This document shows, piece by piece, positions 1-64,000 of a DNA stretch of 64,000 nucleotides; position 1 is the stretch's first letter; the number at the start of each line of letters is the position of its first letter. A program made the translations under genes and the position numbers. Origin of the DNA: Tropicimonas sediminicola (GTDB lineage: Bacteria; Pseudomonadota; Alphaproteobacteria; Rhodobacterales; Rhodobacteraceae). The stretch spans positions 186,001 through 250,000 of the forward strand of contig NZ_FZOY01000001.1 in the NCBI RefSeq assembly GCF_900188335.1. The letters are read 5' to 3'. Under the pieces are notes generated by a model, which had not been told where the DNA came from, did no database searches, and saw only the letters and a list, made by a program, of their open reading frames with translations.

Positions 1-126
1 AGGCTCCAGGTAGGTGTTCTGGATGTCGATGACCAGCAACGCGGTCTTCGCCGCGTCGATCGCGATGTCCTCGGGCTCCTCTGCCCCTGCGTAGTAGAAG
101 GAGCGCCAGTCGGTCTTCCAGCCCAT
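1..126 (-). CDS. Isochorismatase-like cysteine hydrolase, N-terminal part
   Basis: Only the first 42 codons lie in the window; the gene continues past base 1. The translation begins MGWKTDWRSFYY and contains ALLVIDIQN-Y around residues 29-39. This is the first beta strand of isochorismatase-fold hydrolases, with the catalytic Asp at about residue 34. The family includes N-carbamoylsarcosine amidase, nicotinamidase and biuret hydrolase, which cleave C-N bonds; the catalytic Cys would lie outside the window. The ATG is two bases after the stop of the upstream dehydrogenase, so it is the last visible gene of the leftward ABC-importer operon and probably acts on the imported compound. The substrate cannot be told from this fragment. 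Confidence 0.7.
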   Translation of the reverse strand, partial: MGWKTDWRSFYYAGAEEPEDIAIDAAKTALLVIDIQNTYLEP

Positions 127-128
127 GA

Positions 129-908
129 TCAGATCTCCGCGATCGCTTCGAGGCTCTCGGGCAGGATCTGCCCGCCATCGACGACGATCTGCTGGCCGGT
201 GATGTAGGCGGCCTCGTCGGAGGCGAAGAAGAGCGCGGCATTGCCGATATCCTCGACCGCGCCGAGGCGCTTCAGCGGGATCGACGCTGACATGGTGGCA
301 AGGTAGTCCTCGCCCAGGTCCTGCAGCCCCTCGGTATAGATATTGCCCGGCATGACGGCGTTGATCGTCGTGTTGTAACGCGACAGTTCCATCGCCGCCG
401 TCTTGAGAAAACCGAGCTGGCCGGCCTTCGAGGCGCCGTAATGCGACCAGCCGGGAAAGCCCGTCACCGGCCCGGTGATCGACGAGGTCACGATCACGCG
501 CCCCTTGCCGGCGGCTTCGAACTCGGGGATGCAGGCCTTGACGCAGAGGAAGGTCGACTTGAGGTTCGTCGCCATGACGCCGTCCCAGTCCTCGGGCGAC
601 ATCTCGACCATCTTCATCTGCGGAAAGATCCCGGCATTGGCGCAGAGGATATCCACCGCGCCGAACGCTTCCTTCGTCGCCGCCACGAGGCCCTGCACAT
701 CGTCCCAGTCGGCCACGTCGCAGAGATGATAGGCGGCGGAGCCGCCGGCAGCCTCGATCTCGGCCACGGCGGCCTTCGCGGCGTCCTCGCCGCGCGCGGC
801 GATCATGACCTTGGCCCCTTGGGCGGCGAACACCCTGGCGATGCCCTTGCCAATGCCCTTGGAGCCACCCGTGACGATCACGGCCTTTCCGGCGATGGAG
901 GTGAGCAT
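129..908 (-). CDS. Short-chain dehydrogenase/reductase (SDR)
   Basis: This is a classical cytosolic SDR of 259 residues, the usual family length. It has the cofactor motif TGGSKGIG near residue 14, a CANAG strand motif near residue 88, a catalytic Ser in VTSSIT, and an intact YGASK active-site motif around residue 157. It resembles FabG-type 3-oxoacyl or polyol dehydrogenases, but the substrate is unknown. The ATG is preceded by an AAGGA ribosome site about seven bases upstream. It follows the second permease of the importer and sits directly before the hydrolase gene, so it probably oxidises or reduces an intermediate derived from the imported amine. Confidence 0.88.
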   Translation of the reverse strand: MLTSIAGKAVIVTGGSKGIGKGIARVFAAQGAKVMIAARGEDAAKAAVAEIEAAGGSAAYHLCDVADWDDVQGLVAATKEAFGAVDILCANAGIFPQMKMVEMSPEDWDGVMATNLKSTFLCVKACIPEFEAAGKGRVIVTSSITGPVTGFPGWSHYGASKAGQLGFLKTAAMELSRYNTTINAVMPGNIYTEGLQDLGEDYLATMSASIPLKRLGAVEDIGNAALFFASDEAAYITGQQIVVDGGQILPESLEAIAEI

Positions 909-933
909 GATGAATCCTTTCCGATGGGGAGTG

Positions 934-1734
934 TCAGGTGGCCGGGCGGAGTTTCCGGATCGCCCAGGCCAGCAGCAGTGCGAGGATCACGAGGATCGCC
1001 GAGGTCGCGACGGTGAGCGTTCCGACCGTCGGCACCAACGGCGAGTAGCCGGAGACCATCTTGGCGAAGAGCCATTCGGGCAGCGTGCTGTCGGCGCCGG
1101 TGGAGAAGAGCGAGAGCGGGAAATTGCCCCAGCTCAGCAGGAAGGCGAAGAGCCCTGCGGAGGTCACGCCCGGCATTAAGAGCGGGATGGTCACCTCGCG
1201 CAGCGTCTGCCACTGGTTGGCGCCCATGTCCCGCGCGGCCTCTTCCAGCGCGGCATCGAAGGAGAAGGCGCGGATCGAGACCACGAGCGTCGCGATGGGC
1301 GCGATCCAGACCAGGTGCGCCACGATTGCCGTCTTCCAGCTCGGGATGATGCCGAGCGCGTTGAACCACATCAGGAGCGCCAGCCCGAGAACCGTCTGCG
1401 GGAAGAAGATCGGCAGCAGAATCAGCTTCTGGTACGTCTTGCGAAAGCGCCAGTTGTAGCGGGCAAAGGCGAGCGCGCCGAAGAAGCCGATGATCATCGA
1501 CAGGATCGTGACGACGCCCGCCACCTTGAGCGACACGACCAGCAGGTCGCGCACGGTGTCGGAGGTCAGGGCCTCTTCGTACCAGCCGTAGGCGTATTTC
1601 CGGATCGGGAAGGAGAGGTAGCGCGCCTTGGAGATCGAGGCGAGCCCGACCGAGACCAGCGGCAGGTAAAGAAAGCCAAGGATCAGCAGGCCGTATAGCA
1701 CGAGCAGGAAGGTGGCGAAGCGGGAGGTCTTCAT
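934..1734 (-). CDS. ABC importer permease, PotC type
   Basis: An inner-membrane permease of 266 residues, the size of PotC/YdcV-type subunits of spermidine/putrescine (POPT family) importers. About six hydrophobic segments are visible, starting with an N-terminal helix at residues 8-30. The cytoplasmic EAA loop, EEAARDMGAN followed by REVTIPLLMPG, is present near residue 165 and contacts the ATPase. The start codon overlaps the preceding permease stop by four bases (ATGA), so the two permeases are translationally coupled and form a heterodimer. The transported ligand is inferred to be a cationic amine or opine-like compound from the family only. Confidence 0.9.
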   Translation of the reverse strand: MKTSRFATFLLVLYGLLILGFLYLPLVSVGLASISKARYLSFPIRKYAYGWYEEALTSDTVRDLLVVSLKVAGVVTILSMIIGFFGALAFARYNWRFRKTYQKLILLPIFFPQTVLGLALLMWFNALGIIPSWKTAIVAHLVWIAPIATLVVSIRAFSFDAALEEAARDMGANQWQTLREVTIPLLMPGVTSAGLFAFLLSWGNFPLSLFSTGADSTLPEWLFAKMVSGYSPLVPTVGTLTVATSAILVILALLLAWAIRKLRPAT

Positions 1735-2585
1735 GATTTTCCGCCCATCATCTTGTCGAGATCGGCCTTGGAAATCGCCCAGATGGCGACGGTTCCGATG
1801 ATGGCGATCAGCACCATTGCCAGCGCCGCGCCAAGCGGCCAGTTCTGGCCATAGGTAAAGGCCGTCTGCACCTCGTCGGCGATGGTGATGATCGCACGCC
1901 CGCCGAGCAGCTTGGATTCGGCCATGGCGCCCGCCGCCAGCACGAAGGTCAGGAGCGAGCCGACCATGATCCCCGGCATCGCCAGCGGGAGGTCGATCTC
2001 CCTGAGGATCTGCCAGCGGGTCGCGCCGAGGTCGTAGGCCGCCTGCCGCGCGTCGTCCGGCACCATCGAGATGCCCTGCGCCAGCGGGAAGAGCATGAAG
2101 GGCAGGTAGACGTAGACGAGGCCGAAAACGATGATCGGACCGTTGTAGAGCGGCGCGTCGAAACCGGTGCCGGTCCAGTGCCGCCAGTAGCCCTCGATCA
2201 GCCCGCCTTTCATCAGCGTCAGAACCCAGCCGAACAGGCGGATGTTCTCGGAGACGAAGAGCGTCATCACCACGCCGATGGTCAGCACCAGCGTGAAGCG
2301 CTTGAAGACCTTGGCCATGCCATAGGCAAGCGGCCAGCAGACGACGAGCAGGATCAGCGTCGCCGCCAGCGCCATGAAGAGCGACCAGGCGACGGATTTC
2401 CAGTAGCCCTGCGCGAGCACCGTGCGATAGGCGGAGAAATCTGGCGCCTGGGAGAGGTTGAACACCTTCTCCGGCATGGTGGAGAAGGCCGCCACCAGCA
2501 GGATCGGGGCCAGGAAGGTCAGGAGAAGAAAGAGCGAGAGCGGGGCCGAATAGAGCAGCCCCAGCCGGGCGTCACGCCGCTGCAT
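1731..2585 (-). CDS. ABC importer permease, PotB type
   Basis: A permease of 284 residues with an N-terminal helix at residues 13-34 and about six membrane segments in total. An EAA loop (ARQAAYDLGATRWQILREIDLPLAMPG) is visible near residue 180. It pairs with the PotC-type permease downstream. The ATG lies inside the last codons of the ATPase gene (14-base overlap), showing tight operon coupling. Like other PotB proteins it would form half of the membrane channel. Nothing in it departs from the family. Confidence 0.9.
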   Translation of the reverse strand: MQRRDARLGLLYSAPLSLFLLLTFLAPILLVAAFSTMPEKVFNLSQAPDFSAYRTVLAQGYWKSVAWSLFMALAATLILLVVCWPLAYGMAKVFKRFTLVLTIGVVMTLFVSENIRLFGWVLTLMKGGLIEGYWRHWTGTGFDAPLYNGPIIVFGLVYVYLPFMLFPLAQGISMVPDDARQAAYDLGATRWQILREIDLPLAMPGIMVGSLLTFVLAAGAMAESKLLGGRAIITIADEVQTAFTYGQNWPLGAALAMVLIAIIGTVAIWAISKADLDKMMGGKS

Positions 2586-3645
2586 CCCGGGCCTCCTCGA
2601 TCAGGTGCGCGGCGCTCAGGTCGCAACCGACGCGCAGGGCCGCGCCGATGCCGCCTGCGACGCCGTTCTCGCGCAGAACCTCGACGATCATCTCCTGCCC
2701 GGTGGCGAGCATCATTCGGTACTGCATCCGTGAGCCGAGGAGGTATTCAGCCACGATCTCGCCCTCGAAGGTCAGATCCGCGGCCTGGCCCTCCGGCAAG
2801 GTCCGCAGGCTTTCGGGGCGGATCGTCAGCGTGCCGGAGCGGCCAGCCAGCGCGGCCGCGGTCTCCGGCGTCATCAGCAGGCCCTCTGCCTGCCCGTTGC
2901 GGAGGTCGAAGAAGTTCACCTCGCCCATGAACTCGGCGACGAATTTCGACACCGGCCGGGCATAGATCTCCTCCGCCGGGGCGATCTGTTCGAAACGGCC
3001 GGCCTTCATGATGGCGATGCGGTCGGACATGACCATCGCTTCCTCGAGGGAATGGGTGATGTAGATGAAGGTCTTGCCGGTGCGGCGGTGCAGATCCTTC
3101 AGCTCCTTTTCCAATGTCTTGCGCAGCCGGTAGTCGAGCGCCGACAGCGGCTCGTCGAAGAACAGGATCTCTGGGTCGAAGGCGAGGGCACGGGCCAGCG
3201 CCACGCGCTGCTTTTCCCCGCCCGAGCATTGCTGGATGCGCTTGTCATAATAATCCCGGGGCAGGCGCAGTGTATCGAGCAGTTCCAGCGCGCGGGCCTT
3301 GCGCTCGGCCGGCGGCACCTTGCGAAGCTTGAGCGGGAACTCGATGTTCTGCCCGACCGTGCGGTGCGGGAACAGGGCCAGGGATTGGAACACCATGCAG
3401 GTCGGCCGCTTGTTGGCCGGCACCACGTCGATCCGGGTGTTGCGCAGCCAGACCGCGCCGTCGCTCAGCTCGTCCATGCCGACGAGGATTCGGATGAGGG
3501 TTGTCTTGCCGGAGCCGGACGGGCCGACGATGGCAAGAAACTCCCCTTCGGCAACGTTCAGGTCGACGCCATGCAGCGCGGTGAAGTCGTCGAACCGCTT
3601 GGTCAGGGCATTGATGCGGAGGATCGGTTGGGAGGCGTCGGTCAT
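2572..3645 (-). CDS. ABC importer ATP-binding protein, PotA type
   Basis: The ATPase subunit of the amine-type importer, 357 residues. Walker A GPSGSGKTT is at residues 41-49. The signature is CSGGEKQR, a variant of LSGGQ, and Walker B (EILFFDEP) and the H-loop His (YITHS) are intact. Residues from about 240 onward form the TOBE-type C-terminal domain usual for MalK/PotA-class ATPases. It would drive transport with the two downstream permeases. It follows the binding-protein gene after a 73-base gap that holds a hairpin, and overlaps the next permease gene. Confidence 0.92.
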   Translation of the reverse strand: MTDASQPILRINALTKRFDDFTALHGVDLNVAEGEFLAIVGPSGSGKTTLIRILVGMDELSDGAVWLRNTRIDVVPANKRPTCMVFQSLALFPHRTVGQNIEFPLKLRKVPPAERKARALELLDTLRLPRDYYDKRIQQCSGGEKQRVALARALAFDPEILFFDEPLSALDYRLRKTLEKELKDLHRRTGKTFIYITHSLEEAMVMSDRIAIMKAGRFEQIAPAEEIYARPVSKFVAEFMGEVNFFDLRNGQAEGLLMTPETAAALAGRSGTLTIRPESLRTLPEGQAADLTFEGEIVAEYLLGSRMQYRMMLATGQEMIVEVLRENGVAGGIGAALRVGCDLSAAHLIEEARDAAA

Positions 3646-3669
3646 GTGCGATGTCTGATCCGGAAGTAG

Positions 3670-3694
3670 CGCCGCCCCCGGCGAACCGGCGGCG
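3670..3694 (-). other. Intercistronic hairpin after the binding-protein gene
   Basis: A perfect inverted repeat with 7-base arms CGCCGCC/GGCGGCG and an 11-base loop lies in the 73-base gap between the binding-protein stop and the ATPase start. There is no T tract, so it is not a simple intrinsic terminator. By analogy with other importer operons it may protect the 3' end of the binding-protein message or attenuate read-through, raising binding protein over membrane subunits. Confidence 0.4.
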
Positions 3695-3718
3695 AGCGCA
3701 TGGGGATGGTGCTGTGGC

Positions 3719-4852
3719 TCACCCGCGGCGGGCGGCGGTGTAGATTTCCATCAGCTTGTCGTAGTCGGCGACGCTGTCGTACTCGACCGAGCGCGCGCTC
3801 TCCTCTTCGAGGCTGTCCCACTGGATCGCGTCGAGTTCGTCCTCGTCGTAGAGCGCAAAGACCTCCGGGTCGCCCATCTGTGCGACCGGGTTATAGGTGC
3901 CTTCGGCAAAGCCCACGGCCTTGGCGATCTCCGGCTTCTGGACGAACTCCAGGAAGTCGGAAGCCAGCGGGCTCGGGTCCGGGTTGTTGACGAGCGAGGT
4001 CAGTTCGGCCCAGACAACGCCGCCCTTGCCGTCGATCGGCCCGGTCTTGGGCGTGATGCCGCGGATCTGGGTCATGCCGTCGAGACGCGCGGGCGAGGCC
4101 GTGTAGGTGCCGCCGGTGAAATAGGCATCGATCTCGCCGTTGATCAGGGCGGTGTTCATGGCGACGAGGTCGTCGGTCATCATCTTGGCGCCGGCAAAGA
4201 TCGTCTTGGCGGTGTCCTCGAAGGTGGTGAAGCCGGCCTCGTCCAGCGGCTGGAACGGGTTCAGGTCGCCGGTCAGGCACATGTGGATGAGGTTCCAGTT
4301 GTCATAGGTCAGGATGCCGAAGCGCCCGGCCATGTCCGGCTCCAGGAACAGCTTCCAGCCCATGTCCTCGGCCATTTCGCGGCTGATCTTGTCGGTGTTC
4401 ACGACAAAGGAGAACGGGCCATAGCGCTGCGGCATGCCGATCAGTTCGTCATCTTCGGCAAAGGCGAGCGGGTAGGGAGGCGTGCCGTATTCCGGCGTCA
4501 TCTTCTCGAAGAAGGGCATGAAGCGCTCCTTGTCGAGCGGCTTGATGAGCCCCTCGGGGTAGAGCATGCCGCGCGCCCAGGGTTGGTTGAGGTTGATGAG
4601 ATCCCAGACATTCACCTCGCCGGCGCGCAGCTTGTTGATCATGTCCGGGTCCGAGGTGCCGGATTCCGCGCGAACCGTGGCGGAGGAGAACATGTCGCGG
4701 AAGGGGCCGAGCACGTCATCTGTGTTGTAGCCCTCCCAGCAGAGGATGTTCAGCTCGCCGCTTCGGTCGGCGAGCGACATCGACGGGCGCAGCAGCGACG
4801 CGGCGCCTGCGGCACCGAGAGCGGCGGTAAAGGACCGGCGGGTGAGGTTCAT
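3719..4852 (-). CDS. Periplasmic binding protein, PotD/spermidine-putrescine type
   Basis: An extracellular solute-binding protein of 377 residues from the ATG at 4852. I prefer this start to an in-frame TTG at 4864 because GGAGAG lies just upstream at good spacing and the protein then begins MNLTRRSF. That twin-arginine motif, followed by a hydrophobic stretch and an Ala-rich cleavage region near residue 30, suggests Tat export. The mature part begins ELNILCWEGY, typical of PotD-like proteins. It is the first gene of the leftward operon and sets ligand specificity, probably an amine or amino-acid derivative. The exact ligand is unknown. Confidence 0.9.
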   Translation of the reverse strand: MNLTRRSFTAALGAAGAASLLRPSMSLADRSGELNILCWEGYNTDDVLGPFRDMFSSATVRAESGTSDPDMINKLRAGEVNVWDLINLNQPWARGMLYPEGLIKPLDKERFMPFFEKMTPEYGTPPYPLAFAEDDELIGMPQRYGPFSFVVNTDKISREMAEDMGWKLFLEPDMAGRFGILTYDNWNLIHMCLTGDLNPFQPLDEAGFTTFEDTAKTIFAGAKMMTDDLVAMNTALINGEIDAYFTGGTYTASPARLDGMTQIRGITPKTGPIDGKGGVVWAELTSLVNNPDPSPLASDFLEFVQKPEIAKAVGFAEGTYNPVAQMGDPEVFALYDEDELDAIQWDSLEEESARSVEYDSVADYDKLMEIYTAARRG

Positions 4853-5005
4853 CGGGCTCTCCAATTCTGTCGGATGCGCGGGCCGGAAGCCTGCGCGTTC
4901 AGTGGCGCCATGCGGCGGATCGGGCCGCGCGGCATGCGGAACTGCATGTGGTTCGTTTGGCGAACGTGCCGTCGCCTTGCCTGGACGCTTCCAAAAAATT
5001 TCTGC

Positions 5006-5029
5006 ACTTGCAACACAAATGTTGCAAGT
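5006..5029. promoter_or_regulatory. Candidate operator dyad between divergent operons
   Basis: A perfect inverted repeat, ACTTGCAACA-CAAA-TGTTGCAAGT, lies in the 235-base region between the importer operon (leftward) and the kinase operon (rightward). Symmetry extends imperfectly outward (TTCTG on the left, CAGAA on the right). It is 58 bases upstream of the kinase ATG and could control both directions. The most likely local binder is the DeoR-type repressor at 7400-8188, which is an inference from proximity. Confidence 0.55.
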
Positions 5030-5087
5030 AACAGAAAAAATGATCTACAGACCATGTATCGGATCCCGAAGCGAGGAAATTTTCACC

Positions 5088-6080
5088 ATGCTCTATCAAG
5101 ATGATTTCATCGCGGGCTTGCAGCAGGGCCTGAAACCCCTTCTTTGCAAGTGGAATCTCTCGGAGGAGTCGGATCTTCGGCTGCTCACCGTTTCCGAGAA
5201 CGCGACCTTCATCGCCCGGGATCCGGCGCGGCAAAATCCCGTAATTCTGCGACTTCACAGGCCAAACTACCACAAAGTGGAAGAAATCCGCTCCGAACTC
5301 GCGTGGATTTCTGCGTTGCGGCAATCGGGAGCGGTGGACACGCCGGCGCTGGTGCCGGCCGAGGACGGTGCGCTAGTCGTCTCGTTCGAGGACGGCGCGG
5401 ACATCCGCCACGTCGTCGCCTTCGAGTTCATGGAAGGCACGGAGCCGGATGCCGACGCGGCCTTGGTCGACGGGTTCCGCCTGCTGGGAGAGATCTCGGC
5501 GCGGCTGCACCGCCATGTGGAAAGCTGGGACGCGCCCGAGGGGTTCGCACGCAAGACCTGGGATTTCGACAGCGCCTTCGGCGATGCCCCGCTCTGGGGA
5601 GACTGGCGCGCCGCTCTCGGCCTCACTCCCGAGGGCGAGGCCCTGCTGGAGCAGGCGCTGGAGCGTCTGAAGGCGCGTCTGGCCAGCTACGGAAAGGGGC
5701 GCGACCGGTTTGGCCTCGTTCACGCGGATCTGCGACTTGCCAACCTGCTCCAGAGCGAGACCGGCCTCGGCGTGATCGACTTCGACGATTGCGGGTATTC
5801 CTGGTTCGTCTACGACTTCGCGGCGGCCATCTCCTTTCACGAACTCAATCCGATCGTGCCGGACCTCACCGCCGCCTGGCTCGAAGGCTACCGGACGGTT
5901 CGGCAGCTCTCGGCGGCGGACGTCGCGATGATTCCCGACTTCATCATGTTCCGCCGCCTGCTGCTGACCGCCTGGATCGCCAGCCATTCCGAGACCGAGA
6001 CGGCCCGCGATGCCGGGTTGTCCGATTATACGGACGGCACCCTGACGATCGCGCGCACCTATCTGGAGGGGCGGGCATGA
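5088..6080 (+). CDS. APH-family small-molecule kinase (hydroxylysine/ethanolamine/homoserine kinase-like)
   Basis: A 330-residue kinase of the aminoglycoside-phosphotransferase fold. The catalytic loop GLVHADLRLANLL (Brenner motif HxDxxxxN) and the metal-binding VIDFDDCG are intact near residues 207-235. The ATG at 5088 is preceded by GAGGAA at nine bases, which fixes this start over longer in-frame extensions. The stop overlaps the start of the PLP enzyme (ATGA), so the two are made together. Family members phosphorylate hydroxyl groups of amines and amino acids. Pairing with a phospholyase-type class-III PLP enzyme points to a hydroxylated amine such as hydroxylysine or an amino alcohol. 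An antibiotic-resistance role is unlikely in this setting. Confidence 0.8.
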   Translation: MLYQDDFIAGLQQGLKPLLCKWNLSEESDLRLLTVSENATFIARDPARQNPVILRLHRPNYHKVEEIRSELAWISALRQSGAVDTPALVPAEDGALVVSFEDGADIRHVVAFEFMEGTEPDADAALVDGFRLLGEISARLHRHVESWDAPEGFARKTWDFDSAFGDAPLWGDWRAALGLTPEGEALLEQALERLKARLASYGKGRDRFGLVHADLRLANLLQSETGLGVIDFDDCGYSWFVYDFAAAISFHELNPIVPDLTAAWLEGYRTVRQLSAADVAMIPDFIMFRRLLLTAWIASHSETETARDAGLSDYTDGTLTIARTYLEGRA

Positions 6081-7399
6081 GCGCCCAAACGGCTCAGGGG
6101 CAGGCCCGGCAGATCCTCGACATGAACGCCTATCGGCCCGGCGACGGCCAGAGCCGCCCGGTCGAACGGCGGCTCGCCAACCTCGGCGCCGCCTCGGTTC
6201 TTTTCTACCGGCAGCCGATCGAGATGGTCGGGGCGGAAGGCGCCTGGATGATCGCGAAGGACGGCACGCGCTATCTCGACTTCTACAACAACGTGCCCAG
6301 CGTCGGACATTCCCATCCGAGGGTCGTCGAGGCGGTCAGCCGGCAGATTGCGCAGCTCAACACCAACACGCGCTACATCGTGTCGGTGGTCGATGACTAC
6401 CTCGAGGCGCTCAAGGCCCTGCTGCCGCCTGAGCTCTCCAACGTCATGATGACCTGTTCGGGCAGCGAGGCAAACGATCTCGCCATTCGCGTCGCGCGGG
6501 CGGCGACCGGGGGCACCGGGATCATCGTCACGGAGACGGCCTATCACGGCAACACGGCGCTGGTGACCGAGGTGTCCCCTTCAGCGCTCAAGCGTGGCAG
6601 CCTGCCGGAGACGGTCATCGCTATTCCACCGCCCGGCGCGGCGCATTTCGGCGAGGACATCGCCGGCGGCTTCCGCGCCAGTGTCGAGGCCGCGCTGGCG
6701 GAGTTCGGACGCCGCGGGATCCGGCCCGCCGCGTTCCTGGCGGATTCCATCTTCTCCTCCGACGGCATCCTCGCGGACCCTCCGGGCTTCCTGGCGCCCG
6801 TGGTGGAGGCGGTCCGGGCCGCCGGCGGGCTCTTCATCGCTGACGAGGTGCAGCCGGGCTTCGGCCGCACCGGCGACGCCTTCTGGGGCTACGAACGCCA
6901 CGGCGTGACGCCGGATATTGTCACCATGGGGAAGCCGATGGGCAACGGTTTCCCGATGGCTGCGATGGTCGCCAGGCCCGATCACCTGGAGCAGTTCTGC
7001 GCGGACGTGGGGTATTTCAACACGTTCGGGGGCAACCCGGTGGCCGCTGCCGCCGGCCACGCGGTGCTGGACGTGATCCGCGAGGAAGGCCTGCAGGAGA
7101 ATGCGCGCGAGACCGGCGCGCACCTGCTGGCCGGGCTGCGGCAGGTCGCTGAGGGTGATGCGCGGGTCACGGATGTCCGCGGGGCGGGGCTGTTCATCGG
7201 GATCGATCTGGCCGAAGAGACCGGCCGCCCCGACCCGGCCTTCACGGTGCAGCTGATCGACGCGATGCGGGCTCACAAGGTGCTGATCGGCGCGGCTGGA
7301 CGATATGGCGCGACGCTCAAGGTCCGCCCGCCGCTCTGCCTGACCCGGGAGGAGGCCGAGCGTTTCGTCGAGGCGTTCCGCGCCGCGCTCGCCGGATGA
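6077..7399 (+). CDS. Class-III PLP enzyme, aminotransferase or phospholyase type
   Basis: A fold-type I PLP enzyme of 440 residues. It shows the N-terminal YLDFYNNVPSVGHSHP motif, GSEANDLA for phosphate binding, ADEVQPGFGRTG holding the cofactor Asp, and the Schiff-base Lys at residue 286 in MGKPMGNG. The N-V-GH-HP and DEVQ-GFGR patterns are shared with eukaryotic phosphohydroxylysine and ethanolamine-phosphate phospholyases (AGXT2L1/2), which release phosphate and ammonia rather than transaminate. It is coupled to the upstream kinase, whose product would be the substrate. An ordinary omega-aminotransferase activity remains possible. The stop codon abuts the stop of the convergent regulator without any spacer. 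Confidence 0.8.
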   Translation: MSAQTAQGQARQILDMNAYRPGDGQSRPVERRLANLGAASVLFYRQPIEMVGAEGAWMIAKDGTRYLDFYNNVPSVGHSHPRVVEAVSRQIAQLNTNTRYIVSVVDDYLEALKALLPPELSNVMMTCSGSEANDLAIRVARAATGGTGIIVTETAYHGNTALVTEVSPSALKRGSLPETVIAIPPPGAAHFGEDIAGGFRASVEAALAEFGRRGIRPAAFLADSIFSSDGILADPPGFLAPVVEAVRAAGGLFIADEVQPGFGRTGDAFWGYERHGVTPDIVTMGKPMGNGFPMAAMVARPDHLEQFCADVGYFNTFGGNPVAAAAGHAVLDVIREEGLQENARETGAHLLAGLRQVAEGDARVTDVRGAGLFIGIDLAEETGRPDPAFTVQLIDAMRAHKVLIGAAGRYGATLKVRPPLCLTREEAERFVEAFRAALAG

Positions 7400-8188
7400 T
7401 CAGGCCTTGTCGGCCACCATCACCCTGACCTCGTTGCGGTCGAGCGCGCGGGCCAGCGGGCCGTCGGGCGTCCTGTCCGTCACCAGGCACTCGATCTGGC
7501 TCCATTCGGCGTAGCGCGCGGTCGACATGCGGTCGAACTTCGAATGGTCGGCAACGATCATGCTGCGGCTGGATTGCCGGAGCATGGTCGCATAGACCTC
7601 CGCCGCCTCGATCAGCGCGTCGCTGGGGCCGTCGGGCGACAGGGCGGAGGCCCCAAGAATGGCCCAGTCGGCAGTGTAGTCCTGAAGGAACCGGATCGCC
7701 TGCGCCCCGTGCATCGCGCCTTCCGCGGCATGGTACTCGCCCGGCACCATGATGGTGCGGATCGTCGGGTTCTGGGCCAGCGCTGTCGCCACGGCAAAGC
7801 TGTGGGCGATGACGGTGACGTTGCGCAGCTCGAAAGCGAGCCGTTTGGCGAGGATCGCGGTCGTCGCACCGGAGCCGATCAGGAAGGTCTTGCCTTTCGC
7901 CAGCTCGACGAAGGCCCGCCGGGCGATCGCCTCCCGCTCGCGCACCAGCTGCCGTTCGCGCTGCGACAGCACCGGCTCGTTGCCCGCGCGCAGCATCGCG
8001 CCGCCGTAGGTGCGGCTGATCAGGCCCTGTTCCGCTAGCTCCTCGAGATCGCGCCGGATCGTCTCGGTCGTCACGTCGAGCCGGCTCGCGAGCGCCTTGA
8101 CCCGCATCGTCGGTTCATCGGCGAGGATGGCCAGGATCTCGTTCCGCCGCCGGCCTTTCTTCGAGAGATTTCCTGCACCTGTCGGCAA
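7400..8188 (-). CDS. DeoR/GlpR-family transcriptional repressor
   Basis: A 262-residue DeoR-family regulator. An N-terminal winged helix (RRNEILAILAD, then VTTETIRRDLEELAEQGL near residues 38-58) is followed by the DeoRC sensor domain with its nucleotide-like GSGATT loop near residue 105 and VADHSKFDR near residue 215. It probably starts at TTG 8188, because a GGGAG site lies nine bases upstream and no ATG is available. DeoR-family effectors are typically phosphorylated pathway intermediates, which fits a neighbouring kinase. It is convergent with the PLP enzyme gene, with directly abutting stops, and divergent from the M42 hydrolase gene. Confidence 0.88.
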   Translation of the reverse strand: MPTGAGNLSKKGRRRNEILAILADEPTMRVKALASRLDVTTETIRRDLEELAEQGLISRTYGGAMLRAGNEPVLSQRERQLVREREAIARRAFVELAKGKTFLIGSGATTAILAKRLAFELRNVTVIAHSFAVATALAQNPTIRTIMVPGEYHAAEGAMHGAQAIRFLQDYTADWAILGASALSPDGPSDALIEAAEVYATMLRQSSRSMIVADHSKFDRMSTARYAEWSQIECLVTDRTPDGPLARALDRNEVRVMVADKA

Positions 8189-8446
8189 TGAACCTGTCTC
8201 CCGCTCCTATCCCCAGGACCTCCGCGGCTCGCCCGCATCCCTGAAGCTATTGCGCACCGGCGCGGGAAAGCCAAGGCCCGCGGGTCGACTGCGCGGCGTC
8301 CCGGCAGCGGGCCATGCTGCGTCATGCATGGGATTTTCTGGCGCCGCTCCATGTGCAGCCGGCGAAATCATGGTATGCCCCGACCAATGCCCCGGGCCAT
8401 GGCTCACAGAGGGCGCATCGTCAGACAGCAGGGGACCCGACCGTAC

Positions 8447-9619
8447 ATGTCCGAAACACCCACACGCCTCGACATCGACGTCGACTATCTTCAGCGCTGC
8501 CTCGCGGGCCTGTTGGAGATCCCGAGCCCGACCGGCTACACCGACGAGATCGTCCGTTCCGTCTGTACGGAGCTGGAAAGCCTTGGGATCGAATACCAGC
8601 TGACCCGCCGCGGCGCGATTCGGGCCCGCCTGCCGGGACGGCGCTCGGCCGGTGCCCGCGCCATCGTCTCGCATCTCGATACCCTCGGCGCGCAGGTCAA
8701 GGCGCTCAAGCCCAACGGGCGGCTGGAGTTGGTGCCGATCGGGACCTGGTCGGCGCGATTTGCCGAAGGCGCGCGGGTGACGATCTTTACCGAGAAGGGG
8801 GCCTATCGCGGCACGATCCTGCCGCTGAAAGCCTCCGGTCACACCTACGGCGACGAGATCGACAAGATGCCCATCGGCTGGGACCACGTGGAGCTGCGCG
8901 TCGATGCACGGGCGGACTCCGCCGAGCAGCTCGGCATGCTCGGGATCGATATCGGCGACATCGTGGCCGTCGATCCGCAACCGGAATTCTCCGATACCGG
9001 CTACATCATCTCCCGCCACCTGGACAACAAGGCCGGCGTTGCGGTCATGCTGGCCTCCATGCGCGCGCTGATCGATGCGCCGCAGCCGCCGGTGGACGTC
9101 TACTGGCTCTTTACCATCGCCGAAGAGGTCGGGCACGGCGCGGCTGCGATCCTGCCGCCCGAGGTCGCCTCGATGGTGGCGGTGGACAACGGCACATCGG
9201 CGCCGGGGCAGAACTCGTCGGAATTCGGCGTTACCCTGTCGATGGCCGACATGGGCGGACCCTTCGATTATCACCTCACCCGCAAGCTCGCCAAGCTGTG
9301 CCAGGAAAACGACATCCGGATGCGCAAGGACATCTTCCGCTACTACCGGTCCGACAGCGCCTCGGCCCTCGAGGCCGGCGCGGATGTACGCACCGCGCTG
9401 GTGACTTTCGGGGTCGATGCCAGCCACGGCTACGAGCGCATCCACATGCACGCGCTGCGCTCGCTCTCCGAGCTGCTCACGGCCTACACGCTCAGCCCCG
9501 TAGCGATCCCGCGCGACGAGAAGGACATTGGCGATCTGTCGGGTTTTACTCGCCAGCCCACCGCCGCGGCGAGCTCTCCGGCCCCGGCGCCGTCGGAGCG
9601 GACGGCCGACCCCGCGTGA
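8447..9619 (+). CDS. M42-family hydrolase of the NAGGN osmoprotectant set
   Basis: A cytosolic metallopeptidase-like protein of 390 residues. Co-catalytic metal positions are recognisable: SHLDTLG, the bridging Asp in RHLDNKAG, the catalytic Glu pair in AEEVGHG, VAVDNG, and the final His in DASHGYERIH. Among M42 proteins it resembles the member that accompanies N-acetylglutaminylglutamine amide synthesis, whose exact role is unsettled. Here it is separated from asnO and ngg by about 9 kb, whereas it usually adjoins them. The ATG at 8447 follows GGGGA at 11 bases; longer in-frame starts exist but would add unrelated sequence. The last 30 residues are low-complexity (Ala/Pro/Ser). Confidence 0.82.
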   Translation: MSETPTRLDIDVDYLQRCLAGLLEIPSPTGYTDEIVRSVCTELESLGIEYQLTRRGAIRARLPGRRSAGARAIVSHLDTLGAQVKALKPNGRLELVPIGTWSARFAEGARVTIFTEKGAYRGTILPLKASGHTYGDEIDKMPIGWDHVELRVDARADSAEQLGMLGIDIGDIVAVDPQPEFSDTGYIISRHLDNKAGVAVMLASMRALIDAPQPPVDVYWLFTIAEEVGHGAAAILPPEVASMVAVDNGTSAPGQNSSEFGVTLSMADMGGPFDYHLTRKLAKLCQENDIRMRKDIFRYYRSDSASALEAGADVRTALVTFGVDASHGYERIHMHALRSLSELLTAYTLSPVAIPRDEKDIGDLSGFTRQPTAAASSPAPAPSERTADPA

Positions 9620-9639
9620 CGCGGCCGGGCAGGCAGGGG

Positions 9640-10431
9640 TCACTGCCTGTCCGTCTCGCGCAGGAACTGGCGGAGCACGACGCTTTCCTGTTGCTCCATG
9701 ATGTCCTGCGCGGTGTTCAGATGCGCGCGCATGATCGCCTTGGCCGCGCCGGCATCGCCCGCCCGCAGCGCCTGCAGCAGGCGCGACTGGTAGTCCCGGC
9801 CGGATTCCCGGAAGCCCGGAATCTCGCGGCTGTAGATCTTGCGGCAGATCGTGAGCTCCTTGAGCAGGCTGATGAGGAACCGGCACTGGAAGCGCAGCAG
9901 CGCATTGGGTGAGTAATCTGCCAGCAGGGCGTGGAAATCGAGCTCCGCCATGCGCTGCCGTTCGGCCTCTTCGATGGTCTCGGGCGGTGTCTCGTAGGCC
10001 GTCATCACCTGCTCGAGTTCGCCGATCTGGGCGTCGGTGAGCTGCCCGGCGAGCTGGGTGACAAGCACCGGCTCCAGCGCGCGCCGCAGCGCGTAGATGT
10101 CGGCGATCCCGATCTCGTTGAAGTAGAAGTAATTGCCCAGGAGCGCCCGGGCCCGCGCCTCGGAGACCTCGTTGACGAAGGCCCCGCCGCCGGGTCCGGT
10201 GCGCGTGCGGATCAGGCCCTGTGCCTCCAGCACACGCAATGCCTCGCGGATCGTGCCCTTGGCCATGCCGAAATGGGCCATCAGCTCCGCCTCGCCCGGC
10301 AGCCGGTCGCCGGGGCGCATGCCGCGTTCGACGACCCAGTCCTTGATGGCGGCCGCGGCGCGTTGCGGCCGGCTCATCCGGGGCGTGTCAGCGGGCAGGG
10401 TGGTGGCAGGCGGCGTGATGTCCCGTTCCAT
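9640..10431 (-). CDS. GntR-family regulator, FadR/FCD type
   Basis: A 263-residue regulator with an N-terminal GntR winged helix (RPQRAAAAIKDWVVERGMRPGDRLPGE, then GTIREALRVLEAQGLI) and a C-terminal helical FCD ligand domain. Metal-binding FCD His/Asp positions are visible in ELDFHALLA and in the IMRAHL helix. The start is uncertain. ATG 10431 has GGAGGA very close upstream and overlaps the ATPase gene by 44 bases; ATG 10377 would begin right at the DNA-binding domain. It is the last gene of the peptide-importer operon and probably represses that operon and the divergent hydrolase operon, perhaps through the dyad at 15884-15927. Confidence 0.86.
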   Translation of the reverse strand: MERDITPPATTLPADTPRMSRPQRAAAAIKDWVVERGMRPGDRLPGEAELMAHFGMAKGTIREALRVLEAQGLIRTRTGPGGGAFVNEVSEARARALLGNYFYFNEIGIADIYALRRALEPVLVTQLAGQLTDAQIGELEQVMTAYETPPETIEEAERQRMAELDFHALLADYSPNALLRFQCRFLISLLKELTICRKIYSREIPGFRESGRDYQSRLLQALRAGDAGAAKAIMRAHLNTAQDIMEQQESVVLRQFLRETDRQ

Positions 10432-11359
10432 GGTCCTCCAGGGGCGGCTTGGTGCGATGGCAGATCTCGGTGGCGGCCGGGCAACGCCGGGCAAAGGCGC
10501 AGCCGGGCGGCGGGTTCAGCGGATCGGGCAGCTCCGCATCCGCGGCCTCGGGGGCGGCGAGCGGGCGCCCGACGACGGGGGCGGAGCGCGCGAGCAACGC
10601 GGTGTAGTGGTGGCGCGGCCGGGCAAAGATCTCCCGCGCCGGGGCCAGCTCGACGATCGCGCCGAAATACATCACCGCGACCCGGTCCGCCACGGCCTCG
10701 ACCACGGCGAGGTCGTGGCTGATGAACAGGTAGGTGAGGTCGAATTCCTCCCGCAACTGCGAAAGCAGGTTCAGGACCTGCGCCTGCACCGAGACATCGA
10801 GCGCCGAGACCGGCTCGTCCAGAACGAGGATGCGCGGGGCGGCCGCGAGCGCGCGGGCGATGCCGATCCGCTGGGCCTGCCCGCCGGAGAACTCGTGCGG
10901 GTAGCGATCCAGGAACTCCGGGCGCAGGTTCACCGCGTCGAGGATCTCGGCGATCCGGGCCGCACGCTGCTCGGCAGGCATGCGATGCAGGCGCTTCAGC
11001 GGTGCCTCGAGGATCTGCCGGATCGTCTTGCGCGGGTTCAGAGAGGACAGCGGGTCCTGGAAGACGTACTGGATGACCTTGCCGAAGGCGGCCGGGTCGC
11101 GGCCCGCCCGCTCGGCATAGTTCACGCCTTCGATCTCGATCGTTCCGGCCGAGGGCGGCAGCAGGCCCACGATCATCCGCGCAAGCGTCGATTTCCCGCA
11201 GCCGGATTCGCCGACGATGCCCAGCGTCTGGCCCCGCGCGACATCGAGCGAGGCCGATTGAACCGCATGGACCGATGGTTTCTCCTTGCCGAAGCCAAGC
11301 AGGCCGCGCCCGCCGCCAAAGCGCTTGTCGAGGTCGCGGATGCGCAGGGTGTCGGTCAT
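10388..11359 (-). CDS. Peptide ABC importer ATPase, DppF/OppF type
   Basis: The second ATP-binding subunit of the Dpp/Opp-type importer, 323 residues. Walker A GESGCGKSTLA is near residue 54, followed by a full signature FSGGQAQR, Walker B RILVLDEP and the H-loop FISHD. The C terminus has the oligopeptide-transporter ATPase extension with CAFARRCP cysteines near residue 290, a motif that can bind an iron-sulphur cluster in some relatives. ATGA coupling joins it to the upstream fused permease-ATPase gene. It would dimerise with the ATPase half of that fusion. Confidence 0.92.
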   Translation of the reverse strand: MTDTLRIRDLDKRFGGGRGLLGFGKEKPSVHAVQSASLDVARGQTLGIVGESGCGKSTLARMIVGLLPPSAGTIEIEGVNYAERAGRDPAAFGKVIQYVFQDPLSSLNPRKTIRQILEAPLKRLHRMPAEQRAARIAEILDAVNLRPEFLDRYPHEFSGGQAQRIGIARALAAAPRILVLDEPVSALDVSVQAQVLNLLSQLREEFDLTYLFISHDLAVVEAVADRVAVMYFGAIVELAPAREIFARPRHHYTALLARSAPVVGRPLAAPEAADAELPDPLNPPPGCAFARRCPAATEICHRTKPPLEDHGTGHHAACHHPAR

Positions 11360-13248
11360 GCGCGGGCCTCCTCGGGGGCGATCTCCGGATGGAGGCAGCG
11401 CAGCGCCCGCGAAGGCCCGAAGCCCTCCAGTGCGATCTCGCCGCGGCGGCAGGCTTCGGTGGCCTTGTCGCAGCGCGGGGCAAAGGCGCAGCCGTCGGGA
11501 AGGTCGTCGACCGCGGGCGGCAGGCCGGGGATCGCGTGCAGCTCCCGCCGGCCGCCGCCCAGTTCCGGCACGCAGGCGATGAGACGGCGGGTATAGGGAT
11601 GCGCGGGCGCCGCGAGGATCTCGGCGGTCGGCCCGGTTTCCACGATCCGCCCGGCATACATGACCGCGATCCGGTCGCAGAGCTGCGCCACGACGCCGAA
11701 ATCATGGGTGATGAACAGGATCGCCACATCTCGTTCGCGGCGGAGGTCGTCGAGCAGCGCAAGGATCTGTGCCTGCACGGTGACGTCGAGCGCGGTGGTG
11801 GGCTCGTCGGCGATGATCAGGTCGGGTTCGTTCACGAGGGCCATGGCGATGCCGACGCGCTGGCGCATGCCGCCCGAAAGCTCGTGCGGAAAATCGTCCA
11901 TCCGCCGGTCCGCGTTCGGGATTCGCACGGCTTCCAGCAACGCCAGCGCCCGGGCCCGGGCCTCGGCCCGCGGCACGGCGTGGTGCGACTGGATCGCCTC
12001 GACGATCTGGTCGCCCACGGTGAAGAGAGGGTGCAGCGTCGCCAGCGGGTCCTGGAAGATGTAGGAGATGCGGTCGCCCCTGAGCTTGCGCAGTTCGGAA
12101 AACGGCGCGCCGAGCACTTCCTGCCCGGCATAGCGCACCGCGCCGCCGGCAATGACGCCGGGCGGCGATGCGACGAGCCCCATGACCGAAAGCGCGGTTA
12201 CGGACTTGCCGGAGCCGGATTCCCCGATCAGCCCGAGGCACTCGCCCGCCCGCACCTGCAGCGTCACGCCCGAGAGCGCCTTGAGCGTCCGCTTTCCAAC
12301 CCGGAACTCGGTTCGCAGGTCCTGCAGATCGAGCAGGGCGGGATCGGCGGGAGGTTCCGGCACGCTGTCGCGGTCGACCGTCGTGCGTGCCATCGGCCGG
12401 GTCAGCGCGCCGGAGCGCAGCCGCGGGTCGAGCGCGTCCCGGATGCCGTCGCCCATCAGGTTCACGCTCATCACGATGACGAAGATCATGAGGCCGGGGA
12501 TGATCGAGGCATGTGGATCGGTGATCAGCGCATTGCGTCCCTCGCCGAGCATCGACCCGAGGTCGGCCACCGGCGGTTGCGAGCCGAGCCCGAGGAAGGA
12601 GAGCCCCGCTGTCTCGAGGATCATCCAGCCGACAGTCGTGGACATGGCGATGACGATGACCGGCAGCACGTTCGGCAGGATCTCGGACGTCATGATCCGC
12701 AGGTCCGTCATCCCGGCCAGCCGCGCGGCATCGACGAACTCCTTGTGCGCGAGAGTCACCGTCACGCCGCGGATGTTGCGGGCGAAGAAGGGGATGTTGA
12801 CCACCGAAACCGCGATCAGCGCGTTCACCAGGCCCGGGCCAAGTGCTGCGACGATGGCGAGGGCGAGCAGGATGTAGGGAAAGGCCATCAGCATGTCGAT
12901 CCCGCGCATCAGCCAGTTGTCGACCCGCCCGCCGAAGTAGCCCGCGACGATGCCGATGGTCGAGCCGAAGAAGGCCGCCCCGAAGGAGGCGACGAGCCCT
13001 ACGACGAGGCTCAGCCGCGTGCCCCAGATCAGCCGCGAGAGGATGTCCCGGCCGAGGTGGTCCGTGCCGAGCAGGTGGCCGTCGGAGAACGGCCGGAGGA
13101 ACTTGTTGGCCGTGTCCTGGGCATAGGGATCCGCCAGCGGCAAGACCGGCGCGAGCAGCGCGATCACGACGACGACGACAAGCAGGACGCCGCCCGCCGC
13201 GGCGAGCCGGTTGCGGGCGAAGAGCCTGAGCGAGGCGGCGACGCTCAT
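11356..13248 (-). CDS. Fused DppC-type permease and DppD-type ATPase
   Basis: One uninterrupted frame of 630 residues encodes two importer subunits. Residues 1-290 are a DppC/OppC permease with an N-terminal membrane helix, the LLGTDHLGRDILSR motif and about six helices. After a short linker (about 290-315) comes a complete DppD/OppD ATPase with GESGSGKSVTA, LSGGMRQR, LIIADEPTTALD and FITHD. The C-terminal CAFAPRCD region matches the oligopeptide ATPase extension. No internal stop or frameshift is seen. ATGA overlaps link both ends to DppB- and DppF-type genes. Such fusions are known in this family; here it implies one fixed membrane-ATPase chain per transporter. Confidence 0.9.
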   Translation of the reverse strand: MSVAASLRLFARNRLAAAGGVLLVVVVVIALLAPVLPLADPYAQDTANKFLRPFSDGHLLGTDHLGRDILSRLIWGTRLSLVVGLVASFGAAFFGSTIGIVAGYFGGRVDNWLMRGIDMLMAFPYILLALAIVAALGPGLVNALIAVSVVNIPFFARNIRGVTVTLAHKEFVDAARLAGMTDLRIMTSEILPNVLPVIVIAMSTTVGWMILETAGLSFLGLGSQPPVADLGSMLGEGRNALITDPHASIIPGLMIFVIVMSVNLMGDGIRDALDPRLRSGALTRPMARTTVDRDSVPEPPADPALLDLQDLRTEFRVGKRTLKALSGVTLQVRAGECLGLIGESGSGKSVTALSVMGLVASPPGVIAGGAVRYAGQEVLGAPFSELRKLRGDRISYIFQDPLATLHPLFTVGDQIVEAIQSHHAVPRAEARARALALLEAVRIPNADRRMDDFPHELSGGMRQRVGIAMALVNEPDLIIADEPTTALDVTVQAQILALLDDLRRERDVAILFITHDFGVVAQLCDRIAVMYAGRIVETGPTAEILAAPAHPYTRRLIACVPELGGGRRELHAIPGLPPAVDDLPDGCAFAPRCDKATEACRRGEIALEGFGPSRALRCLHPEIAPEEARA

Positions 13249-14198
13249 GTCTTCACCCGCGGGTCGAGCAGGCTCTGGGCCACGTCGACGGCGAGGTTGA
13301 AGAGCACGTAGCAAGCGGCGACGATCACCACGCCGCCCTGCACCAGCAGGATGTCGCGGGTCAGGATCGCAGTGACCAGCATCCGCCCGACGCCGGGCCA
13401 CTGGAAGACGGTCTCGATGTAGACCGCCCCCGACAGCACGAACCCCGCCTGCACGCCGATCACCGGGATGATCGAGACCATCGCCGCCTTCAGCGCGTGC
13501 CGCCACACGACCCGGCTTTCCCGAACGCCCTTTGCCCGGGCGGTGCGGATGAAATCCTGCCGCAGCACTTCGAGCATGGCAGAGCGTGAGAGCCGGGCGA
13601 TGACGCCGGTGGCGACGACCGCCAATGCCGTCGCGGGCATGATCAGGTGCCGGACCAGGTCCGGCAAGTCGCCGCCGCCATAGATCGCGTACATCCCCGA
13701 AACGGGCAGCCAGCGCAGGTTCACCGCGAAGACGAGGATCATCATCATGCCGAGGAAGAAGGAGGGGATCGAGATGCCGATGAGCACGACGAAGGTGATC
13801 GCCTTGTCCGCGGCGCCATATTGCCGTGCCGCGGAGATGACACCGGCAAGGATGCCGAGAATCGAGCAGAGGACCAGCGACGTGCCGGCGAGGATCAGCG
13901 TCGCGCCGAACCGTTCGAGCACCTCGTCCAGCACGGGCCGGTTGAGCGAGAACGACCGCCCGAAGTCGCCCTGCACCATGTTGCCGAGCCAGATGAAATA
14001 TTGCTGGAACAGGGGTTTGTCGAGGCCGAGGTCGCGGTTGAGCTTCTCGACGTTCTCGGGCGTGGCGTAGCTGCCGAGGATCGCGGTGGCCGGGTCGCCG
14101 GGGATGAGCGACATGATCAGGAACACGATGACCGTGATCCCAAGGATCACCGGGATGGCGGCAAGGAGACGCTTGAGGATATAGCTGGCCAAGGACAC
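13245..14198 (-). CDS. Peptide ABC importer permease, DppB type
   Basis: A permease of 317 residues with the N-terminal ILKRLLAAIPVILGITVIVF helix and the periplasmic LIPGDPA motif characteristic of DppB/OppB. The EAA loop (ARLSRSAMLEVLRQDFIRTARAKG) lies near residue 200. The apparent start is GTG at 14198; an in-frame TTG two codons later is an alternative, and neither has a strong ribosome site. It follows the binding-protein gene after an 82-base gap with a hairpin, and its stop overlaps the fused permease-ATPase start. Confidence 0.9.
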   Translation of the reverse strand: MSLASYILKRLLAAIPVILGITVIVFLIMSLIPGDPATAILGSYATPENVEKLNRDLGLDKPLFQQYFIWLGNMVQGDFGRSFSLNRPVLDEVLERFGATLILAGTSLVLCSILGILAGVISAARQYGAADKAITFVVLIGISIPSFFLGMMMILVFAVNLRWLPVSGMYAIYGGGDLPDLVRHLIMPATALAVVATGVIARLSRSAMLEVLRQDFIRTARAKGVRESRVVWRHALKAAMVSIIPVIGVQAGFVLSGAVYIETVFQWPGVGRMLVTAILTRDILLVQGGVVIVAACYVLFNLAVDVAQSLLDPRVKT

Positions 14199-14232
14199 GC
14201 CCTGTCGGATTGGTCGCGAGGCGAAATTTCTG

Positions 14233-14256
14233 CCGAAATCTCGTTCCGATTTTCGG
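14233..14256 (-). other. Intercistronic hairpin in the peptide-importer operon
   Basis: CCGAAATC and GATTTTCGG form a stem with one bulged base and a 7-base loop, between the binding-protein stop and the DppB start. It occupies the same place as the hairpin at 3670-3694 in the other importer operon, after the first gene. It probably affects message stability or read-through rather than full termination, since no T run follows on the transcribed strand. Confidence 0.35.
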
Positions 14257-14280
14257 ACGAAAGATCGCCCCGCGGAGAGG

Positions 14281-15855
14281 TCAGTTCTTGGTCACACCGT
14301 CAAGCAGCAGGAAGAAGGAGGGCTGAAGCTCGAAGCCCTCGACGCCGGCGGCCGTCACCGCGTTCTGCTTCCAGTTGGCCACGAAGACCCAGGGCGCATC
14401 CTCCTGCACGATCTCCTGCATCTCCTTGTAGAGCGCGGCACGCTCGTCCTGGTCGGTGGAGACGCGGGCGGCTTCCAGCAATTCGTCGACCTTCGGGTTG
14501 GAGTAGTAGCCGGAGTTGAACCCGCCCTTGTCCGGCCAGGCTTCCGTGCGCAGCGCCAGGAAGGGCAGGGTGTCGGGGTCGTTGGTCATCCACGCCATCT
14601 CGGCCATGTCGGCCTTGCCCTCGAGGCCCGGGTTCACCTCGCCGAGGAAGGTGTTCCACTCGTAGGTCTCGATCTTCACGTCGAAGCCCACGGCTTCCAG
14701 GTCGGCCTGAATGGCGGTTCCCATCGGGACAGGGTCGAGCATCCCCGAGCCGCCTTCGGTCACGTAGAAGGTCAGCTCGGCGCCTTCGGCCCCGGCTTCG
14801 GCGATCAGGGCCTTGGCCCTTTCCGGGTCGTAGGGATAGGGTTCGAGCGCCGCGTTGTAGGCCCAGGCAAAGGCCGGCGGGGTCGGGCCGGCGGCGACTT
14901 CGGCGGTGCCTTCGAGGACATTCTCGACGATGGCCTGCTTGTTGATCGCGTAATTCGCTGCCTGGCGGACCTTCACGTCCGCGAAGGGGCCTTCCTTGGC
15001 ATTCAGGATCAGGAACCAGAGATGCGGGCCGGCCTGCTCGTGCAGCGTGTAGGCGTCGCCCTCGAACTCGGAGAGCGCGTTGGGCGGCACCTCGACCATC
15101 AGGTCGATGCCGCCGGCGAGCATCTCGGCGGTCCGGGTATTGGCGTCGGTGATCGGACGGTAGACCACCGCTTCCAGCCCGGCTTCGCCATCCCAGTACG
15201 CGGGGTTCTTCTCGATCACGACCGCCTCGTTGGACCGCCACTCCGCGAACTTGAACGGCCCGGTGCCGGCGGGATTGCGGCCGAAATCGGCGCCATGCTG
15301 CTCGACAGCAGCGGGCGAGACGATCAGCCCGGTCGGGTAGGCGAGGTTCGACAGGAAGGGCGCGTAAGGCGCGTTCAGCGTGAACTTCACTGTGCGCTCA
15401 TCCACGGCTTCCGTCGCCTCGATGGCGGAGAAGAAGAAGGAGAGCGGGAAGGGACCGGTGTCGTGGAACGGGTGGTTCTCGTCCAGCATCCGGTCGAAGT
15501 TGAACTTCACCGCCTCGGCGGTCAGCGGCGTGCCGTCGTGGAAGGAGATGCCTTCGCGCAGGGTGAAGGTGTATTCGGTGCCGTCCTCGCTGATCTCCCA
15601 ACTTTCCGCCAATGCCGGCTCGACCTCCAGCGTGCCGGACTTGTAGCGCACCAGCCCGTCATAGACATTCATCAGGATTCGGAAGTCGTTGACCGCCGTG
15701 ACGGCGTGCGGGTCGAGCGACTTCGGCTCGGCGATCTGGCCGACCACCAGCACGCCGGGGGGCGTCTGGGCGGCGGAGGGAAGGCCCACAGAGGCGATAC
15801 ATGCGGCCAGCGCGAGCGCGCTGACAGCGCGGCGCGTCATCGGAAGGATCGTCAT
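14281..15855 (-). CDS. Peptide-type solute-binding protein, family 5 (DppA/OppA)
   Basis: A periplasmic binding protein of 524 residues starting at ATG 15855, which has GGAGAG seven bases upstream. A signal peptide (MTRRAVSALALAACIASVG...SAAQT) ends near residue 30. The mature protein begins LVVGQIAEPKSLDPHAV, the family-5 entry motif, and GTGPFKF occurs mid-protein. These proteins bind di/oligopeptides, opines, nickel chelates or acylated amino acids. It is the first gene of the leftward importer operon, divergent from the DUF1028 hydrolase operon. The ligand is unknown; see the findings for a link with N-acetylated dipeptide osmolytes. Confidence 0.92.
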   Translation of the reverse strand: MTILPMTRRAVSALALAACIASVGLPSAAQTPPGVLVVGQIAEPKSLDPHAVTAVNDFRILMNVYDGLVRYKSGTLEVEPALAESWEISEDGTEYTFTLREGISFHDGTPLTAEAVKFNFDRMLDENHPFHDTGPFPLSFFFSAIEATEAVDERTVKFTLNAPYAPFLSNLAYPTGLIVSPAAVEQHGADFGRNPAGTGPFKFAEWRSNEAVVIEKNPAYWDGEAGLEAVVYRPITDANTRTAEMLAGGIDLMVEVPPNALSEFEGDAYTLHEQAGPHLWFLILNAKEGPFADVKVRQAANYAINKQAIVENVLEGTAEVAAGPTPPAFAWAYNAALEPYPYDPERAKALIAEAGAEGAELTFYVTEGGSGMLDPVPMGTAIQADLEAVGFDVKIETYEWNTFLGEVNPGLEGKADMAEMAWMTNDPDTLPFLALRTEAWPDKGGFNSGYYSNPKVDELLEAARVSTDQDERAALYKEMQEIVQEDAPWVFVANWKQNAVTAAGVEGFELQPSFFLLLDGVTKN

Positions 15856-15883
15856 CGTTTTCTCTCCTGTTGGTTGATGTCTA

Positions 15884-15927
15884 TTTATCATGAAAAATTA
15901 TGCGCCCAAAGGATTTTTCATGATAAA
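15884..15927. promoter_or_regulatory. Perfect 15-bp inverted repeat in the divergent promoter region
   Basis: TTTATCATGAAAAAT (15884-15898) and its exact reverse complement ATTTTTCATGATAAA (15913-15927) flank a 14-base spacer. Each arm contains a TCATGA core, and the two cores are 30 bp apart, about three helical turns. The repeat lies between the peptide-importer and DUF1028 operons, close to both start codons, in an AT-rich patch unlike the surrounding GC-rich DNA. It is a strong candidate operator for two regulator dimers, possibly of the GntR protein at 9640-10431. Confidence 0.65.
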
Positions 15928-15947
15928 CCCGGGCAAGGAGGACGCGC

Positions 15948-16604
15948 ATGACCTTTTCCCTGCTGGCATTCGACCGTGAAACCGGCGCCATCGGCGCCGC
16001 TGCCGCGACGGGAAACCTCTGTGTCGGTGGCTGGGTTCTGCGAGGAGACCCGCGCTTCGGGATCACGGCCGCGCAGGGGCATACGCCCTCGACGATCTGG
16101 GGCGAGGATGCCCTTGGCCTGCTGGCACAGGGCGCCACGGCGCAGGAGGCGCTGGACACCGTGATCGCGCCGGATCCCGGGCGCGAGATGCGGCAGCTTG
16201 CGATACTGGAACGGGGCGGTCGCACGGCGGTCCATGACGGCGCGCGAAACCGCCCCTACACCGGCCATCTCGAGGGCGACGGCTGGATCGCGGCCGGCAA
16301 TTGGCTGGCTTCGGGCGAGGTGCTTGCGCAGGCTGCGGAGGCGCTCGCGCGCCCCGGCCCCGCGCTCGCCGACCGGCTGGTCGCTGGGCTCCGCGCCGGC
16401 ATCGCGGCCGGCAGCGACAGGCGCGGCACCCTGTCCGCGGCGCTGCTGGTTCTGGCGGAGACCCGGCCGCCGCTCGACCTGCGCGTCGACCTCGACCCTT
16501 CCCCGGTGGACCGCCTGGAGGCGCTGCTGGAGCGCACGGGCGCACCGGAATACAGCGCCTGGCTCGACACCCTTCCCACACGACAGGACCCGCACAGGAC
16601 ATGA
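15948..16604 (+). CDS. DUF1028 protein (Ntn-hydrolase-like)
   Basis: A 218-residue member of DUF1028: it begins MTFSLLAFDRETGAIG and continues with the family's AAATGNLCVGGWV, ITAAQGH and AAGNWLASGEV patterns. The family is thought to have an Ntn-hydrolase-like fold, but no firm enzymatic role is established. It starts at ATG 15948 behind AAGGAGGA, a strong ribosome site. Its stop overlaps the start of the M20 amidohydrolase (ATGA). It often accompanies amidohydrolases and transporters, consistent with an amide- or peptide-cleaving role here, which is inference. Confidence 0.85.
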   Translation: MTFSLLAFDRETGAIGAAAATGNLCVGGWVLRGDPRFGITAAQGHTPSTIWGEDALGLLAQGATAQEALDTVIAPDPGREMRQLAILERGGRTAVHDGARNRPYTGHLEGDGWIAAGNWLASGEVLAQAAEALARPGPALADRLVAGLRAGIAAGSDRRGTLSAALLVLAETRPPLDLRVDLDPSPVDRLEALLERTGAPEYSAWLDTLPTRQDPHRT

Positions 16605-17830
16605 CGACAGATATCGGACAACGTGCCGCCGCGATGCTCGCGGAGGCGGCGGAAATCTCGGAGCCGGGCCCGGGCGTGACCCGTCTGCCCTTTACTCCCG
16701 AACACGCGGACGCCAACGAGTTGATCGCGGGATGGATGCAAGCGGCGGGGCTGGAGACCTCCCGCGATGCCGCCGGAACGCTGATCGGTCGGCGGGAGGG
16801 CGCGGACCCCGGCGCGCCGGTTTTCCTGCTCGGCTCCCACCAGGATTCGGTGCGCGGCGGCGGCGCGTATGATGGGATCATGGGTGTGCTGTTGCCGATC
16901 CTTGCGCTGCAGGGGCTGCGCGACGAGCCGCTGCCCTTCGCCGTGGAGGTGCTCTGTTTTGCCGACGAGGAGGGCGTGCGGTTCCCGACCGCCCTGATCG
17001 GACCGCGGGCGCTGGCGGGCACGCTCGACAGCGCCGTGCTCGACATGACGGACCGTGCGGGCATCAGCCTGCGTGCGGCGCTGGAGGGCTTTGGCGATCC
17101 GGCGCGGATCGCCGCCATCGCGCGCGCGCCGCAGGGCGTCCTTGGCTACCTCGAAACCCATATCGAACAGGGTCCGGTGCTGGAGGCGGAGGATTTGCCG
17201 GTCGGCATCGTGACGGCGATTGCCGGGATCGAACGCCATGCCGTGACCATCACAGGACGTGCCGCGCATGCCGGCACCGCGCCGATGGGGCTCCGGCAGG
17301 ACGCGCTTTGCGCGGCGGCGGAGCTGGTTGCGGGTGTCGAGCGGATCTGCCGGGAGACCGAGAACGCGGTCGGCACGGTCGGCCAGCTCGACGTGCTGCC
17401 CAATGTCGTCAATGCCGTGCCGGCGGAGGTGACCGCGACGGTCGAGTTGAGGTCGGCGGAGGATGACGTCCGGGCCGAGGTGGCGGCGCGCATTGCGGGT
17501 GTCGCGCGGGAGGCGGCGGAGGCGCGTGGCTGCACGCTGCGGATGGAGCGGACCTACCAGCAGCCCGCCAAGGCCTGCGCGCCCGACCTGCAGGAGACGC
17601 TCGCAGCCGCGGTCGAGGCCGCGGGGATACGGCCGCTTCGGCTGATGTCGGGCGCGACGCATGACGCGTCCGCGATGGCCGATCTCTGCCCGATGGCGAT
17701 GCTCTTCGTGCGCTGCCGCGACGGCGTCAGCCATCATCCGGAGGAATACGCCGCGCCCGGGGACATGGGGCATGGCGTTGCCGTCCTGCAAGGCTTCCTG
17801 CGGAGACTGGCCGCGGAGGCGCGGGCATGA
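16601..17830 (+). CDS. M20-family amidohydrolase (allantoate/N-carbamoyl-amino-acid hydrolase type)
   Basis: A 409-residue metal-dependent amidase. Metal ligands are visible in GSHQDSV (near residue 77), the GAYDG Asp, the DEEGVRF Glu pair, HIEQGP and the terminal SHHPEEY His. The dimerisation insert contains AHAGTAPMGLRQDA, typical of the AllC/HyuC/beta-ureidopropionase group. These enzymes remove carbamoyl or formimino groups, and some relatives remove acyl groups. It is coupled on both sides by ATGA overlaps, between DUF1028 and an acetamidase/formamidase. Context suggests stepwise hydrolysis of an imported N-blocked amide; the substrate is not determined. Confidence 0.88.
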   Translation: MTTDIGQRAAAMLAEAAEISEPGPGVTRLPFTPEHADANELIAGWMQAAGLETSRDAAGTLIGRREGADPGAPVFLLGSHQDSVRGGGAYDGIMGVLLPILALQGLRDEPLPFAVEVLCFADEEGVRFPTALIGPRALAGTLDSAVLDMTDRAGISLRAALEGFGDPARIAAIARAPQGVLGYLETHIEQGPVLEAEDLPVGIVTAIAGIERHAVTITGRAAHAGTAPMGLRQDALCAAAELVAGVERICRETENAVGTVGQLDVLPNVVNAVPAEVTATVELRSAEDDVRAEVAARIAGVAREAAEARGCTLRMERTYQQPAKACAPDLQETLAAAVEAAGIRPLRLMSGATHDASAMADLCPMAMLFVRCRDGVSHHPEEYAAPGDMGHGVAVLQGFLRRLAAEARA

Positions 17831-18780
17831 GCCTTCCCGAGATCAGGACCCTGCATTCCTGCCACGCCCATTTCGGCTGGGACAGCGCCCTTGCGCCGGT
17901 GATGACGGTGACGCCCGGCGAGCGGGTCACCATCGCCTGCCGCGACGCCGGCGACGGGCAGGTGGACGCGGCGGCGACGCACGAGCTGATGGCGCGGCTC
18001 GATCCGCACAGGGCCAATCCGCTCACCGGGCCGATCCATGTGGACGGCGCGAAGCCCGGCGATGCGCTTGTCATTACGATCGAGGAATTCGCGCCCTCCG
18101 GCTTCGGCTGGACCGGTCTGATCCCCGGTTTCGGGTTGCTGGCCGACCAGTTCCCCGAACCGCGGCTGCACCTGTGGAACTACGACGTGTCCGGCAGTCG
18201 GCCGCTCGCCTTCAACGGTATCGCCGAGATTCCGCTCGCGCCCTTCATCGGCACCATCGGCACCGCGCCCGCCGCTCCGGGCCCGCATTCGGTGATCCCG
18301 CCCCGCCGGGTCGGCGGCAACATGGACATCCGCGACATGCGGGCGGGCACGGTGCTGTGGCTGCCGGTCGAGGTGGAGGGGGCGCTGCTCTCCGTTGGCG
18401 ATACCCATGCCGCCCAGGGAGACGGCGAGGTCTGCGGCACCGCCATCGAGAGCGCGATGGACGTATCGCTCAAGGTCGACCTGCTGCCCGGCGGCGCACC
18501 CCGCTTCCCGCGCTACCAGACATCCGGCCCCCGCCCGGGCGCGCTGGAGCGCGACGGCGTGGTCGCGACGACGGGAATCGGGCCGGACCTGATGGCTGCC
18601 TGCCGCGACGCGGTTTCGGGCATGATCGACCATCTGTCCCGCAGCATGCCTGCGGAGGATGCCTACATGCTGTGCTCCGTCGCGGCGGATCTGCGTGTCA
18701 GCGAGATCGTGGATGCACCGAATTGGGTGGTTTCCTGCGCAATTCCGCGCGTCCTGTTCGTCGACCGTGCATCCGTTTGA
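17827..18780 (+). CDS. Acetamidase/formamidase family protein
   Basis: A 317-residue member of the FmdA/AmdA family, which hydrolyses short-chain amides to ammonia and carboxylate. Diagnostic segments are PLTGPIHVDGAKPGD, the PRRVGGNMDIRD motif and LSVGDTHAAQGDGEVCGTAIE, the last carrying metal-site Asp/His residues. It is translationally coupled to the M20 gene. Sixty bases separate its stop from asnO on the same strand, so read-through into the NAGGN genes is possible. It may remove a terminal carboxamide or use formamide produced upstream; both ideas are inference. Confidence 0.9.
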   Translation: MSLPEIRTLHSCHAHFGWDSALAPVMTVTPGERVTIACRDAGDGQVDAAATHELMARLDPHRANPLTGPIHVDGAKPGDALVITIEEFAPSGFGWTGLIPGFGLLADQFPEPRLHLWNYDVSGSRPLAFNGIAEIPLAPFIGTIGTAPAAPGPHSVIPPRRVGGNMDIRDMRAGTVLWLPVEVEGALLSVGDTHAAQGDGEVCGTAIESAMDVSLKVDLLPGGAPRFPRYQTSGPRPGALERDGVVATTGIGPDLMAACRDAVSGMIDHLSRSMPAEDAYMLCSVAADLRVSEIVDAPNWVVSCAIPRVLFVDRASV

Positions 18781-18840
18781 CCTGCGCAGGGAGGCTGATT
18801 AGGTTCCGCTTCAATAGCAAAGACATGGAAGGAATTTATT

Positions 18841-20625
18841 GTGTGCGGCATTTGCGGCGAGATTACCTTTGACGGAAGCCCGGCGAGGGTCGATGCCGTG
18901 GCCACGATGGCCGATTGCATGGCGCCCCGCGGCCCGGACAGTGCCGGCGTGGTGGCCCGCGGAGACTGGGCCTTCGGCCACCGCCGCCTGCGGATCATCG
19001 ATCTGAGCGAGGCCGGAGCGCAGCCGCTGGTCGATACCCATCTCGGCCTGACCATCGTGTTCAACGGCTGCATCTACAACTATCCCGAACTGCGCGCCGA
19101 GCTGGAAGGCAAGGGCCACAGCTTCGCCTCCCATTCCGACACCGAGGTCATCCTGAAGGCCTGGGCGCAATGGGGCGCCGATGCGATCCCGCGCTTCAAC
19201 GGCATGTTCGCCTTCGCGATCCGCGAGCGCGAGAGCGGGCGGACGATCTTCGTGCGCGACCGGTTCGGGATCAAGCCGCTCTACTACGCCGAGACCGGCA
19301 AGGGCCTACGCTTTGCCTCGACCCTGCCGGCGCTGGTGCGTGCGGGTGGCATCGATACGTCGATCGACCGGGTGGCGCTGCACCACTACATGACCTGGCA
19401 CGCGGTTGTGCCGGCCCCGCGGACCATCCTCGCCGGCGTGCGCAAGCTGCCGCCGGCGACGATCCGTATCCTCGAGGCCGACGGCCGCGTTGTCTCCGAG
19501 CAGCGTTACTGGACCCCGAGTTTCGAGCGCAGCCCCGAGGATGCGTCCCGGAGCGAAGCGGATTGGGAAGAGATGTTGCTGGAGCAGCTCCGCAGGTCCG
19601 TCCGCCGTCGCATGGTGGCCGACGTCCCGGTGGGCGTGCTGCTCTCCGGCGGGGTCGACAGCTCGCTGATCGTGGGCCTTCTGGCCGAGGAAGGGCAGAA
19701 GGATCTCGCCACCTACTCGATCGGCTTCGAGGAAGCCCACGGCGAGAAGGGCGACGAGTTCAAGTATTCCGACCTGATCGCCGCGCATTACGGGACCAAT
19801 CATCACAAGCTGATGATCCCCTCGACGGAGATGCGGGAAAACCTGCCCCACGCCATCGCGGCGATGTCCGAGCCGATGGTCTCCTACGACAACATCGGCT
19901 TCTACCTGCTGTCCCGCGAGGTCTCCAAGACGATCAAGGTTGTGCAATCCGGGCAGGGGGCCGACGAGGTGTTCGGCGGCTATCACTGGTATCCGCCGCT
20001 TGCCGACGCCAACGACCCGGTGTCGGCCTATGCCGAGGCCTTTTTCGACCGTACCCACGCCCGGCTCGCGACGCATCTTGCGCCCGAGTACATGGCCGAC
20101 AAGGACGAGAGCCTCGCCTTCGTCGAGGCGCATTTCGCCCAGCCCGGAGCCGACGATCCAGTCGACAAGGCGCTGCGGCAGGATACCAACGTGATGCTGG
20201 TCGACGATCCGGTGAAGCGGGTCGACAACATGACCATGGCCTGGGGCCTGGAGGCGCGGGTGCCGTTTCTCGATCACGAGGTCGTCGAACTGGCCGGGCG
20301 GATGCCGGCGTCGCTGAAACTGGCCCACGGCGGCAAGGGCGTCCTGAAGCAGACCGCGCGCAAGGTGATCCCGAGTGCGGTCATCGACCGGCCGAAAGGG
20401 TATTTCCCGGTGCCGGCGTTAAAATACATCGAAGGCCCCTATCTCGACATGGTGCGCGGTGCGCTCACCAACGAGGCGGCGCGCAGCCGCGGGATTTTCC
20501 GTCAGGATTACCTCGAGACGCTCTTCGCCAACCCCAAGGAGCACATCACCCGCCTGCGCGGGTCCGAGCTCTGGCAGGTGGCGATGCTGGAGCTGTGGCT
20601 GCAAGCGCAGGGGATCGGCGAATGA
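18841..20625 (+). CDS. asnO: N-acetylglutaminylglutamine amidotransferase (AsnB-like)
   Basis: A class-II glutamine amidotransferase of 594 residues. It starts at GTG 18841, so that Cys2 (MCGICGE) becomes the exposed nucleophile. The N-terminal glutaminase domain has RGPDS, FNGCIYNY and a DTEV loop. The synthetase domain has the PP-loop SGGVDSS at residues 269-275 and SGQGADEVFGGY. It belongs to the asparagine-synthetase-like subgroup that amidates the C terminus of the dipeptide in NAGGN synthesis, an osmoprotectant studied in Sinorhizobium and Pseudomonas. The stop overlaps the ngg start, giving a two-gene unit. It differs from asnB in that its partner is the GNAT/ATP-grasp gene. Confidence 0.9.
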   Translation: MCGICGEITFDGSPARVDAVATMADCMAPRGPDSAGVVARGDWAFGHRRLRIIDLSEAGAQPLVDTHLGLTIVFNGCIYNYPELRAELEGKGHSFASHSDTEVILKAWAQWGADAIPRFNGMFAFAIRERESGRTIFVRDRFGIKPLYYAETGKGLRFASTLPALVRAGGIDTSIDRVALHHYMTWHAVVPAPRTILAGVRKLPPATIRILEADGRVVSEQRYWTPSFERSPEDASRSEADWEEMLLEQLRRSVRRRMVADVPVGVLLSGGVDSSLIVGLLAEEGQKDLATYSIGFEEAHGEKGDEFKYSDLIAAHYGTNHHKLMIPSTEMRENLPHAIAAMSEPMVSYDNIGFYLLSREVSKTIKVVQSGQGADEVFGGYHWYPPLADANDPVSAYAEAFFDRTHARLATHLAPEYMADKDESLAFVEAHFAQPGADDPVDKALRQDTNVMLVDDPVKRVDNMTMAWGLEARVPFLDHEVVELAGRMPASLKLAHGGKGVLKQTARKVIPSAVIDRPKGYFPVPALKYIEGPYLDMVRGALTNEAARSRGIFRQDYLETLFANPKEHITRLRGSELWQVAMLELWLQAQGIGE

Positions 20626-22322
20626 GCGACAGCGCCGTGACCGGCCCGACGCCGGAGTCGAGTATCGATTGCGGCTGGGGCCGGCTGATCTTCGGCAACA
20701 CCTTTGCCGATCCCAAGGTCCTGGCCGAGACCCTGTCGGCGGAGCGGCACACCCGCCGCGACATCGCCTTTTACGTCCGCGATCCCCAGGTCGTGCTCGC
20801 AGAGGCGCCGCAGGAGCTGTTCCTCGATCCGTCCATCTCCTTCCGGCTGGACCTGAAGGGCCAGGACACGGACGGCCCGCGGCTCGCCAATGTCTCGATC
20901 CGGCGGCTGACCACCGAGATGGACGCGGACGCGATCAACACGATCTACGCCGCCCATGGCATGGTGGAGGTGCCGTCGCATTTCTTCTGGTCGAACCGCG
21001 ATGCGCGGGCGATCACCGTTCTGGTCGCCGAGGAGGACGACACCGGGGCCATCCTCGGCACGGTGATGGGCGTCGACCACAAGCTGGCCTGCAACGACCC
21101 CGACCACGGCTCCTCGCTGTGGTGCCTCGCGGTTTCGCCCCACGCGCGCTATCCCGGGATCGGCCAGGCGCTCGTGCTGCGTCTCGCCGAGGAGTTCCGC
21201 GCGCGCGGCGCCACGACGATGGATCTCTCGGTTCTGCACGACAACAACGAGGCGATGAAGCTCTATGAAAAGCTGGGGTTCAGGCGGTTTCAGGCCTTCA
21301 CCGTCAAGCGCAAGAACCCGATCAACGAGCCGCTGTTCGTGGGCGAGACCGAGGCCGAGGGGCTCAATCCCTACGCCAAGATCATCGTCAAGGAAGCGCG
21401 CCGCCGCGGCATCTTCGTCGAGGTGATTGACGCGGAGGCCGGGCTGTTCGAGCTGCAGATGGGCGGCCGGCGGATCCGCTGCCGCGAGGCGCTGAGCGAG
21501 CTGACGACCGCGGTCGCCATGTCCATCTGCGACGACAAGCGCGTTACCCGGCGGATCGTGTCGGAGGCCGGGGTCAAGGTCGCCGAGCAGGCGAAGGAGG
21601 ACAGCCCCGAGGCGCGCGCCGCCTTCCTCAAGGAGCACGGCGCCCTGGTGGTCAAGCCGGCCCGGGGCGAGATGGGCGACGGCGTTTCCGTCGACCTGCG
21701 CACATCCGAGGAGGTGGAGGCCGCGGTGGAGCGGGCCCGTGGCGTCTGCAGCGACATCATCGTCGAAAGCTATCTCGAGGGCGACGACCTGCGCCTCGTG
21801 GTGATCGACTACAAGGTCGTCGCGGCCGCCATTCGCCGCCGGCCGAGGATCACCGGCGACGGCAAGCACACCGCACGTGACCTGATCGAGGCCCAGAGCC
21901 GCCGTCGCGCGGCACAGACCGGCGGAGAAAGCACGATCCCGCTGGATGCGGAAACCGAGCGCTGTCTGGCGATGGCGGGCTACGGCTTCGATGACGTGGT
22001 GCCGGCCGGCACCGAGGTGACCGTTCGCAAGACGGCCAACCTGCACACCGGCGGCGTGATCATCGACGTGACCGGCGAAACCCATCCGCAGCTGATCGAC
22101 GCCGCGATCCGCTGCGCTCGCGCCATCGGCATCCCGGTGACCGGCATCGACTTCATCGTCAAGAGCCCGCGGCGGCCCGAGTATATCTTCATCGAGGCCA
22201 ATGAACGCCCGGGCCTCGCCAACCATGAGCCCCAGCCTACGGCGCAGCGCTTCGTCGACCTGCTGTTCCCGATGACCGTCGCCACCGAGGCCTCCCAGGT
22301 CTCCCAGACGCCGCCCGAGTGA
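20622..22322 (+). CDS. ngg: N-acetylglutaminylglutamine synthetase (GNAT plus ATP-grasp)
   Basis: A bifunctional protein of 566 residues. An N-terminal GNAT acetyltransferase domain (about residues 90-225, with VSPHARYPGIGQALVLRLAE as the acetyl-CoA loop and DNNEAMKLYEKLGF) is fused to a C-terminal ATP-grasp ligase (about 290-540, with VVKPARGEMGDGV, RLVVIDYKVVAA and FIEANERPG). It would acetylate glutamine and join the two glutamines, after which AsnO amidates the product. It is coupled to asnO by an ATGA overlap. Expression of this pathway in other bacteria rises with salt; no osmotic promoter can be assigned here. Confidence 0.9.
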   Translation: MSDSAVTGPTPESSIDCGWGRLIFGNTFADPKVLAETLSAERHTRRDIAFYVRDPQVVLAEAPQELFLDPSISFRLDLKGQDTDGPRLANVSIRRLTTEMDADAINTIYAAHGMVEVPSHFFWSNRDARAITVLVAEEDDTGAILGTVMGVDHKLACNDPDHGSSLWCLAVSPHARYPGIGQALVLRLAEEFRARGATTMDLSVLHDNNEAMKLYEKLGFRRFQAFTVKRKNPINEPLFVGETEAEGLNPYAKIIVKEARRRGIFVEVIDAEAGLFELQMGGRRIRCREALSELTTAVAMSICDDKRVTRRIVSEAGVKVAEQAKEDSPEARAAFLKEHGALVVKPARGEMGDGVSVDLRTSEEVEAAVERARGVCSDIIVESYLEGDDLRLVVIDYKVVAAAIRRRPRITGDGKHTARDLIEAQSRRRAAQTGGESTIPLDAETERCLAMAGYGFDDVVPAGTEVTVRKTANLHTGGVIIDVTGETHPQLIDAAIRCARAIGIPVTGIDFIVKSPRRPEYIFIEANERPGLANHEPQPTAQRFVDLLFPMTVATEASQVSQTPPE

Positions 22323-22330
22323 AGGTAGCC

Positions 22331-22354
22331 TGCCGCGCCACCCGTGGCGCGGCA
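22331..22354 (+). terminator. Strong hairpin after ngg, probable operon end
   Basis: TGCCGCGCCA and TGGCGCGGCA form a perfect 10-bp stem around a CCCG loop, nine bases after the ngg stop. The T tract is missing (TACCGAG follows), so it may act with Rho or as a 3'-end stabiliser. Confidence 0.55.
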
Positions 22355-22446
22355 TACCGAGCTCTGCGCCGGACCCGCAGTTTTTTCGCGGCGCGATTGG
22401 ACAGACGGAAAAACGGCCCCAATTCCTCCGCGAAGGAGGATTTGTG

Positions 22447-23421
22447 ATGCCCGACATCGACATTGCGATCATCGGCGCCGGGCTGGCGGGTCTGGCCTGC
22501 GCGCGTGCGCTCACGGATGCTGGCGCGGGGGTTGTTGTTCTGGAAAAGTCGCGCGGCGTTGGCGGCCGGCTTGCCACGCGGCGCGCGGAGGGCGGCCTGC
22601 AGTTCGATCACGGCGCCCAGTTCGTCACCAGCCGGCAGCCCGGCTTTGCCTCCATCCTGCACGAGACCGGCTGCGCCAAACGGGCGGCCGAATGGGAGGA
22701 CGGATCCGGTGCCGGCCATGTCGTCGGCGTGCCCGGCATGAACGCGCTCGCCAAGCACCTGGCGAGCGGACTCGACATCTGGACCGGGGTCCATGCGCGC
22801 CGGGTGGAGCCCGCTTCGGTGGGCTGGTCGATCGTGACGGAAATGGGCGAGTGGCGCTGCAACAAGCTGGTCCTGACCGCGCCGGCCCCGCAGGCGATGG
22901 CGCTGCTCGGCGAGGACCATCCCCTGGCCGAAGACCTGGCGGCGGTCCGGATGGCGCCCTGCCTCGCGCTGATGGCAGCCTTCGAGCCCGGCGCCCCGCG
23001 CCCGTTTCCCGCCCGCCGCGACCCGCAAGACGCGCTCGCGTGGATCGCGCGGGACGGGTCCAAGCCCGGTCGCGGCGATGCCGAGACCTGGGTCGCCCAT
23101 GCCTCGCCCGAATGGAGCGCGGAGCATCTGGAGCGCAGCTTCGAGGACATCGCGGCGCGGATGCTGCCGATGCTGTGCGAGCGGATCGGTGCCGATCCCG
23201 GCACGGCCATCCACGCGGTGGCGCATCGCTGGCGCTACGCGTTGGTGACCACCCCGCTGGGCCGCAGCTTCGCCCGCGACGCCTCCGCCACGCTTTACGC
23301 GGGCGGTGACTGGTGCCTCGGCCCTCGGGCGGAAGCAGCCTGGGAAAGCGGGACGGCCATCGCGGAGGATATCCTCGGCGCGGCCGCGCTGCGGACGTCG
23401 GCAGGCGGCTGGTCGCTCTGA
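22447..23421 (+). CDS. Renalase-like FAD-dependent oxidoreductase
   Basis: A 324-residue flavoprotein. The N-terminal dinucleotide-binding motif IAIIGAGLAGLACARAL is followed by VVVLEKSRGVGGRLATRR and DHGAQF. The C terminus has the second FAD-contact region (YAGGDWCLGPRAEAAWESG). This pattern matches the renalase/photolyase-neighbour group of the amine-oxidase superfamily. The ATG at 22447 is chosen over GTG 22444 because AAGGAGGA then sits at better spacing. It lies 23 bases upstream of a photolyase gene, a recurrent pairing that suggests a shared stress response or flavin link. The substrate is unknown; oxidation of abnormal dihydronicotinamide isomers, as in renalase, is one possibility. 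Confidence 0.85.
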   Translation: MPDIDIAIIGAGLAGLACARALTDAGAGVVVLEKSRGVGGRLATRRAEGGLQFDHGAQFVTSRQPGFASILHETGCAKRAAEWEDGSGAGHVVGVPGMNALAKHLASGLDIWTGVHARRVEPASVGWSIVTEMGEWRCNKLVLTAPAPQAMALLGEDHPLAEDLAAVRMAPCLALMAAFEPGAPRPFPARRDPQDALAWIARDGSKPGRGDAETWVAHASPEWSAEHLERSFEDIAARMLPMLCERIGADPGTAIHAVAHRWRYALVTTPLGRSFARDASATLYAGGDWCLGPRAEAAWESGTAIAEDILGAAALRTSAGGWSL

Positions 23422-23444
23422 AGGCAGGCGCTATCTCTGCGCAC

Positions 23445-25001
23445 ATGAACAATCGCGACAGGAAATCAGGCTCCACCGGGCTGCAGGTCATGTGGTTCAA
23501 GCGCGACCTCCGCGTGCAGGACAATGCCGCGCTGTCGGCGGCCGCTGCCGCCGGACCGGTGCTGCCGCTTTATGTTGTCGAGCCCGAGCTCTGGCGGCAG
23601 CCGGAGGCGTCCGGGCGGCATTGGGCGTTCCTTGCCGAGTGCCTGGAGGGGCTGTCGGAGGATCTTGCGCGGCTGGGCCAGCCTCTGGTTGTTCGCACCG
23701 GGGACATCGTGGACGTGCTTGCGGCGATCGATGCCCGTCACGGAATCGCCGCGCTGTATTCCCACGAGGAGACCGGCGGTGCCTGGACCTTCGCCCGCGA
23801 CCGGCGCGTCGCGGTCTGGTGCAGGGCGCAGGGGATCGCCTGGAACGAGTTTCGGCAGCACGGTGTCGAGCGCGGGCGGAGCACGCGCGATGGCTGGGCG
23901 GCGAGGTGGGACGCCCAGATGCGCGGCCCGCTGGTCCCGGAAGTCGCGCTTGGGCCTTTGGACGGCATCGACCCTGGCGGCATCCCGCGTGCCTCCGATC
24001 TGGGCCTCGCCGCCGATCCCTGTCCGGGGCGGCAGGCGGGCGGGCGCGCTGCGGGGCTGGAACGGCTCGACAGTTTCCTGACCCGGCGCGGCATCGGTTA
24101 CAGGCGCGAGATGTCGAGCCCGGTGACCGGGGCCCGCGCCTGCTCCCGCCTCTCGCCGCATATCGCCTTGGGCACCCTCTCTCTGCGCGAGATCACGCAG
24201 GCCACATGGGCACGTCAGCGCGACGTCGCATCGGCCGGTCCGGAGGGGCGCGACTGGCGGCCGTCGCTCAGCTCTTTCACGGGTCGGCTGCACTGGCATT
24301 GCCATTTCATCCAGAAGCTCGAGGACCGGCCGGATCTCGAGACTGTGAACATGCACCGCGCCTACGACGATCTGCGCCCCTCGGAGCCCGATACCGCGCG
24401 CCTTGACGCCTGGAGCAAGGGCGAAACCGGGTTGCCGTTCGTCGACGCCTGCATGCGGGCGCTGCTGGCCACGGGCTGGCTGAACTTCCGCATGCGGGCG
24501 ATGCTGATGGCGGTGGCGAGCTATCATCTGTGGCTCGACTGGCGCGCGCCGGGGCTGCACCTGGCGCGGTGCTTCACCGATTACGAGCCGGGTATCCACT
24601 GGCCGCAGGTGCAGATGCAGTCCGGCACAACGGGGATCAACACGCACCGGATCTACAACCCGGTCAAGCAGGGCAAGGATCAGGATCCACAGGGAAAATT
24701 CGTGCGAAAATGGGTGCCGGAACTTCGCGACATTCCCGACCGCCACATCCAGGAGCCCTGGCTGGCGGAGAATGCGGGGGCGGTGCTTGGGCGACGCTAT
24801 CCGTTCCCGATCCTCGATCACCTGGAGGCGGCGCGTCTCGCTCGCCAGAAGGTTTGGGCGGTGCGCAAATCGCCGGGCTTTCGGGACGAGGCCGCGGGGC
24901 TGGCGGCGAAGCACGGTAGCCGAAAGAGACCTCGGCGCCGCGCCGGCAGCCGGGCGACGGCCCAGATGTCGCTGCCCTTCGCGGGGCCCGACGGACCATG
25001 A
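23445..25001 (+). CDS. DNA photolyase/cryptochrome family protein
   Basis: A flavoprotein of 518 residues from ATG 23445, where the protein starts MNNRDRKSG and leads into [17 protein letters not shown]. The N-terminal antenna-binding domain spans about 1-180. The C-terminal FAD domain contains [44 protein letters not shown] and [21 protein letters not shown]. No CxxC cluster is present, so it is not the iron-sulphur bacterial type. It would repair UV-induced pyrimidine dimers in light, or act as a photoreceptor. The C-terminal 30 residues are basic. Its stop overlaps the DUF2256 start. Confidence 0.88.
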
Positions 25002-25144
25002 AGGCGAAACGCTACCTGCCCAGCAAGATCTGCGCGCACTGCGGACGCCCGTTCACCTGGCGCAAGAAGTGGCGTCGGGATTGGGACGCGGTGCGTTATT
25101 GCTCGGCGCGGTGCCGAAAGGAGCGGAGACGTGTTGGACCATGA
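24998..25144 (+). CDS. DUF2256 small zinc-ribbon-like protein
   Basis: A 48-residue basic protein beginning [21 protein letters not shown]. It has two Cys pairs, CAHC (near residue 12) and YCSARC (near residue 38), separated by [11 protein letters not shown], which is the DUF2256 signature. It is probably a small zinc-binding, nucleic-acid-associated protein of unknown function. The start overlaps the photolyase stop (ATGA), which supports real translation and a shared transcript. DUF2256 genes are commonly found beside photolyase genes. Confidence 0.85.
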
Positions 25145-25277
25145 GGGGGCGTTTTCCTTCGCAGATCGCCGTTGGCGGCGTAGACTGTGGCTGTGACAGC
25201 CGGCTCGGATATTTGGGGTCGGGCCGCTCCTTGATCGCCCGCCTGGCAATGGCATCCCGCAGCAGGAGGATACGCAG

Positions 25278-26138
25278 ATGATCGGCATTCATTCGGGTAA
25301 TTCCGGCGGTCCGTCGTCGTGGTTGGGGGCTGTGCTGATCTCCCTTGCGCTGCCTGCCGCCTCGTTGGCGCAGGAAGCCGTCGGGACGGATGCACCTGCG
25401 CCCGCAGGCGGAGGGAATGCCTCGGATCTGGCCCAGCAATTGTCGAACCCGGTGGCCGACCTGATCAGTCTGCCGTTGCAATACAACTTCGACACGGGTT
25501 TCGGACCGAACGACACCGACCGTAGCCTTCTCAACGTCCAGCCGGTCATACCGATCTCGCTGAACGAGCGCTGGAACGTCATCTCCCGAACGATCATTCC
25601 GCTGTTGGACGTGGAGGCGGCCGCGCCGGGGCTCGACGATGCTTCGGGAGTCGGCGACATCACGCAATCGCTGTTCTTCTCGCCCAAGCAGCCGGTGAAC
25701 GGCTGGATCCTCGGCGCGGGGCCGGTCTTCCTGCTGCCGACCGCCACCGACGATGCGCTCGGCAGCGATCAGTTCGGCATCGGTCCCACCGCCGTCGCGC
25801 TGCGCCAGTCGAACGGCTGGACGGTGGGCGCGCTGGTCAACCATATCTGGGGCTTCGATGCGCCCGACGACCGCGACGAGGTGAACAGCAGCTTCGTCCA
25901 GCCGTTCCTCACCTACACCACGCCGGATGCCTGGACGTTCTCGCTCAACACCGAATCCATTTACGACTGGAACACGGATCAATGGACCGTGCCGGTGAAC
26001 CTGGGCGTCGCCAAGCTGGTGCAGTTCGGGCAGCAGCCGGTCAGCTTTCAGCTCGGCTATCGCGAATACCTCGAAGCCCCGGAGGGCGGACCAGAGCGCG
26101 GGCTCCGCTTCGTGGTCACCTTCCTGTTCCCGAAGTGA
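25278..26138 (+). CDS. Outer-membrane transporter-like beta-barrel protein
   Basis: A 286-residue exported protein with a signal peptide (hydrophobic LGAVLISLALPAASLAQ, ending near residue 32). The mature part is rich in alternating aromatic/hydrophobic strands, including SLPLQYNFDTGFGP, VQPVIPISLNERWNVISR and GVGDITQSLFFSPK, and ends in a strand with a near-terminal Phe. It resembles the family annotated as MetA-pathway-of-phenol-degradation or neuromedin-like outer-membrane proteins, whose substrate is generally unknown. AGGAGG lies upstream of ATG 25278. It is convergent with the glutamate dehydrogenase gene, with a 34-base gap. Confidence 0.75.
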   Translation: MIGIHSGNSGGPSSWLGAVLISLALPAASLAQEAVGTDAPAPAGGGNASDLAQQLSNPVADLISLPLQYNFDTGFGPNDTDRSLLNVQPVIPISLNERWNVISRTIIPLLDVEAAAPGLDDASGVGDITQSLFFSPKQPVNGWILGAGPVFLLPTATDDALGSDQFGIGPTAVALRQSNGWTVGALVNHIWGFDAPDDRDEVNSSFVQPFLTYTTPDAWTFSLNTESIYDWNTDQWTVPVNLGVAKLVQFGQQPVSFQLGYREYLEAPEGGPERGLRFVVTFLFPK

Positions 26139-26172
26139 GCCCGGCCTGACGGATGCCCGGCCGGGCGCTGGC

Positions 26173-29100
26173 TCAGCGCCCCGCCAGGGTCAGGTGAGAC
26201 GACGCCACCGCGAGTTTCGACACGGTGAGCGGACCGCCGGCGCGCAACTCGTTGATCAGCTTGTCCGCCCTCTGGGCGAGCTGGCTGTTCTTTTCGACCC
26301 ACTTCGCGATGCAATCCGCGCCGGGCTCGGCTTCGTCGAGGCTCAGGGCAGCGGCCGCGATGTTGGACTGGTGGACACGCATGTCCGCCATCAGCCGGCC
26401 AAGCGCCATCCGCTCCCAATGGTCGGCCACCACCACGCCGCGCGCCGTGGAACGCAGCCAGTCCAGCGAGAACCGGGCGCCGGCGGCATAGTAGCTGGCG
26501 GCCACGTCGGCCACGCTGCGGCCGAGCCGGTCGGCCACATCGAAGACGTCGATCGCACCGCCAAGCAGCTCCGCGAGCGCCACCCGCGAGGCGAGGTGTT
26601 CGGGAGCGCCCTGGCCAAGCAGTTCCGCCGTCCGCGCGGCGAGCCGCTCGCGGGAGAAGGCGCTGACCGTTGCCTCCGCGATGGTCGCGATCTCGGCGAT
26701 CCCGGGGCGGAAGCGTTCGATGGCCTCGCCGATCCCCGCGCAATCCTCCTTGATCAGCCGCTCGCATTGTGCGGCGAGCATGTCGGACAGCGCGCGGTGG
26801 ATTTCGATCTGGACCGAGGCGGCGATCTTGTTGTCGAGCGCGTTGACCTCGTCGGCAACGTCCGCCAGCCCGAAGATCTCGCGCACGATGATGAACGCCT
26901 TGACGATCTCGCCCACCGAGGCGCCGCTGTCCTCCCGCAGCCGCGCGCACATCGCAGGCCCGCCTTCGTTGACCAGCATGTTGGACACCACGGTCGCGAT
27001 GATCTCGCGCCGCAGCCGGTGCTCCTTGAGCGCCGCGGCATGCTCCTTGCGCAGCGGCGTCGGCATGTATTCGAAGAGGAACCGTTCCATGTAAGGATCG
27101 TCCAGCACGTCGGACTGCACGAGATCGGCGAAGATATCGATCTTGGCATAGGCCACCAGCACGGCGATCTCCGGCCGGGTCAGGCCCTGTCTCGCCTCGC
27201 GCCGCTCGGCGATCTCCTCTTCGCTGGGCAGGAACTCGACCTCGCGGTTGAGTTTCCCCTCAGCCTCGAGGCTCTGCATGAACCGGGAATGGCTGTCGAG
27301 CAGCGCCGGCGCCGCCGCTTCGATCAGGGAGATCGCGAGGGTCTGGTGGTAGTTGGTCTGCAGCACCAGTTCGCCGACCTCGTCGGTCATCCGCGCGAGC
27401 AGGGTGTTGCGCTGCTTCTCGGTCATGTCCCCGGCATCGACGACGGATCCGAGCGCGATCTTGATGTTCACCTCGTGGTCCGAGCAATCGACCCCGGCGG
27501 AGTTGTCGACGGCGTCGCTGTTGACCTTGACCCCCGCCTTGGCGAGCGCGATCCGCCCGCGCTGGCTGATGCCGAGGTTGGCGCCTTCGCCGATCACCCG
27601 CACCCGGACCTCGCCGGCATTGATGCGCACCGCGTCGTTGGCACGGTCGCCGGTGTCGGCGTGGCTCTCCGCCTCGCTCTTGATGTAGGTGCCGATGCCG
27701 CCGAACCACATGAGGTCGGCCTGGCTCTTGAGGATGGCCTTGATCAGCTCGAAGGGCGTCACCCGGCTCTCCGTCAGCCCGGTGAGCGCCTGGATCTCCG
27801 GCGTCAGCGCGATCGACTTGGACGAGCGGGAGAACACCCCGCCGCCCTTCGAGATCAGAGACTCGTCATAGGATTTCCAGCTCGATCGGGGCAGGGCGAA
27901 AAGCCGCTTGCGCTCGGCGAAGCTGACCGCCGGGTCCGGGTCGGGATCGATGAAGATGTCGCGGTGGTCGAAGGCCGCGACCAGCTTGATCTGGTCGGAG
28001 AGCAACATGCCGTTGCCGAACACGTCGCCCGACATGTCGCCGCAGCCGATCACCGTGAAGGGCTGGGTCTGGGTGTCGTGGCCAAGCTCGCGGAAGTGCC
28101 GCTTCACCGCCTCCCAGGCGCCCCGGGCGGTGATGCCCATGCCCTTGTGGTCATAGCCGTTTGAGCCGCCGGAGGCGAAGGCATCACCCAGCCAGAAGCC
28201 GTATTCCGTCGCCAGCGCGTTGGCAAAGTCCGAGAAGGTCGCGGTGCCCTTGTCGGCGGCCACCACGAGGTAGGGATCGTCGGCATCGCGCCGGACCACC
28301 GCGTTCGGCGGGACGACATCGGCGCCGATGATGTTGTCGGTGACGTCGAGCAGGCCCGACAGGAATATGCGGTAGCAGCGCACCGCTTCCGCGACGACCT
28401 CGTCCCGCGTGCCGTCTGCCGGCAGCGTCTTGGGCAGGAAGCCGCCCTTGGAGCCCACCGGAACGATCACGGCGTTCTTGACCTGCTGCGCCTTCACCAG
28501 GCCCAGGACCTCGGTGCGGTAGTCCTCCTTGCGGTCCGACCAGCGCAGCCCGCCGCGGGCGACCGGCCCGAACCGCAGGTGCACGCCCTCGACCGAGGAG
28601 GAATAGACGTAGATCTCCCGCCAGGGGCGCGGGAGGGGCAGGGCGTCCAACTCGGCACAGTCGAACTTGAACGAGATGTAGGGCTTCGGCGCACCGTCCG
28701 CGTCGGACTGGAAGTAGTTGGTCCGCAGGGTGGCCAGGATCGCGTTGCGGAACCGGCGAAGGATCTGGTCGAAGTCGAGGCTGTCGACTGCTTCCAACGC
28801 CGTCTCGATCTCGGCCGCGATCCGGTCTCCGGCCTTGGCGCGTTCGGCGTCGTCGGTATGGGCCGCGGGGTCGAACAGCGCGGCGAACAGGGCGACGAGC
28901 TGGCGCGCGATCTCCGGATTGCCATTCAGCGCATCCTGCATGTAGGGCATCGAATAGGGGATCCGCGCCTGCCAGAGATAGCCGCCATAGGCCCGCAGGA
29001 GTGCGGTCTCGCGCGCGGTCAGGCCGGCCTTGAGCACCAGCCGGTTCAGCGGATCATCGTCGACCTTGCCGTTCCACAGCAGCGAGAAGGCCTCTTCCAG

Positions 29101-30996
29101 TTCGTCCCGCACGGCCGGCAGGTCGATGTCGCTGCCATCGGCCGATTGCATGTAGAAATCGTGCAGCCAGATCTCCTCGTCCTCGCGGTCGATGCGGGAG
29201 GGATGCTCCTCGAGAATCCGGAAGCCCATGTTCTCGAGGATCGGCAGGCAGTCCGAAAGCGGCACCGAGCGGCCGAGCCGGAACAGCTTGAAGCGGACGT
29301 TGCGCTCGGGGTCCTCGAGCCGGCGGTAGAACTTCAGCTCCAGCTGGTTGTCGGCGCTGATCCGTTCCATCTTGTCGATGTCGGAAATCGCCGAAACGGC
29401 GCTGAACTGCTCGCGGTAGGAGGGGCTGAAGCCCGCGCCATAGAGCATGTGCAGGCGGTTGCCCTCGGATTCGCCCTTCCGCTCGATCAGCGCGTCGCGC
29501 AGGTGATCGCCCCAGCTGCGCACGGCATCGACGATCCGTTGCTCGATGGCAGCGGCCTCGTGCTTGGAGGCCACCTCGCCCTTGAGCGCGATCACGAAAT
29601 GCACGCGGGTCAGTGCCTCGTCGCCGAAGGAGGGTGTCCAGGTGGCGACCCGGCCGTCGAACTCCTCGGCCAGGATGTCCCCGACCCGCTGGCGCAGCTC
29701 GGTGTTGTAGCGTTCGCGCGGCACGTAGACGAGGCAGGAGACGAAGCGTCCGAACCGGTCCGGGCGGATGAACAGCCGGGTGCGGGGCCGGATCGTCAGG
29801 TGCAGCGCGCCCATCGCGTTCTCGAAGAGCTGGTTGTCCGAGCTCTGGAACAGCTCGTCGCGCGGATAGGTCCCGAGGACATGGGCCAGCGCCTTGGCGT
29901 CATGGCTCGACGGCGCGAAGCCCGCGCGGGTCACAAGGCGCTCGACCTTCTGGCGCAGCAGCGGGATCGATCCCGGGCTGCGGTTGTAGGCGGTCGCCGT
30001 GAAATGGCCGATGAAGACATGCGCGCCCGTCACCTTCCCCTTGGCATCGAAGCGCTTGATCCCGACCAGATCGAAATGGGTCGAGCGGTGGACGGTGGAG
30101 CGCCGGTTCGCCTTGATGATCATCAGCGGCGAGACATCGGTGATGAAGGCGTCCATCTCCGGCGACCAGTCGGAGACATTGCCCTGCAGGTCGCGCAGCA
30201 CGGTGTAGTCCGGATCACGCATCAGGCCGAGCGCCGTGCCCTTGACGCTGCGCACCGAAGGCTCGCCCTTGGTGGTCTCGTATTCGCGGTAGCCGAGGAA
30301 GGTGAAATGGTTCTCGGCCAGCCATTCGAGGAACTCGACCACCTCTTCCGAACCGCCGCCGGACAGCTTCGGAGCGGTCGCCTTCAGCGTCTCGGTCACC
30401 TCGGTCAGGCGCTGCAGCATCGGTTGCCAGTCGCCCACGGCGGCGCGCACATTGCGGACCACCTGTTCGATCTCGGCCTCGTAACGGGCGAGTTTCTCCT
30501 CGTCGCCGATCTGGTCGATCTGCACCTGGATGAGCGACTCGCGGATGCCGCCGTCGGTGCCGGGCTCCAGCAGGTCCGTCAGCGCGCCGCTCTCGTCGCG
30601 CCGCACGGTCAGCAGCGGGTGGATCAGCGAATGGATCGCCATTCCGTGGTCGGTCAGATAGGCGGTCAGGGAACCCACGAGGAACGGCATGTCGTCGTTG
30701 ACGATCTCCAGCACCGTGTGGGAGCACTCCCAGCCGTGCTCGGACATCCGCGGGTTGTACATCCGCACCCGTGCCGTTCCGACCTTGCGCCGGGAGGCGA
30801 ACTTCCACAGCGCCAGCGCGGAGCCGTAGACCTCGTCGATGTCCCGGCCGTCGAGATCCTCCAGCGATGCCCGGGAGAACAATTGCCCGACCGCCTCGAC
30901 GAATCCCTCCCGTTCGGCCTTGTCCAGACGTTCGGCGCCCAAGGCGCGGATTTCATCCAGTTTTTCGCCGAAGATCTCTTCTTCCGTCTTGGTCAT
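26173..30996 (-). CDS. gdhZ: NAD-dependent glutamate dehydrogenase, large (L_180) class
   Basis: A 1607-residue enzyme that converts glutamate to 2-oxoglutarate and ammonia with NAD. The length is that of the bacterial large class rather than the 450-residue hexameric GDH. The long N-terminal region (about 1-700) carries ACT-like regulatory segments. The catalytic core near residues 790-1300 shows RWSDRKEDYRTEVLGLVKAQ, VIVPVGSKGGF with the substrate Lys, VAADKGTATFSD, GGSNGYDHKGMGITARGAW and TVIGCGDMSGDVFGNG (NAD fold). It starts at ATG 30996 and no frameshift was seen. It feeds amino-acid nitrogen into central metabolism, which fits the amine and peptide catabolism nearby. Confidence 0.95.
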   Translation of the reverse strand: MTKTEEEIFGEKLDEIRALGAERLDKAEREGFVEAVGQLFSRASLEDLDGRDIDEVYGSALALWKFASRRKVGTARVRMYNPRMSEHGWECSHTVLEIVNDDMPFLVGSLTAYLTDHGMAIHSLIHPLLTVRRDESGALTDLLEPGTDGGIRESLIQVQIDQIGDEEKLARYEAEIEQVVRNVRAAVGDWQPMLQRLTEVTETLKATAPKLSGGGSEEVVEFLEWLAENHFTFLGYREYETTKGEPSVRSVKGTALGLMRDPDYTVLRDLQGNVSDWSPEMDAFITDVSPLMIIKANRRSTVHRSTHFDLVGIKRFDAKGKVTGAHVFIGHFTATAYNRSPGSIPLLRQKVERLVTRAGFAPSSHDAKALAHVLGTYPRDELFQSSDNQLFENAMGALHLTIRPRTRLFIRPDRFGRFVSCLVYVPRERYNTELRQRVGDILAEEFDGRVATWTPSFGDEALTRVHFVIALKGEVASKHEAAAIEQRIVDAVRSWGDHLRDALIERKGESEGNRLHMLYGAGFSPSYREQFSAVSAISDIDKMERISADNQLELKFYRRLEDPERNVRFKLFRLGRSVPLSDCLPILENMGFRILEEHPSRIDREDEEIWLHDFYMQSADGSDIDLPAVRDELEEAFSLLWNGKVDDDPLNRLVLKAGLTARETALLRAYGGYLWQARIPYSMPYMQDALNGNPEIARQLVALFAALFDPAAHTDDAERAKAGDRIAAEIETALEAVDSLDFDQILRRFRNAILATLRTNYFQSDADGAPKPYISFKFDCAELDALPLPRPWREIYVYSSSVEGVHLRFGPVARGGLRWSDRKEDYRTEVLGLVKAQQVKNAVIVPVGSKGGFLPKTLPADGTRDEVVAEAVRCYRIFLSGLLDVTDNIIGADVVPPNAVVRRDADDPYLVVAADKGTATFSDFANALATEYGFWLGDAFASGGSNGYDHKGMGITARGAWEAVKRHFRELGHDTQTQPFTVIGCGDMSGDVFGNGMLLSDQIKLVAAFDHRDIFIDPDPDPAVSFAERKRLFALPRSSWKSYDESLISKGGGVFSRSSKSIALTPEIQALTGLTESRVTPFELIKAILKSQADLMWFGGIGTYIKSEAESHADTGDRANDAVRINAGEVRVRVIGEGANLGISQRGRIALAKAGVKVNSDAVDNSAGVDCSDHEVNIKIALGSVVDAGDMTEKQRNTLLARMTDEVGELVLQTNYHQTLAISLIEAAAPALLDSHSRFMQSLEAEGKLNREVEFLPSEEEIAERREARQGLTRPEIAVLVAYAKIDIFADLVQSDVLDDPYMERFLFEYMPTPLRKEHAAALKEHRLRREIIATVVSNMLVNEGGPAMCARLREDSGASVGEIVKAFIIVREIFGLADVADEVNALDNKIAASVQIEIHRALSDMLAAQCERLIKEDCAGIGEAIERFRPGIAEIATIAEATVSAFSRERLAARTAELLGQGAPEHLASRVALAELLGGAIDVFDVADRLGRSVADVAASYYAAGARFSLDWLRSTARGVVVADHWERMALGRLMADMRVHQSNIAAAALSLDEAEPGADCIAKWVEKNSQLAQRADKLINELRAGGPLTVSKLAVASSHLTLAGR

Positions 30997-31219
30997 CGCG
31001 TCCTCCCGGCGTTACCGCCAATTCCCGCCAAAGGTGCGACTCGCAGCCGGATCCCGCACCGTCTCGTCCAGGTCCGACGATGTTCAGAACGGTCCCGAAA
31101 GTCGAGGCTTTTGAGGCAGGGAATTCGGAAAACCCGGGGAATATCCATGGGAAACCGGCCCTCCGTCGCGTCATCCGAAGGGGCAGGACAGGGCGGCGCC
31201 AGGCCGGGGTGTCAGCGGC

Positions 31220-32494
31220 TCAGGGCGCGATCTTGCGGCGCAGTTCGGCGGCGCGGGCGTGGCCTTCCATGCCTTCCATGCGGCTGATCCGGGCGGTTCG
31301 CCGCGCCAGCTCGTCGGCGGCCTCGGCGGTGCAGCGCTGCCAGGTCACCGTCTTGGTGAACTTGTGCACCGACAGCCCGCCGGTGTAGCGGGCCGCGCCG
31401 CCCGTGGGCAGCACGTGGTTGGGGCCGGAGGTCTTGTCGCCGAAGGGCACGGTGGTTTCGCGGCCGAGGAAGAGCGAGCCATAGGAGCCGAGGTTCTCGA
31501 GCCACCAGTCAAGGTCCTCCGCCTGGACCTGCAGATGCTCGGGCGCGTAACGGTCCGAGACCTCGACCGCCTCCTCCCGCGTGTCGCACAGGATCACCTC
31601 CGCCCGCTCCGCCCAGGAGATCCGCGCCGTGGAGGCGTTCGGCTCGGGCAGGCTGGAGATCAGCGCGTCGGCATGGGCCAGCACCTCTTCCGCCAACGCC
31701 CTGTCGGTCGCGATCAGCCAGACCGGGCTGTCGGCGCCGTGCTCGGCCTGGCTGACCAGATCCCAGGCAACGGTTTCGGCGGCCGCCGTGTGATCGGCGA
31801 TCACCAGCGAGTCCGTCGGGCCGGCGAACATGTCGATCCCGACCGGGCCAAAGAGCATCCGCTTGGCCTCGGCGACAAAGGCATTGCCCGGCCCGACCAG
31901 GATGTCGGCGGGCCTTGCGCCGAACAGCCCCTGTGCCATCGCGGCGATCCCCTGCACGCCGCCGAGGTTCAGGATCAGGTCCGCCCCGGCAAGATCCATC
32001 GCAAAGATGATCGCGTCGGGAATGCCGGTCTCGGGCCGGGTCGGCGAAACGGCGGTGATGTGGCGCACGCCCGCGACCTTGGCGGTGGTGATTGTCATCA
32101 GGGCGCTCGCGATGTGGCTGTAGCGCCCGCCCGGCACGTAGCATCCGGCGGCCGAGACGGGGATCTGTTTCTGGCCGGCGATCAGGCCGGGGATCACCTC
32201 GACTTCGCAATCCGTGATCGTGGCCTTCTGGGCCTCGGCGAAGCGGCGGATGTTGGCATGGGCGAAGCGGATGTCGTCCTGCACCTCCTCGGACACCCTC
32301 TCACAGGCGGCCCGGCGCTCGGCATCGGAGAGGACGATCTCGCCGGTCCAGCCGTCGAGCCGCCGGGCATAGTCGCGCACCGCCTCCTCGCCGCCGCGCG
32401 CGATATTGGCCAGCATGACCTGCACGGTGTCGCGGATGTCGTTGCTTTCCGATGCCGGCCGGGGGGCCGCCTGCTTTAGATATGTGATCGTCAT
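31220..32494 (-). CDS. Histidinol-dehydrogenase-family protein (HpsN-like paralogue)
   Basis: A 424-residue NAD/zinc alcohol dehydrogenase of the HisD fold starting MTITYLKQ at ATG 32494. The family's metal and catalytic residues are visible: SQAEHG (Gln and His), YAPEHLQV (catalytic Glu-His), the GDKTSGPNHVLPTG Asp, and a terminal EGHARA His. The YLK start and AEHGADSPVW loop are typical of HisD paralogues such as sulfopropanediol dehydrogenase HpsN rather than biosynthetic HisD. It is the last gene of a tricarboxylate-type transporter operon, so it probably oxidises an imported alcohol to a carboxylate. The substrate is not known; true histidine biosynthesis is unlikely here. Confidence 0.8.
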   Translation of the reverse strand: MTITYLKQAAPRPASESNDIRDTVQVMLANIARGGEEAVRDYARRLDGWTGEIVLSDAERRAACERVSEEVQDDIRFAHANIRRFAEAQKATITDCEVEVIPGLIAGQKQIPVSAAGCYVPGGRYSHIASALMTITTAKVAGVRHITAVSPTRPETGIPDAIIFAMDLAGADLILNLGGVQGIAAMAQGLFGARPADILVGPGNAFVAEAKRMLFGPVGIDMFAGPTDSLVIADHTAAAETVAWDLVSQAEHGADSPVWLIATDRALAEEVLAHADALISSLPEPNASTARISWAERAEVILCDTREEAVEVSDRYAPEHLQVQAEDLDWWLENLGSYGSLFLGRETTVPFGDKTSGPNHVLPTGGAARYTGGLSVHKFTKTVTWQRCTAEAADELARRTARISRMEGMEGHARAAELRRKIAP

Positions 32495-32696
32495 GTCTGC
32501 GAGAGGTCCTGTTGGTGCATCGGGAAGCCTGTGGGGCGCGTGGCAACGCAGCAATCCGAACGTCGGCCACTCCGGGATTTGTCCTGTTGCTCCGCTCCCT
32601 GCGTCCCCGTTTCCGGAACTTTATCTGATGTGTCCGCCCGCCGCCAAGCCGCCCGCTCACGCCGGCGCCGAGGCGATGCCGCGATGCCCGCGGATC

Positions 32697-33389
32697 TCAG
32701 GCGGGGCGGGGGGCGGCCCTGCCGAGCGCGTCGAAGGTGACCATCACCGAATCCACCACCGGCGCGCCGCCGATCAGGCCGCTTTCCGTGACAAGAGGGG
32801 CGCCGAGCAGGTTGGTGCAGATGATCGCGATCGCGTCCACGCCTTGCGCGGCCAATTCCTCGGCCAGGTCCCGCAGACGTTCGGGCGGGATGGTCCCGAA
32901 ATCGCGGTTCACCTCGAGGTCGAGCCGGCGCTTCGCGGCCACCTCGATCCCGGCAGCCGCGTAGTTCGCGACGATGGCGGCCTCGGTCTCGGCCGTGTAG
33001 GGGGTCAGCAGGCCGATTTGCTTTGCGCCAAGCTCCGCCAGCGCCGCGTTGATCGCCAGCAGCGAGGTTGTGGCGGGGATGCCCGTCTCCGCCTCTATCA
33101 GGTCGCAGAGCGCGCGATCGCGCTCGAAACCGAGCCAGGCCGCGGCCGTGCCGGCCCAGACGAGCCGGTCGGGCTCCAGCTCCGCCAGCAGCGCCGCGGC
33201 CCGCAGCAGGCGGTCGCGCTCGAACTGGGCATCGGTGGCGTTGGACTGGTCGATCCTGGTGACCGAGAGGCGGGTGAAGTGACACCGCAGGTCCGGCCTC
33301 GCCGGAGCGAGGCTGCTCCAGACATCCTCGACGACGGTGTTGGAGGAGGGCACGATCAGCCCTGCCCGCATGACATTGCAACCCATCAT
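32697..33389 (-). CDS. Asp/Glu racemase superfamily enzyme (maleate isomerase/arylmalonate decarboxylase type)
   Basis: A 230-residue protein with GLIVPSSNTVVE near residue 10, ATTSLLAINAALAELG and an IICTNL segment holding a conserved Cys near residue 197. The first catalytic-Cys position of two-cysteine relatives reads WAGTAAAWLG here, with Gly or Thr instead of Cys. The single-Cys arrangement resembles arylmalonate decarboxylase more than maleate isomerase or Asp racemase. It starts at ATG 33389 overlapping the TctA stop (ATGA); an adjacent in-frame ATG is equally possible. It probably acts on the di- or tricarboxylate brought in by the transporter. Confidence 0.8.
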   Translation of the reverse strand: MMGCNVMRAGLIVPSSNTVVEDVWSSLAPARPDLRCHFTRLSVTRIDQSNATDAQFERDRLLRAAALLAELEPDRLVWAGTAAAWLGFERDRALCDLIEAETGIPATTSLLAINAALAELGAKQIGLLTPYTAETEAAIVANYAAAGIEVAAKRRLDLEVNRDFGTIPPERLRDLAEELAAQGVDAIAIICTNLLGAPLVTESGLIGGAPVVDSVMVTFDALGRAAPRPA

Positions 33390-34879
33390 TGGCGCTCCCT
33401 GCGCAGGTTCAGAATGGCCGATGTCACGGTCGGCACCAGCAGAACGGCCAGCGAGACGACGACCAGGACCAAAGAGATCGGGCGCTCGAAAAACACCCAG
33501 GGGTCTCCGTGGATCATCAGCGTGCGGCGCAGGTTGTCCTCGAGCAGCGGGCCGAGAACCGCGCCGAAGGCCAGCGGCAGGACCGGAATGCCAAGCCGCA
33601 GGAATGCGAAGCCGACCCCGCCGAAGAAGATCGCGACCCAGACGTCGACCGTCGCGTTTCGGACGGAAAAGGCGCCCAGCACGCAGAGAACGAGCACCGC
33701 CGAGAGCAACAGCCGATGCGGGATCGCCAGGATGCGACGATAGACGGAGATCCCGAGCGTGGCGGCGACGAGCGCGGTCAGCACGATCGCCACGAAGAGC
33801 GCCGCATAGATCGTCAGGATCAGGTCCGGCTGGCTCTCGAACAGGCCCGGCCCGGGCCGCAGACCGTGCAGCAGGAGGACGCCGATCAGCACCGCGGTGA
33901 TGCTGTCGCCGGGAATGCCGAGCGTCATCATCGGGATCAGCGCGCCGCCGACACAGGCGTTGTTGGCCGCTTCGGGTGCGACGACGCCCCGGGGCAGGCC
34001 GGTGCCAAAGGTTTCCGGGCGTTTCGACAGGCGTTTCTCGACCGCATAGGCGAGCGCTACCGCGACCGCCGACCCCGCCGCCGGAATGGCGCCGACGAAG
34101 GTGCCGATCGCGGAGCTGCGCAGGACGGTCGGCAATTCGGGCATTAGCGCCCGCCAGCTCGGCCAGGTGGGTCCGCTGGAGGCGGGCACGGCGGTCGCTG
34201 CGTCCTGCCGGCGGGAAAGCATGTTCAGCGCCTCGGCAATGCCGAAAACGCCAATGGCGAGGGGAATGATGTCGATCCCGCCCTGCAGGTCCGCCGTGCC
34301 GAAGGTGAAGCGCGGCACGTCGGTGACCTTGTCGCGTCCGACGACGCCGACCAGCAGGCCGATCACCCCAGCCGCGAGGCCGCGCAGCGTGTCCCCGGAA
34401 GAGGCATAGGCGACAAGCGCGAGGCCGAAGAACACCACGGCCGCGTATTCCGGTGAGCCGAAGTTCAGCGCGTAGGCGGCGATCACCGGGGCCAGCGCGA
34501 CCAGCAGCACCCAGCCCACGACACCGCCGAGGATCGAGGCGATCAGCGCATAGGCCATCGCCTGCGCGGCCTGTCCCTTCCGGGCCATCGCGTGCCCGTC
34601 GAGCAGGGTGAACATCGCCCCCGGGGTTCCGGGAATGTTGAGAAGAATGGCCGAGACCGAGCCAGCGTAGACGCTGGCGAAGAACACCGCGAGCATCAGC
34701 ATCATCGCCGCGGGCGTCTCCATCCCGTAGGTGAAGGGCAGCACCACGGCCAGTGCCATGGTCGAGCTGACACCCGGCAGCGCCCCGAAGACGAGGCCGA
34801 GAACCACGCCGGCGAACGAGAGGCCCAGCAGCACGGGGTCGGTGAGCGATGCCAGCATCGCGGCGAGGAGGTCAATCAT
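33386..34879 (-). CDS. tctA: Tripartite tricarboxylate transporter large membrane subunit TctA
   Basis: An inner-membrane protein of 497 residues with about 11-12 helices. The family loops are present: VFGALPGVSSTMALAVVLPFTY near residue 32 and its repeat GTFVGAIPAAGSAVA near residue 260, plus PGTPGAM and MTLGIPGDSITAVL. ATG 34879 (MIDLLA) is preferred over the TTG one codon upstream and overlaps the TctB stop by one base (TGATG). With TctB and the periplasmic TctC it forms a sodium- or proton-driven carboxylate importer. The ligand is unassigned. Confidence 0.93.
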   Translation of the reverse strand: MIDLLAAMLASLTDPVLLGLSFAGVVLGLVFGALPGVSSTMALAVVLPFTYGMETPAAMMLMLAVFFASVYAGSVSAILLNIPGTPGAMFTLLDGHAMARKGQAAQAMAYALIASILGGVVGWVLLVALAPVIAAYALNFGSPEYAAVVFFGLALVAYASSGDTLRGLAAGVIGLLVGVVGRDKVTDVPRFTFGTADLQGGIDIIPLAIGVFGIAEALNMLSRRQDAATAVPASSGPTWPSWRALMPELPTVLRSSAIGTFVGAIPAAGSAVAVALAYAVEKRLSKRPETFGTGLPRGVVAPEAANNACVGGALIPMMTLGIPGDSITAVLIGVLLLHGLRPGPGLFESQPDLILTIYAALFVAIVLTALVAATLGISVYRRILAIPHRLLLSAVLVLCVLGAFSVRNATVDVWVAIFFGGVGFAFLRLGIPVLPLAFGAVLGPLLEDNLRRTLMIHGDPWVFFERPISLVLVVVSLAVLLVPTVTSAILNLRRERQ

Positions 34880-35379
34880 CAAAGCGGCACCGATAGCGCA
34901 TGGGAGAAAACAGCTTGGAACCCGGCGGCGATGGCGCCGCCCAGGGCGGCCGTCCGCAGGATCGACACCTTCTCGCCGCGCCCGGCGAGCACGGCGAGAC
35001 CGGCCCCGACCAGCGCAAAGGCAAGGCCTGCGCCGATCACGCTGCGCAGCGGTAGCAGGGAGGCAAGCAGCAGGAGTGCAAGGAGGGGCGGGGCGGCGGA
35101 GGTCAGGGCGGCGCGCATGTCCATGGGCTCGGTCCCCGCGTCCCGGTTGCCGCGCAGCCCTCTGAAGAGCAGCCCGGCTCCGGCGATGGCGAGAAGAAGC
35201 AGGAGGATCTCGGGAAGGAGCGCGGGCCCCGGCTCGCGCCCCGTGGCCTCGTGCAGCCTGCCGGACTGGCCGAAATGGACGGTCGCCAATCCGGCCGAGA
35301 GCGCCAGGCAGAGGGCGCCCGACACGAGATCGTTGCGGATCTCGCGCCGGGCTTCCGTATCACTTGGGGTTGGTGACAA
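34879..35379 (-). CDS. tctB: Tripartite tricarboxylate transporter small membrane subunit TctB
   Basis: A small membrane protein of about 166 residues with four predicted helices and the usual ALLPEILLLLLAIAGAGLL segment. The most likely start is TTG 35379, because GGAGG lies six bases upstream; an ATG at 35415 would overlap tctC by 56 bases. With the TTG start the overlap with tctC is 20 bases. It is less conserved than TctA, as is normal for TctB proteins. Confidence 0.85.
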   Translation of the reverse strand: MSPTPSDTEARREIRNDLVSGALCLALSAGLATVHFGQSGRLHEATGREPGPALLPEILLLLLAIAGAGLLFRGLRGNRDAGTEPMDMRAALTSAAPPLLALLLLASLLPLRSVIGAGLAFALVGAGLAVLAGRGEKVSILRTAALGGAIAAGFQAVFSHALSVPL

Positions 35380-36319
35380 GTCCCGCCTCCTCGAGAACCG
35401 GATACACCTGTTCATCGAACGACGCGATGCGCGCGCCCGCCTCTTCCGCGCCGAGCGGTTCGATCATGTAACCGGCCGCGTTGGCCGCAGAGACGAATTC
35501 CTCCGACGACAGCACGGCGACCAGCGCTTCCGAGAGGACGGCCGCGCGGTCTTCGGGGATGCCGGCCGGTCCGACGACCGCGCGGAAGTCCCCGGCCACG
35601 ACATCGTAGCCCTGTTCGGCAAATGTCGGGATGTCGGGAGCGAGGAAGTGGCGCTCGCCGGCCATGACGCCGAGGATCTTCACATCGCCCGCCGCGTGAT
35701 GCTCCAGAACCTGCGGCACCGGCACGGTCGCGCTCTGCACCTCGCCGCCGAGCAGCGCGGTGACGGTGGGCGCGTAGCCGGCATAGGGGATCTTGTTCAG
35801 CTCGAGCCCGAGCGCGGATTCCATGATCGCGGCCGAGATGTAGGAGGCGCCGCCCGGCGGGTCGTTGCCGTTCGGGATCTCGCCCGGAGCTTCCTTCACC
35901 GAAGCGAGGTAGTCGTCGAGCGACGCGAAATCGGTGCTCCCGGCAACGGTCAGCGCCCCCGGATCGGGTCCGAAGAAGGACAGCACGCTCAACTGGTCGA
36001 GCATGACGGGCTCATCGGTCGTATATTGCTGGATGATGCTGGAGGCGCCGAGCATGCCGATGGTGTAGCCGTCCGGCTCCGCGCCGGCCAGTTCGCGCAT
36101 CCCGGTGAGCCCGCCCGCGCCGTCGTAGTTCTCGACCACGACAGGGACGCCAAGCACATCCGTCAGGCGCTCGGCCACGAGCCGGCTGGTGGTGTCCTGT
36201 CCGCCGCCGGCGGGCCAGTTCACGACCCAGGTGATCGGGCCGTCGGGGAAATCCTGCGCAAGCGCGCCGCTCGCGGCGGCGCAGAACGCCGCGGTTGCCA
36301 GAAATGCAGTGCCTTTCAT
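35360..36319 (-). CDS. tctC: Tripartite tricarboxylate transporter binding protein TctC (Bug family)
   Basis: A periplasmic binding protein of 319 residues. The signal peptide MKGTAFLATAAFCAAASGALAQ is cleaved near residue 22. Mature features are ITWVVNWPAGGGQDTTSRLVAERL, VVVENYDGAGGLTG and PDGYTIGM, all typical Bug/TctC segments. It captures the ligand for TctAB. The order tctC-tctB-tctA is standard. It follows an SDR gene in a probable leftward operon starting at 37156. Confidence 0.93.
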   Translation of the reverse strand: MKGTAFLATAAFCAAASGALAQDFPDGPITWVVNWPAGGGQDTTSRLVAERLTDVLGVPVVVENYDGAGGLTGMRELAGAEPDGYTIGMLGASSIIQQYTTDEPVMLDQLSVLSFFGPDPGALTVAGSTDFASLDDYLASVKEAPGEIPNGNDPPGGASYISAAIMESALGLELNKIPYAGYAPTVTALLGGEVQSATVPVPQVLEHHAAGDVKILGVMAGERHFLAPDIPTFAEQGYDVVAGDFRAVVGPAGIPEDRAAVLSEALVAVLSSEEFVSAANAAGYMIEPLGAEEAGARIASFDEQVYPVLEEAGLVTNPK

Positions 36320-36373
36320 GGGGAGGGTCCTCTTTTCCTGTTCGACTTGGTTGGAGTTTGGGGGAGGGGCGTT

Positions 36374-37156
36374 TCAGATGATCGACGAGCGCGACGCGAT
36401 CCCGCCGTCGATCGTCAGGATGGTGCCGCTGGTGTAGCCGGAGCGCTCCGACGCCAGGAAGACGATGGCATCGGCGACCTCGGCGACCTTGGCCGGGCGC
36501 TTCAGCGGGTAGCGGTCGCGCAGCTCCTCCCAGCGGCTTTCGTCGCCGAACCATTCCTGGGCGCGGTTGCGCAGCAGCTTGTAGATCCGCGGCGTGTCGA
36601 CCGGGCCGGGATTGACGCCGACGACGCGGATGCCGTCGTCGAGCGAGGGGCCGCCGAGCGCCTTGGTGAAGGCCATGAGGCTGGCGTTCCCGGTCGAGCC
36701 GGCGATGTAGTTGGCGTCGAGCTTCTCGCCCGCGTTGCCGATGTTGTTGATGATCACGCCGCCCGCGCCGGCCTTCATCCGGGCATAATAGATGCGGCAG
36801 AGGTTGATGTAGCCGAAGACCTTCAGCTCCCATCCCTCGCGCCAGGCCGCCTCGTCGATGGCCTGCAGGTCGCCGCCGGGGATGGCGCCGGCGTTGTTGA
36901 CGAGGATGTCCACTTCGCCCGCGGCCTCGGCCAGCGCCTCGACCGCGCCGGCCTGGGTCAGGTCGGCGGGGTAGATCTCGACCTCTGTTCCGTGGTCTGC
37001 CCGCAGTTTCTCCGCCAGTGCCGAGAGAAGCTCGGCCCGTCTGGCGGTGAGTTTCAGCCGTGCACCCTCGGCGGCGAAGGATGCTGCCAGCACCTCGCCG
37101 ATCCCCTGGGAGGCACCGGTAATCAACACCGTCTTGTTGTTCAGTCCGAGATCCAT
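36374..37156 (-). CDS. SDR-family protein lacking the usual catalytic Tyr-x-x-x-Lys
   Basis: A 260-residue Rossmann-fold protein with a normal cofactor motif (LITGASQGIGE near residue 11), a LVNNAGA strand motif and the SDR C-terminal GTILTIDGGIASR. The active-site helix reads NYIAGSTGNASLMAFTKAL. Aligned on SLMAFTKAL, the Tyr and Lys positions are Gly (about 153) and Asn (about 157), and the upstream catalytic Ser position is also changed (NNIGNAG). It is either a divergent enzyme using other residues, perhaps the nearby Tyr150, or a non-canonical reductase. It is the first gene of the TctCBA operon, divergent from a GntR regulator. Confidence 0.82.
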   Translation of the reverse strand: MDLGLNNKTVLITGASQGIGEVLAASFAAEGARLKLTARRAELLSALAEKLRADHGTEVEIYPADLTQAGAVEALAEAAGEVDILVNNAGAIPGGDLQAIDEAAWREGWELKVFGYINLCRIYYARMKAGAGGVIINNIGNAGEKLDANYIAGSTGNASLMAFTKALGGPSLDDGIRVVGVNPGPVDTPRIYKLLRNRAQEWFGDESRWEELRDRYPLKRPAKVAEVADAIVFLASERSGYTSGTILTIDGGIASRSSII

Positions 37157-37220
37157 GTTTTCCTCTGGGCAATTTCTCGCGTTGGTTTATGCATATCAGT
37201 CATGTTCGGTTGTGGACTTT

Positions 37221-37232
37221 CTTGTATACAAG
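37221..37232. promoter_or_regulatory. Palindromic GntR-type operator
   Basis: CTTGTATACAAG is a perfect 12-bp palindrome in the 139-base gap between the divergent SDR and GntR genes. TTGTATACAA-type sites are bound by several FCD-class GntR regulators. It lies 65 bases from the SDR start and 64 from the regulator start, so one site could control the transporter operon and the regulator itself. Confidence 0.6.
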
Positions 37233-37295
37233 AGGTGCGCCAATTGGTGATCTTCTGCATGCAATTGATGAATTGTGAGAGGTCTTGCCTGAAAA

Positions 37296-37976
37296 ATGAG
37301 CAGCACAATGACGAAATCGTCCGCCCGCACCGGCGGAACGCTGGCGAAACAGGTCGAATCGCAGATCGAGCAAGACATCGTCGAGGGCGTGTTCCTGCCC
37401 GGTGATCGGCTGGACGAGGAGGAACTGGCGGCGCGGCTCAACACTTCGCGGACGCCGATCCGCGAGGCATTGCGGACGCTCGCCTCCATTGGCCTGGTCG
37501 CGGTCCGGCCGCGCTCCGGGGCGACGGTCAGCCGGCCAACGATGTCGGAGGTGATCGACCTGTTCGAGGTCGTCGCGGAGATGGAGGCCTTCGCCGCCCG
37601 GCTGGCCGCGACGCGGGCGACCGATGCCGAGTTGCGGACGGTGGCGGAGATGCACGACGCCTGCGAGCGCGAGGCCGGTACCGGCGATGCGCAACGCTAT
37701 TTCGATGCCAACGGTCATTTCCACCGGTCGATCTGGGAGGGCGCGCACAATCCGATGCTGGTGGAGCAGATCCGCATCGTGGACCGCCGCGTCTCGCCCT
37801 ATCGCCGGCAAATCACCTTTCACCCCGGCCGCCAGAGCAGCAGCCAGACGGAGCACCGTCAGATCGCCGACGCCCTGGCCGCCCGCGATGCCGAGGCCGC
37901 AGCCGAGGCGATGCGGGATCACGTGATGATCCTCTCGGACGACGCGCTGCAACTGTCGCGGCATCTGCGGCTTTAG
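37296..37976 (+). CDS. GntR-family regulator, FCD type
   Basis: A 226-residue DNA-binding regulator. The winged helix is at about residues 15-80 (VESQIEQDIVEGVFLPGDRLDEEELAARLNTSRTPIREALR). The FCD domain follows, with metal-site His residues in ANGHFHRSIWEGAHNPML and TEHRQIADAL and in the AMRDHV helix. It is divergently transcribed from the SDR/TctCBA/racemase/HisD-like operon and is the obvious candidate regulator of it, acting at the palindrome at 37221. The effector is probably a carboxylate taken up by the transporter. Confidence 0.9.
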   Translation: MSSTMTKSSARTGGTLAKQVESQIEQDIVEGVFLPGDRLDEEELAARLNTSRTPIREALRTLASIGLVAVRPRSGATVSRPTMSEVIDLFEVVAEMEAFAARLAATRATDAELRTVAEMHDACEREAGTGDAQRYFDANGHFHRSIWEGAHNPMLVEQIRIVDRRVSPYRRQITFHPGRQSSSQTEHRQIADALAARDAEAAAEAMRDHVMILSDDALQLSRHLRL

Positions 37977-38184
37977 GTCCGCCCGATAGAGCGGGCGCCC
38001 GCGCCGGCGTCCGCGATCAGCCCGCATGGCGCACCGCGCAGGCCAGCGCCAGGTGCGCCTCCGATCCGGGAACGACCTCGCAGCAGGGGCGATGCTTTGA
38101 ATGGACCTCGGCGGCCTGATTGGTCCATTGTCACCCCAGCCCCAGGCCTGCCCCCACCCCGCGCGCTATTTCAGAGACCTCATC

Positions 38185-39786
38185 ATGCCCGGCAGCACAT
38201 TTGCGCCCTTCCGGTACAATACCTACCGAAACCTCTGGTTCGCCTCGCTGGTGACCAACCTCGGCGGCATGATCCAGAACGTCGGCGCCGGCTGGCTGAT
38301 GACCTCGCTTTCCGACAACCCGGCGATGGTGGCGCTGGTGCAGGGGTCGGTGACCCTGCCGATGGCGGTGCTGTCGCTGCTGGGCGGGGTCTTCGCCGAC
38401 AATTACCACCGCCGTTCGGTCATGATCGCCGCGCAGGCCTTCATGCTGGTGATGTCGGCGCTGCTCGCGGTGCTAAGCTGGACCGGGCTGATCGGGCCGT
38501 GGAGCCTGCTTGCCTTCACCTTCGCCATCGGCTGCGGCGCGGCGATGCACATGCCGTCCTGGCAGGCATCCGTGGGCGATCTGGTGCCGCGCGAGCACTT
38601 GGCGCAGGCGGTCATGCTCAACGGCATGGGCTTCAACCTGATGCGCAGTACGGGGCCTGCGGTCGGCGGGATGATCGTTGCGGTCTTCGGCTCGGCCATG
38701 GCCTTCGCGATCAATGCGCTGACCTATCTGCCGGTCCTGTTCGCGCTCTATGCCTGGCGCGCGGAGCGCGTGCCCGACCCGCTGCCGCGCGAGCCGTTGG
38801 GAGGGGCGCTCCGGGCCGGGCTGCGCTACGTCTCGCTCTCGGCGGACCACCTCAAGATCCTCGTCCGTGCCGGGGTGTTCGGATTCTCGGCGGTCGCCGT
38901 GCTGGCGCTCATGCCACTGGTGGCCAGCGATCTGCTGAAGGGCAGCGCCGCGACCTTCGGCGCCCTGCTCGCCGCCTTCGGCCTGGGCGCCGTGGTCGTC
39001 GCGCTCACGCTCCGCCAATTGCGCGAAAGGATGGAGACCGAAACCATCGTCCGCATCGGCGCGATCCTCCTGGCGCTCGGCCTGCTGGGGATCGGCCATG
39101 CCCGGTCCGTCTGGCTCACCAGCCTCTCCGCCGCGCTCTGCGGCATGGCCTGGCAATCCTCGATGGCGCTGTTCAACGTCGCGACCCAGCTGTCGACCCC
39201 GCGGTGGGTGCTGGGCCGGGTCATGTCGGTGCTCCAGGTCTGCACCTTCGGCGGCATGACCATCGGCAGCTACGTATGGGGGCGCGTGGCCGGTGCGGCC
39301 GGGGTGCAGACCGCACTGACGGCGGCGGCGGTCATCTGCCTCGCCGGGGCGGCGCTCGGGTTCCTGCTCCGGCTGCCCGGCGAGGGGCGGAGCAACCTCG
39401 ACCCCCACGGCGGCTTCTCACCGATCAAACCCGCGCTTGACATCGACATGCACAGCGGCCCGATCAAGGTCTCGGTGGAGTTCATCGTTCCCGAGGCACG
39501 GACGTCGGAATTCCTGGCGCTGATGGAGCAGCGACGGGTGATCCGCCTGCGCGACGGCGCGCACAGCTGGTCGCTCTATCGAGACCTGACTGCGCCGGAT
39601 CTCTGGCACGAAAGCTACCGCGTGCCGACCTGGGCGGCCTATCTGCGGCACATGTCCCGGCGCACCACGACCGATGCGGAGAATTTCAAGCACCTGATCG
39701 CCCTGCACGCCGGGGCGGAGCCTCCCAGGGCCCGCCGCTGGATCGAGCGCCCCGCCGACCCGGATCACCTGCACGACAGGCGGTGA
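38185..39786 (+). CDS. MFS transporter, MFS_3 (EntS-like) family
   Basis: An inner-membrane exporter of 533 residues when started at ATG 38185 (MPGSTFAPFRYNTYRNLWFASLVTNLG). About 10-12 helices span residues 12-405, with the MFS loop GGVFADNYHRRS between helices 2 and 3. Residues 430-515 form a soluble C-terminal domain (IKVSVEFIVPEART..., HESYRVPTWAAYLRH) that is part of this family's usual length. Members export siderophores or hydrophobic compounds. An upstream in-frame ATG at 38101 would add a Pro-rich, non-membrane leader and is less likely. It is followed tail to tail by an ABC exporter. Confidence 0.85.
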   Translation: MPGSTFAPFRYNTYRNLWFASLVTNLGGMIQNVGAGWLMTSLSDNPAMVALVQGSVTLPMAVLSLLGGVFADNYHRRSVMIAAQAFMLVMSALLAVLSWTGLIGPWSLLAFTFAIGCGAAMHMPSWQASVGDLVPREHLAQAVMLNGMGFNLMRSTGPAVGGMIVAVFGSAMAFAINALTYLPVLFALYAWRAERVPDPLPREPLGGALRAGLRYVSLSADHLKILVRAGVFGFSAVAVLALMPLVASDLLKGSAATFGALLAAFGLGAVVVALTLRQLRERMETETIVRIGAILLALGLLGIGHARSVWLTSLSAALCGMAWQSSMALFNVATQLSTPRWVLGRVMSVLQVCTFGGMTIGSYVWGRVAGAAGVQTALTAAAVICLAGAALGFLLRLPGEGRSNLDPHGGFSPIKPALDIDMHSGPIKVSVEFIVPEARTSEFLALMEQRRVIRLRDGAHSWSLYRDLTAPDLWHESYRVPTWAAYLRHMSRRTTTDAENFKHLIALHAGAEPPRARRWIERPADPDHLHDRR

Positions 39787-39841
39787 ACGGAAGCGGGGCA
39801 GGGTGCCGCCCGTCGCTCCCTGCGCGGACCGCAACGGCAGA

Positions 39842-41623
39842 TCAGGTGCCGGTCGTCCGCAGCATCCGCGCCAGCTGTTCCTCGTTGAAATCCATCGTCG
39901 TGCCGGATTCGACGATCCGTCCCCGGTCCAGTCGGATGAACCGGTCGCAGCGCGTGATCGACGACAGGTGGTGGCTGATGACAAGGGTCGTCCCCTTGCC
40001 CCGCCTGTGTTCGAGGATGCGCAGCGCCGCCCGCTCGGACAGCAGGTCCATGGCGTTGGTCGCTTCGTCCATGATCAGGAGCCGCGGCTCGCGGACCAGC
40101 GCGCGGGCCAGCGCGATACGCTGCCGCTGCCCCGCCGAGAGGCTCAGGCCCCGGTCGCCGACCCCGGTGTCGTAGCCCTGCGGCAGCGACCGGATGAACT
40201 CGTCGGCGTCCGCCTGCCGGGCCGCCTCCAGCACGCGGGTCTCGTCGGCCTCGGGCGCACCGTACCGGATGTTGTCGGTCACCGAGCCGTCGAACAGCTC
40301 CAGTTCCTGGCTGGCGACGGCCATGTGCGCCAGCCAGTCGACCCGGTCGATCTCCGACAGCGGCGTGCCGTCCACAAGGATCTGGCCGCTGGTCGGCTCC
40401 AGCAGGCGGCACAACAGGTGCGCCATCGTGGATTTGCCCGACCCGGAGCGCCCGATGATCGCCAGCGAGGTGCCCGCGGGCACTTCGAAGGTCGCGTCAT
40501 GCAGAGCCGGCCGGTCCGCGGCGGCCCCCGCGTAGTGAAAGCTCACCTGCTCGAAGGCCAGGCCGCGGGTCAGCGCGGGGGCGGGCAGGTGGCCGCTCGT
40601 GACCGGTTCCGCCGGAGCGGCCGTCATCAGCCATTGCACCTCGTCCAGCGACCCGGTCCAGCCGCGCAGCGCTGCGAGCCCGGCCTGGATCTGCCGCACC
40701 TGCGGCTGCAGGCGGTAGAGCAGGATGATGAAGGCCGCCGCCGTGCCGAAGGTGATGCCGAGGCTCCAGGCAAAGAAGATGACCGCCATGAACAGGGTTG
40801 CATGGGCGATCTCGGTGATCGGCGCCACGGCCATCTGGCGCTTCTGCAGATCCAGCGCAGCCAGACGGACCGAGTCGGAGGCCTGGGCGAACCGATCCTC
40901 CTCGAAATCCTCGCGGCCGAACAGCCGGATCAGCCGCCAGGCCGCCACCAGGTGCAGCATGCGCCCGGCCAGCCCGCGGTTCTGGTCGGTGATGATCTTG
41001 CTGAGCCCGGCGAAGTGCTGGGACATCCGCTCATGAGCGAACTGGATGGCCGCGATGCCGAGCAGTACGACCAGCGTCAGTTGCCAGGACATCGCCATCA
41101 GGAAGGCGAGCAGGATCAGCGCCGCCGTGGCGTTCACCATGATCCCCATCACCGCCGCGACCGCATCGGCAGACCGCCAGCTCTCGTTCGAGATGATGTT
41201 GAGCATCCGTGACGGCGGTTCGGAGAGCAGGTCGGACGCGTCCATCGCGGTCAGCTTCCGCGCCAGGGCCGTGCGCAGCCTGTGGCCGGCCTGCCCGTAG
41301 ATCCAGGCCTGCAACAGCCCGTTGGCGTAGACCACGATATTCTTCACGGACAGGAGCGCGAGGATGGCGCCGCCGATCAGCAGGCCACGGGTCTCGCGCG
41401 GCACGGTTTCACCGAAGGACACCAGCAGCCCGGGCAGGAACCCCTGCGCATCGGACCCTCCCGAGACGACGACATCGAGCAGCGGGATCACCAGGCCGAT
41501 CCCGATCCCCTCCAGTGCGGTCGCCAGAAGCCCGAGCAGGACCACCGCCGGCAGGTAGCGACGGAAAGGCCCCAGCACCGCGGAAATGCTGCCGTGAACG
41601 TAGGTCTGAAAAAGCGATCGCAA
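39842..41623 (-). CDS. ABC exporter, fused membrane and ATPase domains (MsbA-like)
   Basis: A half-transporter of about 593 residues. Six membrane helices occupy roughly residues 20-310. The ATPase domain has Walker A GRSGSGKSTMA, signature LSAGQRQR (Ala for the first Gly), Walker B LLIMDEATNAMD and H-loop VISHHL. No ATG begins the frame: TTG 41623 (MRSLFQTYV) gives the standard length, while TTG 41689 is a longer alternative, and neither has a good ribosome site. It is divergent from the glycosyltransferase operon. It may export a lipid-linked glycan or lipid, as MsbA-type proteins do, but a peptide or drug role cannot be excluded. Confidence 0.85.
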   Translation of the reverse strand: MRSLFQTYVHGSISAVLGPFRRYLPAVVLLGLLATALEGIGIGLVIPLLDVVVSGGSDAQGFLPGLLVSFGETVPRETRGLLIGGAILALLSVKNIVVYANGLLQAWIYGQAGHRLRTALARKLTAMDASDLLSEPPSRMLNIISNESWRSADAVAAVMGIMVNATAALILLAFLMAMSWQLTLVVLLGIAAIQFAHERMSQHFAGLSKIITDQNRGLAGRMLHLVAAWRLIRLFGREDFEEDRFAQASDSVRLAALDLQKRQMAVAPITEIAHATLFMAVIFFAWSLGITFGTAAAFIILLYRLQPQVRQIQAGLAALRGWTGSLDEVQWLMTAAPAEPVTSGHLPAPALTRGLAFEQVSFHYAGAAADRPALHDATFEVPAGTSLAIIGRSGSGKSTMAHLLCRLLEPTSGQILVDGTPLSEIDRVDWLAHMAVASQELELFDGSVTDNIRYGAPEADETRVLEAARQADADEFIRSLPQGYDTGVGDRGLSLSAGQRQRIALARALVREPRLLIMDEATNAMDLLSERAALRILEHRRGKGTTLVISHHLSSITRCDRFIRLDRGRIVESGTTMDFNEEQLARMLRTTGT

Positions 41624-41766
41624 CGTATGCTGCCCCGTTAATGGCCGGGACGGTCGGGACAAACACCCGGCAATACCCGAAAAAAACAATACGAGCGCCG
41701 GGGGAGGGGCGAACAGTCCCTTGCCTGTGGCGCAGCCCGAGCGCGTCGGAATGTTGCTACCGGATC

Positions 41767-41784
41767 ACTGGGCCTACGCCCAGT
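41767..41784. promoter_or_regulatory. Dyad in the divergent exporter/glycosyltransferase region
   Basis: ACTGGGC-CTAC-GCCCAGT (7-bp arms) lies in the 329-base region between the ABC exporter start (41623) and the first glycosyltransferase start (41953). A TTGACG resembling a -35 box follows at about 41792 on the plus strand. Nothing else in this interval looks coding or RNA-like. It could be an operator or a small hairpin; no specific regulator is encoded next to it. Confidence 0.35.
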
Positions 41785-41952
41785 AAATACCGACTTGACG
41801 CAAAAGCAACATGCGCAGAAGGCTGAAAGGGAAGGCGTTGAAAGTCATCGCCCTTCCGGTCGCCGGCATGCCATTTCGATGTTTCGGTCCCGGAAATAAT
41901 TCCCTTCCGCTTCGGTCCTTTCGGTCGAAGCTCTTATTGCGGCCTGCCAGAA

Positions 41953-43110
41953 GTGCTCGTTTCGATTCTGTTGCCTGTTTTCAATGCCTCGCGGCATCTG
42001 CCCCTCGCGCTGGCCAGCTTGCAGCTGCAATCTCACGACGATCTCGAAATCATCGCGATTGATGACGGATCGACCGACGATTCCGCCGCCATCCTCCGGA
42101 GGGCGGCGGCGTCCGATTCGCGGATCCGGGTCGTCCAGCGCGAGAATCGCGGCCTGATCGCTACCCTTAACGAGGGGCTGGACCTCGCGCGTGGCGATTT
42201 CATTGCCCGAATGGATGCGGACGACATCGCCTATCGGGATCGGATCAGCACCCAGCTCGCCGCTTTCGCCGCCGAGCCCGGCCTTGCGATGTGCGGTACG
42301 CATTTCGACACCATCGTCCCGCGGGGCGCGGCGCTGCCGCCCAACACGCCCGACGTGACCGAGAGCCTAGAGTTGCGGGTGCTGTCGCGGTTCTGCACCA
42401 TCCTGCGACATCCCACGGTGATGTTCCGCCGCAGCGCGATCCCGGAAGGCGTGCTGCGCTACGACCCGGCCTATCCCTGCGCCGAGGATTTCGACCTGTT
42501 CCGCCGCATCGCCGAGCTTTGCCCGGTCCGCCAGCTCGACACGCCGCTGCTGGCCTACCGGCTGCATGCCGAAAGCGTCAGCGTCACCCGCGCCGCCACC
42601 CTGCGCGCAACCCATGTCCGGATTCTCGAGGAGAACTTCCTCCGGCACTACCCGGAGGCTGCCGGCACCGGCTTCACGTCGCTGGTCTCTGAGGTCACCC
42701 CGGAGGCGATCGCCGCGGCGGCCGAGCTGGTGCATCGCCTGGACGCGCTCCTGCCGCAGCAGCCGCCGGAAGAGCGCCGCGCTTTTTCCCTCGGGCAGCG
42801 CGTAACGCTCTACTTTCTCTATGCGTGGCTGGTGGATCTGCAGGAGTTCGCTGCCGCGCGAGATTTCGTGGAGGCCTCGGGCAAGCAGGCCCTGTTCCGC
42901 CGGACGGAACGGGCCGTGCTCGGGCTTGCCGGCAGCCAGCCGACGCTGGCACGTGGACTCTGGGCCGCACTCGTCGCCCGCGGCGAGATCCTTGGCGCGT
43001 TTCACAACCGGAAGTTGGCCTCGGTCGTGCCAGACCTCGACGCGATCCAGCGACAGGCCGAAACCCTGACGACAGGCGTGCCACCGGCTGTCACGTCCGA
43101 AGGGGCATAG
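41953..43110 (+). CDS. Glycosyltransferase family 2 protein
   Basis: A 385-residue inverting GT-A glycosyltransferase. It starts with GTG 41953 (VSILLPVFNASRHL in the first 20 residues). The nucleotide-sugar motifs IAIDDGSTDDS and ARMDADD (DxD) are present near residues 40 and 95, with RHPTVMFRR and CAEDFDLFRRIAE as acceptor/catalytic segments near 155-185. The region after residue 230 is a helical extension without a clear family. A five-base gap separates it from a second GT2 gene. It probably adds a sugar to a cell-surface glycan or glycolipid. Confidence 0.87.
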   Translation: MLVSILLPVFNASRHLPLALASLQLQSHDDLEIIAIDDGSTDDSAAILRRAAASDSRIRVVQRENRGLIATLNEGLDLARGDFIARMDADDIAYRDRISTQLAAFAAEPGLAMCGTHFDTIVPRGAALPPNTPDVTESLELRVLSRFCTILRHPTVMFRRSAIPEGVLRYDPAYPCAEDFDLFRRIAELCPVRQLDTPLLAYRLHAESVSVTRAATLRATHVRILEENFLRHYPEAAGTGFTSLVSEVTPEAIAAAAELVHRLDALLPQQPPEERRAFSLGQRVTLYFLYAWLVDLQEFAAARDFVEASGKQALFRRTERAVLGLAGSQPTLARGLWAALVARGEILGAFHNRKLASVVPDLDAIQRQAETLTTGVPPAVTSEGA

Positions 43111-43115
43111 CGGCG

Positions 43116-44024
43116 ATGGACAATCCCGACGTCAGCTTCATCGTCTGCACCCGGTCGCGGCCGCGCCAGTTGCTGCGGGCGATCGGTTCGATCTCGCGGA
43201 CGATCGAGGCCTGCCCCGAGCTGCGTTCCGAGATCGTGATCGTGGAGAACGGCAGCCAGCCCGACCTTCGGCTCGATGCGGAGGAAGTCCAGTCGGTAAG
43301 CCGGCCCGCGGAGTGCCGCCTGCTCTGGCTTGACGGCGGCGGGCTCTCGGTCGCGCGCAACGCGGCCATGGCCGCAGCACGGGGGCAACTCCTTGTCTTC
43401 ACGGACGACGACTGCACCGTCTCCGTGCCCTACCTGTCCGAACTCTGGAAGCACGTCCAGAGCGAAGGCCGGGACGCGATCTTTGGCGGCAGCGTGATCG
43501 TGCCGGACCCCGATGACCAGCATTTCACCATGAAGGACGCTGTGGAGCCGCAGGTGTTCGACCGCTCCTCGCATCCGGGTGGATTCGTGCAGGGCTGCAA
43601 CTTCGCGATGACCCGCGACGTGAGCCTCAGGATCGGTCCTTTCGACCGGCGGTTCGGGGCCGGCACGTCCATGCGCGCGGGCGAGGACACGGACTACCTG
43701 ATCAGGGCGCATGGTCTCGGCATCCCGATCCTCTACTTCCCCGACATGCGCGTGAACCACCATCACGGGCGCAAGACCCGGGAGGAGGTTCAGCGCCTCC
43801 ACCGCGACTATTCCTTTGCCAACGGCGCGCTCTACGCCAAGCACCTGGCCGGCCACCCGTGGCTCATGTGGCACTTCTACTACGCGGCCCGAAACGCGGC
43901 GAAGGAACAGCTCGGCGGTGCCTTCTTCGACGGCAACCACGAGCTGTCCTGGGCGTCCGTCCTGAAGCAGAACCTGGCCGGCGCGATGGCCTTCGCCGTC
44001 AATCGCGGAAGGAAGCGTCAATGA
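43116..44024 (+). CDS. Glycosyltransferase family 2 protein
   Basis: A 302-residue GT-A enzyme beginning MDNPDVSFIVCTRSRPRQL. It has IVIVENGSQPD, the metal-binding FTDDDCT near residue 96 and the catalytic-base region GAGTSMRAGEDTDYLIRA near residue 185. It differs from the preceding GT2, so the two probably make different linkages. Its stop overlaps the acyltransferase start (ATGA). The C terminus has one hydrophobic stretch but no clear membrane anchor. Donor and acceptor are unknown. Confidence 0.88.
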   Translation: MDNPDVSFIVCTRSRPRQLLRAIGSISRTIEACPELRSEIVIVENGSQPDLRLDAEEVQSVSRPAECRLLWLDGGGLSVARNAAMAAARGQLLVFTDDDCTVSVPYLSELWKHVQSEGRDAIFGGSVIVPDPDDQHFTMKDAVEPQVFDRSSHPGGFVQGCNFAMTRDVSLRIGPFDRRFGAGTSMRAGEDTDYLIRAHGLGIPILYFPDMRVNHHHGRKTREEVQRLHRDYSFANGALYAKHLAGHPWLMWHFYYAARNAAKEQLGGAFFDGNHELSWASVLKQNLAGAMAFAVNRGRKRQ

Positions 44025-45130
44025 GCGGTGACGGTCCGGCGGCAAGGTCGCTGCCCTGGTATCCCAGGCTCGACGGGCTGCGCGGCATCGCGGTGCTGCT
44101 CGTCTTCGTCGAGCACTTCACCTACAACGAGTTCATCCGGAACTTCAGCCCGGGGATGATCGGGGTCAAGACCTTCTTCGTCCTCTCCGGATTCCTGATC
44201 ACGTCGATCCTGCTGTCGGAACGCGGCACCGCGCCGGCGGCGTCGCTCGCCCGGCGCTTCTACTGGCGGCGCGCGCTGCGGCTGTTGCCGGCATTCTGGC
44301 TGGCCGTCGCGCTCGCGGCGGCAATCGGCATCGCCAACATGCGCTCCGACGCCTGGCTGCATCTGCTGTACCTCTCCAACGTCCAGATCGCGATCGGGGA
44401 GTTCTGGTCCGGGGCCGGACATTTCTGGACGCTCTCCGTGGAGGAGCACTTCTACCTGTTCTGGTTCCCGATCGTCATCCTCGCGCCCCGGCGCTGGCTC
44501 CTGCCGGCGGTGCTGGCCGCGTTGGTCTCCGCGCCGCTGTTCCGCGCCGCCATCCCCCTGGGCGCCAGCCCATTCATCGACGTGCTCCTGCCCGGCCAGC
44601 TCGACAGCCTCGCCGCGGGCGCGCTCCTCGCCTTCACGGTGCGAGAGCCGGCCCTCGCCTGGCTGGATCGGCTGCTGCTTCGGCCGGCGGTGGTGTGGGG
44701 ATCGCTGCTTCTCATGCTGTCCGTGACCTGGGCGCCCGTCGTCGGCTTGCTGCACAACGAGTTCATCCGATGGGTGCTCGTCCCGATGCTCATCAGCGCC
44801 GCCGGCGCTTGCCTCGTGCGCAGCTGCGTTGCAGGCAAGGACCCGGCCCTGGCCTGGTTGGCCAACCCGCGCCTCGTCCATATCGGCCGGATCTCTTATG
44901 GCCTCTACGTCTTTCATTACCTCGTGCCGCAGGCCCTGTACCTTGTCCTGCCGCCGGTCCCGGAAGGCGCCCTTGGAATGGTTTTCAAGATCGCCCGGCT
45001 CCTGCTCTGGATCGCGGTCACCTTTGCCCTGGCCGAGCTGTCCTGGCGTCTGATCGAACGCCCCGCGCTCAGGCTCAAGAACCGCGCCACGCCACGTCCG
45101 GCAAGCCCCGGAACCGGTGTCGCGGGCTGA
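44021..45130 (+). CDS. Acyltransferase-3 family membrane O-acyltransferase (OafA-like)
   Basis: A 369-residue integral membrane acyltransferase with about ten helices. The family motifs are RLDGLRGIAVLLVFVEHF (catalytic His near residue 35), FFVLSGFLIT, and LSVEEHFYLFWF near residue 145. It lacks the C-terminal SGNH domain found in longer relatives. Such enzymes O-acetylate or acylate sugars in exopolysaccharide, LPS or Nod-like glycans. It is translationally coupled to the second glycosyltransferase, so it probably decorates the same sugar chain. Confidence 0.9.
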   Translation: MSGDGPAARSLPWYPRLDGLRGIAVLLVFVEHFTYNEFIRNFSPGMIGVKTFFVLSGFLITSILLSERGTAPAASLARRFYWRRALRLLPAFWLAVALAAAIGIANMRSDAWLHLLYLSNVQIAIGEFWSGAGHFWTLSVEEHFYLFWFPIVILAPRRWLLPAVLAALVSAPLFRAAIPLGASPFIDVLLPGQLDSLAAGALLAFTVREPALAWLDRLLLRPAVVWGSLLLMLSVTWAPVVGLLHNEFIRWVLVPMLISAAGACLVRSCVAGKDPALAWLANPRLVHIGRISYGLYVFHYLVPQALYLVLPPVPEGALGMVFKIARLLLWIAVTFALAELSWRLIERPALRLKNRATPRPASPGTGVAG

Positions 45131-45183
45131 CCGCGGACGCCATCCAACTCAACGGAATTTCAGAATCGCAAGCGTCAGGCGCG

Positions 45184-45204
45184 GGCGTGGATCGGATCCA
45201 CGCC
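45184..45204. terminator. Hairpin between acyltransferase and tRNA-Pro, possible bidirectional terminator
   Basis: GGCGTGGAT and ATCCACGCC form a perfect 9-bp stem with a CGG loop in the 153-base gap between the converging acyltransferase operon and tRNA-Pro. No T tract follows on either strand, so factor-independent termination is uncertain. Confidence 0.45.
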
Positions 45205-45283
45205 ATCGAGCGTTCGGCGGCCAGCGCAAAGCGCGACGCCCGGGGAGGCGCTGTGGTGCCGTTTGGCGATGTTCTTGAAATAT

Positions 45284-45360
45284 TGGTCGGAGTGAGAGGA
45301 TTCGAACCTCCGACCCCTGCCTCCCGAAGACAGTGCTCTACCAGGCTGAGCTACACTCCG
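45284..45360 (-). tRNA. tRNA-Pro (anticodon CGG)
   Basis: The complement strand reads CGGAGTGTAGCTCAG... and folds as a standard 77-base tRNA. It has a 7-bp acceptor stem (CGGAGTG/CACTCCG), a D arm with AGCTCAGCCTGGTAGAGC, an anticodon stem CTGTC/GGCAG with loop TTCGGGA (anticodon CGG, proline), and a T arm with GGTTCGAATCC. The CCA end is encoded. It reads CCG codons, which should be common in this GC-rich genome. No duplicated 3' fragment marking an integration site was seen in the window. Confidence 0.96.
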
Positions 45361-45412
45361 ACCGTGACGCAGGCGATTACAGAAGCCCGTCGGGAATGGC
45401 AAGGGCCTGCGG

Positions 45413-46393
45413 TCACGATGTGGCCTTTTTCGACGCCGCCGCTTCGGAATCCGCCTGCCGGCGCAGGAGCGCCCCGACCCGCAGGTAGGTGCCGGCGTCG
45501 AAACGGCTGCGGGTGCGCAGCACCGGGCGATTTTCCGAAGCGTTCGACCGGCCTTCGCGGAGCACGATGTAGACGCCGCTGGCAATGATCACGGCGGCGC
45601 CGAGGGCGGTGTTCAGCGACGGGCGCTCGTCGAAAAAGATCAGCCCGTAGGCCGTTGCCCAGAGGATCTGCGAATATTGCATCGGCGCGACGATCACCGC
45701 CTCGCCGGTCTTGTAGGCCGCGATGATCGTGAGCGTGGCGACGAATGCCATGGCGGCGATCATCACCACGGCGCCGAAATCGATCAGCGGCATGGGTTCA
45801 TAGACAAAGGCCAGGATGATTCCCATCAGCACCACGTTGGCCATCATCGGATAGAGCAGCAGCACCACGCTGCGTTCCTCGTGACCGATCTTGCGCACGA
45901 TGATGGAGGCAAAGGCGCTGCCGAAGGCGGCCACCAGTGCCGCGGCATGGCCGAGCTCGAGTTGCGTCGATCCGGGCTGCAGGACGATCATCACCCCGCT
46001 GAGGCCCACGATGACCGCCAACCAGCGGCGGATACCGACCTGTTCGCCCAGAACCGGGATGGCGAGAATCGTGATCAGCAGGGGCGCGGTGAAGAGGATC
46101 GCATAGACCTGCGCCATCGGCAGCACCGAGAAGGCATAGAAGGCGCAGGCTGCCACGATGACGGAGGCGATGGTCCGCAGCGCCGTCCACCAGGGGTGGC
46201 GCGGGCGCAGGTTGCCGTCGATCTTGTCGTTCATCAGCATCAGCGTCGCCATCGGGAAGCCGAGCAGGACGCTGAAAAACACGATCTGGAAGGTTGAATA
46301 GGAGGCGCCGAGGTATTTCACCAGCACGTCATGGGTGGAGAAGATGCCAAAGGCGACGAGCGCCAGCAGGGCGCCTTTCGAGTTGTTCGTCAT
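45413..46393 (-). CDS. DMT-family (EamA) transporter
   Basis: An inner-membrane protein of 326 residues from ATG 46393 (MTNNSKGALL), with ten hydrophobic segments in two repeated EamA halves (about 8-145 and 155-285). Recognisable pieces are STHDVLVKYLG, PLLITILAIPVLGE and the second-repeat counterpart LIFFDERPSLNTALGAAVIIASGVYIV. Members export metabolites or amino acids; the substrate is unknown. The C-terminal 40 residues are polar and basic. It lies downstream of leuB on the same strand, but a strong hairpin at 46488-46513 separates them. Confidence 0.87.
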   Translation of the reverse strand: MTNNSKGALLALVAFGIFSTHDVLVKYLGASYSTFQIVFFSVLLGFPMATLMLMNDKIDGNLRPRHPWWTALRTIASVIVAACAFYAFSVLPMAQVYAILFTAPLLITILAIPVLGEQVGIRRWLAVIVGLSGVMIVLQPGSTQLELGHAAALVAAFGSAFASIIVRKIGHEERSVVLLLYPMMANVVLMGIILAFVYEPMPLIDFGAVVMIAAMAFVATLTIIAAYKTGEAVIVAPMQYSQILWATAYGLIFFDERPSLNTALGAAVIIASGVYIVLREGRSNASENRPVLRTRSRFDAGTYLRVGALLRRQADSEAAASKKATS

Positions 46394-46487
46394 GTGGGCA
46401 AACCCGGCTTGCTGTCTGCAGGGACAATGCAGGGATACTGCCAATGTTCCGGCGGGGGAAGAAAAAACCGGCCCGGCAGTCGTGGGA

Positions 46488-46513
46488 GGGCGCCCGCGCT
46501 GGAGCGGGCGCCC
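46488..46513 (-). terminator. Terminator-like hairpin after leuB
   Basis: GGGCGCCCGC and GCGGGCGCCC form a perfect 10-bp GC stem with a 6-base loop, 11 bases past the leuB stop on the minus strand. A T-rich stretch occurs only about 20 bases further, so it is a strong hairpin but not a textbook intrinsic terminator. Confidence 0.6.
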
Positions 46514-46523
46514 GCCGTCTGGT

Positions 46524-47633
46524 TCAGAGCGAGGCGTCGAGCGCCGCGACGATGGCGTCGCCCATCGCCGAAGTGGAGACCGGGCTGCCCCCCTCGGGGC
46601 CCATCAGGTCGGCGGTGCGCAGACCGTCGGCCAGGACCTTCTCGACGGCCTTCTCCAGCCGGTCGGCTTCCGCGCCCTGGTCGAAGGAATAGCGCAGCGC
46701 CATCGCGAAGCTCAGGATGCAGGCGATCGGGTTGGCCTTGCCCTGGCCGGCAATGTCCGGGGCCGAGCCGTGAACCGGCTCGTAGAGCGCCTTGGGCCGG
46801 CCGTTCTCCATCGGTGCGCCGAGGCTGGCGGAGGGCAGCATCCCGAGCGAGCCGGTGAGCATCGCGGCGACATCGGAGAGCAGGTCGCCGAAGAGGTTGT
46901 CGGTAACGATCACGTCGAACTGCTTGGGCCAGCGGCAGAGCTGCATGCCGCCCGCGTCGGCGTACATGTGGCTGAGCTCGACATCGGGGTATTCCTCGTC
47001 ATGCACCTTCTGGACGATCTCGCGCCACAGGATGCCGGATTCCATGACGTTGGCCTTCTCCATCGAGCAGACCTTGTTGCCACGCCGCTTTGCCAGTTCG
47101 AAGGCGGAGCGGGCAACGCGGGCGATCTCGCTCTCGGTGTAGCGCTGCGTGTTGACGCCCTCGCGCTCGCCACTGGCATTGACCGAGATGCCGCGCGGCT
47201 CGCCGAAGTAGATGCCCGAGGTCAGCTCGCGCACGATCATGATGTCGAGGCCGGCGACCACGTCCTTCTTGAGCGAGGAGAAATCCGCCAGCGCGTCGAA
47301 GCACTGGGCCGGGCGCAGGTTGGAATAGAGGTCCATCTCCTTGCGCAGGCGCAGCAGCCCGCGCTCCGGCTTCACAGAGAAATCGAGGTCGTCGTACTTC
47401 GGCCCGCCAACGGCGCCGAGCAGCACCGCGTCGACCTCCTGCGCCTTGGCCATGGTCTCGTCGGCGAGCGGCACGCCGTGCACGTCATAGGCCGCCCCGC
47501 CCACCAGGTCCTCGCTCACGTCGAAGGCCAGGTCGCGCTTGGCGCCGAACCAGTCGATGATCTTGCGAACCTCGGTCATCACCTCGGGGCCGATGCCGTC
47601 ACCGGCCAGGATGAGAAGGGAAGGGGTGCTCAT
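46524..47633 (-). CDS. leuB: 3-isopropylmalate dehydrogenase
   Basis: A 369-residue beta-decarboxylating dehydrogenase for the third step of leucine synthesis, converting 3-isopropylmalate to 2-oxoisocaproate with NAD. It shows [10 protein letters not shown] at the N terminus, [15 protein letters not shown] (substrate-binding arginines), [10 protein letters not shown], the catalytic Lys in EKANVM, metal aspartates in [10 protein letters not shown] and the NAD loop [12 protein letters not shown]. It starts at ATG 47633 with GAGGA eight bases upstream. It is not contiguous with leuC or leuD, which lie 4-9 kb to the right on the same strand. Confidence 0.97.
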
Positions 47634-47659
47634 GGTCTGTGGATCCTCGCAACATGTGT

Positions 47660-47685
47660 CCCGGCGGGGTTACCCCTGCGCCGGG
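47660..47685 (-). other. Hairpin in the leuB leader
   Basis: CCCGGCG and CGCCGGG arms enclose an inner GGGG/CCCC pairing, giving a near-continuous stem 27-52 bases upstream of the leuB start and downstream of the LysR gene stop. It could end the LysR transcript or act in the leuB leader. No leucine-rich leader peptide was recognised near it. Confidence 0.4.
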
Positions 47686-47738
47686 GAACGGTCAAGAACC
47701 GCCTACCGTGGCGCCACTCCCGGGCCGTGTCGCGCGGA

Positions 47739-48644
47739 CTAATTGCCGTCCGCGAGGTAGCGCCCCAGTCCATCGGCAAGCAGGTCCCAGACCCGGCGGA
47801 TCCGTGGCGTCCGCCGCATCGCCTCGTGGGCGGTCAGCCAGATCGGCAGGGTGGGGAGCGGCAACTCCGGCAGCAGGCGCTGCACCGTCGCGTCGGCCTC
47901 GGCCAGCGGTACCTGGGCAAAGCACAGCCCGCAGCCAGCCCGGACCAGCTGCCACAGCACGTTGTGGTCGTCGCAGCGCAGCGCGAACCAGTGCCGGTCC
48001 ACCGGCAGGCCAAGCGCCCGCATGCCGCGGATCAGCGTCTCGTCGCTGTCATAGCCGATCAGATCGTGGGAGCGGATGTCATCGAGGCGCTCCGGCCGTC
48101 CGCGCCGGTCGAGATAGCTGCGCGCGCCGTAGAGCCCGAGGGGGACGTCGCCCAGATGCCGGGTGACCATGTCGAGCTGGTCCGGCCGGTACATGCGCAG
48201 GGCGATATCGGCCTCCCGGAACAGGAGGTTGGCGCTGCGGTCGGAAGGCAGGATCTCGATCTCGATCTCCGGCTCCGCCCGCCGGATTCCGGCAAGGATC
48301 TCGGGCAGGACATGGAGCGCCACCACGTCGCTCGCGGCGACCCTCACCGTGCCGGCGATCACGTCCACCCGCCCCGCGGCGGTCAGCGCGAATCCCTGCG
48401 CCGCCTCCCGCATCGCGCGCGCCGGCGGTACCAGCGCCTGCCCGGCCTCGGTCAGCGCGAGCCCGCGCGGCTGGCGGGTAAAGAGCGTGACGCCGAGTGC
48501 TTCCTCCAGCGTCCGGATCTGGCGCCCGAGCGTCGGCTGGCTCAGGCCCAGCTCGCGCGCGGCACCCGACAGCGACCCGGTATCGGCCACGGCGAGGAAG
48601 GACTGGACGCGCGACCAGTCGAGGGAGGAGAGATCCTGAGGCAT
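47739..48644 (-). CDS. LysR-family transcriptional regulator
   Basis: A 301-residue regulator. The winged helix spans residues 8-67 (SFLAVADTGSLSGAARELGLSQPTLGRQIRTLEEALGVTLF) and the effector-binding domain residues 95-295. It is divergent from an NAD-epimerase-type gene 106 bases away, and the gap holds two dyads, the normal layout for a LysR regulator controlling itself and its neighbour. Nothing ties it to leucine synthesis except its position beside leuB. The effector is unknown. Confidence 0.9.
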   Translation of the reverse strand: MPQDLSSLDWSRVQSFLAVADTGSLSGAARELGLSQPTLGRQIRTLEEALGVTLFTRQPRGLALTEAGQALVPPARAMREAAQGFALTAAGRVDVIAGTVRVAASDVVALHVLPEILAGIRRAEPEIEIEILPSDRSANLLFREADIALRMYRPDQLDMVTRHLGDVPLGLYGARSYLDRRGRPERLDDIRSHDLIGYDSDETLIRGMRALGLPVDRHWFALRCDDHNVLWQLVRAGCGLCFAQVPLAEADATVQRLLPELPLPTLPIWLTAHEAMRRTPRIRRVWDLLADGLGRYLADGN

Positions 48645-48685
48645 TCAATTTTGAATATCAGATGTCGGAATTTTCGCAATATTCA
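48643..48685. promoter_or_regulatory. LysR-type dyads between the regulator and the epimerase gene
   Basis: Two symmetric elements overlap here. ATTCAA-TT-TTGAAT (48643-48656) abuts the LysR start codon. TGAATAT (48652-48658) pairs with ATATTCA (48679-48685) across a 20-base spacer. This AT-rich block is typical of a LysR autoregulatory and activation site. The assignment rests on symmetry and position only. Confidence 0.5.
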
Positions 48686-48750
48686 TAAGCAAACGCATGG
48701 CGCAGTCTCGTGGCAGATCCAAGCAAGGTTTCAGCCCGAAAGGAAACGCC

Positions 48751-49671
48751 ATGACGCGCACTGCCCTGATCCTCGGCCCCAGCGGACGCTTCGGGGGCCA
48801 TACCGCAACCGCCTTTGCTGCCGCCGGATGGGACGTCCGCCGCTTCGACCGCCGCCGAGACCGGCTGGAAGACGCCGCCCGCGGGGTGGAGGTGATCGTC
48901 CACGGCTGGCATCCGCCCTACCATCGCTGGGAGGCCGAGGTGCCGGGGCTCACGCGCAAGGTGATCGCGGCCGGGCGGGCCAGCGGCGCACTCGTCATCG
49001 TTCCCGGCAACGTCTACCCCTATGGCGACACCGCGCCGGAGCGTCTGACCGCCGACGTGCCCCACGCGGCCCGTAACCGACTCGGCCAGATCCGGGCGGA
49101 GATGAACGCGGCCTTCCGGGAGTCCGGTGTGCGCACGCTGATCTTGCGGGCGGGAGACTTCATCGATCCCGCGCCCAGCGGTCTCTGGTTTGACAGGGTG
49201 CTCGCCTCCCGGCTGTCGCGCGGGGTGTTCGAGTACCCCGGCCCGATGGAGTGCCGCCATGCCTGGGCCTACCTGCCGGACATGGCGCGGGCGGCGGTCG
49301 CGCTGGCGGAGCGCGCCGACAGCCTGGACCGTTTCACCGACCTTCCGTTCCCGGGCTTCGGCGTCACCGGGGCGGAGATGCACGCAGCCTTCGAGCGGGT
49401 GCTGGGCCGGCCGCTGCGCGCCCGCAGGATGAACTGGCTGCCCTTCCAGCTTGCTGCGCCGCTCTGGCCGATGGGGCGTGGGCTGCTCGAGATGAGCTAT
49501 CTTTGGCGCAAGCCGCATTACCTGGACGGGACCGCCTTCCGCGCCGCTCTGCCCGGATTTACAGGCACCCCGTTGGACGCCGCGATCGCCTCAGCCCTCC
49601 GGCTCGAGGTCGGCCCAGACGAGGCGGTGGCGCGAGGCGGCAGCGGCCTCCTCCCCGGCCAGGCCGCCTGA
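48751..49671 (+). CDS. NAD-dependent epimerase/dehydratase-like extended SDR
   Basis: A 306-residue Rossmann protein starting at ATG 48751, nine bases after AAAGGAA. The N-terminal motif LILGPSGRFGGHTATAFAAAG is an NAD-binding loop variant (GxxGxxGG). VPGNVYPYG occurs where extended SDRs place the substrate pocket, but no clear YxxxK is seen. WAYLPDMARA and PFPGFGVTGAEMHAAFE are typical of atypical NAD(P)-binding epimerase-like proteins. It is divergent from the LysR gene, which probably regulates it. The last 27 codons overlap the 3' end of the convergent EEP gene. Confidence 0.78.
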   Translation: MTRTALILGPSGRFGGHTATAFAAAGWDVRRFDRRRDRLEDAARGVEVIVHGWHPPYHRWEAEVPGLTRKVIAAGRASGALVIVPGNVYPYGDTAPERLTADVPHAARNRLGQIRAEMNAAFRESGVRTLILRAGDFIDPAPSGLWFDRVLASRLSRGVFEYPGPMECRHAWAYLPDMARAAVALAERADSLDRFTDLPFPGFGVTGAEMHAAFERVLGRPLRARRMNWLPFQLAAPLWPMGRGLLEMSYLWRKPHYLDGTAFRAALPGFTGTPLDAAIASALRLEVGPDEAVARGGSGLLPGQAA

Positions 49672-50664
49672 GGGCCAGTGAACGCCCGCCGCCAGTACGC
49701 GCATGCCGGCGGCGGGGAGTACGTAGTCGACCCGCAGGTTGCCGGGCCCGCCCTCTGCCGGCTCCGGCCAATCCGCGGTGTCGAGTTCTGGCGCGCCGTG
49801 GTGCCCGGCCGTGGGGTTCAGCGCGCCGCCCTCGCCGGTGGGCGCGGGGTCCTGCAGCCTTGGGTCGGAGAGCAGCGCGCGCACCGCCGCGTGCCGCCCG
49901 TCACCGTCCAGCGGGTCGAGATTGACCTTCCCCAGAATGACGAAGTCGCGCTCGGGCGGCGCGGGCCCGAGCGCCCCATCGAGATAGCGTTGCCAGAGCG
50001 CGGTCTCGTCCGCGCTGCGCAGCCCGTTACGGTCTTCGGGGCCGTCGAACACGGGCGGCGTGGCGGCATAGGCGAGAAGGTGCAACCTGCCTCCGCCGGG
50101 CAGGGCGACTGGCACGACCCAATGCCCGGTGGACGACAGCCGCTGCAGCGCGAGCGCGGCTTCGGACGGGAAGGGGACGCCCTCCGCCTCGGGCAGGTGT
50201 GCGCCGGGCAGATCCTTCCAGAGCAGGGCGGAGAAATCCGTGACCTCGTCCGCGAGGACCGGGAAACGGCTCAGAATGGCCATGCCCCCCTGGCCGGCGA
50301 AACGGCCATAGCCCTGAGCATCGCGCGGCTCGCCGGCGCGGCCGTTGCCGTCAAGGTCGAGCCCGGTGGCCATTCCGGCATTGGATCGGAGGCTGAAGCG
50401 GTGCGGGTAGGGCGCGCCGGCCTCGGCCATGCGGTCCGCGAGGGCCGAGAGCGCGGCGTTGCCGTGGTCCACGTCGAACCCGGTGAGCAGCAGGATGTCC
50501 GGATGGACACGGGCGATCACGCCAACGACGGCGGCGACCTGTTCGTCCTCGCCGCGCAGGATGTCACGCAGCAGCAGCCCGGGCCCCTTGCGCGAGAGCT
50601 CCACCGTGTAGGTCGCCACCCGCACTGTCTCCGCCGCCGTGGCAAACGGCAGCGTGACCAGCAT
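49591..50664 (-). CDS. Exported endonuclease/exonuclease/phosphatase (EEP) family protein
   Basis: A protein of about 357 residues from ATG 50664. EEP motifs are degenerate but visible: TYTVELSRKGPG, DILLLTGFDVDHGNAAL, GQGGMAILSRFPV, an internal VILGKVNLDPLDG and the C-terminal LRVDYVLPA and SRHRLVWADLE. A hydrophobic leader ending ATAAETV suggests export. A CTG codon further upstream would give a fuller signal peptide (ITLCLVWMLVTLPFA), so the start is uncertain. It could be an extracellular nuclease or phosphatase. It follows a membrane-protein gene almost without a gap and overlaps the epimerase gene tail to tail by 81 bases. Confidence 0.75.
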   Translation of the reverse strand: MLVTLPFATAAETVRVATYTVELSRKGPGLLLRDILRGEDEQVAAVVGVIARVHPDILLLTGFDVDHGNAALSALADRMAEAGAPYPHRFSLRSNAGMATGLDLDGNGRAGEPRDAQGYGRFAGQGGMAILSRFPVLADEVTDFSALLWKDLPGAHLPEAEGVPFPSEAALALQRLSSTGHWVVPVALPGGGRLHLLAYAATPPVFDGPEDRNGLRSADETALWQRYLDGALGPAPPERDFVILGKVNLDPLDGDGRHAAVRALLSDPRLQDPAPTGEGGALNPTAGHHGAPELDTADWPEPAEGGPGNLRVDYVLPAAGMRVLAAGVHWPSGGLAGEEAAAASRHRLVWADLEPEG

Positions 50665-50684
50665 CCAGACGAGACAAAGTGTGA

Positions 50685-51524
50685 TCAGGTGACGAGCAGG
50701 CCGCCCGGCGTTTCCGCCGCGGAGGTGCGCTTGCGCATCTCCAGGATCATGTCGGCCACGCGCGCCATGGCGATGCCGCGCATGAACAGGCTCAGCGGCA
50801 GGAAGGCCCATAGGGATACCATCCAGATCATCGTCTGCGGTTCGTTGACCATGGCGTTGCCGAACAGCTCCGCCGCCGCCTTGCCGATGGCCGGGATCAG
50901 GAATGGCAGGAGAAAGCCTAAGGCGAGGTTAACGCGCGCGTCCCGGTTCAGCCGGTCCACCACGTCGCCGCCGGCCGTCGGGTCGAAGGTCGGCAGGTTG
51001 ATCCAGACGTTGAAGGCGCCGGACCGGTTGGGCCAGTTGTGCAGCTTCAGGATCAGGTAGAAGAAGGTGATCGCCAGCAACCCGATCAGGTAGGCCATGC
51101 CGGCCGCCGCGCGCACCTGGGCGACCTCCTGGACGGTTGCGGTGTCGGGCAGGCTCAGGATCACCAGCCGCACGGGCGAATAGGGGAAGTCCAGCGCATG
51201 GCCGATCAGCGCGCCGACCGCCTGGATGAACATGGTCAGACCGTTCGGCATCACCTGCCCGCGCGCCAGCACCGACAGGAAGAACACCGTCATGAACAGC
51301 GACAGGTAGCGGGTGCGATTGAACGGCGGGGCGTCGCGGAACTCGACGAGGCTGGGGTAGACGGAGGCGTATTCGACAAAAGTGAGCACCGCGCAGGCCA
51401 ACCCGATCAGCACGACGATCTGGGAGGTATCCCCACTGACGGAGGGCAGCAGAAGCGACGGCGTGGCAACGACGATCGCCACGAGAACGGCACGGACTCC
51501 GGCACTTGTCAGCTTCGTCAGCAC
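50685..51524 (-). CDS. Conserved membrane protein of unknown function
   Basis: A 279-residue protein with about six hydrophobic helices (near residues 10-30, 36-52, 72-90, 140-162, 200-225 and 232-255) and a polar loop NRSGAFNVWINLPTFDPTAGGDVVDRLNRDARVNLALG between helices four and five. I do not recognise a named domain. It lies upstream of the EEP gene in the same direction, 20 bases from its ATG. The C terminus is polar (EMRKRTSAAETPGG) and probably cytoplasmic. The 259 bases upstream, before leuD, hold the leuD terminator and an AT-rich promoter-like stretch near 51600-51700. Confidence 0.7.
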   Translation of the reverse strand: MLTKLTSAGVRAVLVAIVVATPSLLLPSVSGDTSQIVVLIGLACAVLTFVEYASVYPSLVEFRDAPPFNRTRYLSLFMTVFFLSVLARGQVMPNGLTMFIQAVGALIGHALDFPYSPVRLVILSLPDTATVQEVAQVRAAAGMAYLIGLLAITFFYLILKLHNWPNRSGAFNVWINLPTFDPTAGGDVVDRLNRDARVNLALGFLLPFLIPAIGKAAAELFGNAMVNEPQTMIWMVSLWAFLPLSLFMRGIAMARVADMILEMRKRTSAAETPGGLLVT

Positions 51525-51731
51525 TACCCGTTTCCTTCGTCTCGACCGGTCACGATTCTTTGCCGCGAGCCTCGCCGGACGTTGTTGTTTCGCCTTTGAC
51601 AGCGATTTGCCTCAACTTTGCCCAATTTTTGCCTCACTTCGACTCTTCCCGGCAAGTCTCGGTTAAGGTTAACAAATTTAATTGGGCCGTTTTGCGAGGG
51701 AACTGGTGCGGCTTTGCATCAAAGATGTGGT

Positions 51732-51759
51732 AAAAAAAAGGCCGCCTGAAAAGGCGGCC
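51732..51759 (-). terminator. Intrinsic terminator of leuD
   Basis: Read on the minus strand, GGCCGCC-TTTTCA-GGCGGCC is followed directly by eight T residues. It lies 24 bases past the leuD stop and is a textbook Rho-independent terminator. It insulates leuD from the membrane-protein operon downstream. Confidence 0.93.
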
Positions 51760-51783
51760 CAATATCTAGTGGTATGAGGGGGA

Positions 51784-52389
51784 TCAGACCCAAGGACGGG
51801 AAGTCTGCGCCTGTGCCTCGAAGGCCTCGATCGAGGCCGATTTCTCGAGCGTCAGGCTGATGTCATCCAGGCCGTTCAGCAGGCAGTGCTTCTTGAACGC
51901 GTCGACCTCGAAGGAGATCGTGCCGCCGTCCGGGCCGGTGATCGTCTGGCTTTCCAGGTCGACGGTGATGATCGCGTTGGAGCCGCGCTCGGCGTCGTCC
52001 ATCAGCTTGTCGACCTCTTCCTGCGGCAGGGCGATCGGCAGGATGCCGTTCTTGAAGCAGTTGCTGTAGAAGATGTCGGCGAAGCTGGGTGCGATCACGC
52101 AGCGGATGCCGAAATCCTTGATCGCCCAGGGGGCGTGCTCGCGCGAGGAACCGCAGCCGAAGTTGTCGCCCGCGACGAGGATCTCGGCGTTGCGGTAGGC
52201 CGGCTTGTTGAGCACGAAATCGGGGTTCTCGTTGCCCTCGGAATCGTAGCGCATCTCGTCGAACAGGTTCACGCCGAGGCCCGACCGCTTGATGGTCTTC
52301 AGGAACTGCTTGGGGATGATCATGTCGGTGTCGACGTTGATCAGCGGCAGCGGGGCGGCGATTCCGGTCAGCGTGGTGAACTTGTCCAT
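51784..52389 (-). CDS. leuD: 3-isopropylmalate dehydratase small subunit
   Basis: A 201-residue swivel-domain subunit of isopropylmalate isomerase, which converts 2- to 3-isopropylmalate together with LeuC. Typical segments are [19 protein letters not shown], the [17 protein letters not shown] loop that recognises substrate, and [22 protein letters not shown] lies eight bases before the ATG. Its partner leuC is 2.6 kb away on the same strand, with three unrelated genes between them. It ends at a clear terminator. Confidence 0.97.
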
Positions 52390-52459
52390 GGCAAAAGGCT
52401 CCTGGGATGGGTTGCCGGGGCTTACCGCAGGCGGGCCTTGGGGGCAAGCGAGGCGTGTG

Positions 52460-53278
52460 TCAGCGGGGCGCGTCGGGAACGGCGAAGGTCAGCGAGGCCC
52501 AGTCGGTATGCCAGACCGGTCCGGCGTCTGCCGCGTCGTTGTCGAGCGTGCGGAGCACGACGCTGTTGGCGAGATACGCGGCGCCCGGCGTGACCGGCAC
52601 AGTGACCCGCCCCTCCGCATCGGTCCGATGCAGGCTCAACGTGACCGCGCCCTCCGCGTCGCGCTCGAACAGCTCGAGCTGCGCATTGCCGCGGGGCGCG
52701 CCGTCGAGGAAGACCCGCATCGGCATGCCGCCTTCCAGCCGGTCGGTGTAGGGGTTCGCTTCCGCCACGATCTCCATGTTCAGCCCGACCCGTCGGTCGG
52801 CCCCCGCGCCATCGCCGACTGCCACCAGGGATTTGGCGAAGCGCCGGTAGCTCTCGCCGAAGCCGGCGTCCGGCAATCCGCGCTGCCGGTGGCTCTCCAG
52901 CGCCGGCCCGAGATCCTTTTCCTCGACGAAATGGCGAAACTGCTCCCAATCCTTGTAGGTGACCACGCGGTCTTGCGTTTCGTGCACCACGACGACGAGC
53001 CCGGGGGCGCCGGCGGCGTGCGTCAGAGCGGGCAGGTCTCCAAGCCGCCCGGACACCGGCGTTGCCGCGCCGTCCCGGATCAGGTCGAACCGCGCGAACT
53101 CGTCGGGATTGAAGATCATGGTAGAGCCCGTGAATTCCTGTCCCACGCGGAGGTCGGCGCGGATCACCGCGCGTGCATCGACTTGATATTGCTCGGGCGC
53201 GATCCAGAATTCATGGCTGAGCGATGGCGCTGCGGCGAGGCCGAGGCAGCAGGTGAAGAGGAAGGTCAGGGTGCGCAT
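52460..53278 (-). CDS. DUF4198 periplasmic protein
   Basis: A 272-residue exported protein starting [25 protein letters not shown]. The signal peptide is cleaved before HEFW, leaving an N-terminal His. The N-terminal [12 protein letters not shown] and the Ig-like [19 protein letters not shown] region match DUF4198, a family linked to nickel or cobalt uptake (NikK-like). It starts almost back to back with the HupE/UreJ-like gene, only 22 bases apart, suggesting a functional pair. A metal role is inferred from the family and the neighbour. Confidence 0.8.
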
Positions 53279-53300
53279 GTCTATTCGATCCTTCGCCGTT

Positions 53301-54422
53301 ATGACACGGAACCTGTTGCTGATCTGCGCCCTGTCAATGGGACTGCTGCATCCGGCACAGGCACACGAGGTGCGGCCTGCGGTGGCGGATGTGGAGGTGG
53401 GGGCGGACCGGGTGAACATCGTCATCCGCCTGACCCTTGAGCCGCTGGTCGCGGGCATGAGCCTGGCGGGGCTCGAGGACACCAACGACTCCCCGCTCTC
53501 GGGATACCATGACAGGCTGCGCGAAATGCCGCCCGAGGCGCTGGACGCAGCCTTCCGGGAGGCCTGGCCGGCCTTGTCGGAGAGCTTCCTGCTGTCGGCG
53601 GGAGAAACGCCGCTGACCCCTGGGCTGATCTCGGTCCGGATCCCGGAGATTGGCGACACCGCCCTGCCGCGCGACTCCACGCTCGAGATCGAGGCGGCTC
53701 TGCCCGATGACGGCACGCCTGTCACCGTGGGCTGGGCCGCGGGCAACGGGCCGCTGGTGATCCGGCAGGTCGGCGGCGGCGAGACTGCCTATTCGGCGAT
53801 CCTGCAAGGCGGCGACGTCAGCGCCCCGTTGCCGCGCGAGGACCTCGTGAACGAGGGTGTCTGGCCGGTGTTCTCCCGCTACGTCGTCTCGGGCTTCGAG
53901 CACATCGTGCCGAAGGGGCTCGACCATATCCTCTTCGTGCTCGGGCTGTTCTTCTTCTCGCTGCACCTCCGGCCGCTCCTGTTCCAGGTTTCGGCCTTCA
54001 CCCTGGCCCATACCACGACGCTGGCGCTCGCCAGCCTCGGGATCGTCTCGGTCCCCGCCTCGGTGGTCGAACCGCTCATTGCGGCGTCCATCGTCTACAT
54101 CGCTTTGGAAAACATCGTCGGCGGGCGGATCGGCTGGGCCCGGATCGCGGTGGTGTTCGGCTTCGGCCTGCTGCACGGGCTCGGGTTTGCCTCGGTGCTT
54201 GGCGACGTGGGCATGGAGGCGGGACGCTTCGTGACCGGGCTGATCGGGTTCAACGTCGGCGTGGAATTCGGCCAGCTGGCGGTGATCCTCGTGGCCTTCC
54301 TGCTGGTCGGCCTGCCGTTCGGACAGCAAAGCTGGTACCGCGGCGTGATCGCGATCCCGGCTTCCGCCGCCATCGCCCTCGTGGGCGCCTGGTGGACGTT
54401 GCAGCGCGTGCTGGGGCTCTAG
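53301..54422 (+). CDS. HupE/UreJ-family membrane protein
   Basis: A protein of 373 residues from ATG 53301 (MTRNLLLICALSMGLLHPAQAHE), with a signal peptide ending before HEVRP. ATG 53277, in frame, would lengthen the leader by eight residues. A periplasmic domain (about 25-195) precedes six or seven membrane helices. The family's histidine signature FEHIVPKGLDHILFVLGLF is near residue 205, followed by FTLAHTTTLALA and LLHGLGFASVLG. HupE/UreJ proteins are implicated in nickel or cobalt uptake. It is divergent from a DUF4198 gene, the usual periplasmic partner type. No hydrogenase or urease genes are in the window, so the user of the metal is not visible. Confidence 0.85.
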   Translation: MTRNLLLICALSMGLLHPAQAHEVRPAVADVEVGADRVNIVIRLTLEPLVAGMSLAGLEDTNDSPLSGYHDRLREMPPEALDAAFREAWPALSESFLLSAGETPLTPGLISVRIPEIGDTALPRDSTLEIEAALPDDGTPVTVGWAAGNGPLVIRQVGGGETAYSAILQGGDVSAPLPREDLVNEGVWPVFSRYVVSGFEHIVPKGLDHILFVLGLFFFSLHLRPLLFQVSAFTLAHTTTLALASLGIVSVPASVVEPLIAASIVYIALENIVGGRIGWARIAVVFGFGLLHGLGFASVLGDVGMEAGRFVTGLIGFNVGVEFGQLAVILVAFLLVGLPFGQQSWYRGVIAIPASAAIALVGAWWTLQRVLGL

Positions 54423-54441
54423 GGAGCGGGGCGGCCGGGCG

Positions 54442-54966
54442 TCAGAGGTTGTCGAGCCGGGTCCGCAGGAACAGCGCCAGCACCACCAGCGCCAGCCCGT
54501 TGAACAGCAGTTCGATGCCTAGAAGGATGCCGAGCAGGCGCGCCGAGGCCTGTTCGAAATTGGCGAAGATGAACCCCGCCAGCAGGATCGACAGCGATCC
54601 CGACAGCAGCATCATCCAGAAGAACCGCGTCTGGCGCATCTGAAACGCCCAGAACAGCCGCAACACGCCGGCCGCGCCGATGAACAGCGTGATGACCAGC
54701 GTGAGGGACATCATGCCCTCGAACGGGTTGCGCACGAAGGACAGGCCCAGAACGGCAACAAGCAGGCCGAGCATAATGGAGATGGCCTTGTTCAGGCCGC
54801 CATCGTCCTTGAAGCCGATGCCGACCTGGATGAGCCCGGCGAGGATCAGCAGCGAGCCCGTGACGATGGTGATCCCGAAGGAGACCGCCACCGCATTGGC
54901 CAGCGCCAGGGCGCCGAACAGGATCGACAGGCACCCAAGGAGAAGCCACCTCGCCCATTCACTCAT
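54442..54966 (-). CDS. HdeD/DUF308 membrane protein
   Basis: A 174-residue membrane protein with six short hydrophobic helices arranged as a repeated pair unit, matching the HdeD/DUF308 family (acid-stress-associated in enterobacteria). Representative segments are CLSILFGALALANAVAVSFGITIVTGSLLILAGLIQ and GILLGIELLFNGLALVVLALFLR. It is convergent with the HupE gene (19-base gap) and downstream of leuC on the same strand, 51 bases away. Its function is not known. Confidence 0.85.
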   Translation of the reverse strand: MSEWARWLLLGCLSILFGALALANAVAVSFGITIVTGSLLILAGLIQVGIGFKDDGGLNKAISIMLGLLVAVLGLSFVRNPFEGMMSLTLVITLFIGAAGVLRLFWAFQMRQTRFFWMMLLSGSLSILLAGFIFANFEQASARLLGILLGIELLFNGLALVVLALFLRTRLDNL

Positions 54967-55017
54967 GCCGCTTCCCCTTGATATGCCCGGATCAATTCAT
55001 GCTCGAATGACCCCTTC

Positions 55018-56424
55018 TTACATCAGGTCACGGACGTCTGTCAGCCTCCCAGTGACCGCGGCTGCCGCGGCCATCGCCGGGCTCATCAGGTGGGTGCGGC
55101 CCTTGAAGCCCTGGCGCCCCTCGAAGTTGCGGTTCGAGGTCGAGGCGCAGCGCTCTTCCGGCGCGAGCTGGTCGGGGTTCATGGCCAGGCACATCGAGCA
55201 GCCCGCCATGCGCCATTCGAAGCCGGCCTCCTGGAAAATCTCGGCGAGGCCTTCCTCTTCAGCCTGGGCGCGCACGAGGCCGGAGCCCGGCACGACCATG
55301 CCACGGACGCCCTCGGCGATCTTCTTGCCCTTCACGATGGCGGCGGCGGCGCGAAGGTCCTCGATCCGGCCGTTGGTGCAGGAACCGATGAACACGGCGT
55401 CGATGGCGATCTCCGACAGAGGGGTGCCGGGCTTCAGACCCATGTACTCCAGCGAGCGGCGCGCGGCCTCGACCTTGCCGCCGGCGAAATCCTCGGGGGC
55501 GGGGACCTTGTCGGTGATCGGCAGCACGTCCTCGGGGGAGGTGCCCCAGGTCACGACGGGGGCGATGTCCTCGCCGCGGATCGTCACAACCTTGTCGAAA
55601 TGCGCGCCCTCGTCGGTGAAGAGCGTCTTCCACCATTCGAGCGCCAGTTCCCATTGCCCGCCCTTGGGCGCGTGCGGACGACCCTTGATGTATTCGAAGG
55701 TGGTCTCGTCCGGCGCGATCAGGCCGGCGCGGGCACCGCCCTCGATCGCCATGTTGCAGACGGTCATCCGGCCTTCCATCGACAGCGAGCGGATCGCCTC
55801 GCCGCAATACTCGATCACGTGGCCGGTGCCGCCGGCGGTGCCGGTCTTGCCGATCACGGCGAGGGTGATGTCCTTGGCGGTGACGCCCGGCCGCAGCTGG
55901 CCGGTGATCTCCACCTTCATGTTCTTGGACTTCTTCTGGATCAGCGTCTGGGTGGCCAGCACGTGCTCCACCTCCGAGGTGCCGATCCCGTGCGCCAGCG
56001 CGCCAAAGGCGCCGTGGGTCGCGGTGTGGCTGTCGCCGCAGACGACGGTCATGCCAGGCAGCGTCCAGCCCTGCTCGGGGCCGACGATGTGCACGATGCC
56101 CTGGCGGATGTCGTTGACCGGGTAATAGTTGATCCCGAAGTCCCGCGCGTTCTTGTCGAGCGCATCGACCTGAATGCGGCTCTCCTCGTTCTTGATGCCC
56201 TGCTCGCGGTCCGGCGTGGTCGGCACGTTGTGGTCCGGCACGGCGATGGTCTTGTCCGGCGCGTGCACCTTGCGGCCCGCCATGCGCAGCCCCTCGAAGG
56301 CCTGCGGGCTCGTCACCTCGTGCACGAGGTGGCGGTCGATGTAGAGCAGGCAGGTGCCGTCGTCGGCCTCGTGGGCAACGTGGGCGTCCCAGATCTTGTC
56401 ATAGAGGGTCTTGGGGGCGGTCAT
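55018..56424 (-). CDS. leuC: 3-isopropylmalate dehydratase large subunit
   Basis: A 468-residue aconitase-family subunit starting at ATG 56424 ([16 protein letters not shown]), with GGGAG ten bases upstream. The [4Fe-4S] cluster cysteines are present in IGSCTNGR and in [45 protein letters not shown] and [14 protein letters not shown] confirm the family. With LeuD it isomerises 2-isopropylmalate to 3-isopropylmalate. It is separated from leuD by HdeD-, HupE- and DUF4198-type genes, a dispersed leucine layout. Confidence 0.97.
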
Positions 56425-56650
56425 TTGGGAATCTCCCGTTCGGGGTATGTGATGAAGACATGGGGATTGCGGCGCCGCAGTCGATGCGGGCGGCAATCAT
56501 AGGTGCGCGGTGGCGCGGCCTTCGAGGCCGTGGAAACGCCAGGGCAGGCGCGCGTGGTCATCCATGTCGACAGTCTTTGCCATGCGCCTTCCGGTACAAT
56601 CACTCGCCCTTCGCCGCAAGGGCTTGGGCATTGCGCGGTGCCGATTTCGC

Positions 56651-57997
56651 ATGCAATCCTGCCTCATGGAGCAGGATATCCAGGCATTTCTCCTCGAGGT
56701 GCAGGCGCTGGCGCGTCAGTTGGGGCTTTCGGCCCGCCTTATGCTGCTGCCCTCGCGACTCTTCCAGATCGGCCTGATCGTCGTGCTGATCCTGCTCTCG
56801 CTGCTGGCCCGATGGCTGTTTGCGGAACGGGTTCGCGAGCGGATTCGCGAGATGGAAGGGCTCAGCAAGGGCCAGTTGCGTTTCCTCGTCATCCTGCAGC
56901 GGCGGATCGCGCTCATCACCTTCGTGGCGCTCTGCTGGGCGGCGATCTTCGTGATGCGCGAGATCATGGGCCTCTTCCCCTCCCGAAGCTACATCCTCGT
57001 GGTGGTCGGGACCATCTCGCTGGCCTGGCTGCTGATCGGGATCGCGACCCCGTTCATCGGCAATCCGCTGACCCGGCGGATCGTTTCCTGGGCCGCGTGG
57101 ATCTATGCCACCCTCTATTTCACCGGCCTGCTCGACGACACCTTCTCGCTGCTCGACTCGATCGGGCTCGAGATCCAGTCGTTCCGGCTGTCGCTTCTGA
57201 GCATTCTCAAGGCGCTGGTGATCGTGGGCACGCTGGTCTTCCTGGCGCGGCTGCTCTCCAACGCCCTGAGCCGCCGGATCCGCGAAAGCCAGGACATCTC
57301 GCCCACGCTCGGCGTGCTGCTGACCAAGATCCTGCAGGCGCTGCTCTATGTCTCGGCGATCTTCCTCGGGCTGCGGGCGGTGGGCTTCGATCCGACGGGG
57401 CTTACGGTGCTCTCCGGTGCGATCGGCGTCGGCATCGGCTTCGGGCTCCAGAAGATCGTGTCCAACATCGTGTCGGGCATCATCATCCTGATGGACAAGT
57501 CGGTGAAGCCCGGCGACGTGATCTCTCTGGGCGAGACCTTCGGATGGATCCAGTCGCTCGGCGCGCGCTACGTCTCGGTGGTGACCCGGGACGGGCGGGA
57601 ATACCTGATCCCGAACGAGGATCTGATCACCGGGCAGGTGGTCAACTGGACCCATTCCGACGAGTTCGTCCGGCTCGACATCACTTTCGGCGCCGCCTAC
57701 GGCAGCAATCCCCGCAAGGTCCGTGCCGCCGCGATCGAGGCGGCGCTCTCGGTCGGGCGCGTCGTCCAGACCCGCAACCCGGTCTGCCACATCACCAATT
57801 TCGGCGAGAGCTCCATCGACTACGTGCTGCGATTCTGGATCACCGACCCGACGAAGGGGCTGACCAACGTACGGGGCGACGTCTACCTCGCGCTCTGGGA
57901 CGCGTTCGAGGCCGAGGGCATCGAAATTCCCTTCCCGCAGCGCGAGGTCCGCCTGCTTGGCCACGCCCCTGTTGCGGATGCGCCACCCTCCGCCTGA
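56651..57997 (+). CDS. MscS-family mechanosensitive ion channel
   Basis: A channel protein of about 448 residues from ATG 56651; ATG 56666 (MEQDIQAFLLEVQ) is an alternative and neither has a clear ribosome site. Four or five extra N-terminal helices (about 25-220) precede the MscS core. The pore helix and beta domain are clear: GAIGVGIGFGLQKIVSNIVSGIIILMDKSVKPGDVI near residue 260, then LIPNEDLITGQVVNWTHSD. It would release ions and osmolytes on hypo-osmotic shock, complementing the NAGGN osmolyte genes in this window. It is divergent from leuC. Confidence 0.9.
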   Translation: MQSCLMEQDIQAFLLEVQALARQLGLSARLMLLPSRLFQIGLIVVLILLSLLARWLFAERVRERIREMEGLSKGQLRFLVILQRRIALITFVALCWAAIFVMREIMGLFPSRSYILVVVGTISLAWLLIGIATPFIGNPLTRRIVSWAAWIYATLYFTGLLDDTFSLLDSIGLEIQSFRLSLLSILKALVIVGTLVFLARLLSNALSRRIRESQDISPTLGVLLTKILQALLYVSAIFLGLRAVGFDPTGLTVLSGAIGVGIGFGLQKIVSNIVSGIIILMDKSVKPGDVISLGETFGWIQSLGARYVSVVTRDGREYLIPNEDLITGQVVNWTHSDEFVRLDITFGAAYGSNPRKVRAAAIEAALSVGRVVQTRNPVCHITNFGESSIDYVLRFWITDPTKGLTNVRGDVYLALWDAFEAEGIEIPFPQREVRLLGHAPVADAPPSA

Positions 57998-58109
57998 GCC
58001 GCAGGAACAATTCCGCCGACAGATTGTCGCAGGGCTTGATTCTTTTTGTCGGAGAGCTTTCTTAACGGTTTCGCCGAACAGAACCGCCGTCACATCGAGA
58101 GTTACGCCC

Positions 58110-58256
58110 ATGTCCCGGGTCTATATGAACGTTCATATCGCGTTGATCGCAGCGCTTTTCCTGCTCGCCGTCGCCTTCGAGGCCACGGCCGAGGATCGCA
58201 TGCAGCCTGTATGGATCGACTTCCCGCCCGATATCCAAAGCGGTCTCGCCAACTGA
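58110..58256 (+). CDS. Possible small exported or membrane protein
   Basis: A 48-codon frame beginning MSRVYMNVHIALIAALFLLAVAF, with one hydrophobic segment and an Ala-rich possible cleavage site (EATAED), then a short polar tail DRMQPVWIDFPPDIQSGLAN. GAGAG lies eight bases upstream of ATG 58110. It sits in the 459-base interval between the MscS gene and rsfS, which otherwise shows no gene. No family is recognised. It may be a real small protein or chance. Confidence 0.4.
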   Translation: MSRVYMNVHIALIAALFLLAVAFEATAEDRMQPVWIDFPPDIQSGLAN

Positions 58257-58456
58257 TTTCGCCGGTGCGGCAGGCCTGAAGACGGCTGCGGATGCCGGAT
58301 TTCGGTGTCGGGCGCGCCGTCGTTGAGCCATCGCCGATTGGATGCTATCGTGGCATCACGTCCAGCGCCGGGACGCAGTCGGCGCCATTTACGGAGGGCA
58401 ATGTCCTGTCTCACCAAGCGGAGGTCGCCACGCAAACGGCGGCAGAAGTGGCACCC

Positions 58457-58843
58457 ATGAGCGTGCCGAACGAGTTCAACCGGACCCTCGCCACGAGCGA
58501 CGCACTGCTTGAACGCATCCTTTTCTCTCTCGACGAAGACAAGGCCGAGGACGTGGTCGTGATCCACCTGCGCGGCAAGACGGAGATGGCCGATCACATG
58601 GTCGTGTGCTCCGGCCGTTCCTCGCGTCAGGTCGCGTCGATCTCGGACAAGCTCGTGGAGCGGCTCAAGGCCGACTTCGGGATCTCGTCGAAGGTCGAGG
58701 GCAAGGATGCCGGAGACTGGGTGCTGATCGACGCCGGCGACGTGATCGTCCACGTCTTCCGGCCCGAGGTGCGCGAGTTCTACCAGCTCGAGAAGATGTG
58801 GATGCCCGCGGGCACCTCCGGAACGGCGACGCCCACGTCCTGA
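58457..58843 (+). CDS. rsfS: Ribosomal silencing factor RsfS
   Basis: A 128-residue member of the RsfS/Iojap family, which binds ribosomal protein uL14 and blocks subunit joining when nutrients are low. Key segments are ALLERILFSLDEDKAEDVVVIHL, DHMVVCSGRSSRQVASISD, EGKDAGDWVLIDAGDVIVHVFRPEVREFYQLEKMW, all characteristic. ATG 58457 (MSVPNEF) gives the normal length. Its stop overlaps the rlmH start by one base (TGATG), the standard rsfS-rlmH pairing. Confidence 0.95.
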   Translation: MSVPNEFNRTLATSDALLERILFSLDEDKAEDVVVIHLRGKTEMADHMVVCSGRSSRQVASISDKLVERLKADFGISSKVEGKDAGDWVLIDAGDVIVHVFRPEVREFYQLEKMWMPAGTSGTATPTS

Positions 58844-59313
58844 TGCGTCTGTCGATCGTTGCGGTCGGACGCCTCCGACCGGGGCCCGAGCTGTCGCTCG
58901 TGTCCGATTACCTCCAGCGTGCCGAACGTAGCGGTCGGCCGCTGGGGATAAGCTCCGCCTCGGTGATCGAGGTCGACGACCGCAAGGGCGGCGGCAAGGC
59001 CGGGGAGGCCGCGCTGATCCGCAAGGCGCTGCCCCGGGGCGCGCGTCTGGTCTGCCTCGACGAGCGCGGCAAGGTGATCGGCTCACCCGATTTCGCGCAG
59101 CGCATCGCCGACTGGCGCGACACCGGCACGCAGGACATCGCCTTTGTCATTGGCGGCGCTGACGGGATCGACCCGGAGCTGGTCGCCGAGGCCGATTTCA
59201 CCCTTTCCTTCGGCAAGATGGTCTGGCCGCACATGCTGGTGCGGGTGATGCTCTCGGAGCAGATCTACCGCGCCGTCTCGATCCTGGCCGGCGCCCCCTA
59301 TCACCGCGCCTAG
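58843..59313 (+). CDS. rlmH: 23S rRNA pseudouridine-1915 N3-methyltransferase RlmH
   Basis: A 156-residue SPOUT methyltransferase that modifies pseudouridine 1915 in helix 69 of 23S rRNA. The knotted SAM site is visible as FVIGGADGID near residue 103. The C-terminal LSFGKMVWPHMLVRVMLSEQIYRAVSILAGAPYHR carries the family's conserved His and Tyr. It is translationally coupled to rsfS, so both ribosome-related genes are co-expressed. Confidence 0.96.
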   Translation: MRLSIVAVGRLRPGPELSLVSDYLQRAERSGRPLGISSASVIEVDDRKGGGKAGEAALIRKALPRGARLVCLDERGKVIGSPDFAQRIADWRDTGTQDIAFVIGGADGIDPELVAEADFTLSFGKMVWPHMLVRVMLSEQIYRAVSILAGAPYHRA

Positions 59314-59413
59314 GGCTGCGTAACGTCACCCGAGGGCGGCGTGGCGCCTGGCGTCGCGACAGTGTTACACGGGGCGGACATTTCTTTGCGCCATCGCGCA
59401 GCGTCAGGACGGT

Positions 59414-60190
59414 TTGCCAGTGGATACGATTTTCTTTATTTTCTCCAAGCTCGTATGGGCGCTTCTCAAGCCGGAGACCTGGATCCTGATCGGTGCCGGG
59501 CTGAGCTGCCTCGCGGTCTGGCGGGAGCGGCTTCGCGCCGCCCGGTTCTGGACCGCGGCGACGCTCGGGCTGGTGCTCGCCATCGGCGCCCTGCCGCTCG
59601 GTGGCCGGGTGGTCACGTCGCTGGAGAAACGCTACCCGGCGAACCCGTCGCTGGGGCGCGTGGACGGGATCATTGTCCTTGGTGGCGGCGAATGGGCGCC
59701 GCGTTTCGGCCAGCCGCAGGTCGGCGATGGCGGCGAGCGCTATATCGAGGCGCTTGCGCTCGCCCTGCGCCATCCAGAGGCGCGGGTGATCTATGTCGGC
59801 GGCAGCGGTGCGCTGAAGGACGCGCTCGACGCGCCCGGGGTCCATGCCCGGTCCGCCCGGCTCTTCTTCGAGCGCACCGGGCTCGACATGGAGCGCCTCA
59901 GCTTCGAGACCGCCTCGCGCAACACCGCGGAGAACGCCGCCCTGAGCTACGAGATGATCCAGCCTGAGCCGGCGCAGAGCTGGGTGCTGGTCACCTCGGG
60001 CTTTCACATGCCGCGGGCGCTGCGCAGTTTCGAGCGCGCCGGCTGGACCGGCGTGGTGCCCTGGCCGGTCGATTTCAGGGGGCGCAAGGATCCGCTTCTG
60101 GGATGGAACTTCACCCAGAACCTGGACCTGCTCGGGATCGGCCTGCGCGAATACATCGGCCTTGTCGCCTATGGCGTGACCGGCCGCTGA
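59414..60190 (+). CDS. YdcF/ElyC-like DUF218 membrane protein
   Basis: A 258-residue protein with two N-terminal membrane helices (about 5-28 and 40-62) and a DUF218 domain. Its DGIIVLGGGEW, RVIYVGGSGAL, ASRNTAENAA and VLVTSGFHMPRALRSFERAG motifs define the ElyC/SanA/YdcF fold. Relatives affect envelope or lipid-carrier metabolism. The start is TTG 59414 or GTG 59420; an AGGA site serves either. It lies between rlmH and gpmI in the common Rhodobacterales order. Confidence 0.85.
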   Translation: MPVDTIFFIFSKLVWALLKPETWILIGAGLSCLAVWRERLRAARFWTAATLGLVLAIGALPLGGRVVTSLEKRYPANPSLGRVDGIIVLGGGEWAPRFGQPQVGDGGERYIEALALALRHPEARVIYVGGSGALKDALDAPGVHARSARLFFERTGLDMERLSFETASRNTAENAALSYEMIQPEPAQSWVLVTSGFHMPRALRSFERAGWTGVVPWPVDFRGRKDPLLGWNFTQNLDLLGIGLREYIGLVAYGVTGR

Positions 60191-60294
60191 GCCATGCGCC
60201 GCGCGGGTGCGCGGATTGCCCTGCCTGCGGCGCTCTATCGGTTCCATTCCGGCGCTAACAGCACTACCAAAGGCGCAACCAAGGAGACCTCCGC

Positions 60295-61824
60295 ATGAGC
60301 ATTCCCAAACCTGTCGTTCTGTGCATTCTCGATGGCTGGGGCATCGGTACGCGCCCGCCCGAGGAAGAGGGCAACGCCCCGGTGCTGGGCAAGACGCCCA
60401 CCTTCGACCGGCTGATGGCGACCTGCCCGAACGCAACGCTGGTGACCTTCGGCAATGCGGTCGGCCTGCCGGAAGGGCAGATGGGCAATTCCGAGGTCGG
60501 GCATACCAACATCGGTGCGGGCCGGGTGGTCGCGATGGACCTCGGCCAGATCGACCTGGCGATCGAGGACGGAAGCTTCGCCGCCCGCGAAGCGCTGCAG
60601 GGCTTCATCGCCAGGCTCAAGGAAACCGGCGGCACCGCGCATCTGTCGGGGCTGGTCTCGCCCGGCGGCGTACATTCGCACCAGGATCACATACTGGAGG
60701 CCGCGCGGGTCATCACCGGCGCCGGCGTTCCGGTGCAGATCCACGCCCTGACCGACGGCCGCGACGTGGCGCCGAAATCGGGCGCGGGGCAGGTCGGCAG
60801 CTTCGAGGAGGCGCTGCCCGAGGGCGCGCATGTGGGCTCGCTGATCGGGCGCTACTTTGCCATGGACCGCGACAACCGCTGGGAGCGCGTGCAGCAGGGC
60901 TTCGACCTGATCGCCTCCGGCAAGGCCGAGAACGAGGCCGAAAGCGGCCGCGCCGCCTGTGAAGCCGCCTATGCCCGCGGCGAGACCGATGAATTCGTCA
61001 AGGCCACCCGGATCAAGGGCTACACCCAGCCCAAGGACGGCGACGGCCTGCTGTTCCTGAATTTCCGCGCCGACCGCGCCCGCGAGATCCTCTCCGCGCT
61101 GGCCGATCCCGAGTTCGACGACTTCGACGCCTCCGCCCGGCCCCAGTGGGGCGCGATCTGCGGCATGGTCGAGTATTCCGACCGCCACAACGAGTTCATG
61201 GAGGTGATCTTCCCCGCCCAGGACATCGTGAACACCCTTGGCGAGTGGGTCTCCAAGCAGGGCAAGACGCAGTTCCGCCTGGCCGAGACCGAGAAATACC
61301 CGCATGTCACATTCTTCCTGAACGGCGGGGTGGAAACGCCCTATCCCGGCGAGGACCGCTTCATGCCCAAGTCGCCCAAGGTGGCGACCTACGACCTGCA
61401 GCCGGAGATGTCGGCCCCGGAGGTGACGGAGAAATTCGTCGAGGCCATCGAGAAGGGCTACGACCTGATCGTCACCAACTACGCCAACCCCGACATGGTC
61501 GGCCATACCGGCATCCTCGAAGCCGCGGAGAAGGCCGTCGAGGCGGTGGACGAGGGGCTGGGCAAGGTTGTCGCGGCACTGGAGAAGGTGGGCGGCGCGA
61601 TGATCGTGATCGCCGACCACGGCAATTGCGAGACCATGATCGCCGAGGATGGCGGGCCGCACACCGCCCACACCACCAACCTCGTGCCGGTGATCCTGTT
61701 CAACGGTCCCGAGGGTGCCAAGCTGCACGACGGCAAGCTGGCCGACGTTGCGCCCTCGATCCTCGCGCTGATGGGCCTGCCGCAGCCCGAGGAAATGACC
61801 GGCGAAAGCCTGATCGACGCATGA
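60295..61824 (+). CDS. gpmI: 2,3-bisphosphoglycerate-independent phosphoglycerate mutase
   Basis: A 509-residue dimanganese enzyme of the alkaline-phosphatase superfamily that interconverts 3- and 2-phosphoglycerate. LCILDGWGIG supplies the first metal Asp, and the phosphorylated Ser is in GQMGNSEVGHTNIGAGR near residue 66. LTDGRDVAPKSG, NFRADRARE, NPDMVGHTG and VIADHGNCE, and the last His in HTAHTTN, are intact. GGAGA lies upstream of ATG 60295. It is coupled to the EnvC-like gene by an ATGA overlap, an arrangement usual in Rhodobacterales. Confidence 0.97.
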   Translation: MSIPKPVVLCILDGWGIGTRPPEEEGNAPVLGKTPTFDRLMATCPNATLVTFGNAVGLPEGQMGNSEVGHTNIGAGRVVAMDLGQIDLAIEDGSFAAREALQGFIARLKETGGTAHLSGLVSPGGVHSHQDHILEAARVITGAGVPVQIHALTDGRDVAPKSGAGQVGSFEEALPEGAHVGSLIGRYFAMDRDNRWERVQQGFDLIASGKAENEAESGRAACEAAYARGETDEFVKATRIKGYTQPKDGDGLLFLNFRADRAREILSALADPEFDDFDASARPQWGAICGMVEYSDRHNEFMEVIFPAQDIVNTLGEWVSKQGKTQFRLAETEKYPHVTFFLNGGVETPYPGEDRFMPKSPKVATYDLQPEMSAPEVTEKFVEAIEKGYDLIVTNYANPDMVGHTGILEAAEKAVEAVDEGLGKVVAALEKVGGAMIVIADHGNCETMIAEDGGPHTAHTTNLVPVILFNGPEGAKLHDGKLADVAPSILALMGLPQPEEMTGESLIDA

Positions 61825-62960
61825 TCCGGCGCCTGCTGCTGGCCGCATCGCTTGCCTGCCTTGCCGGTGCGGCCACGGCCGAGACCGATCCCGCCGTCAT
61901 TGCCCGCCAGGCGGCGGAGCAGCTCGAGGCGGCGGCGCGGTCGCTGGAGGCCGCGGGCGGCGCCCGCGACCGGGTGCGCGCCCTGACCCAGACCGTTCAG
62001 GCCTACGAGGAGGGGCTGGCCGCCCTGCGCGCGGGTATGCGCCAGGCGGCGCGCCAGGAGCGTCTGCTGACCGAGCAGCTCGATGCCCGCGACGCGGAGA
62101 TTTCCCAGCTGCTCGGTGCGCTGACCTCCATCGAGCGCTCGCCCGCCCCCTTGCTGCTGCTCCACCCCACCGGTCCGGTCGGCATGGCCCGCTCGGGCAT
62201 GATGCTGCGCGACCTCACCCCGGAGATCCAGGGCCAGGTCGAGAGCCTGCGCGCCTCGCTGACCGAGATCGCGGTCCTGCAGGCGCTTCGGGAGGAGGCG
62301 GAGGAGGCCGTGACGGCCGGGCTGAAGGGCGCGCAGGAGGCCCGCACCGCCCTGTCGCAGGCAATGGCCGACCGCACCGACCTGCCGCGGCGCTTCACCG
62401 CCGATCCCGAGCGGATGCGCCGCCTGCTCGCCACGGCCGAGACCATCGACGCCTTCGCCGCCGGGCTCGGCACGCTGGCGCTCGGCCCGTCCGAGAATCC
62501 CGACTTCGCCGCGCTCAGGGGCCAGCTTCCCTATCCGGTGCAGGGCGTGGTGCTGCATGGCTTCGGCGCGACCGATGCCGCCGGGGTCACCCGCCCCGGC
62601 CTGGTGCTCGCCACCCGCCCCGGCGCGCTGGTCACCGCCCCGGCCGAGGCCACCATCCGTTATGTCGGGCCGCTGCTGGACTACGGAAACGTGATGATCC
62701 TTGAGCCGGCCAATGACACTCTTGTGGTGCTTGCCGGCATGGGAACGGTCTATGGTGAGGCAGGCGAGCTCGTGGTCGCCGGTGCCCCCCTGGGCCTGAT
62801 GGGCGAAGCGCCGCCGAATGTTCCGGCGGTTGCGGAAGAACCGCAGGAGATGCAAGAGAGTGGTGGCGTCGGGCGCAGCGAGACGCTTTATATGGAGCTG
62901 AGACTGGGCGAGGCCCCGGTGGACCCGGCTGAGTGGTTCACCCCGACACAAGGACAATGA
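61821..62960 (+). CDS. EnvC-like murein hydrolase activator with degenerate LytM domain
   Basis: A 379-residue exported protein with a signal peptide (MIRRLLLAASLACLAGAATAET). A long coiled coil follows (about 25-220; Ala/Glu/Arg-rich heptads), then a C-terminal M23/LytM domain. The domain keeps its shape (YPVQGVVLHGFG, GLVLATRPGALVTAPAEATIRYVGPLLDYGNVMIL, YMELRLGEAPVDPAEWF), but the zinc HxxxD and HxH residues are replaced (EPAND, LAGMG). It therefore should not cut peptidoglycan and probably activates amidases at division, like EnvC/DipM. It is coupled to gpmI; ctpA follows after seven bases. Confidence 0.88.
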   Translation: MIRRLLLAASLACLAGAATAETDPAVIARQAAEQLEAAARSLEAAGGARDRVRALTQTVQAYEEGLAALRAGMRQAARQERLLTEQLDARDAEISQLLGALTSIERSPAPLLLLHPTGPVGMARSGMMLRDLTPEIQGQVESLRASLTEIAVLQALREEAEEAVTAGLKGAQEARTALSQAMADRTDLPRRFTADPERMRRLLATAETIDAFAAGLGTLALGPSENPDFAALRGQLPYPVQGVVLHGFGATDAAGVTRPGLVLATRPGALVTAPAEATIRYVGPLLDYGNVMILEPANDTLVVLAGMGTVYGEAGELVVAGAPLGLMGEAPPNVPAVAEEPQEMQESGGVGRSETLYMELRLGEAPVDPAEWFTPTQGQ

Positions 62961-62967
62961 GGACCGC

Positions 62968-64000
62968 ATGAAGAAGTTCGTGATGGCCGCAGTGGGCGGC
63001 ATAGTGGCAGGCACGGTCGTGACCACCCAGGTAGCCGGTCCGCTGATCGCCCAGGAAGCCGACAGGAACAGTTCCATCTACGAACAGCTCGACCTGTTCG
63101 GCGACATCTTCGAACGGATCCGCGCGCAATATGTCGAGGAGGTCGACGAGCGCGACCTGATCGAGGCGGCGATCAACGGCATGCTGGTCTCGCTCGACCC
63201 GCATTCCAGCTACCTCTCCCCCGACGACGCAGACGACATGCGCGTGCAGACCCGCGGCGAATTCGGCGGTCTCGGCATCGAGGTGACCCAGGAAGAGGGC
63301 TTCGTGAAGGTCGTCTCCCCGATCGACGACACGCCCGCCGACGAGGCCGGCATCGAGGCCGGCGACTTCATCACCCATGTCGACGGCGAGAGCGTACTCG
63401 GCCTGACCCTCGACGAGGCCGTGGACATGATGCGCGGCCCGGTCGGCTCCGAGATCCTCATCACCGTGGTCCGCGAGGGCGTGGACGAGCCCTTCGACGT
63501 GACCATCATCCGCGACACGATCAAGCTCACCGCCGTTCGCACCCGCACCCAGGGCGACACCGTGGTCCTTCGGATCACCACCTTCAACGACCAGACCTAC
63601 CCCAACCTCGAGGAAGGGTTGAAGGAAGCGGTCGAAGAGCTGGGCGGCATGGACAACGTCAACGGTTTCGTGCTCGACCTGCGCAACAACCCGGGCGGCC
63701 TGCTCACCCAGGCGATCAAGGTGTCCGACGGCTTCCTCGACAAGGGCGAGATCGTCTCCACCCGCGGCCGCGACCCGCAGGACGGCGACCGCTACAACGC
63801 CACCGAGGGCGACCTCGCAGAGGGCAAGCCGGTGGTGGTGCTGATCAACGGCGGCTCCGCCTCCGCCTCCGAGATCGTCGCCGGCGCGCTGCAGGATCAC
63901 CGCCGCGCCATCGTCGTCGGCACCAAGAGCTTCGGCAAGGGCTCGGTGCAGACGGTCATGCCGCTGAAGGGCGACGGCGCGATGCGGCTCACCACCGCCC
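62968..64000 (+). CDS. ctpA: Carboxyl-terminal processing protease (S41), 5' part
   Basis: The first 344 codons are present; the gene runs off the right edge. The protein starts MKKFVMAAVGGIVAGTVV (signal anchor) and carries DPHSSYLSPDD. A PDZ domain (about 85-170, GGLGIEV through VDGESVLGLTLDEAVDMMRG) is followed by the protease core with LDLRNNPGGLL, the catalytic Ser in GGSASASEI and Lys in TKSFGKGSVQT. CtpA proteases trim periplasmic proteins by their C termini and often act with M23-type envelope factors such as the upstream gene. ATG 62968 has AGGA nearby at 62961. Confidence 0.95.
   Translation, partial: MKKFVMAAVGGIVAGTVVTTQVAGPLIAQEADRNSSIYEQLDLFGDIFERIRAQYVEEVDERDLIEAAINGMLVSLDPHSSYLSPDDADDMRVQTRGEFGGLGIEVTQEEGFVKVVSPIDDTPADEAGIEAGDFITHVDGESVLGLTLDEAVDMMRGPVGSEILITVVREGVDEPFDVTIIRDTIKLTAVRTRTQGDTVVLRITTFNDQTYPNLEEGLKEAVEELGGMDNVNGFVLDLRNNPGGLLTQAIKVSDGFLDKGEIVSTRGRDPQDGDRYNATEGDLAEGKPVVVLINGGSASASEIVAGALQDHRRAIVVGTKSFGKGSVQTVMPLKGDGAMRLTTA

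What the first reader, a model, noticed from the sequence alone, without database searches (positions are those of the whole stretch)
1..8188. Candidate import-kinase-phospholyase pathway for a hydroxylated amine
A polyamine-type ABC importer with a Tat-exported binding protein is divergent from an APH-fold kinase coupled by ATGA to a class-III PLP enzyme. The PLP enzyme shares motifs with AGXT2L1/2 phospholyases. In animals, hydroxylysine kinase and phosphohydroxylysine phospholyase form the same two-step logic: phosphorylate, then eliminate phosphate and ammonia. Here an SDR and an isochorismatase-like hydrolase could process the resulting carbonyl. The whole set with its own repressor looks like a bacterial amino-alcohol or hydroxylysine catabolic module that I cannot match to a named pathway.
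Basis: partly seen in the sequence, partly recalled or inferred. Interest (0 to 1): 0.72.

Follow-up and report, generated by a model that had tools for sequence, protein, structure and literature searches.

The report
Compartment-free aminopropanol breakdown gene cluster
A bacterium carries a self-contained gene set that most likely imports the small amino alcohol 1-amino-2-propanol (or aminoacetone), tags it with phosphate and splits it into an aldehyde and ammonia; related chemistry is known from a protein-shelled organelle of other bacteria, but here it appears to run without the shell and with a different splitting enzyme.

Summary
The kinase's only close solved relative is 6ef6, the SDR's are 6ci8/6ci9 (recalled as Mycobacterium smegmatis (S)-1-amino-2-propanol kinase and dehydrogenase). 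The PLP enzyme lies, with full support, in the clade of the phospholyases 5g4i and 6tor, away from aminotransferases. So the module is most likely the 1-amino-2-propanol/aminoacetone pathway of the RMM/Aut microcompartment, without a shell (no BMC domain in the genome). Hydroxylysine is not supported. Of 80 named kinase loci, 57 hold this PLP enzyme (fused to the kinase in five), 46 of these also the SDR. In three other named loci and six further genome loci with kinase and SDR the slot holds a different class-III enzyme (five of these nine with BMC shell genes); no locus examined holds both. Four BMC loci in the window's family carry the same importer, SDR and isochorismatase-like hydrolase. 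A perfect palindrome (5006-5029), unique in the genome, is the likely DeoR operator. What seems new: the shell-free set with its own importer, hydrolase and operator, and the exchange of PLP enzymes, which bears on a disputed microcompartment step. The substrate is inferred, not assayed; the hydrolase's role is open.

The parts
1..126 (-). isochorismatase-family cysteine hydrolase, N-terminal end only (gene continues to window coordinate -557)
   Evidence: PF00857 120.8 bits for the whole protein; D34, K134 and C167 invariant in 15 aligned homologues; predicted fold matches BiuH, TrtA, RutB, NicF
129..908 (-). SDR, likely 1-amino-2-propanol dehydrogenase (aminoacetone <-> 1-amino-2-propanol)
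   Evidence: best PDB hits 6ci8 (4.3e-91) and 6ci9 (3.7e-90); 82-89% identical in three loci beside the same kinase/PLP pair
934..1734 (-). ABC permease, PotC type
   Evidence: PF00528; best NCBIfam model PotC, below its cut-off
1731..2585 (-). ABC permease, PotB type
   Evidence: PF00528; best NCBIfam model PotB, below its cut-off
2572..3645 (-). ABC ATPase, PotA type
   Evidence: PF00005 and TOBE_2; best NCBIfam models PhnT2 and PotA, below their cut-offs
3719..4864 (-). exported binding protein with twin-arginine N-terminus, PotD/PotF fold (start TTG 4864, or ATG 4852)
   Evidence: twin-arginine pair conserved; Foldseek top matches PotF/PotD, best E 5.4e-18, probability 1.00
5006..5029 (.). 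perfect inverted repeat ACTTGCAACA-CAAA-TGTTGCAAGT, candidate operator of the DeoR repressor
   Evidence: only match in the 5.17 Mb genome at up to 3 mismatches; TGTTGCAA within 300 bp upstream of the kinase in 21 of 37 named loci with DeoR nearby, 2 of 43 without
5088..6080 (+). APH-fold kinase, likely (S)-1-amino-2-propanol kinase
   Evidence: PF01636; 6ef6 4.8e-85, next PDB hit 4.8e-17
6077..7399 (+). class-III PLP enzyme of the phospholyase clade, likely aminopropanol-phosphate phospho-lyase
   Evidence: 5g4i 1.3e-100, 6tor 5e-91, next 9.8e-48; clade with both at 100/99 support; P287 and K415 in 55 of 55 clade rows, 0 of 14 rows outside
7400..8188 (-). DeoR-family regulator, probably the module's repressor
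   Evidence: PF08220 and PF00455; a homologue at 45% or more lies in 36 of 57 named kinase+PLP loci

Best explanation
A regulated, shell-free catabolic module for (S)-1-amino-2-propanol and/or aminoacetone. A PotD-type ABC importer takes up the small cationic substrate (inferred). The SDR interconverts aminoacetone and 1-amino-2-propanol (by homology). The kinase makes 1-amino-2-propanol O-phosphate (by homology). The PLP enzyme eliminates phosphate and ammonia to give propionaldehyde (phospholyase clade shown by tree; substrate inferred), which general aldehyde dehydrogenases take to propionate/propionyl-CoA (inferred). The isochorismatase-type cysteine hydrolase probably frees the amine from an amide or carbamoyl precursor (weakly inferred). 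DeoR represses both divergent units through the palindrome at 5006-5029 (inferred from conservation).
For: Kinase to 6ef6 and SDR to 6ci8/6ci9 (the link of these entries to the M. smegmatis papers is recalled, the paper titles were seen in reference lists). PLP clade. 57 of 80 named kinase loci hold the PLP enzyme, 46 of these 57 the SDR; 0 of 36 comparison loci (L044-L079) hold the SDR. Kinase and PLP enzyme fused in one open frame in 5 loci. An actinobacterial locus, L175, has kinase and SDR homologues with shell proteins, aldehyde dehydrogenase and diol dehydratase, as described for RMM2 in PMC4207490 (passages). Four BMC loci of the window's family carry importer (binding protein 70-75%), SDR (77-78%) and hydrolase (73-76%) homologues of the window's. 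Hydrolase and kinase are both in 8 of 390 genomes (14 and 26 hold each; Fisher p 2.9e-7). Operator.
Against: No activity is shown. 6tor acts on phosphoethanolamine by its name, 5g4i as recalled, so ethanolamine is chemically possible. Polyamine-type importers usually carry larger cations (general knowledge). The hydrolase also sits, without the kinase, near an acetamidase/formamidase in 5 of 20 hydrolase loci examined, three of them from the window's own genus, so it is not specific to this pathway. L041 keeps kinase and PLP enzyme but has no SDR or hydrolase in 20 kb. 19 of 80 named kinase loci have none of the partners tested in the stretch held; some of these are short contigs.
Confidence: 0.77

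Rival explanations
1. The module degrades ethanolamine: the kinase makes O-phosphoethanolamine, the PLP enzyme gives acetaldehyde and ammonia.
For: The closest characterised PLP enzymes, 5g4i and 6tor, are phospholyases; phosphoethanolamine as substrate is in the name of 6tor and recalled for 5g4i.
Against: An SDR of the aminopropanol dehydrogenase type would have no role; it is present in 46 of 57 named kinase+PLP loci. The kinase is far closer to 6ef6 than to choline/ethanolamine kinases (Choline_kinase Pfam 22.7 bits, below its cut-off of 29).
Confidence: 0.12
2. The substrate is hydroxylysine or another longer hydroxylated amine (2-hydroxyputrescine, 4-amino-3-hydroxybutyrate), taken up by the polyamine-type importer.
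For: PotD/PotF fold of the binding protein; the chemistry fits any vicinal amino alcohol with a terminal amine.
Against: SDR and kinase both point to aminopropanol; the same importer genes stand in RMM-type BMC loci; by eye, no gene for aminoadipate semialdehyde is among those called around the module.
Confidence: 0.07
3. The PLP enzyme is an aminotransferase that makes lactaldehyde or methylglyoxal, as proposed for the Aut/RMM compartment by PMC6620236 (passages) and PMC4207490 (passages).
For: Class-III fold; those papers propose it for the compartment's enzyme.
Against: The window enzyme is not the compartment's enzyme (24-30% identity between the two kinds in the loci; 25% between the window PLP and one BMC-type enzyme) and lies in the phospholyase clade; it is adjacent to, or in other species fused with, a kinase that a transamination route would not need before it.
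Confidence: 0.04

Closest known systems
RMM / Aut (aminoacetone utilization) bacterial microcompartment of Rhodococcus and Mycobacterium (Axen 2014, PMC4207490, and Ravcheev 2019, PMC6620236, passages; Mallette and Kimber 2018, recalled)
   Same: aminopropanol-type kinase, aminopropanol dehydrogenase-type SDR, a class-III PLP enzyme; the versions in the window's family also have the same importer and hydrolase and a DeoR gene
   Different: window genome has no BMC shell domain and no close relative of the BMC aldehyde dehydrogenase (best 32%) or of the BMC PLP enzyme (best 31%); its PLP enzyme is of the ETNPPL/A1RDF1 lineage; the published RMM transporter is a permease
O-phosphoethanolamine phospholyases: Arthrobacter A1RDF1 (5g4i; name and activity recalled) and human ETNPPL/AGXT2L1 (6tor)
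   Same: same clade, same catalytic lysine and clade residues
   Different: partner genes point to aminopropanol phosphate rather than phosphoethanolamine
animal hydroxylysine kinase and phosphohydroxylysine phospholyase (recalled; title seen in a reference list)
   Same: two-step logic: phosphorylate, then eliminate phosphate and ammonia
   Different: no sequence evidence here for hydroxylysine; the kinase groups with 6ef6
amino-alcohol kinase and amino-alcohol-phosphate phospho-lyase activities of Pseudomonas/Erwinia (Jones, Faulkner and Turner, 1970s; recalled, not read)
   Same: same reactions, known as activities
   Different: importer, SDR, hydrolase and repressor are not part of that description as I recall it

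Membership tests
ETNPPL/A1RDF1 phospholyase clade | closer by sequence to characterised phospholyases than to aminotransferases | tested here: met
   1.3e-100 and 5e-91 against 9.8e-48 for the next entry
ETNPPL/A1RDF1 phospholyase clade | one supported clade with both characterised members, aminotransferases outside | tested here: met
   42-row clade 100/99 in a 58-row careful tree, 17 of 75 rows left out; 55-row clade, SH-aLRT 99, in the quick tree of all 75 rows
ETNPPL/A1RDF1 phospholyase clade | clade-specific residues | tested here: met
   P287 and K415 in 55 of 55 clade rows, 0 of 14 aminotransferase-side rows (some gapped there), 0 of 6 BMC-type rows
ETNPPL/A1RDF1 phospholyase clade | phosphate release without transamination | not testable with these tools
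   needs an enzyme assay
(S)-1-amino-2-propanol kinase (6ef6) | close sequence relation, APH catalytic motifs | tested here: met
   4.8e-85, next 4.8e-17; HADLRLAN and IDFDD aligned with 6ef6
(S)-1-amino-2-propanol kinase (6ef6) | activity on 1-amino-2-propanol | not testable with these tools
   needs an assay
1-amino-2-propanol dehydrogenase (6ci8/6ci9) | close relation over full length | tested here: met
   4.3e-91 over 259 of 259 residues
RMM/Aut bacterial microcompartment | BMC shell proteins | tested here: not met
   no PF00936 match at E <= 0.001 in the genome
RMM/Aut bacterial microcompartment | compartment-type aldehyde dehydrogenase and PLP enzyme | tested here: not met
   best own-genome matches to one BMC-locus example of each are 32% and 31%
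RMM/Aut bacterial microcompartment | kinase and SDR | tested here: met
hydroxylysine degradation | kinase related to animal hydroxylysine kinase | not tested
   no such sequence was compared; NCBIfam and PDB hits do not name it

The most novel reading that the evidence does not exclude
Two distinct class-III PLP lineages fill the same slot after the same kinase and SDR: an ETNPPL-type phospholyase in shell-free loci and an ArgD/PatA-side enzyme in RMM-type loci. If both eliminate phosphate and ammonia, phospholyase activity arose twice in this fold, the disputed microcompartment step is settled as propionaldehyde formation, and the shell is optional. The conserved cysteine hydrolase and PotD-type importer then mark a common natural source, an amide of aminoacetone or 1-amino-2-propanol, that has not been recognised.
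Probability: 0.33. Interest if true: 0.58.

Novelty: new variant of a known kind. Interest (0 to 1): 0.42.

Why it matters
Published models of the RMM/Aut compartment disagree on what its PLP enzyme makes: methylglyoxal (PMC4207490), lactaldehyde (PMC6620236) or, as recalled from Mallette and Kimber 2018, propionaldehyde by a phospholyase. A shell-free set, with a phospholyase-clade enzyme next to or fused with the kinase, supports the last route and gives a simple system in which to test it. It also adds a dedicated importer, a hydrolase and a likely operator to the pathway and shows that kinase and phospholyase travel together, patchily, across Proteobacteria and a few other phyla.

Tried and rejected
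Considered and rejected: true aminotransferase (trees); PbfA (186.8 bits against a cut-off of 525); hydroxylysine route (no supporting gene seen); SDR as FabG despite the NCBIfam name (398.7 bits over a cut-off of 333), because the nearest solved relatives are 6ci8/6ci9; SDR or hydrolase as chance neighbours. R99 of the PLP enzyme looked like a phospholyase marker but occurs at that column in 4 of 14 aminotransferase-side rows, so it is not used.

Led nowhere: a paper search for a dimethylpyrazine source of aminoacetone (listing; PMC4349456, abstract and passages, not relevant); a paper search for amino-2-propanol with isochorismatase, which gave one paper, PMC4207490; papers on A1RDF1, the human phospholyases and the M. 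smegmatis kinase, which are not held. Sutter 2021 (PMC8217296, passages) names RMM only in passing.

Limits: the BMC-type PLP enzymes were not tested for a shared mechanism; the 'same slot' idea rests on gene content and position only. Three of the four genomes with BMC loci (G074, G130, G099; G228 was not among the genomes) hold other matches to the window's PLP enzyme elsewhere, so the exclusion holds for loci, not genomes. Neighbour genes not covered by a family search are named by eye. That the window's family is the roseobacter/Paracoccus group is inferred: two relatives in it (G159, G039) have contigs of the same length as Salipiger records.
Full report
What is there. The window starts at G000:C17:186001. 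On the minus strand run a binding protein (3719-4864), PotA (2572-3645), PotB (1731-2585), PotC (934-1734), an SDR (129-908) and an isochorismatase-family hydrolase of which only the first 42 codons lie in the window. On the plus strand an APH-family kinase (5088-6080) overlaps a class-III PLP enzyme (6077-7399) by ATGA; a DeoR-family regulator (7400-8188) is convergent with them. The binding protein gave no hit in Pfam, NCBIfam or the PDB sequences, but a model from 12 homologues (mean pLDDT 75) matches PotF and PotD structures first (best E 5.4e-18; TM to target 0.72-0.82 in the top 25).

The PLP enzyme is a phospholyase by descent. Its closest solved relatives are 5g4i ('phospholyase') and 6tor ('Ethanolamine-phosphate phospho-lyase') at 1e-100 and 5e-91; the next, dialkylglycine decarboxylase, is at 1e-47. 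In a 58-row tree (17 of 75 rows left out to remove long or redundant rows) it lies in a 42-row clade (100/99) with both of these and with long fusion proteins (1016-1084 residues; the NCBIfam models PRK06148/PRK06149 match both window proteins). E. coli GabT, PuuE, PatA and ArgD and four class-III aminotransferases of the same genome are outside, and L077/L078 are the sister group; the quick tree of all 75 rows, with eight such own-genome enzymes, agrees. P287 and K415 are present in 55 of 55 clade rows and in 0 of 14 rows outside it. The score for PbfA is 186.8 bits against a cut-off of 525.

Kinase and SDR give the pathway. The kinase's only close PDB relative is 6ef6 (4.8e-85; next 4.8e-17), the SDR's are 6ci8 and 6ci9 (4.3e-91 and 3.7e-90). 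I recall these entries as the Mycobacterium smegmatis (S)-1-amino-2-propanol kinase and dehydrogenase of Mallette and Kimber (2018); the PDB names are generic, and I saw only the paper titles in reference lists. A second line needs no recall: PMC4207490 (passages) describes RMM microcompartment loci with a phosphotransferase, an SDR that converts amino-2-propanol to aminoacetone, an aminotransferase and, in RMM2, diol dehydratase; locus L175 (Nanopelagicales) holds kinase (47%) and SDR (59%) homologues of the window's with BMC shell proteins, aldehyde dehydrogenase and diol dehydratase.

Conservation. 57 of 80 hold a PLP homologue at 45% identity or more; in 56 of the 57 it starts between 18 bases before and 133 bases after the aligned end of the kinase, and in 5 loci (L111, L113, L114, L115, L152) the two are one open frame of 771-784 residues. 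L165, a short contig, is the exception. Of the 57, 46 hold the SDR, 36 DeoR, 25 the binding protein and 11 the hydrolase; ten loci hold the whole set. Of 36 comparison loci (L044-L079, most with PLP enzymes of other subclades; L044's is in the window's subclade), 0 hold SDR, DeoR, binding protein or hydrolase at the same thresholds. Of the 23 loci without PLP, 19 show no partner in the stretch held; 28 of the 80 loci are shorter than 20 kb. The core that recurs is SDR, kinase-PLP and DeoR; importer and hydrolase are present in some lineages, and an amino-acid permease stands beside the core in L111.

Compartment and shell-free versions. In four genomes of the window's family (G074, G099, G130, G228) the importer, SDR, kinase and hydrolase follow BMC shell genes, an aldehyde dehydrogenase, a class-III enzyme, a DeoR gene and diol dehydratase (family searches of examples). 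Binding protein, SDR and hydrolase there are 70-78% identical to the window's. RMM2 in Paracoccus yeei is in print (PMC8156839, passages). The class-III enzyme there belongs to another lineage, on the ArgD/PatA side. Of 50 named loci with kinase and SDR, 46 hold the phospholyase-clade enzyme, 3 the other (L163, L168, L175), 1 neither (L179), 0 both. Six more genome loci (L084-L087 with their extensions L180-L183, L095, L097) hold the other; the window, L040, L042, L043, L080 and L096 hold the phospholyase. L095, L097, L163 and L168 show no shell gene in the stretch held, so the other enzyme is not tied to a shell. The window genome has no BMC shell domain and no close relative of one BMC-locus aldehyde dehydrogenase or PLP enzyme.

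Regulation. The region between the two divergent units holds a perfect palindrome, ACTTGCAACA-CAAA-TGTTGCAAGT (5006-5029), 59 bases before the kinase start and unique in the genome at up to three mismatches. TGTTGCAA, on either strand, occurs within 300 bases upstream of the kinase in 21 of 37 named loci with DeoR nearby and 2 of 43 without (expected from single-base shuffles 0.28 and 0.10; Fisher p 1.9e-7); one of the two, L115, has a DeoR gene cut by the contig end. A looser scan for two TTGCAA half-sites eight bases apart found the full 12 of 12 in only seven or so loci, mostly Methylophaga-type, so the exact spacing is not general. Related loci are not independent, and the p-value is indicative.

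The hydrolase. It is a cysteine hydrolase of the BiuH/TrtA/RutB/NicF fold with D34, K134 and C167 invariant in 15 homologues. Of 390 genomes of the order, 14 hold it and 26 the kinase, 8 both (p 2.9e-7; the two draws are taken to be the same 390, as the handles suggest; in G369 the two genes lie on different contigs). In 5 of 20 hydrolase loci (L081, L082, L083, L088, L098), three of them from the window's own genus, an acetamidase/formamidase gene lies nearby (in pieces in L088), with a peptide-type ABC transporter and, in L081-L083 and L098, AmiC/AmiR-like genes (Pfam for L082 only). None of these five has the kinase. An amide or carbamoyl precursor is therefore plausible; its identity is open.

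Verdict. What seems new is the shell-free module with its own importer, hydrolase and operator, and the exchange of PLP lineages, which bears on the disagreement between PMC4207490 (methylglyoxal), PMC6620236 (lactaldehyde; passages) and the recalled phospholyase proposal. My searches for this in print were limited to an open-access library. That this kinase is widely associated with a candidate phospholyase in Proteobacteria is, as I recall, already in the 2018 abstract; I could not read it.

Noticed in passing
window 8324-9619: M42 peptidase over the cut-off for the osmoprotectant NAGGN system (TIGR03106, 577 bits against 397.75), next to a GntR-type regulator and peptide-type ABC transporter genes (by eye).
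   Followed up: no
L057 (G000:C11:54401-74400), 9379-11585: The same genome has a second PLP-kinase pair of the phospholyase clade, in a different context that recurs in other genomes of the family.
   Followed up: partly
L111:9992-12307, also L113, L114, L115, L152: Kinase and phospholyase fused in one open frame in Methylophaga-type loci, with SDR and (where the contig allows) DeoR alongside.
   Followed up: yes
L180-L183 with L084-L087: RMM2-like BMC loci in the window's family with a PotD-type importer and the cysteine hydrolase attached.
   Followed up: partly
L045:5358-16262: A kinase-phospholyase pair lies between ureidoglycolate lyase and genes that look like the beta-hydroxyaspartate cycle (the cycle is recalled, by eye; Pfam of four genes).
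   Followed up: no
L048, L050, L051, L052: Another kinase-phospholyase subfamily has, in most of these loci, a histone-deacetylase-type gene (Pfam for L048 only) and in some an ArgE-like deacetylase (by eye), hinting at an acetylated amine as source.
   Followed up: no
L061, L072, L074: Kinase-phospholyase pairs next to an aldehyde dehydrogenase-like gene and a UPF0261 protein (by eye; Pfam for L074 only), possibly for a further substrate.
   Followed up: no
L081, L082, L083, L088, L098: The cysteine hydrolase near an acetamidase/formamidase and a peptide-type ABC transporter, without the kinase module.
   Followed up: partly
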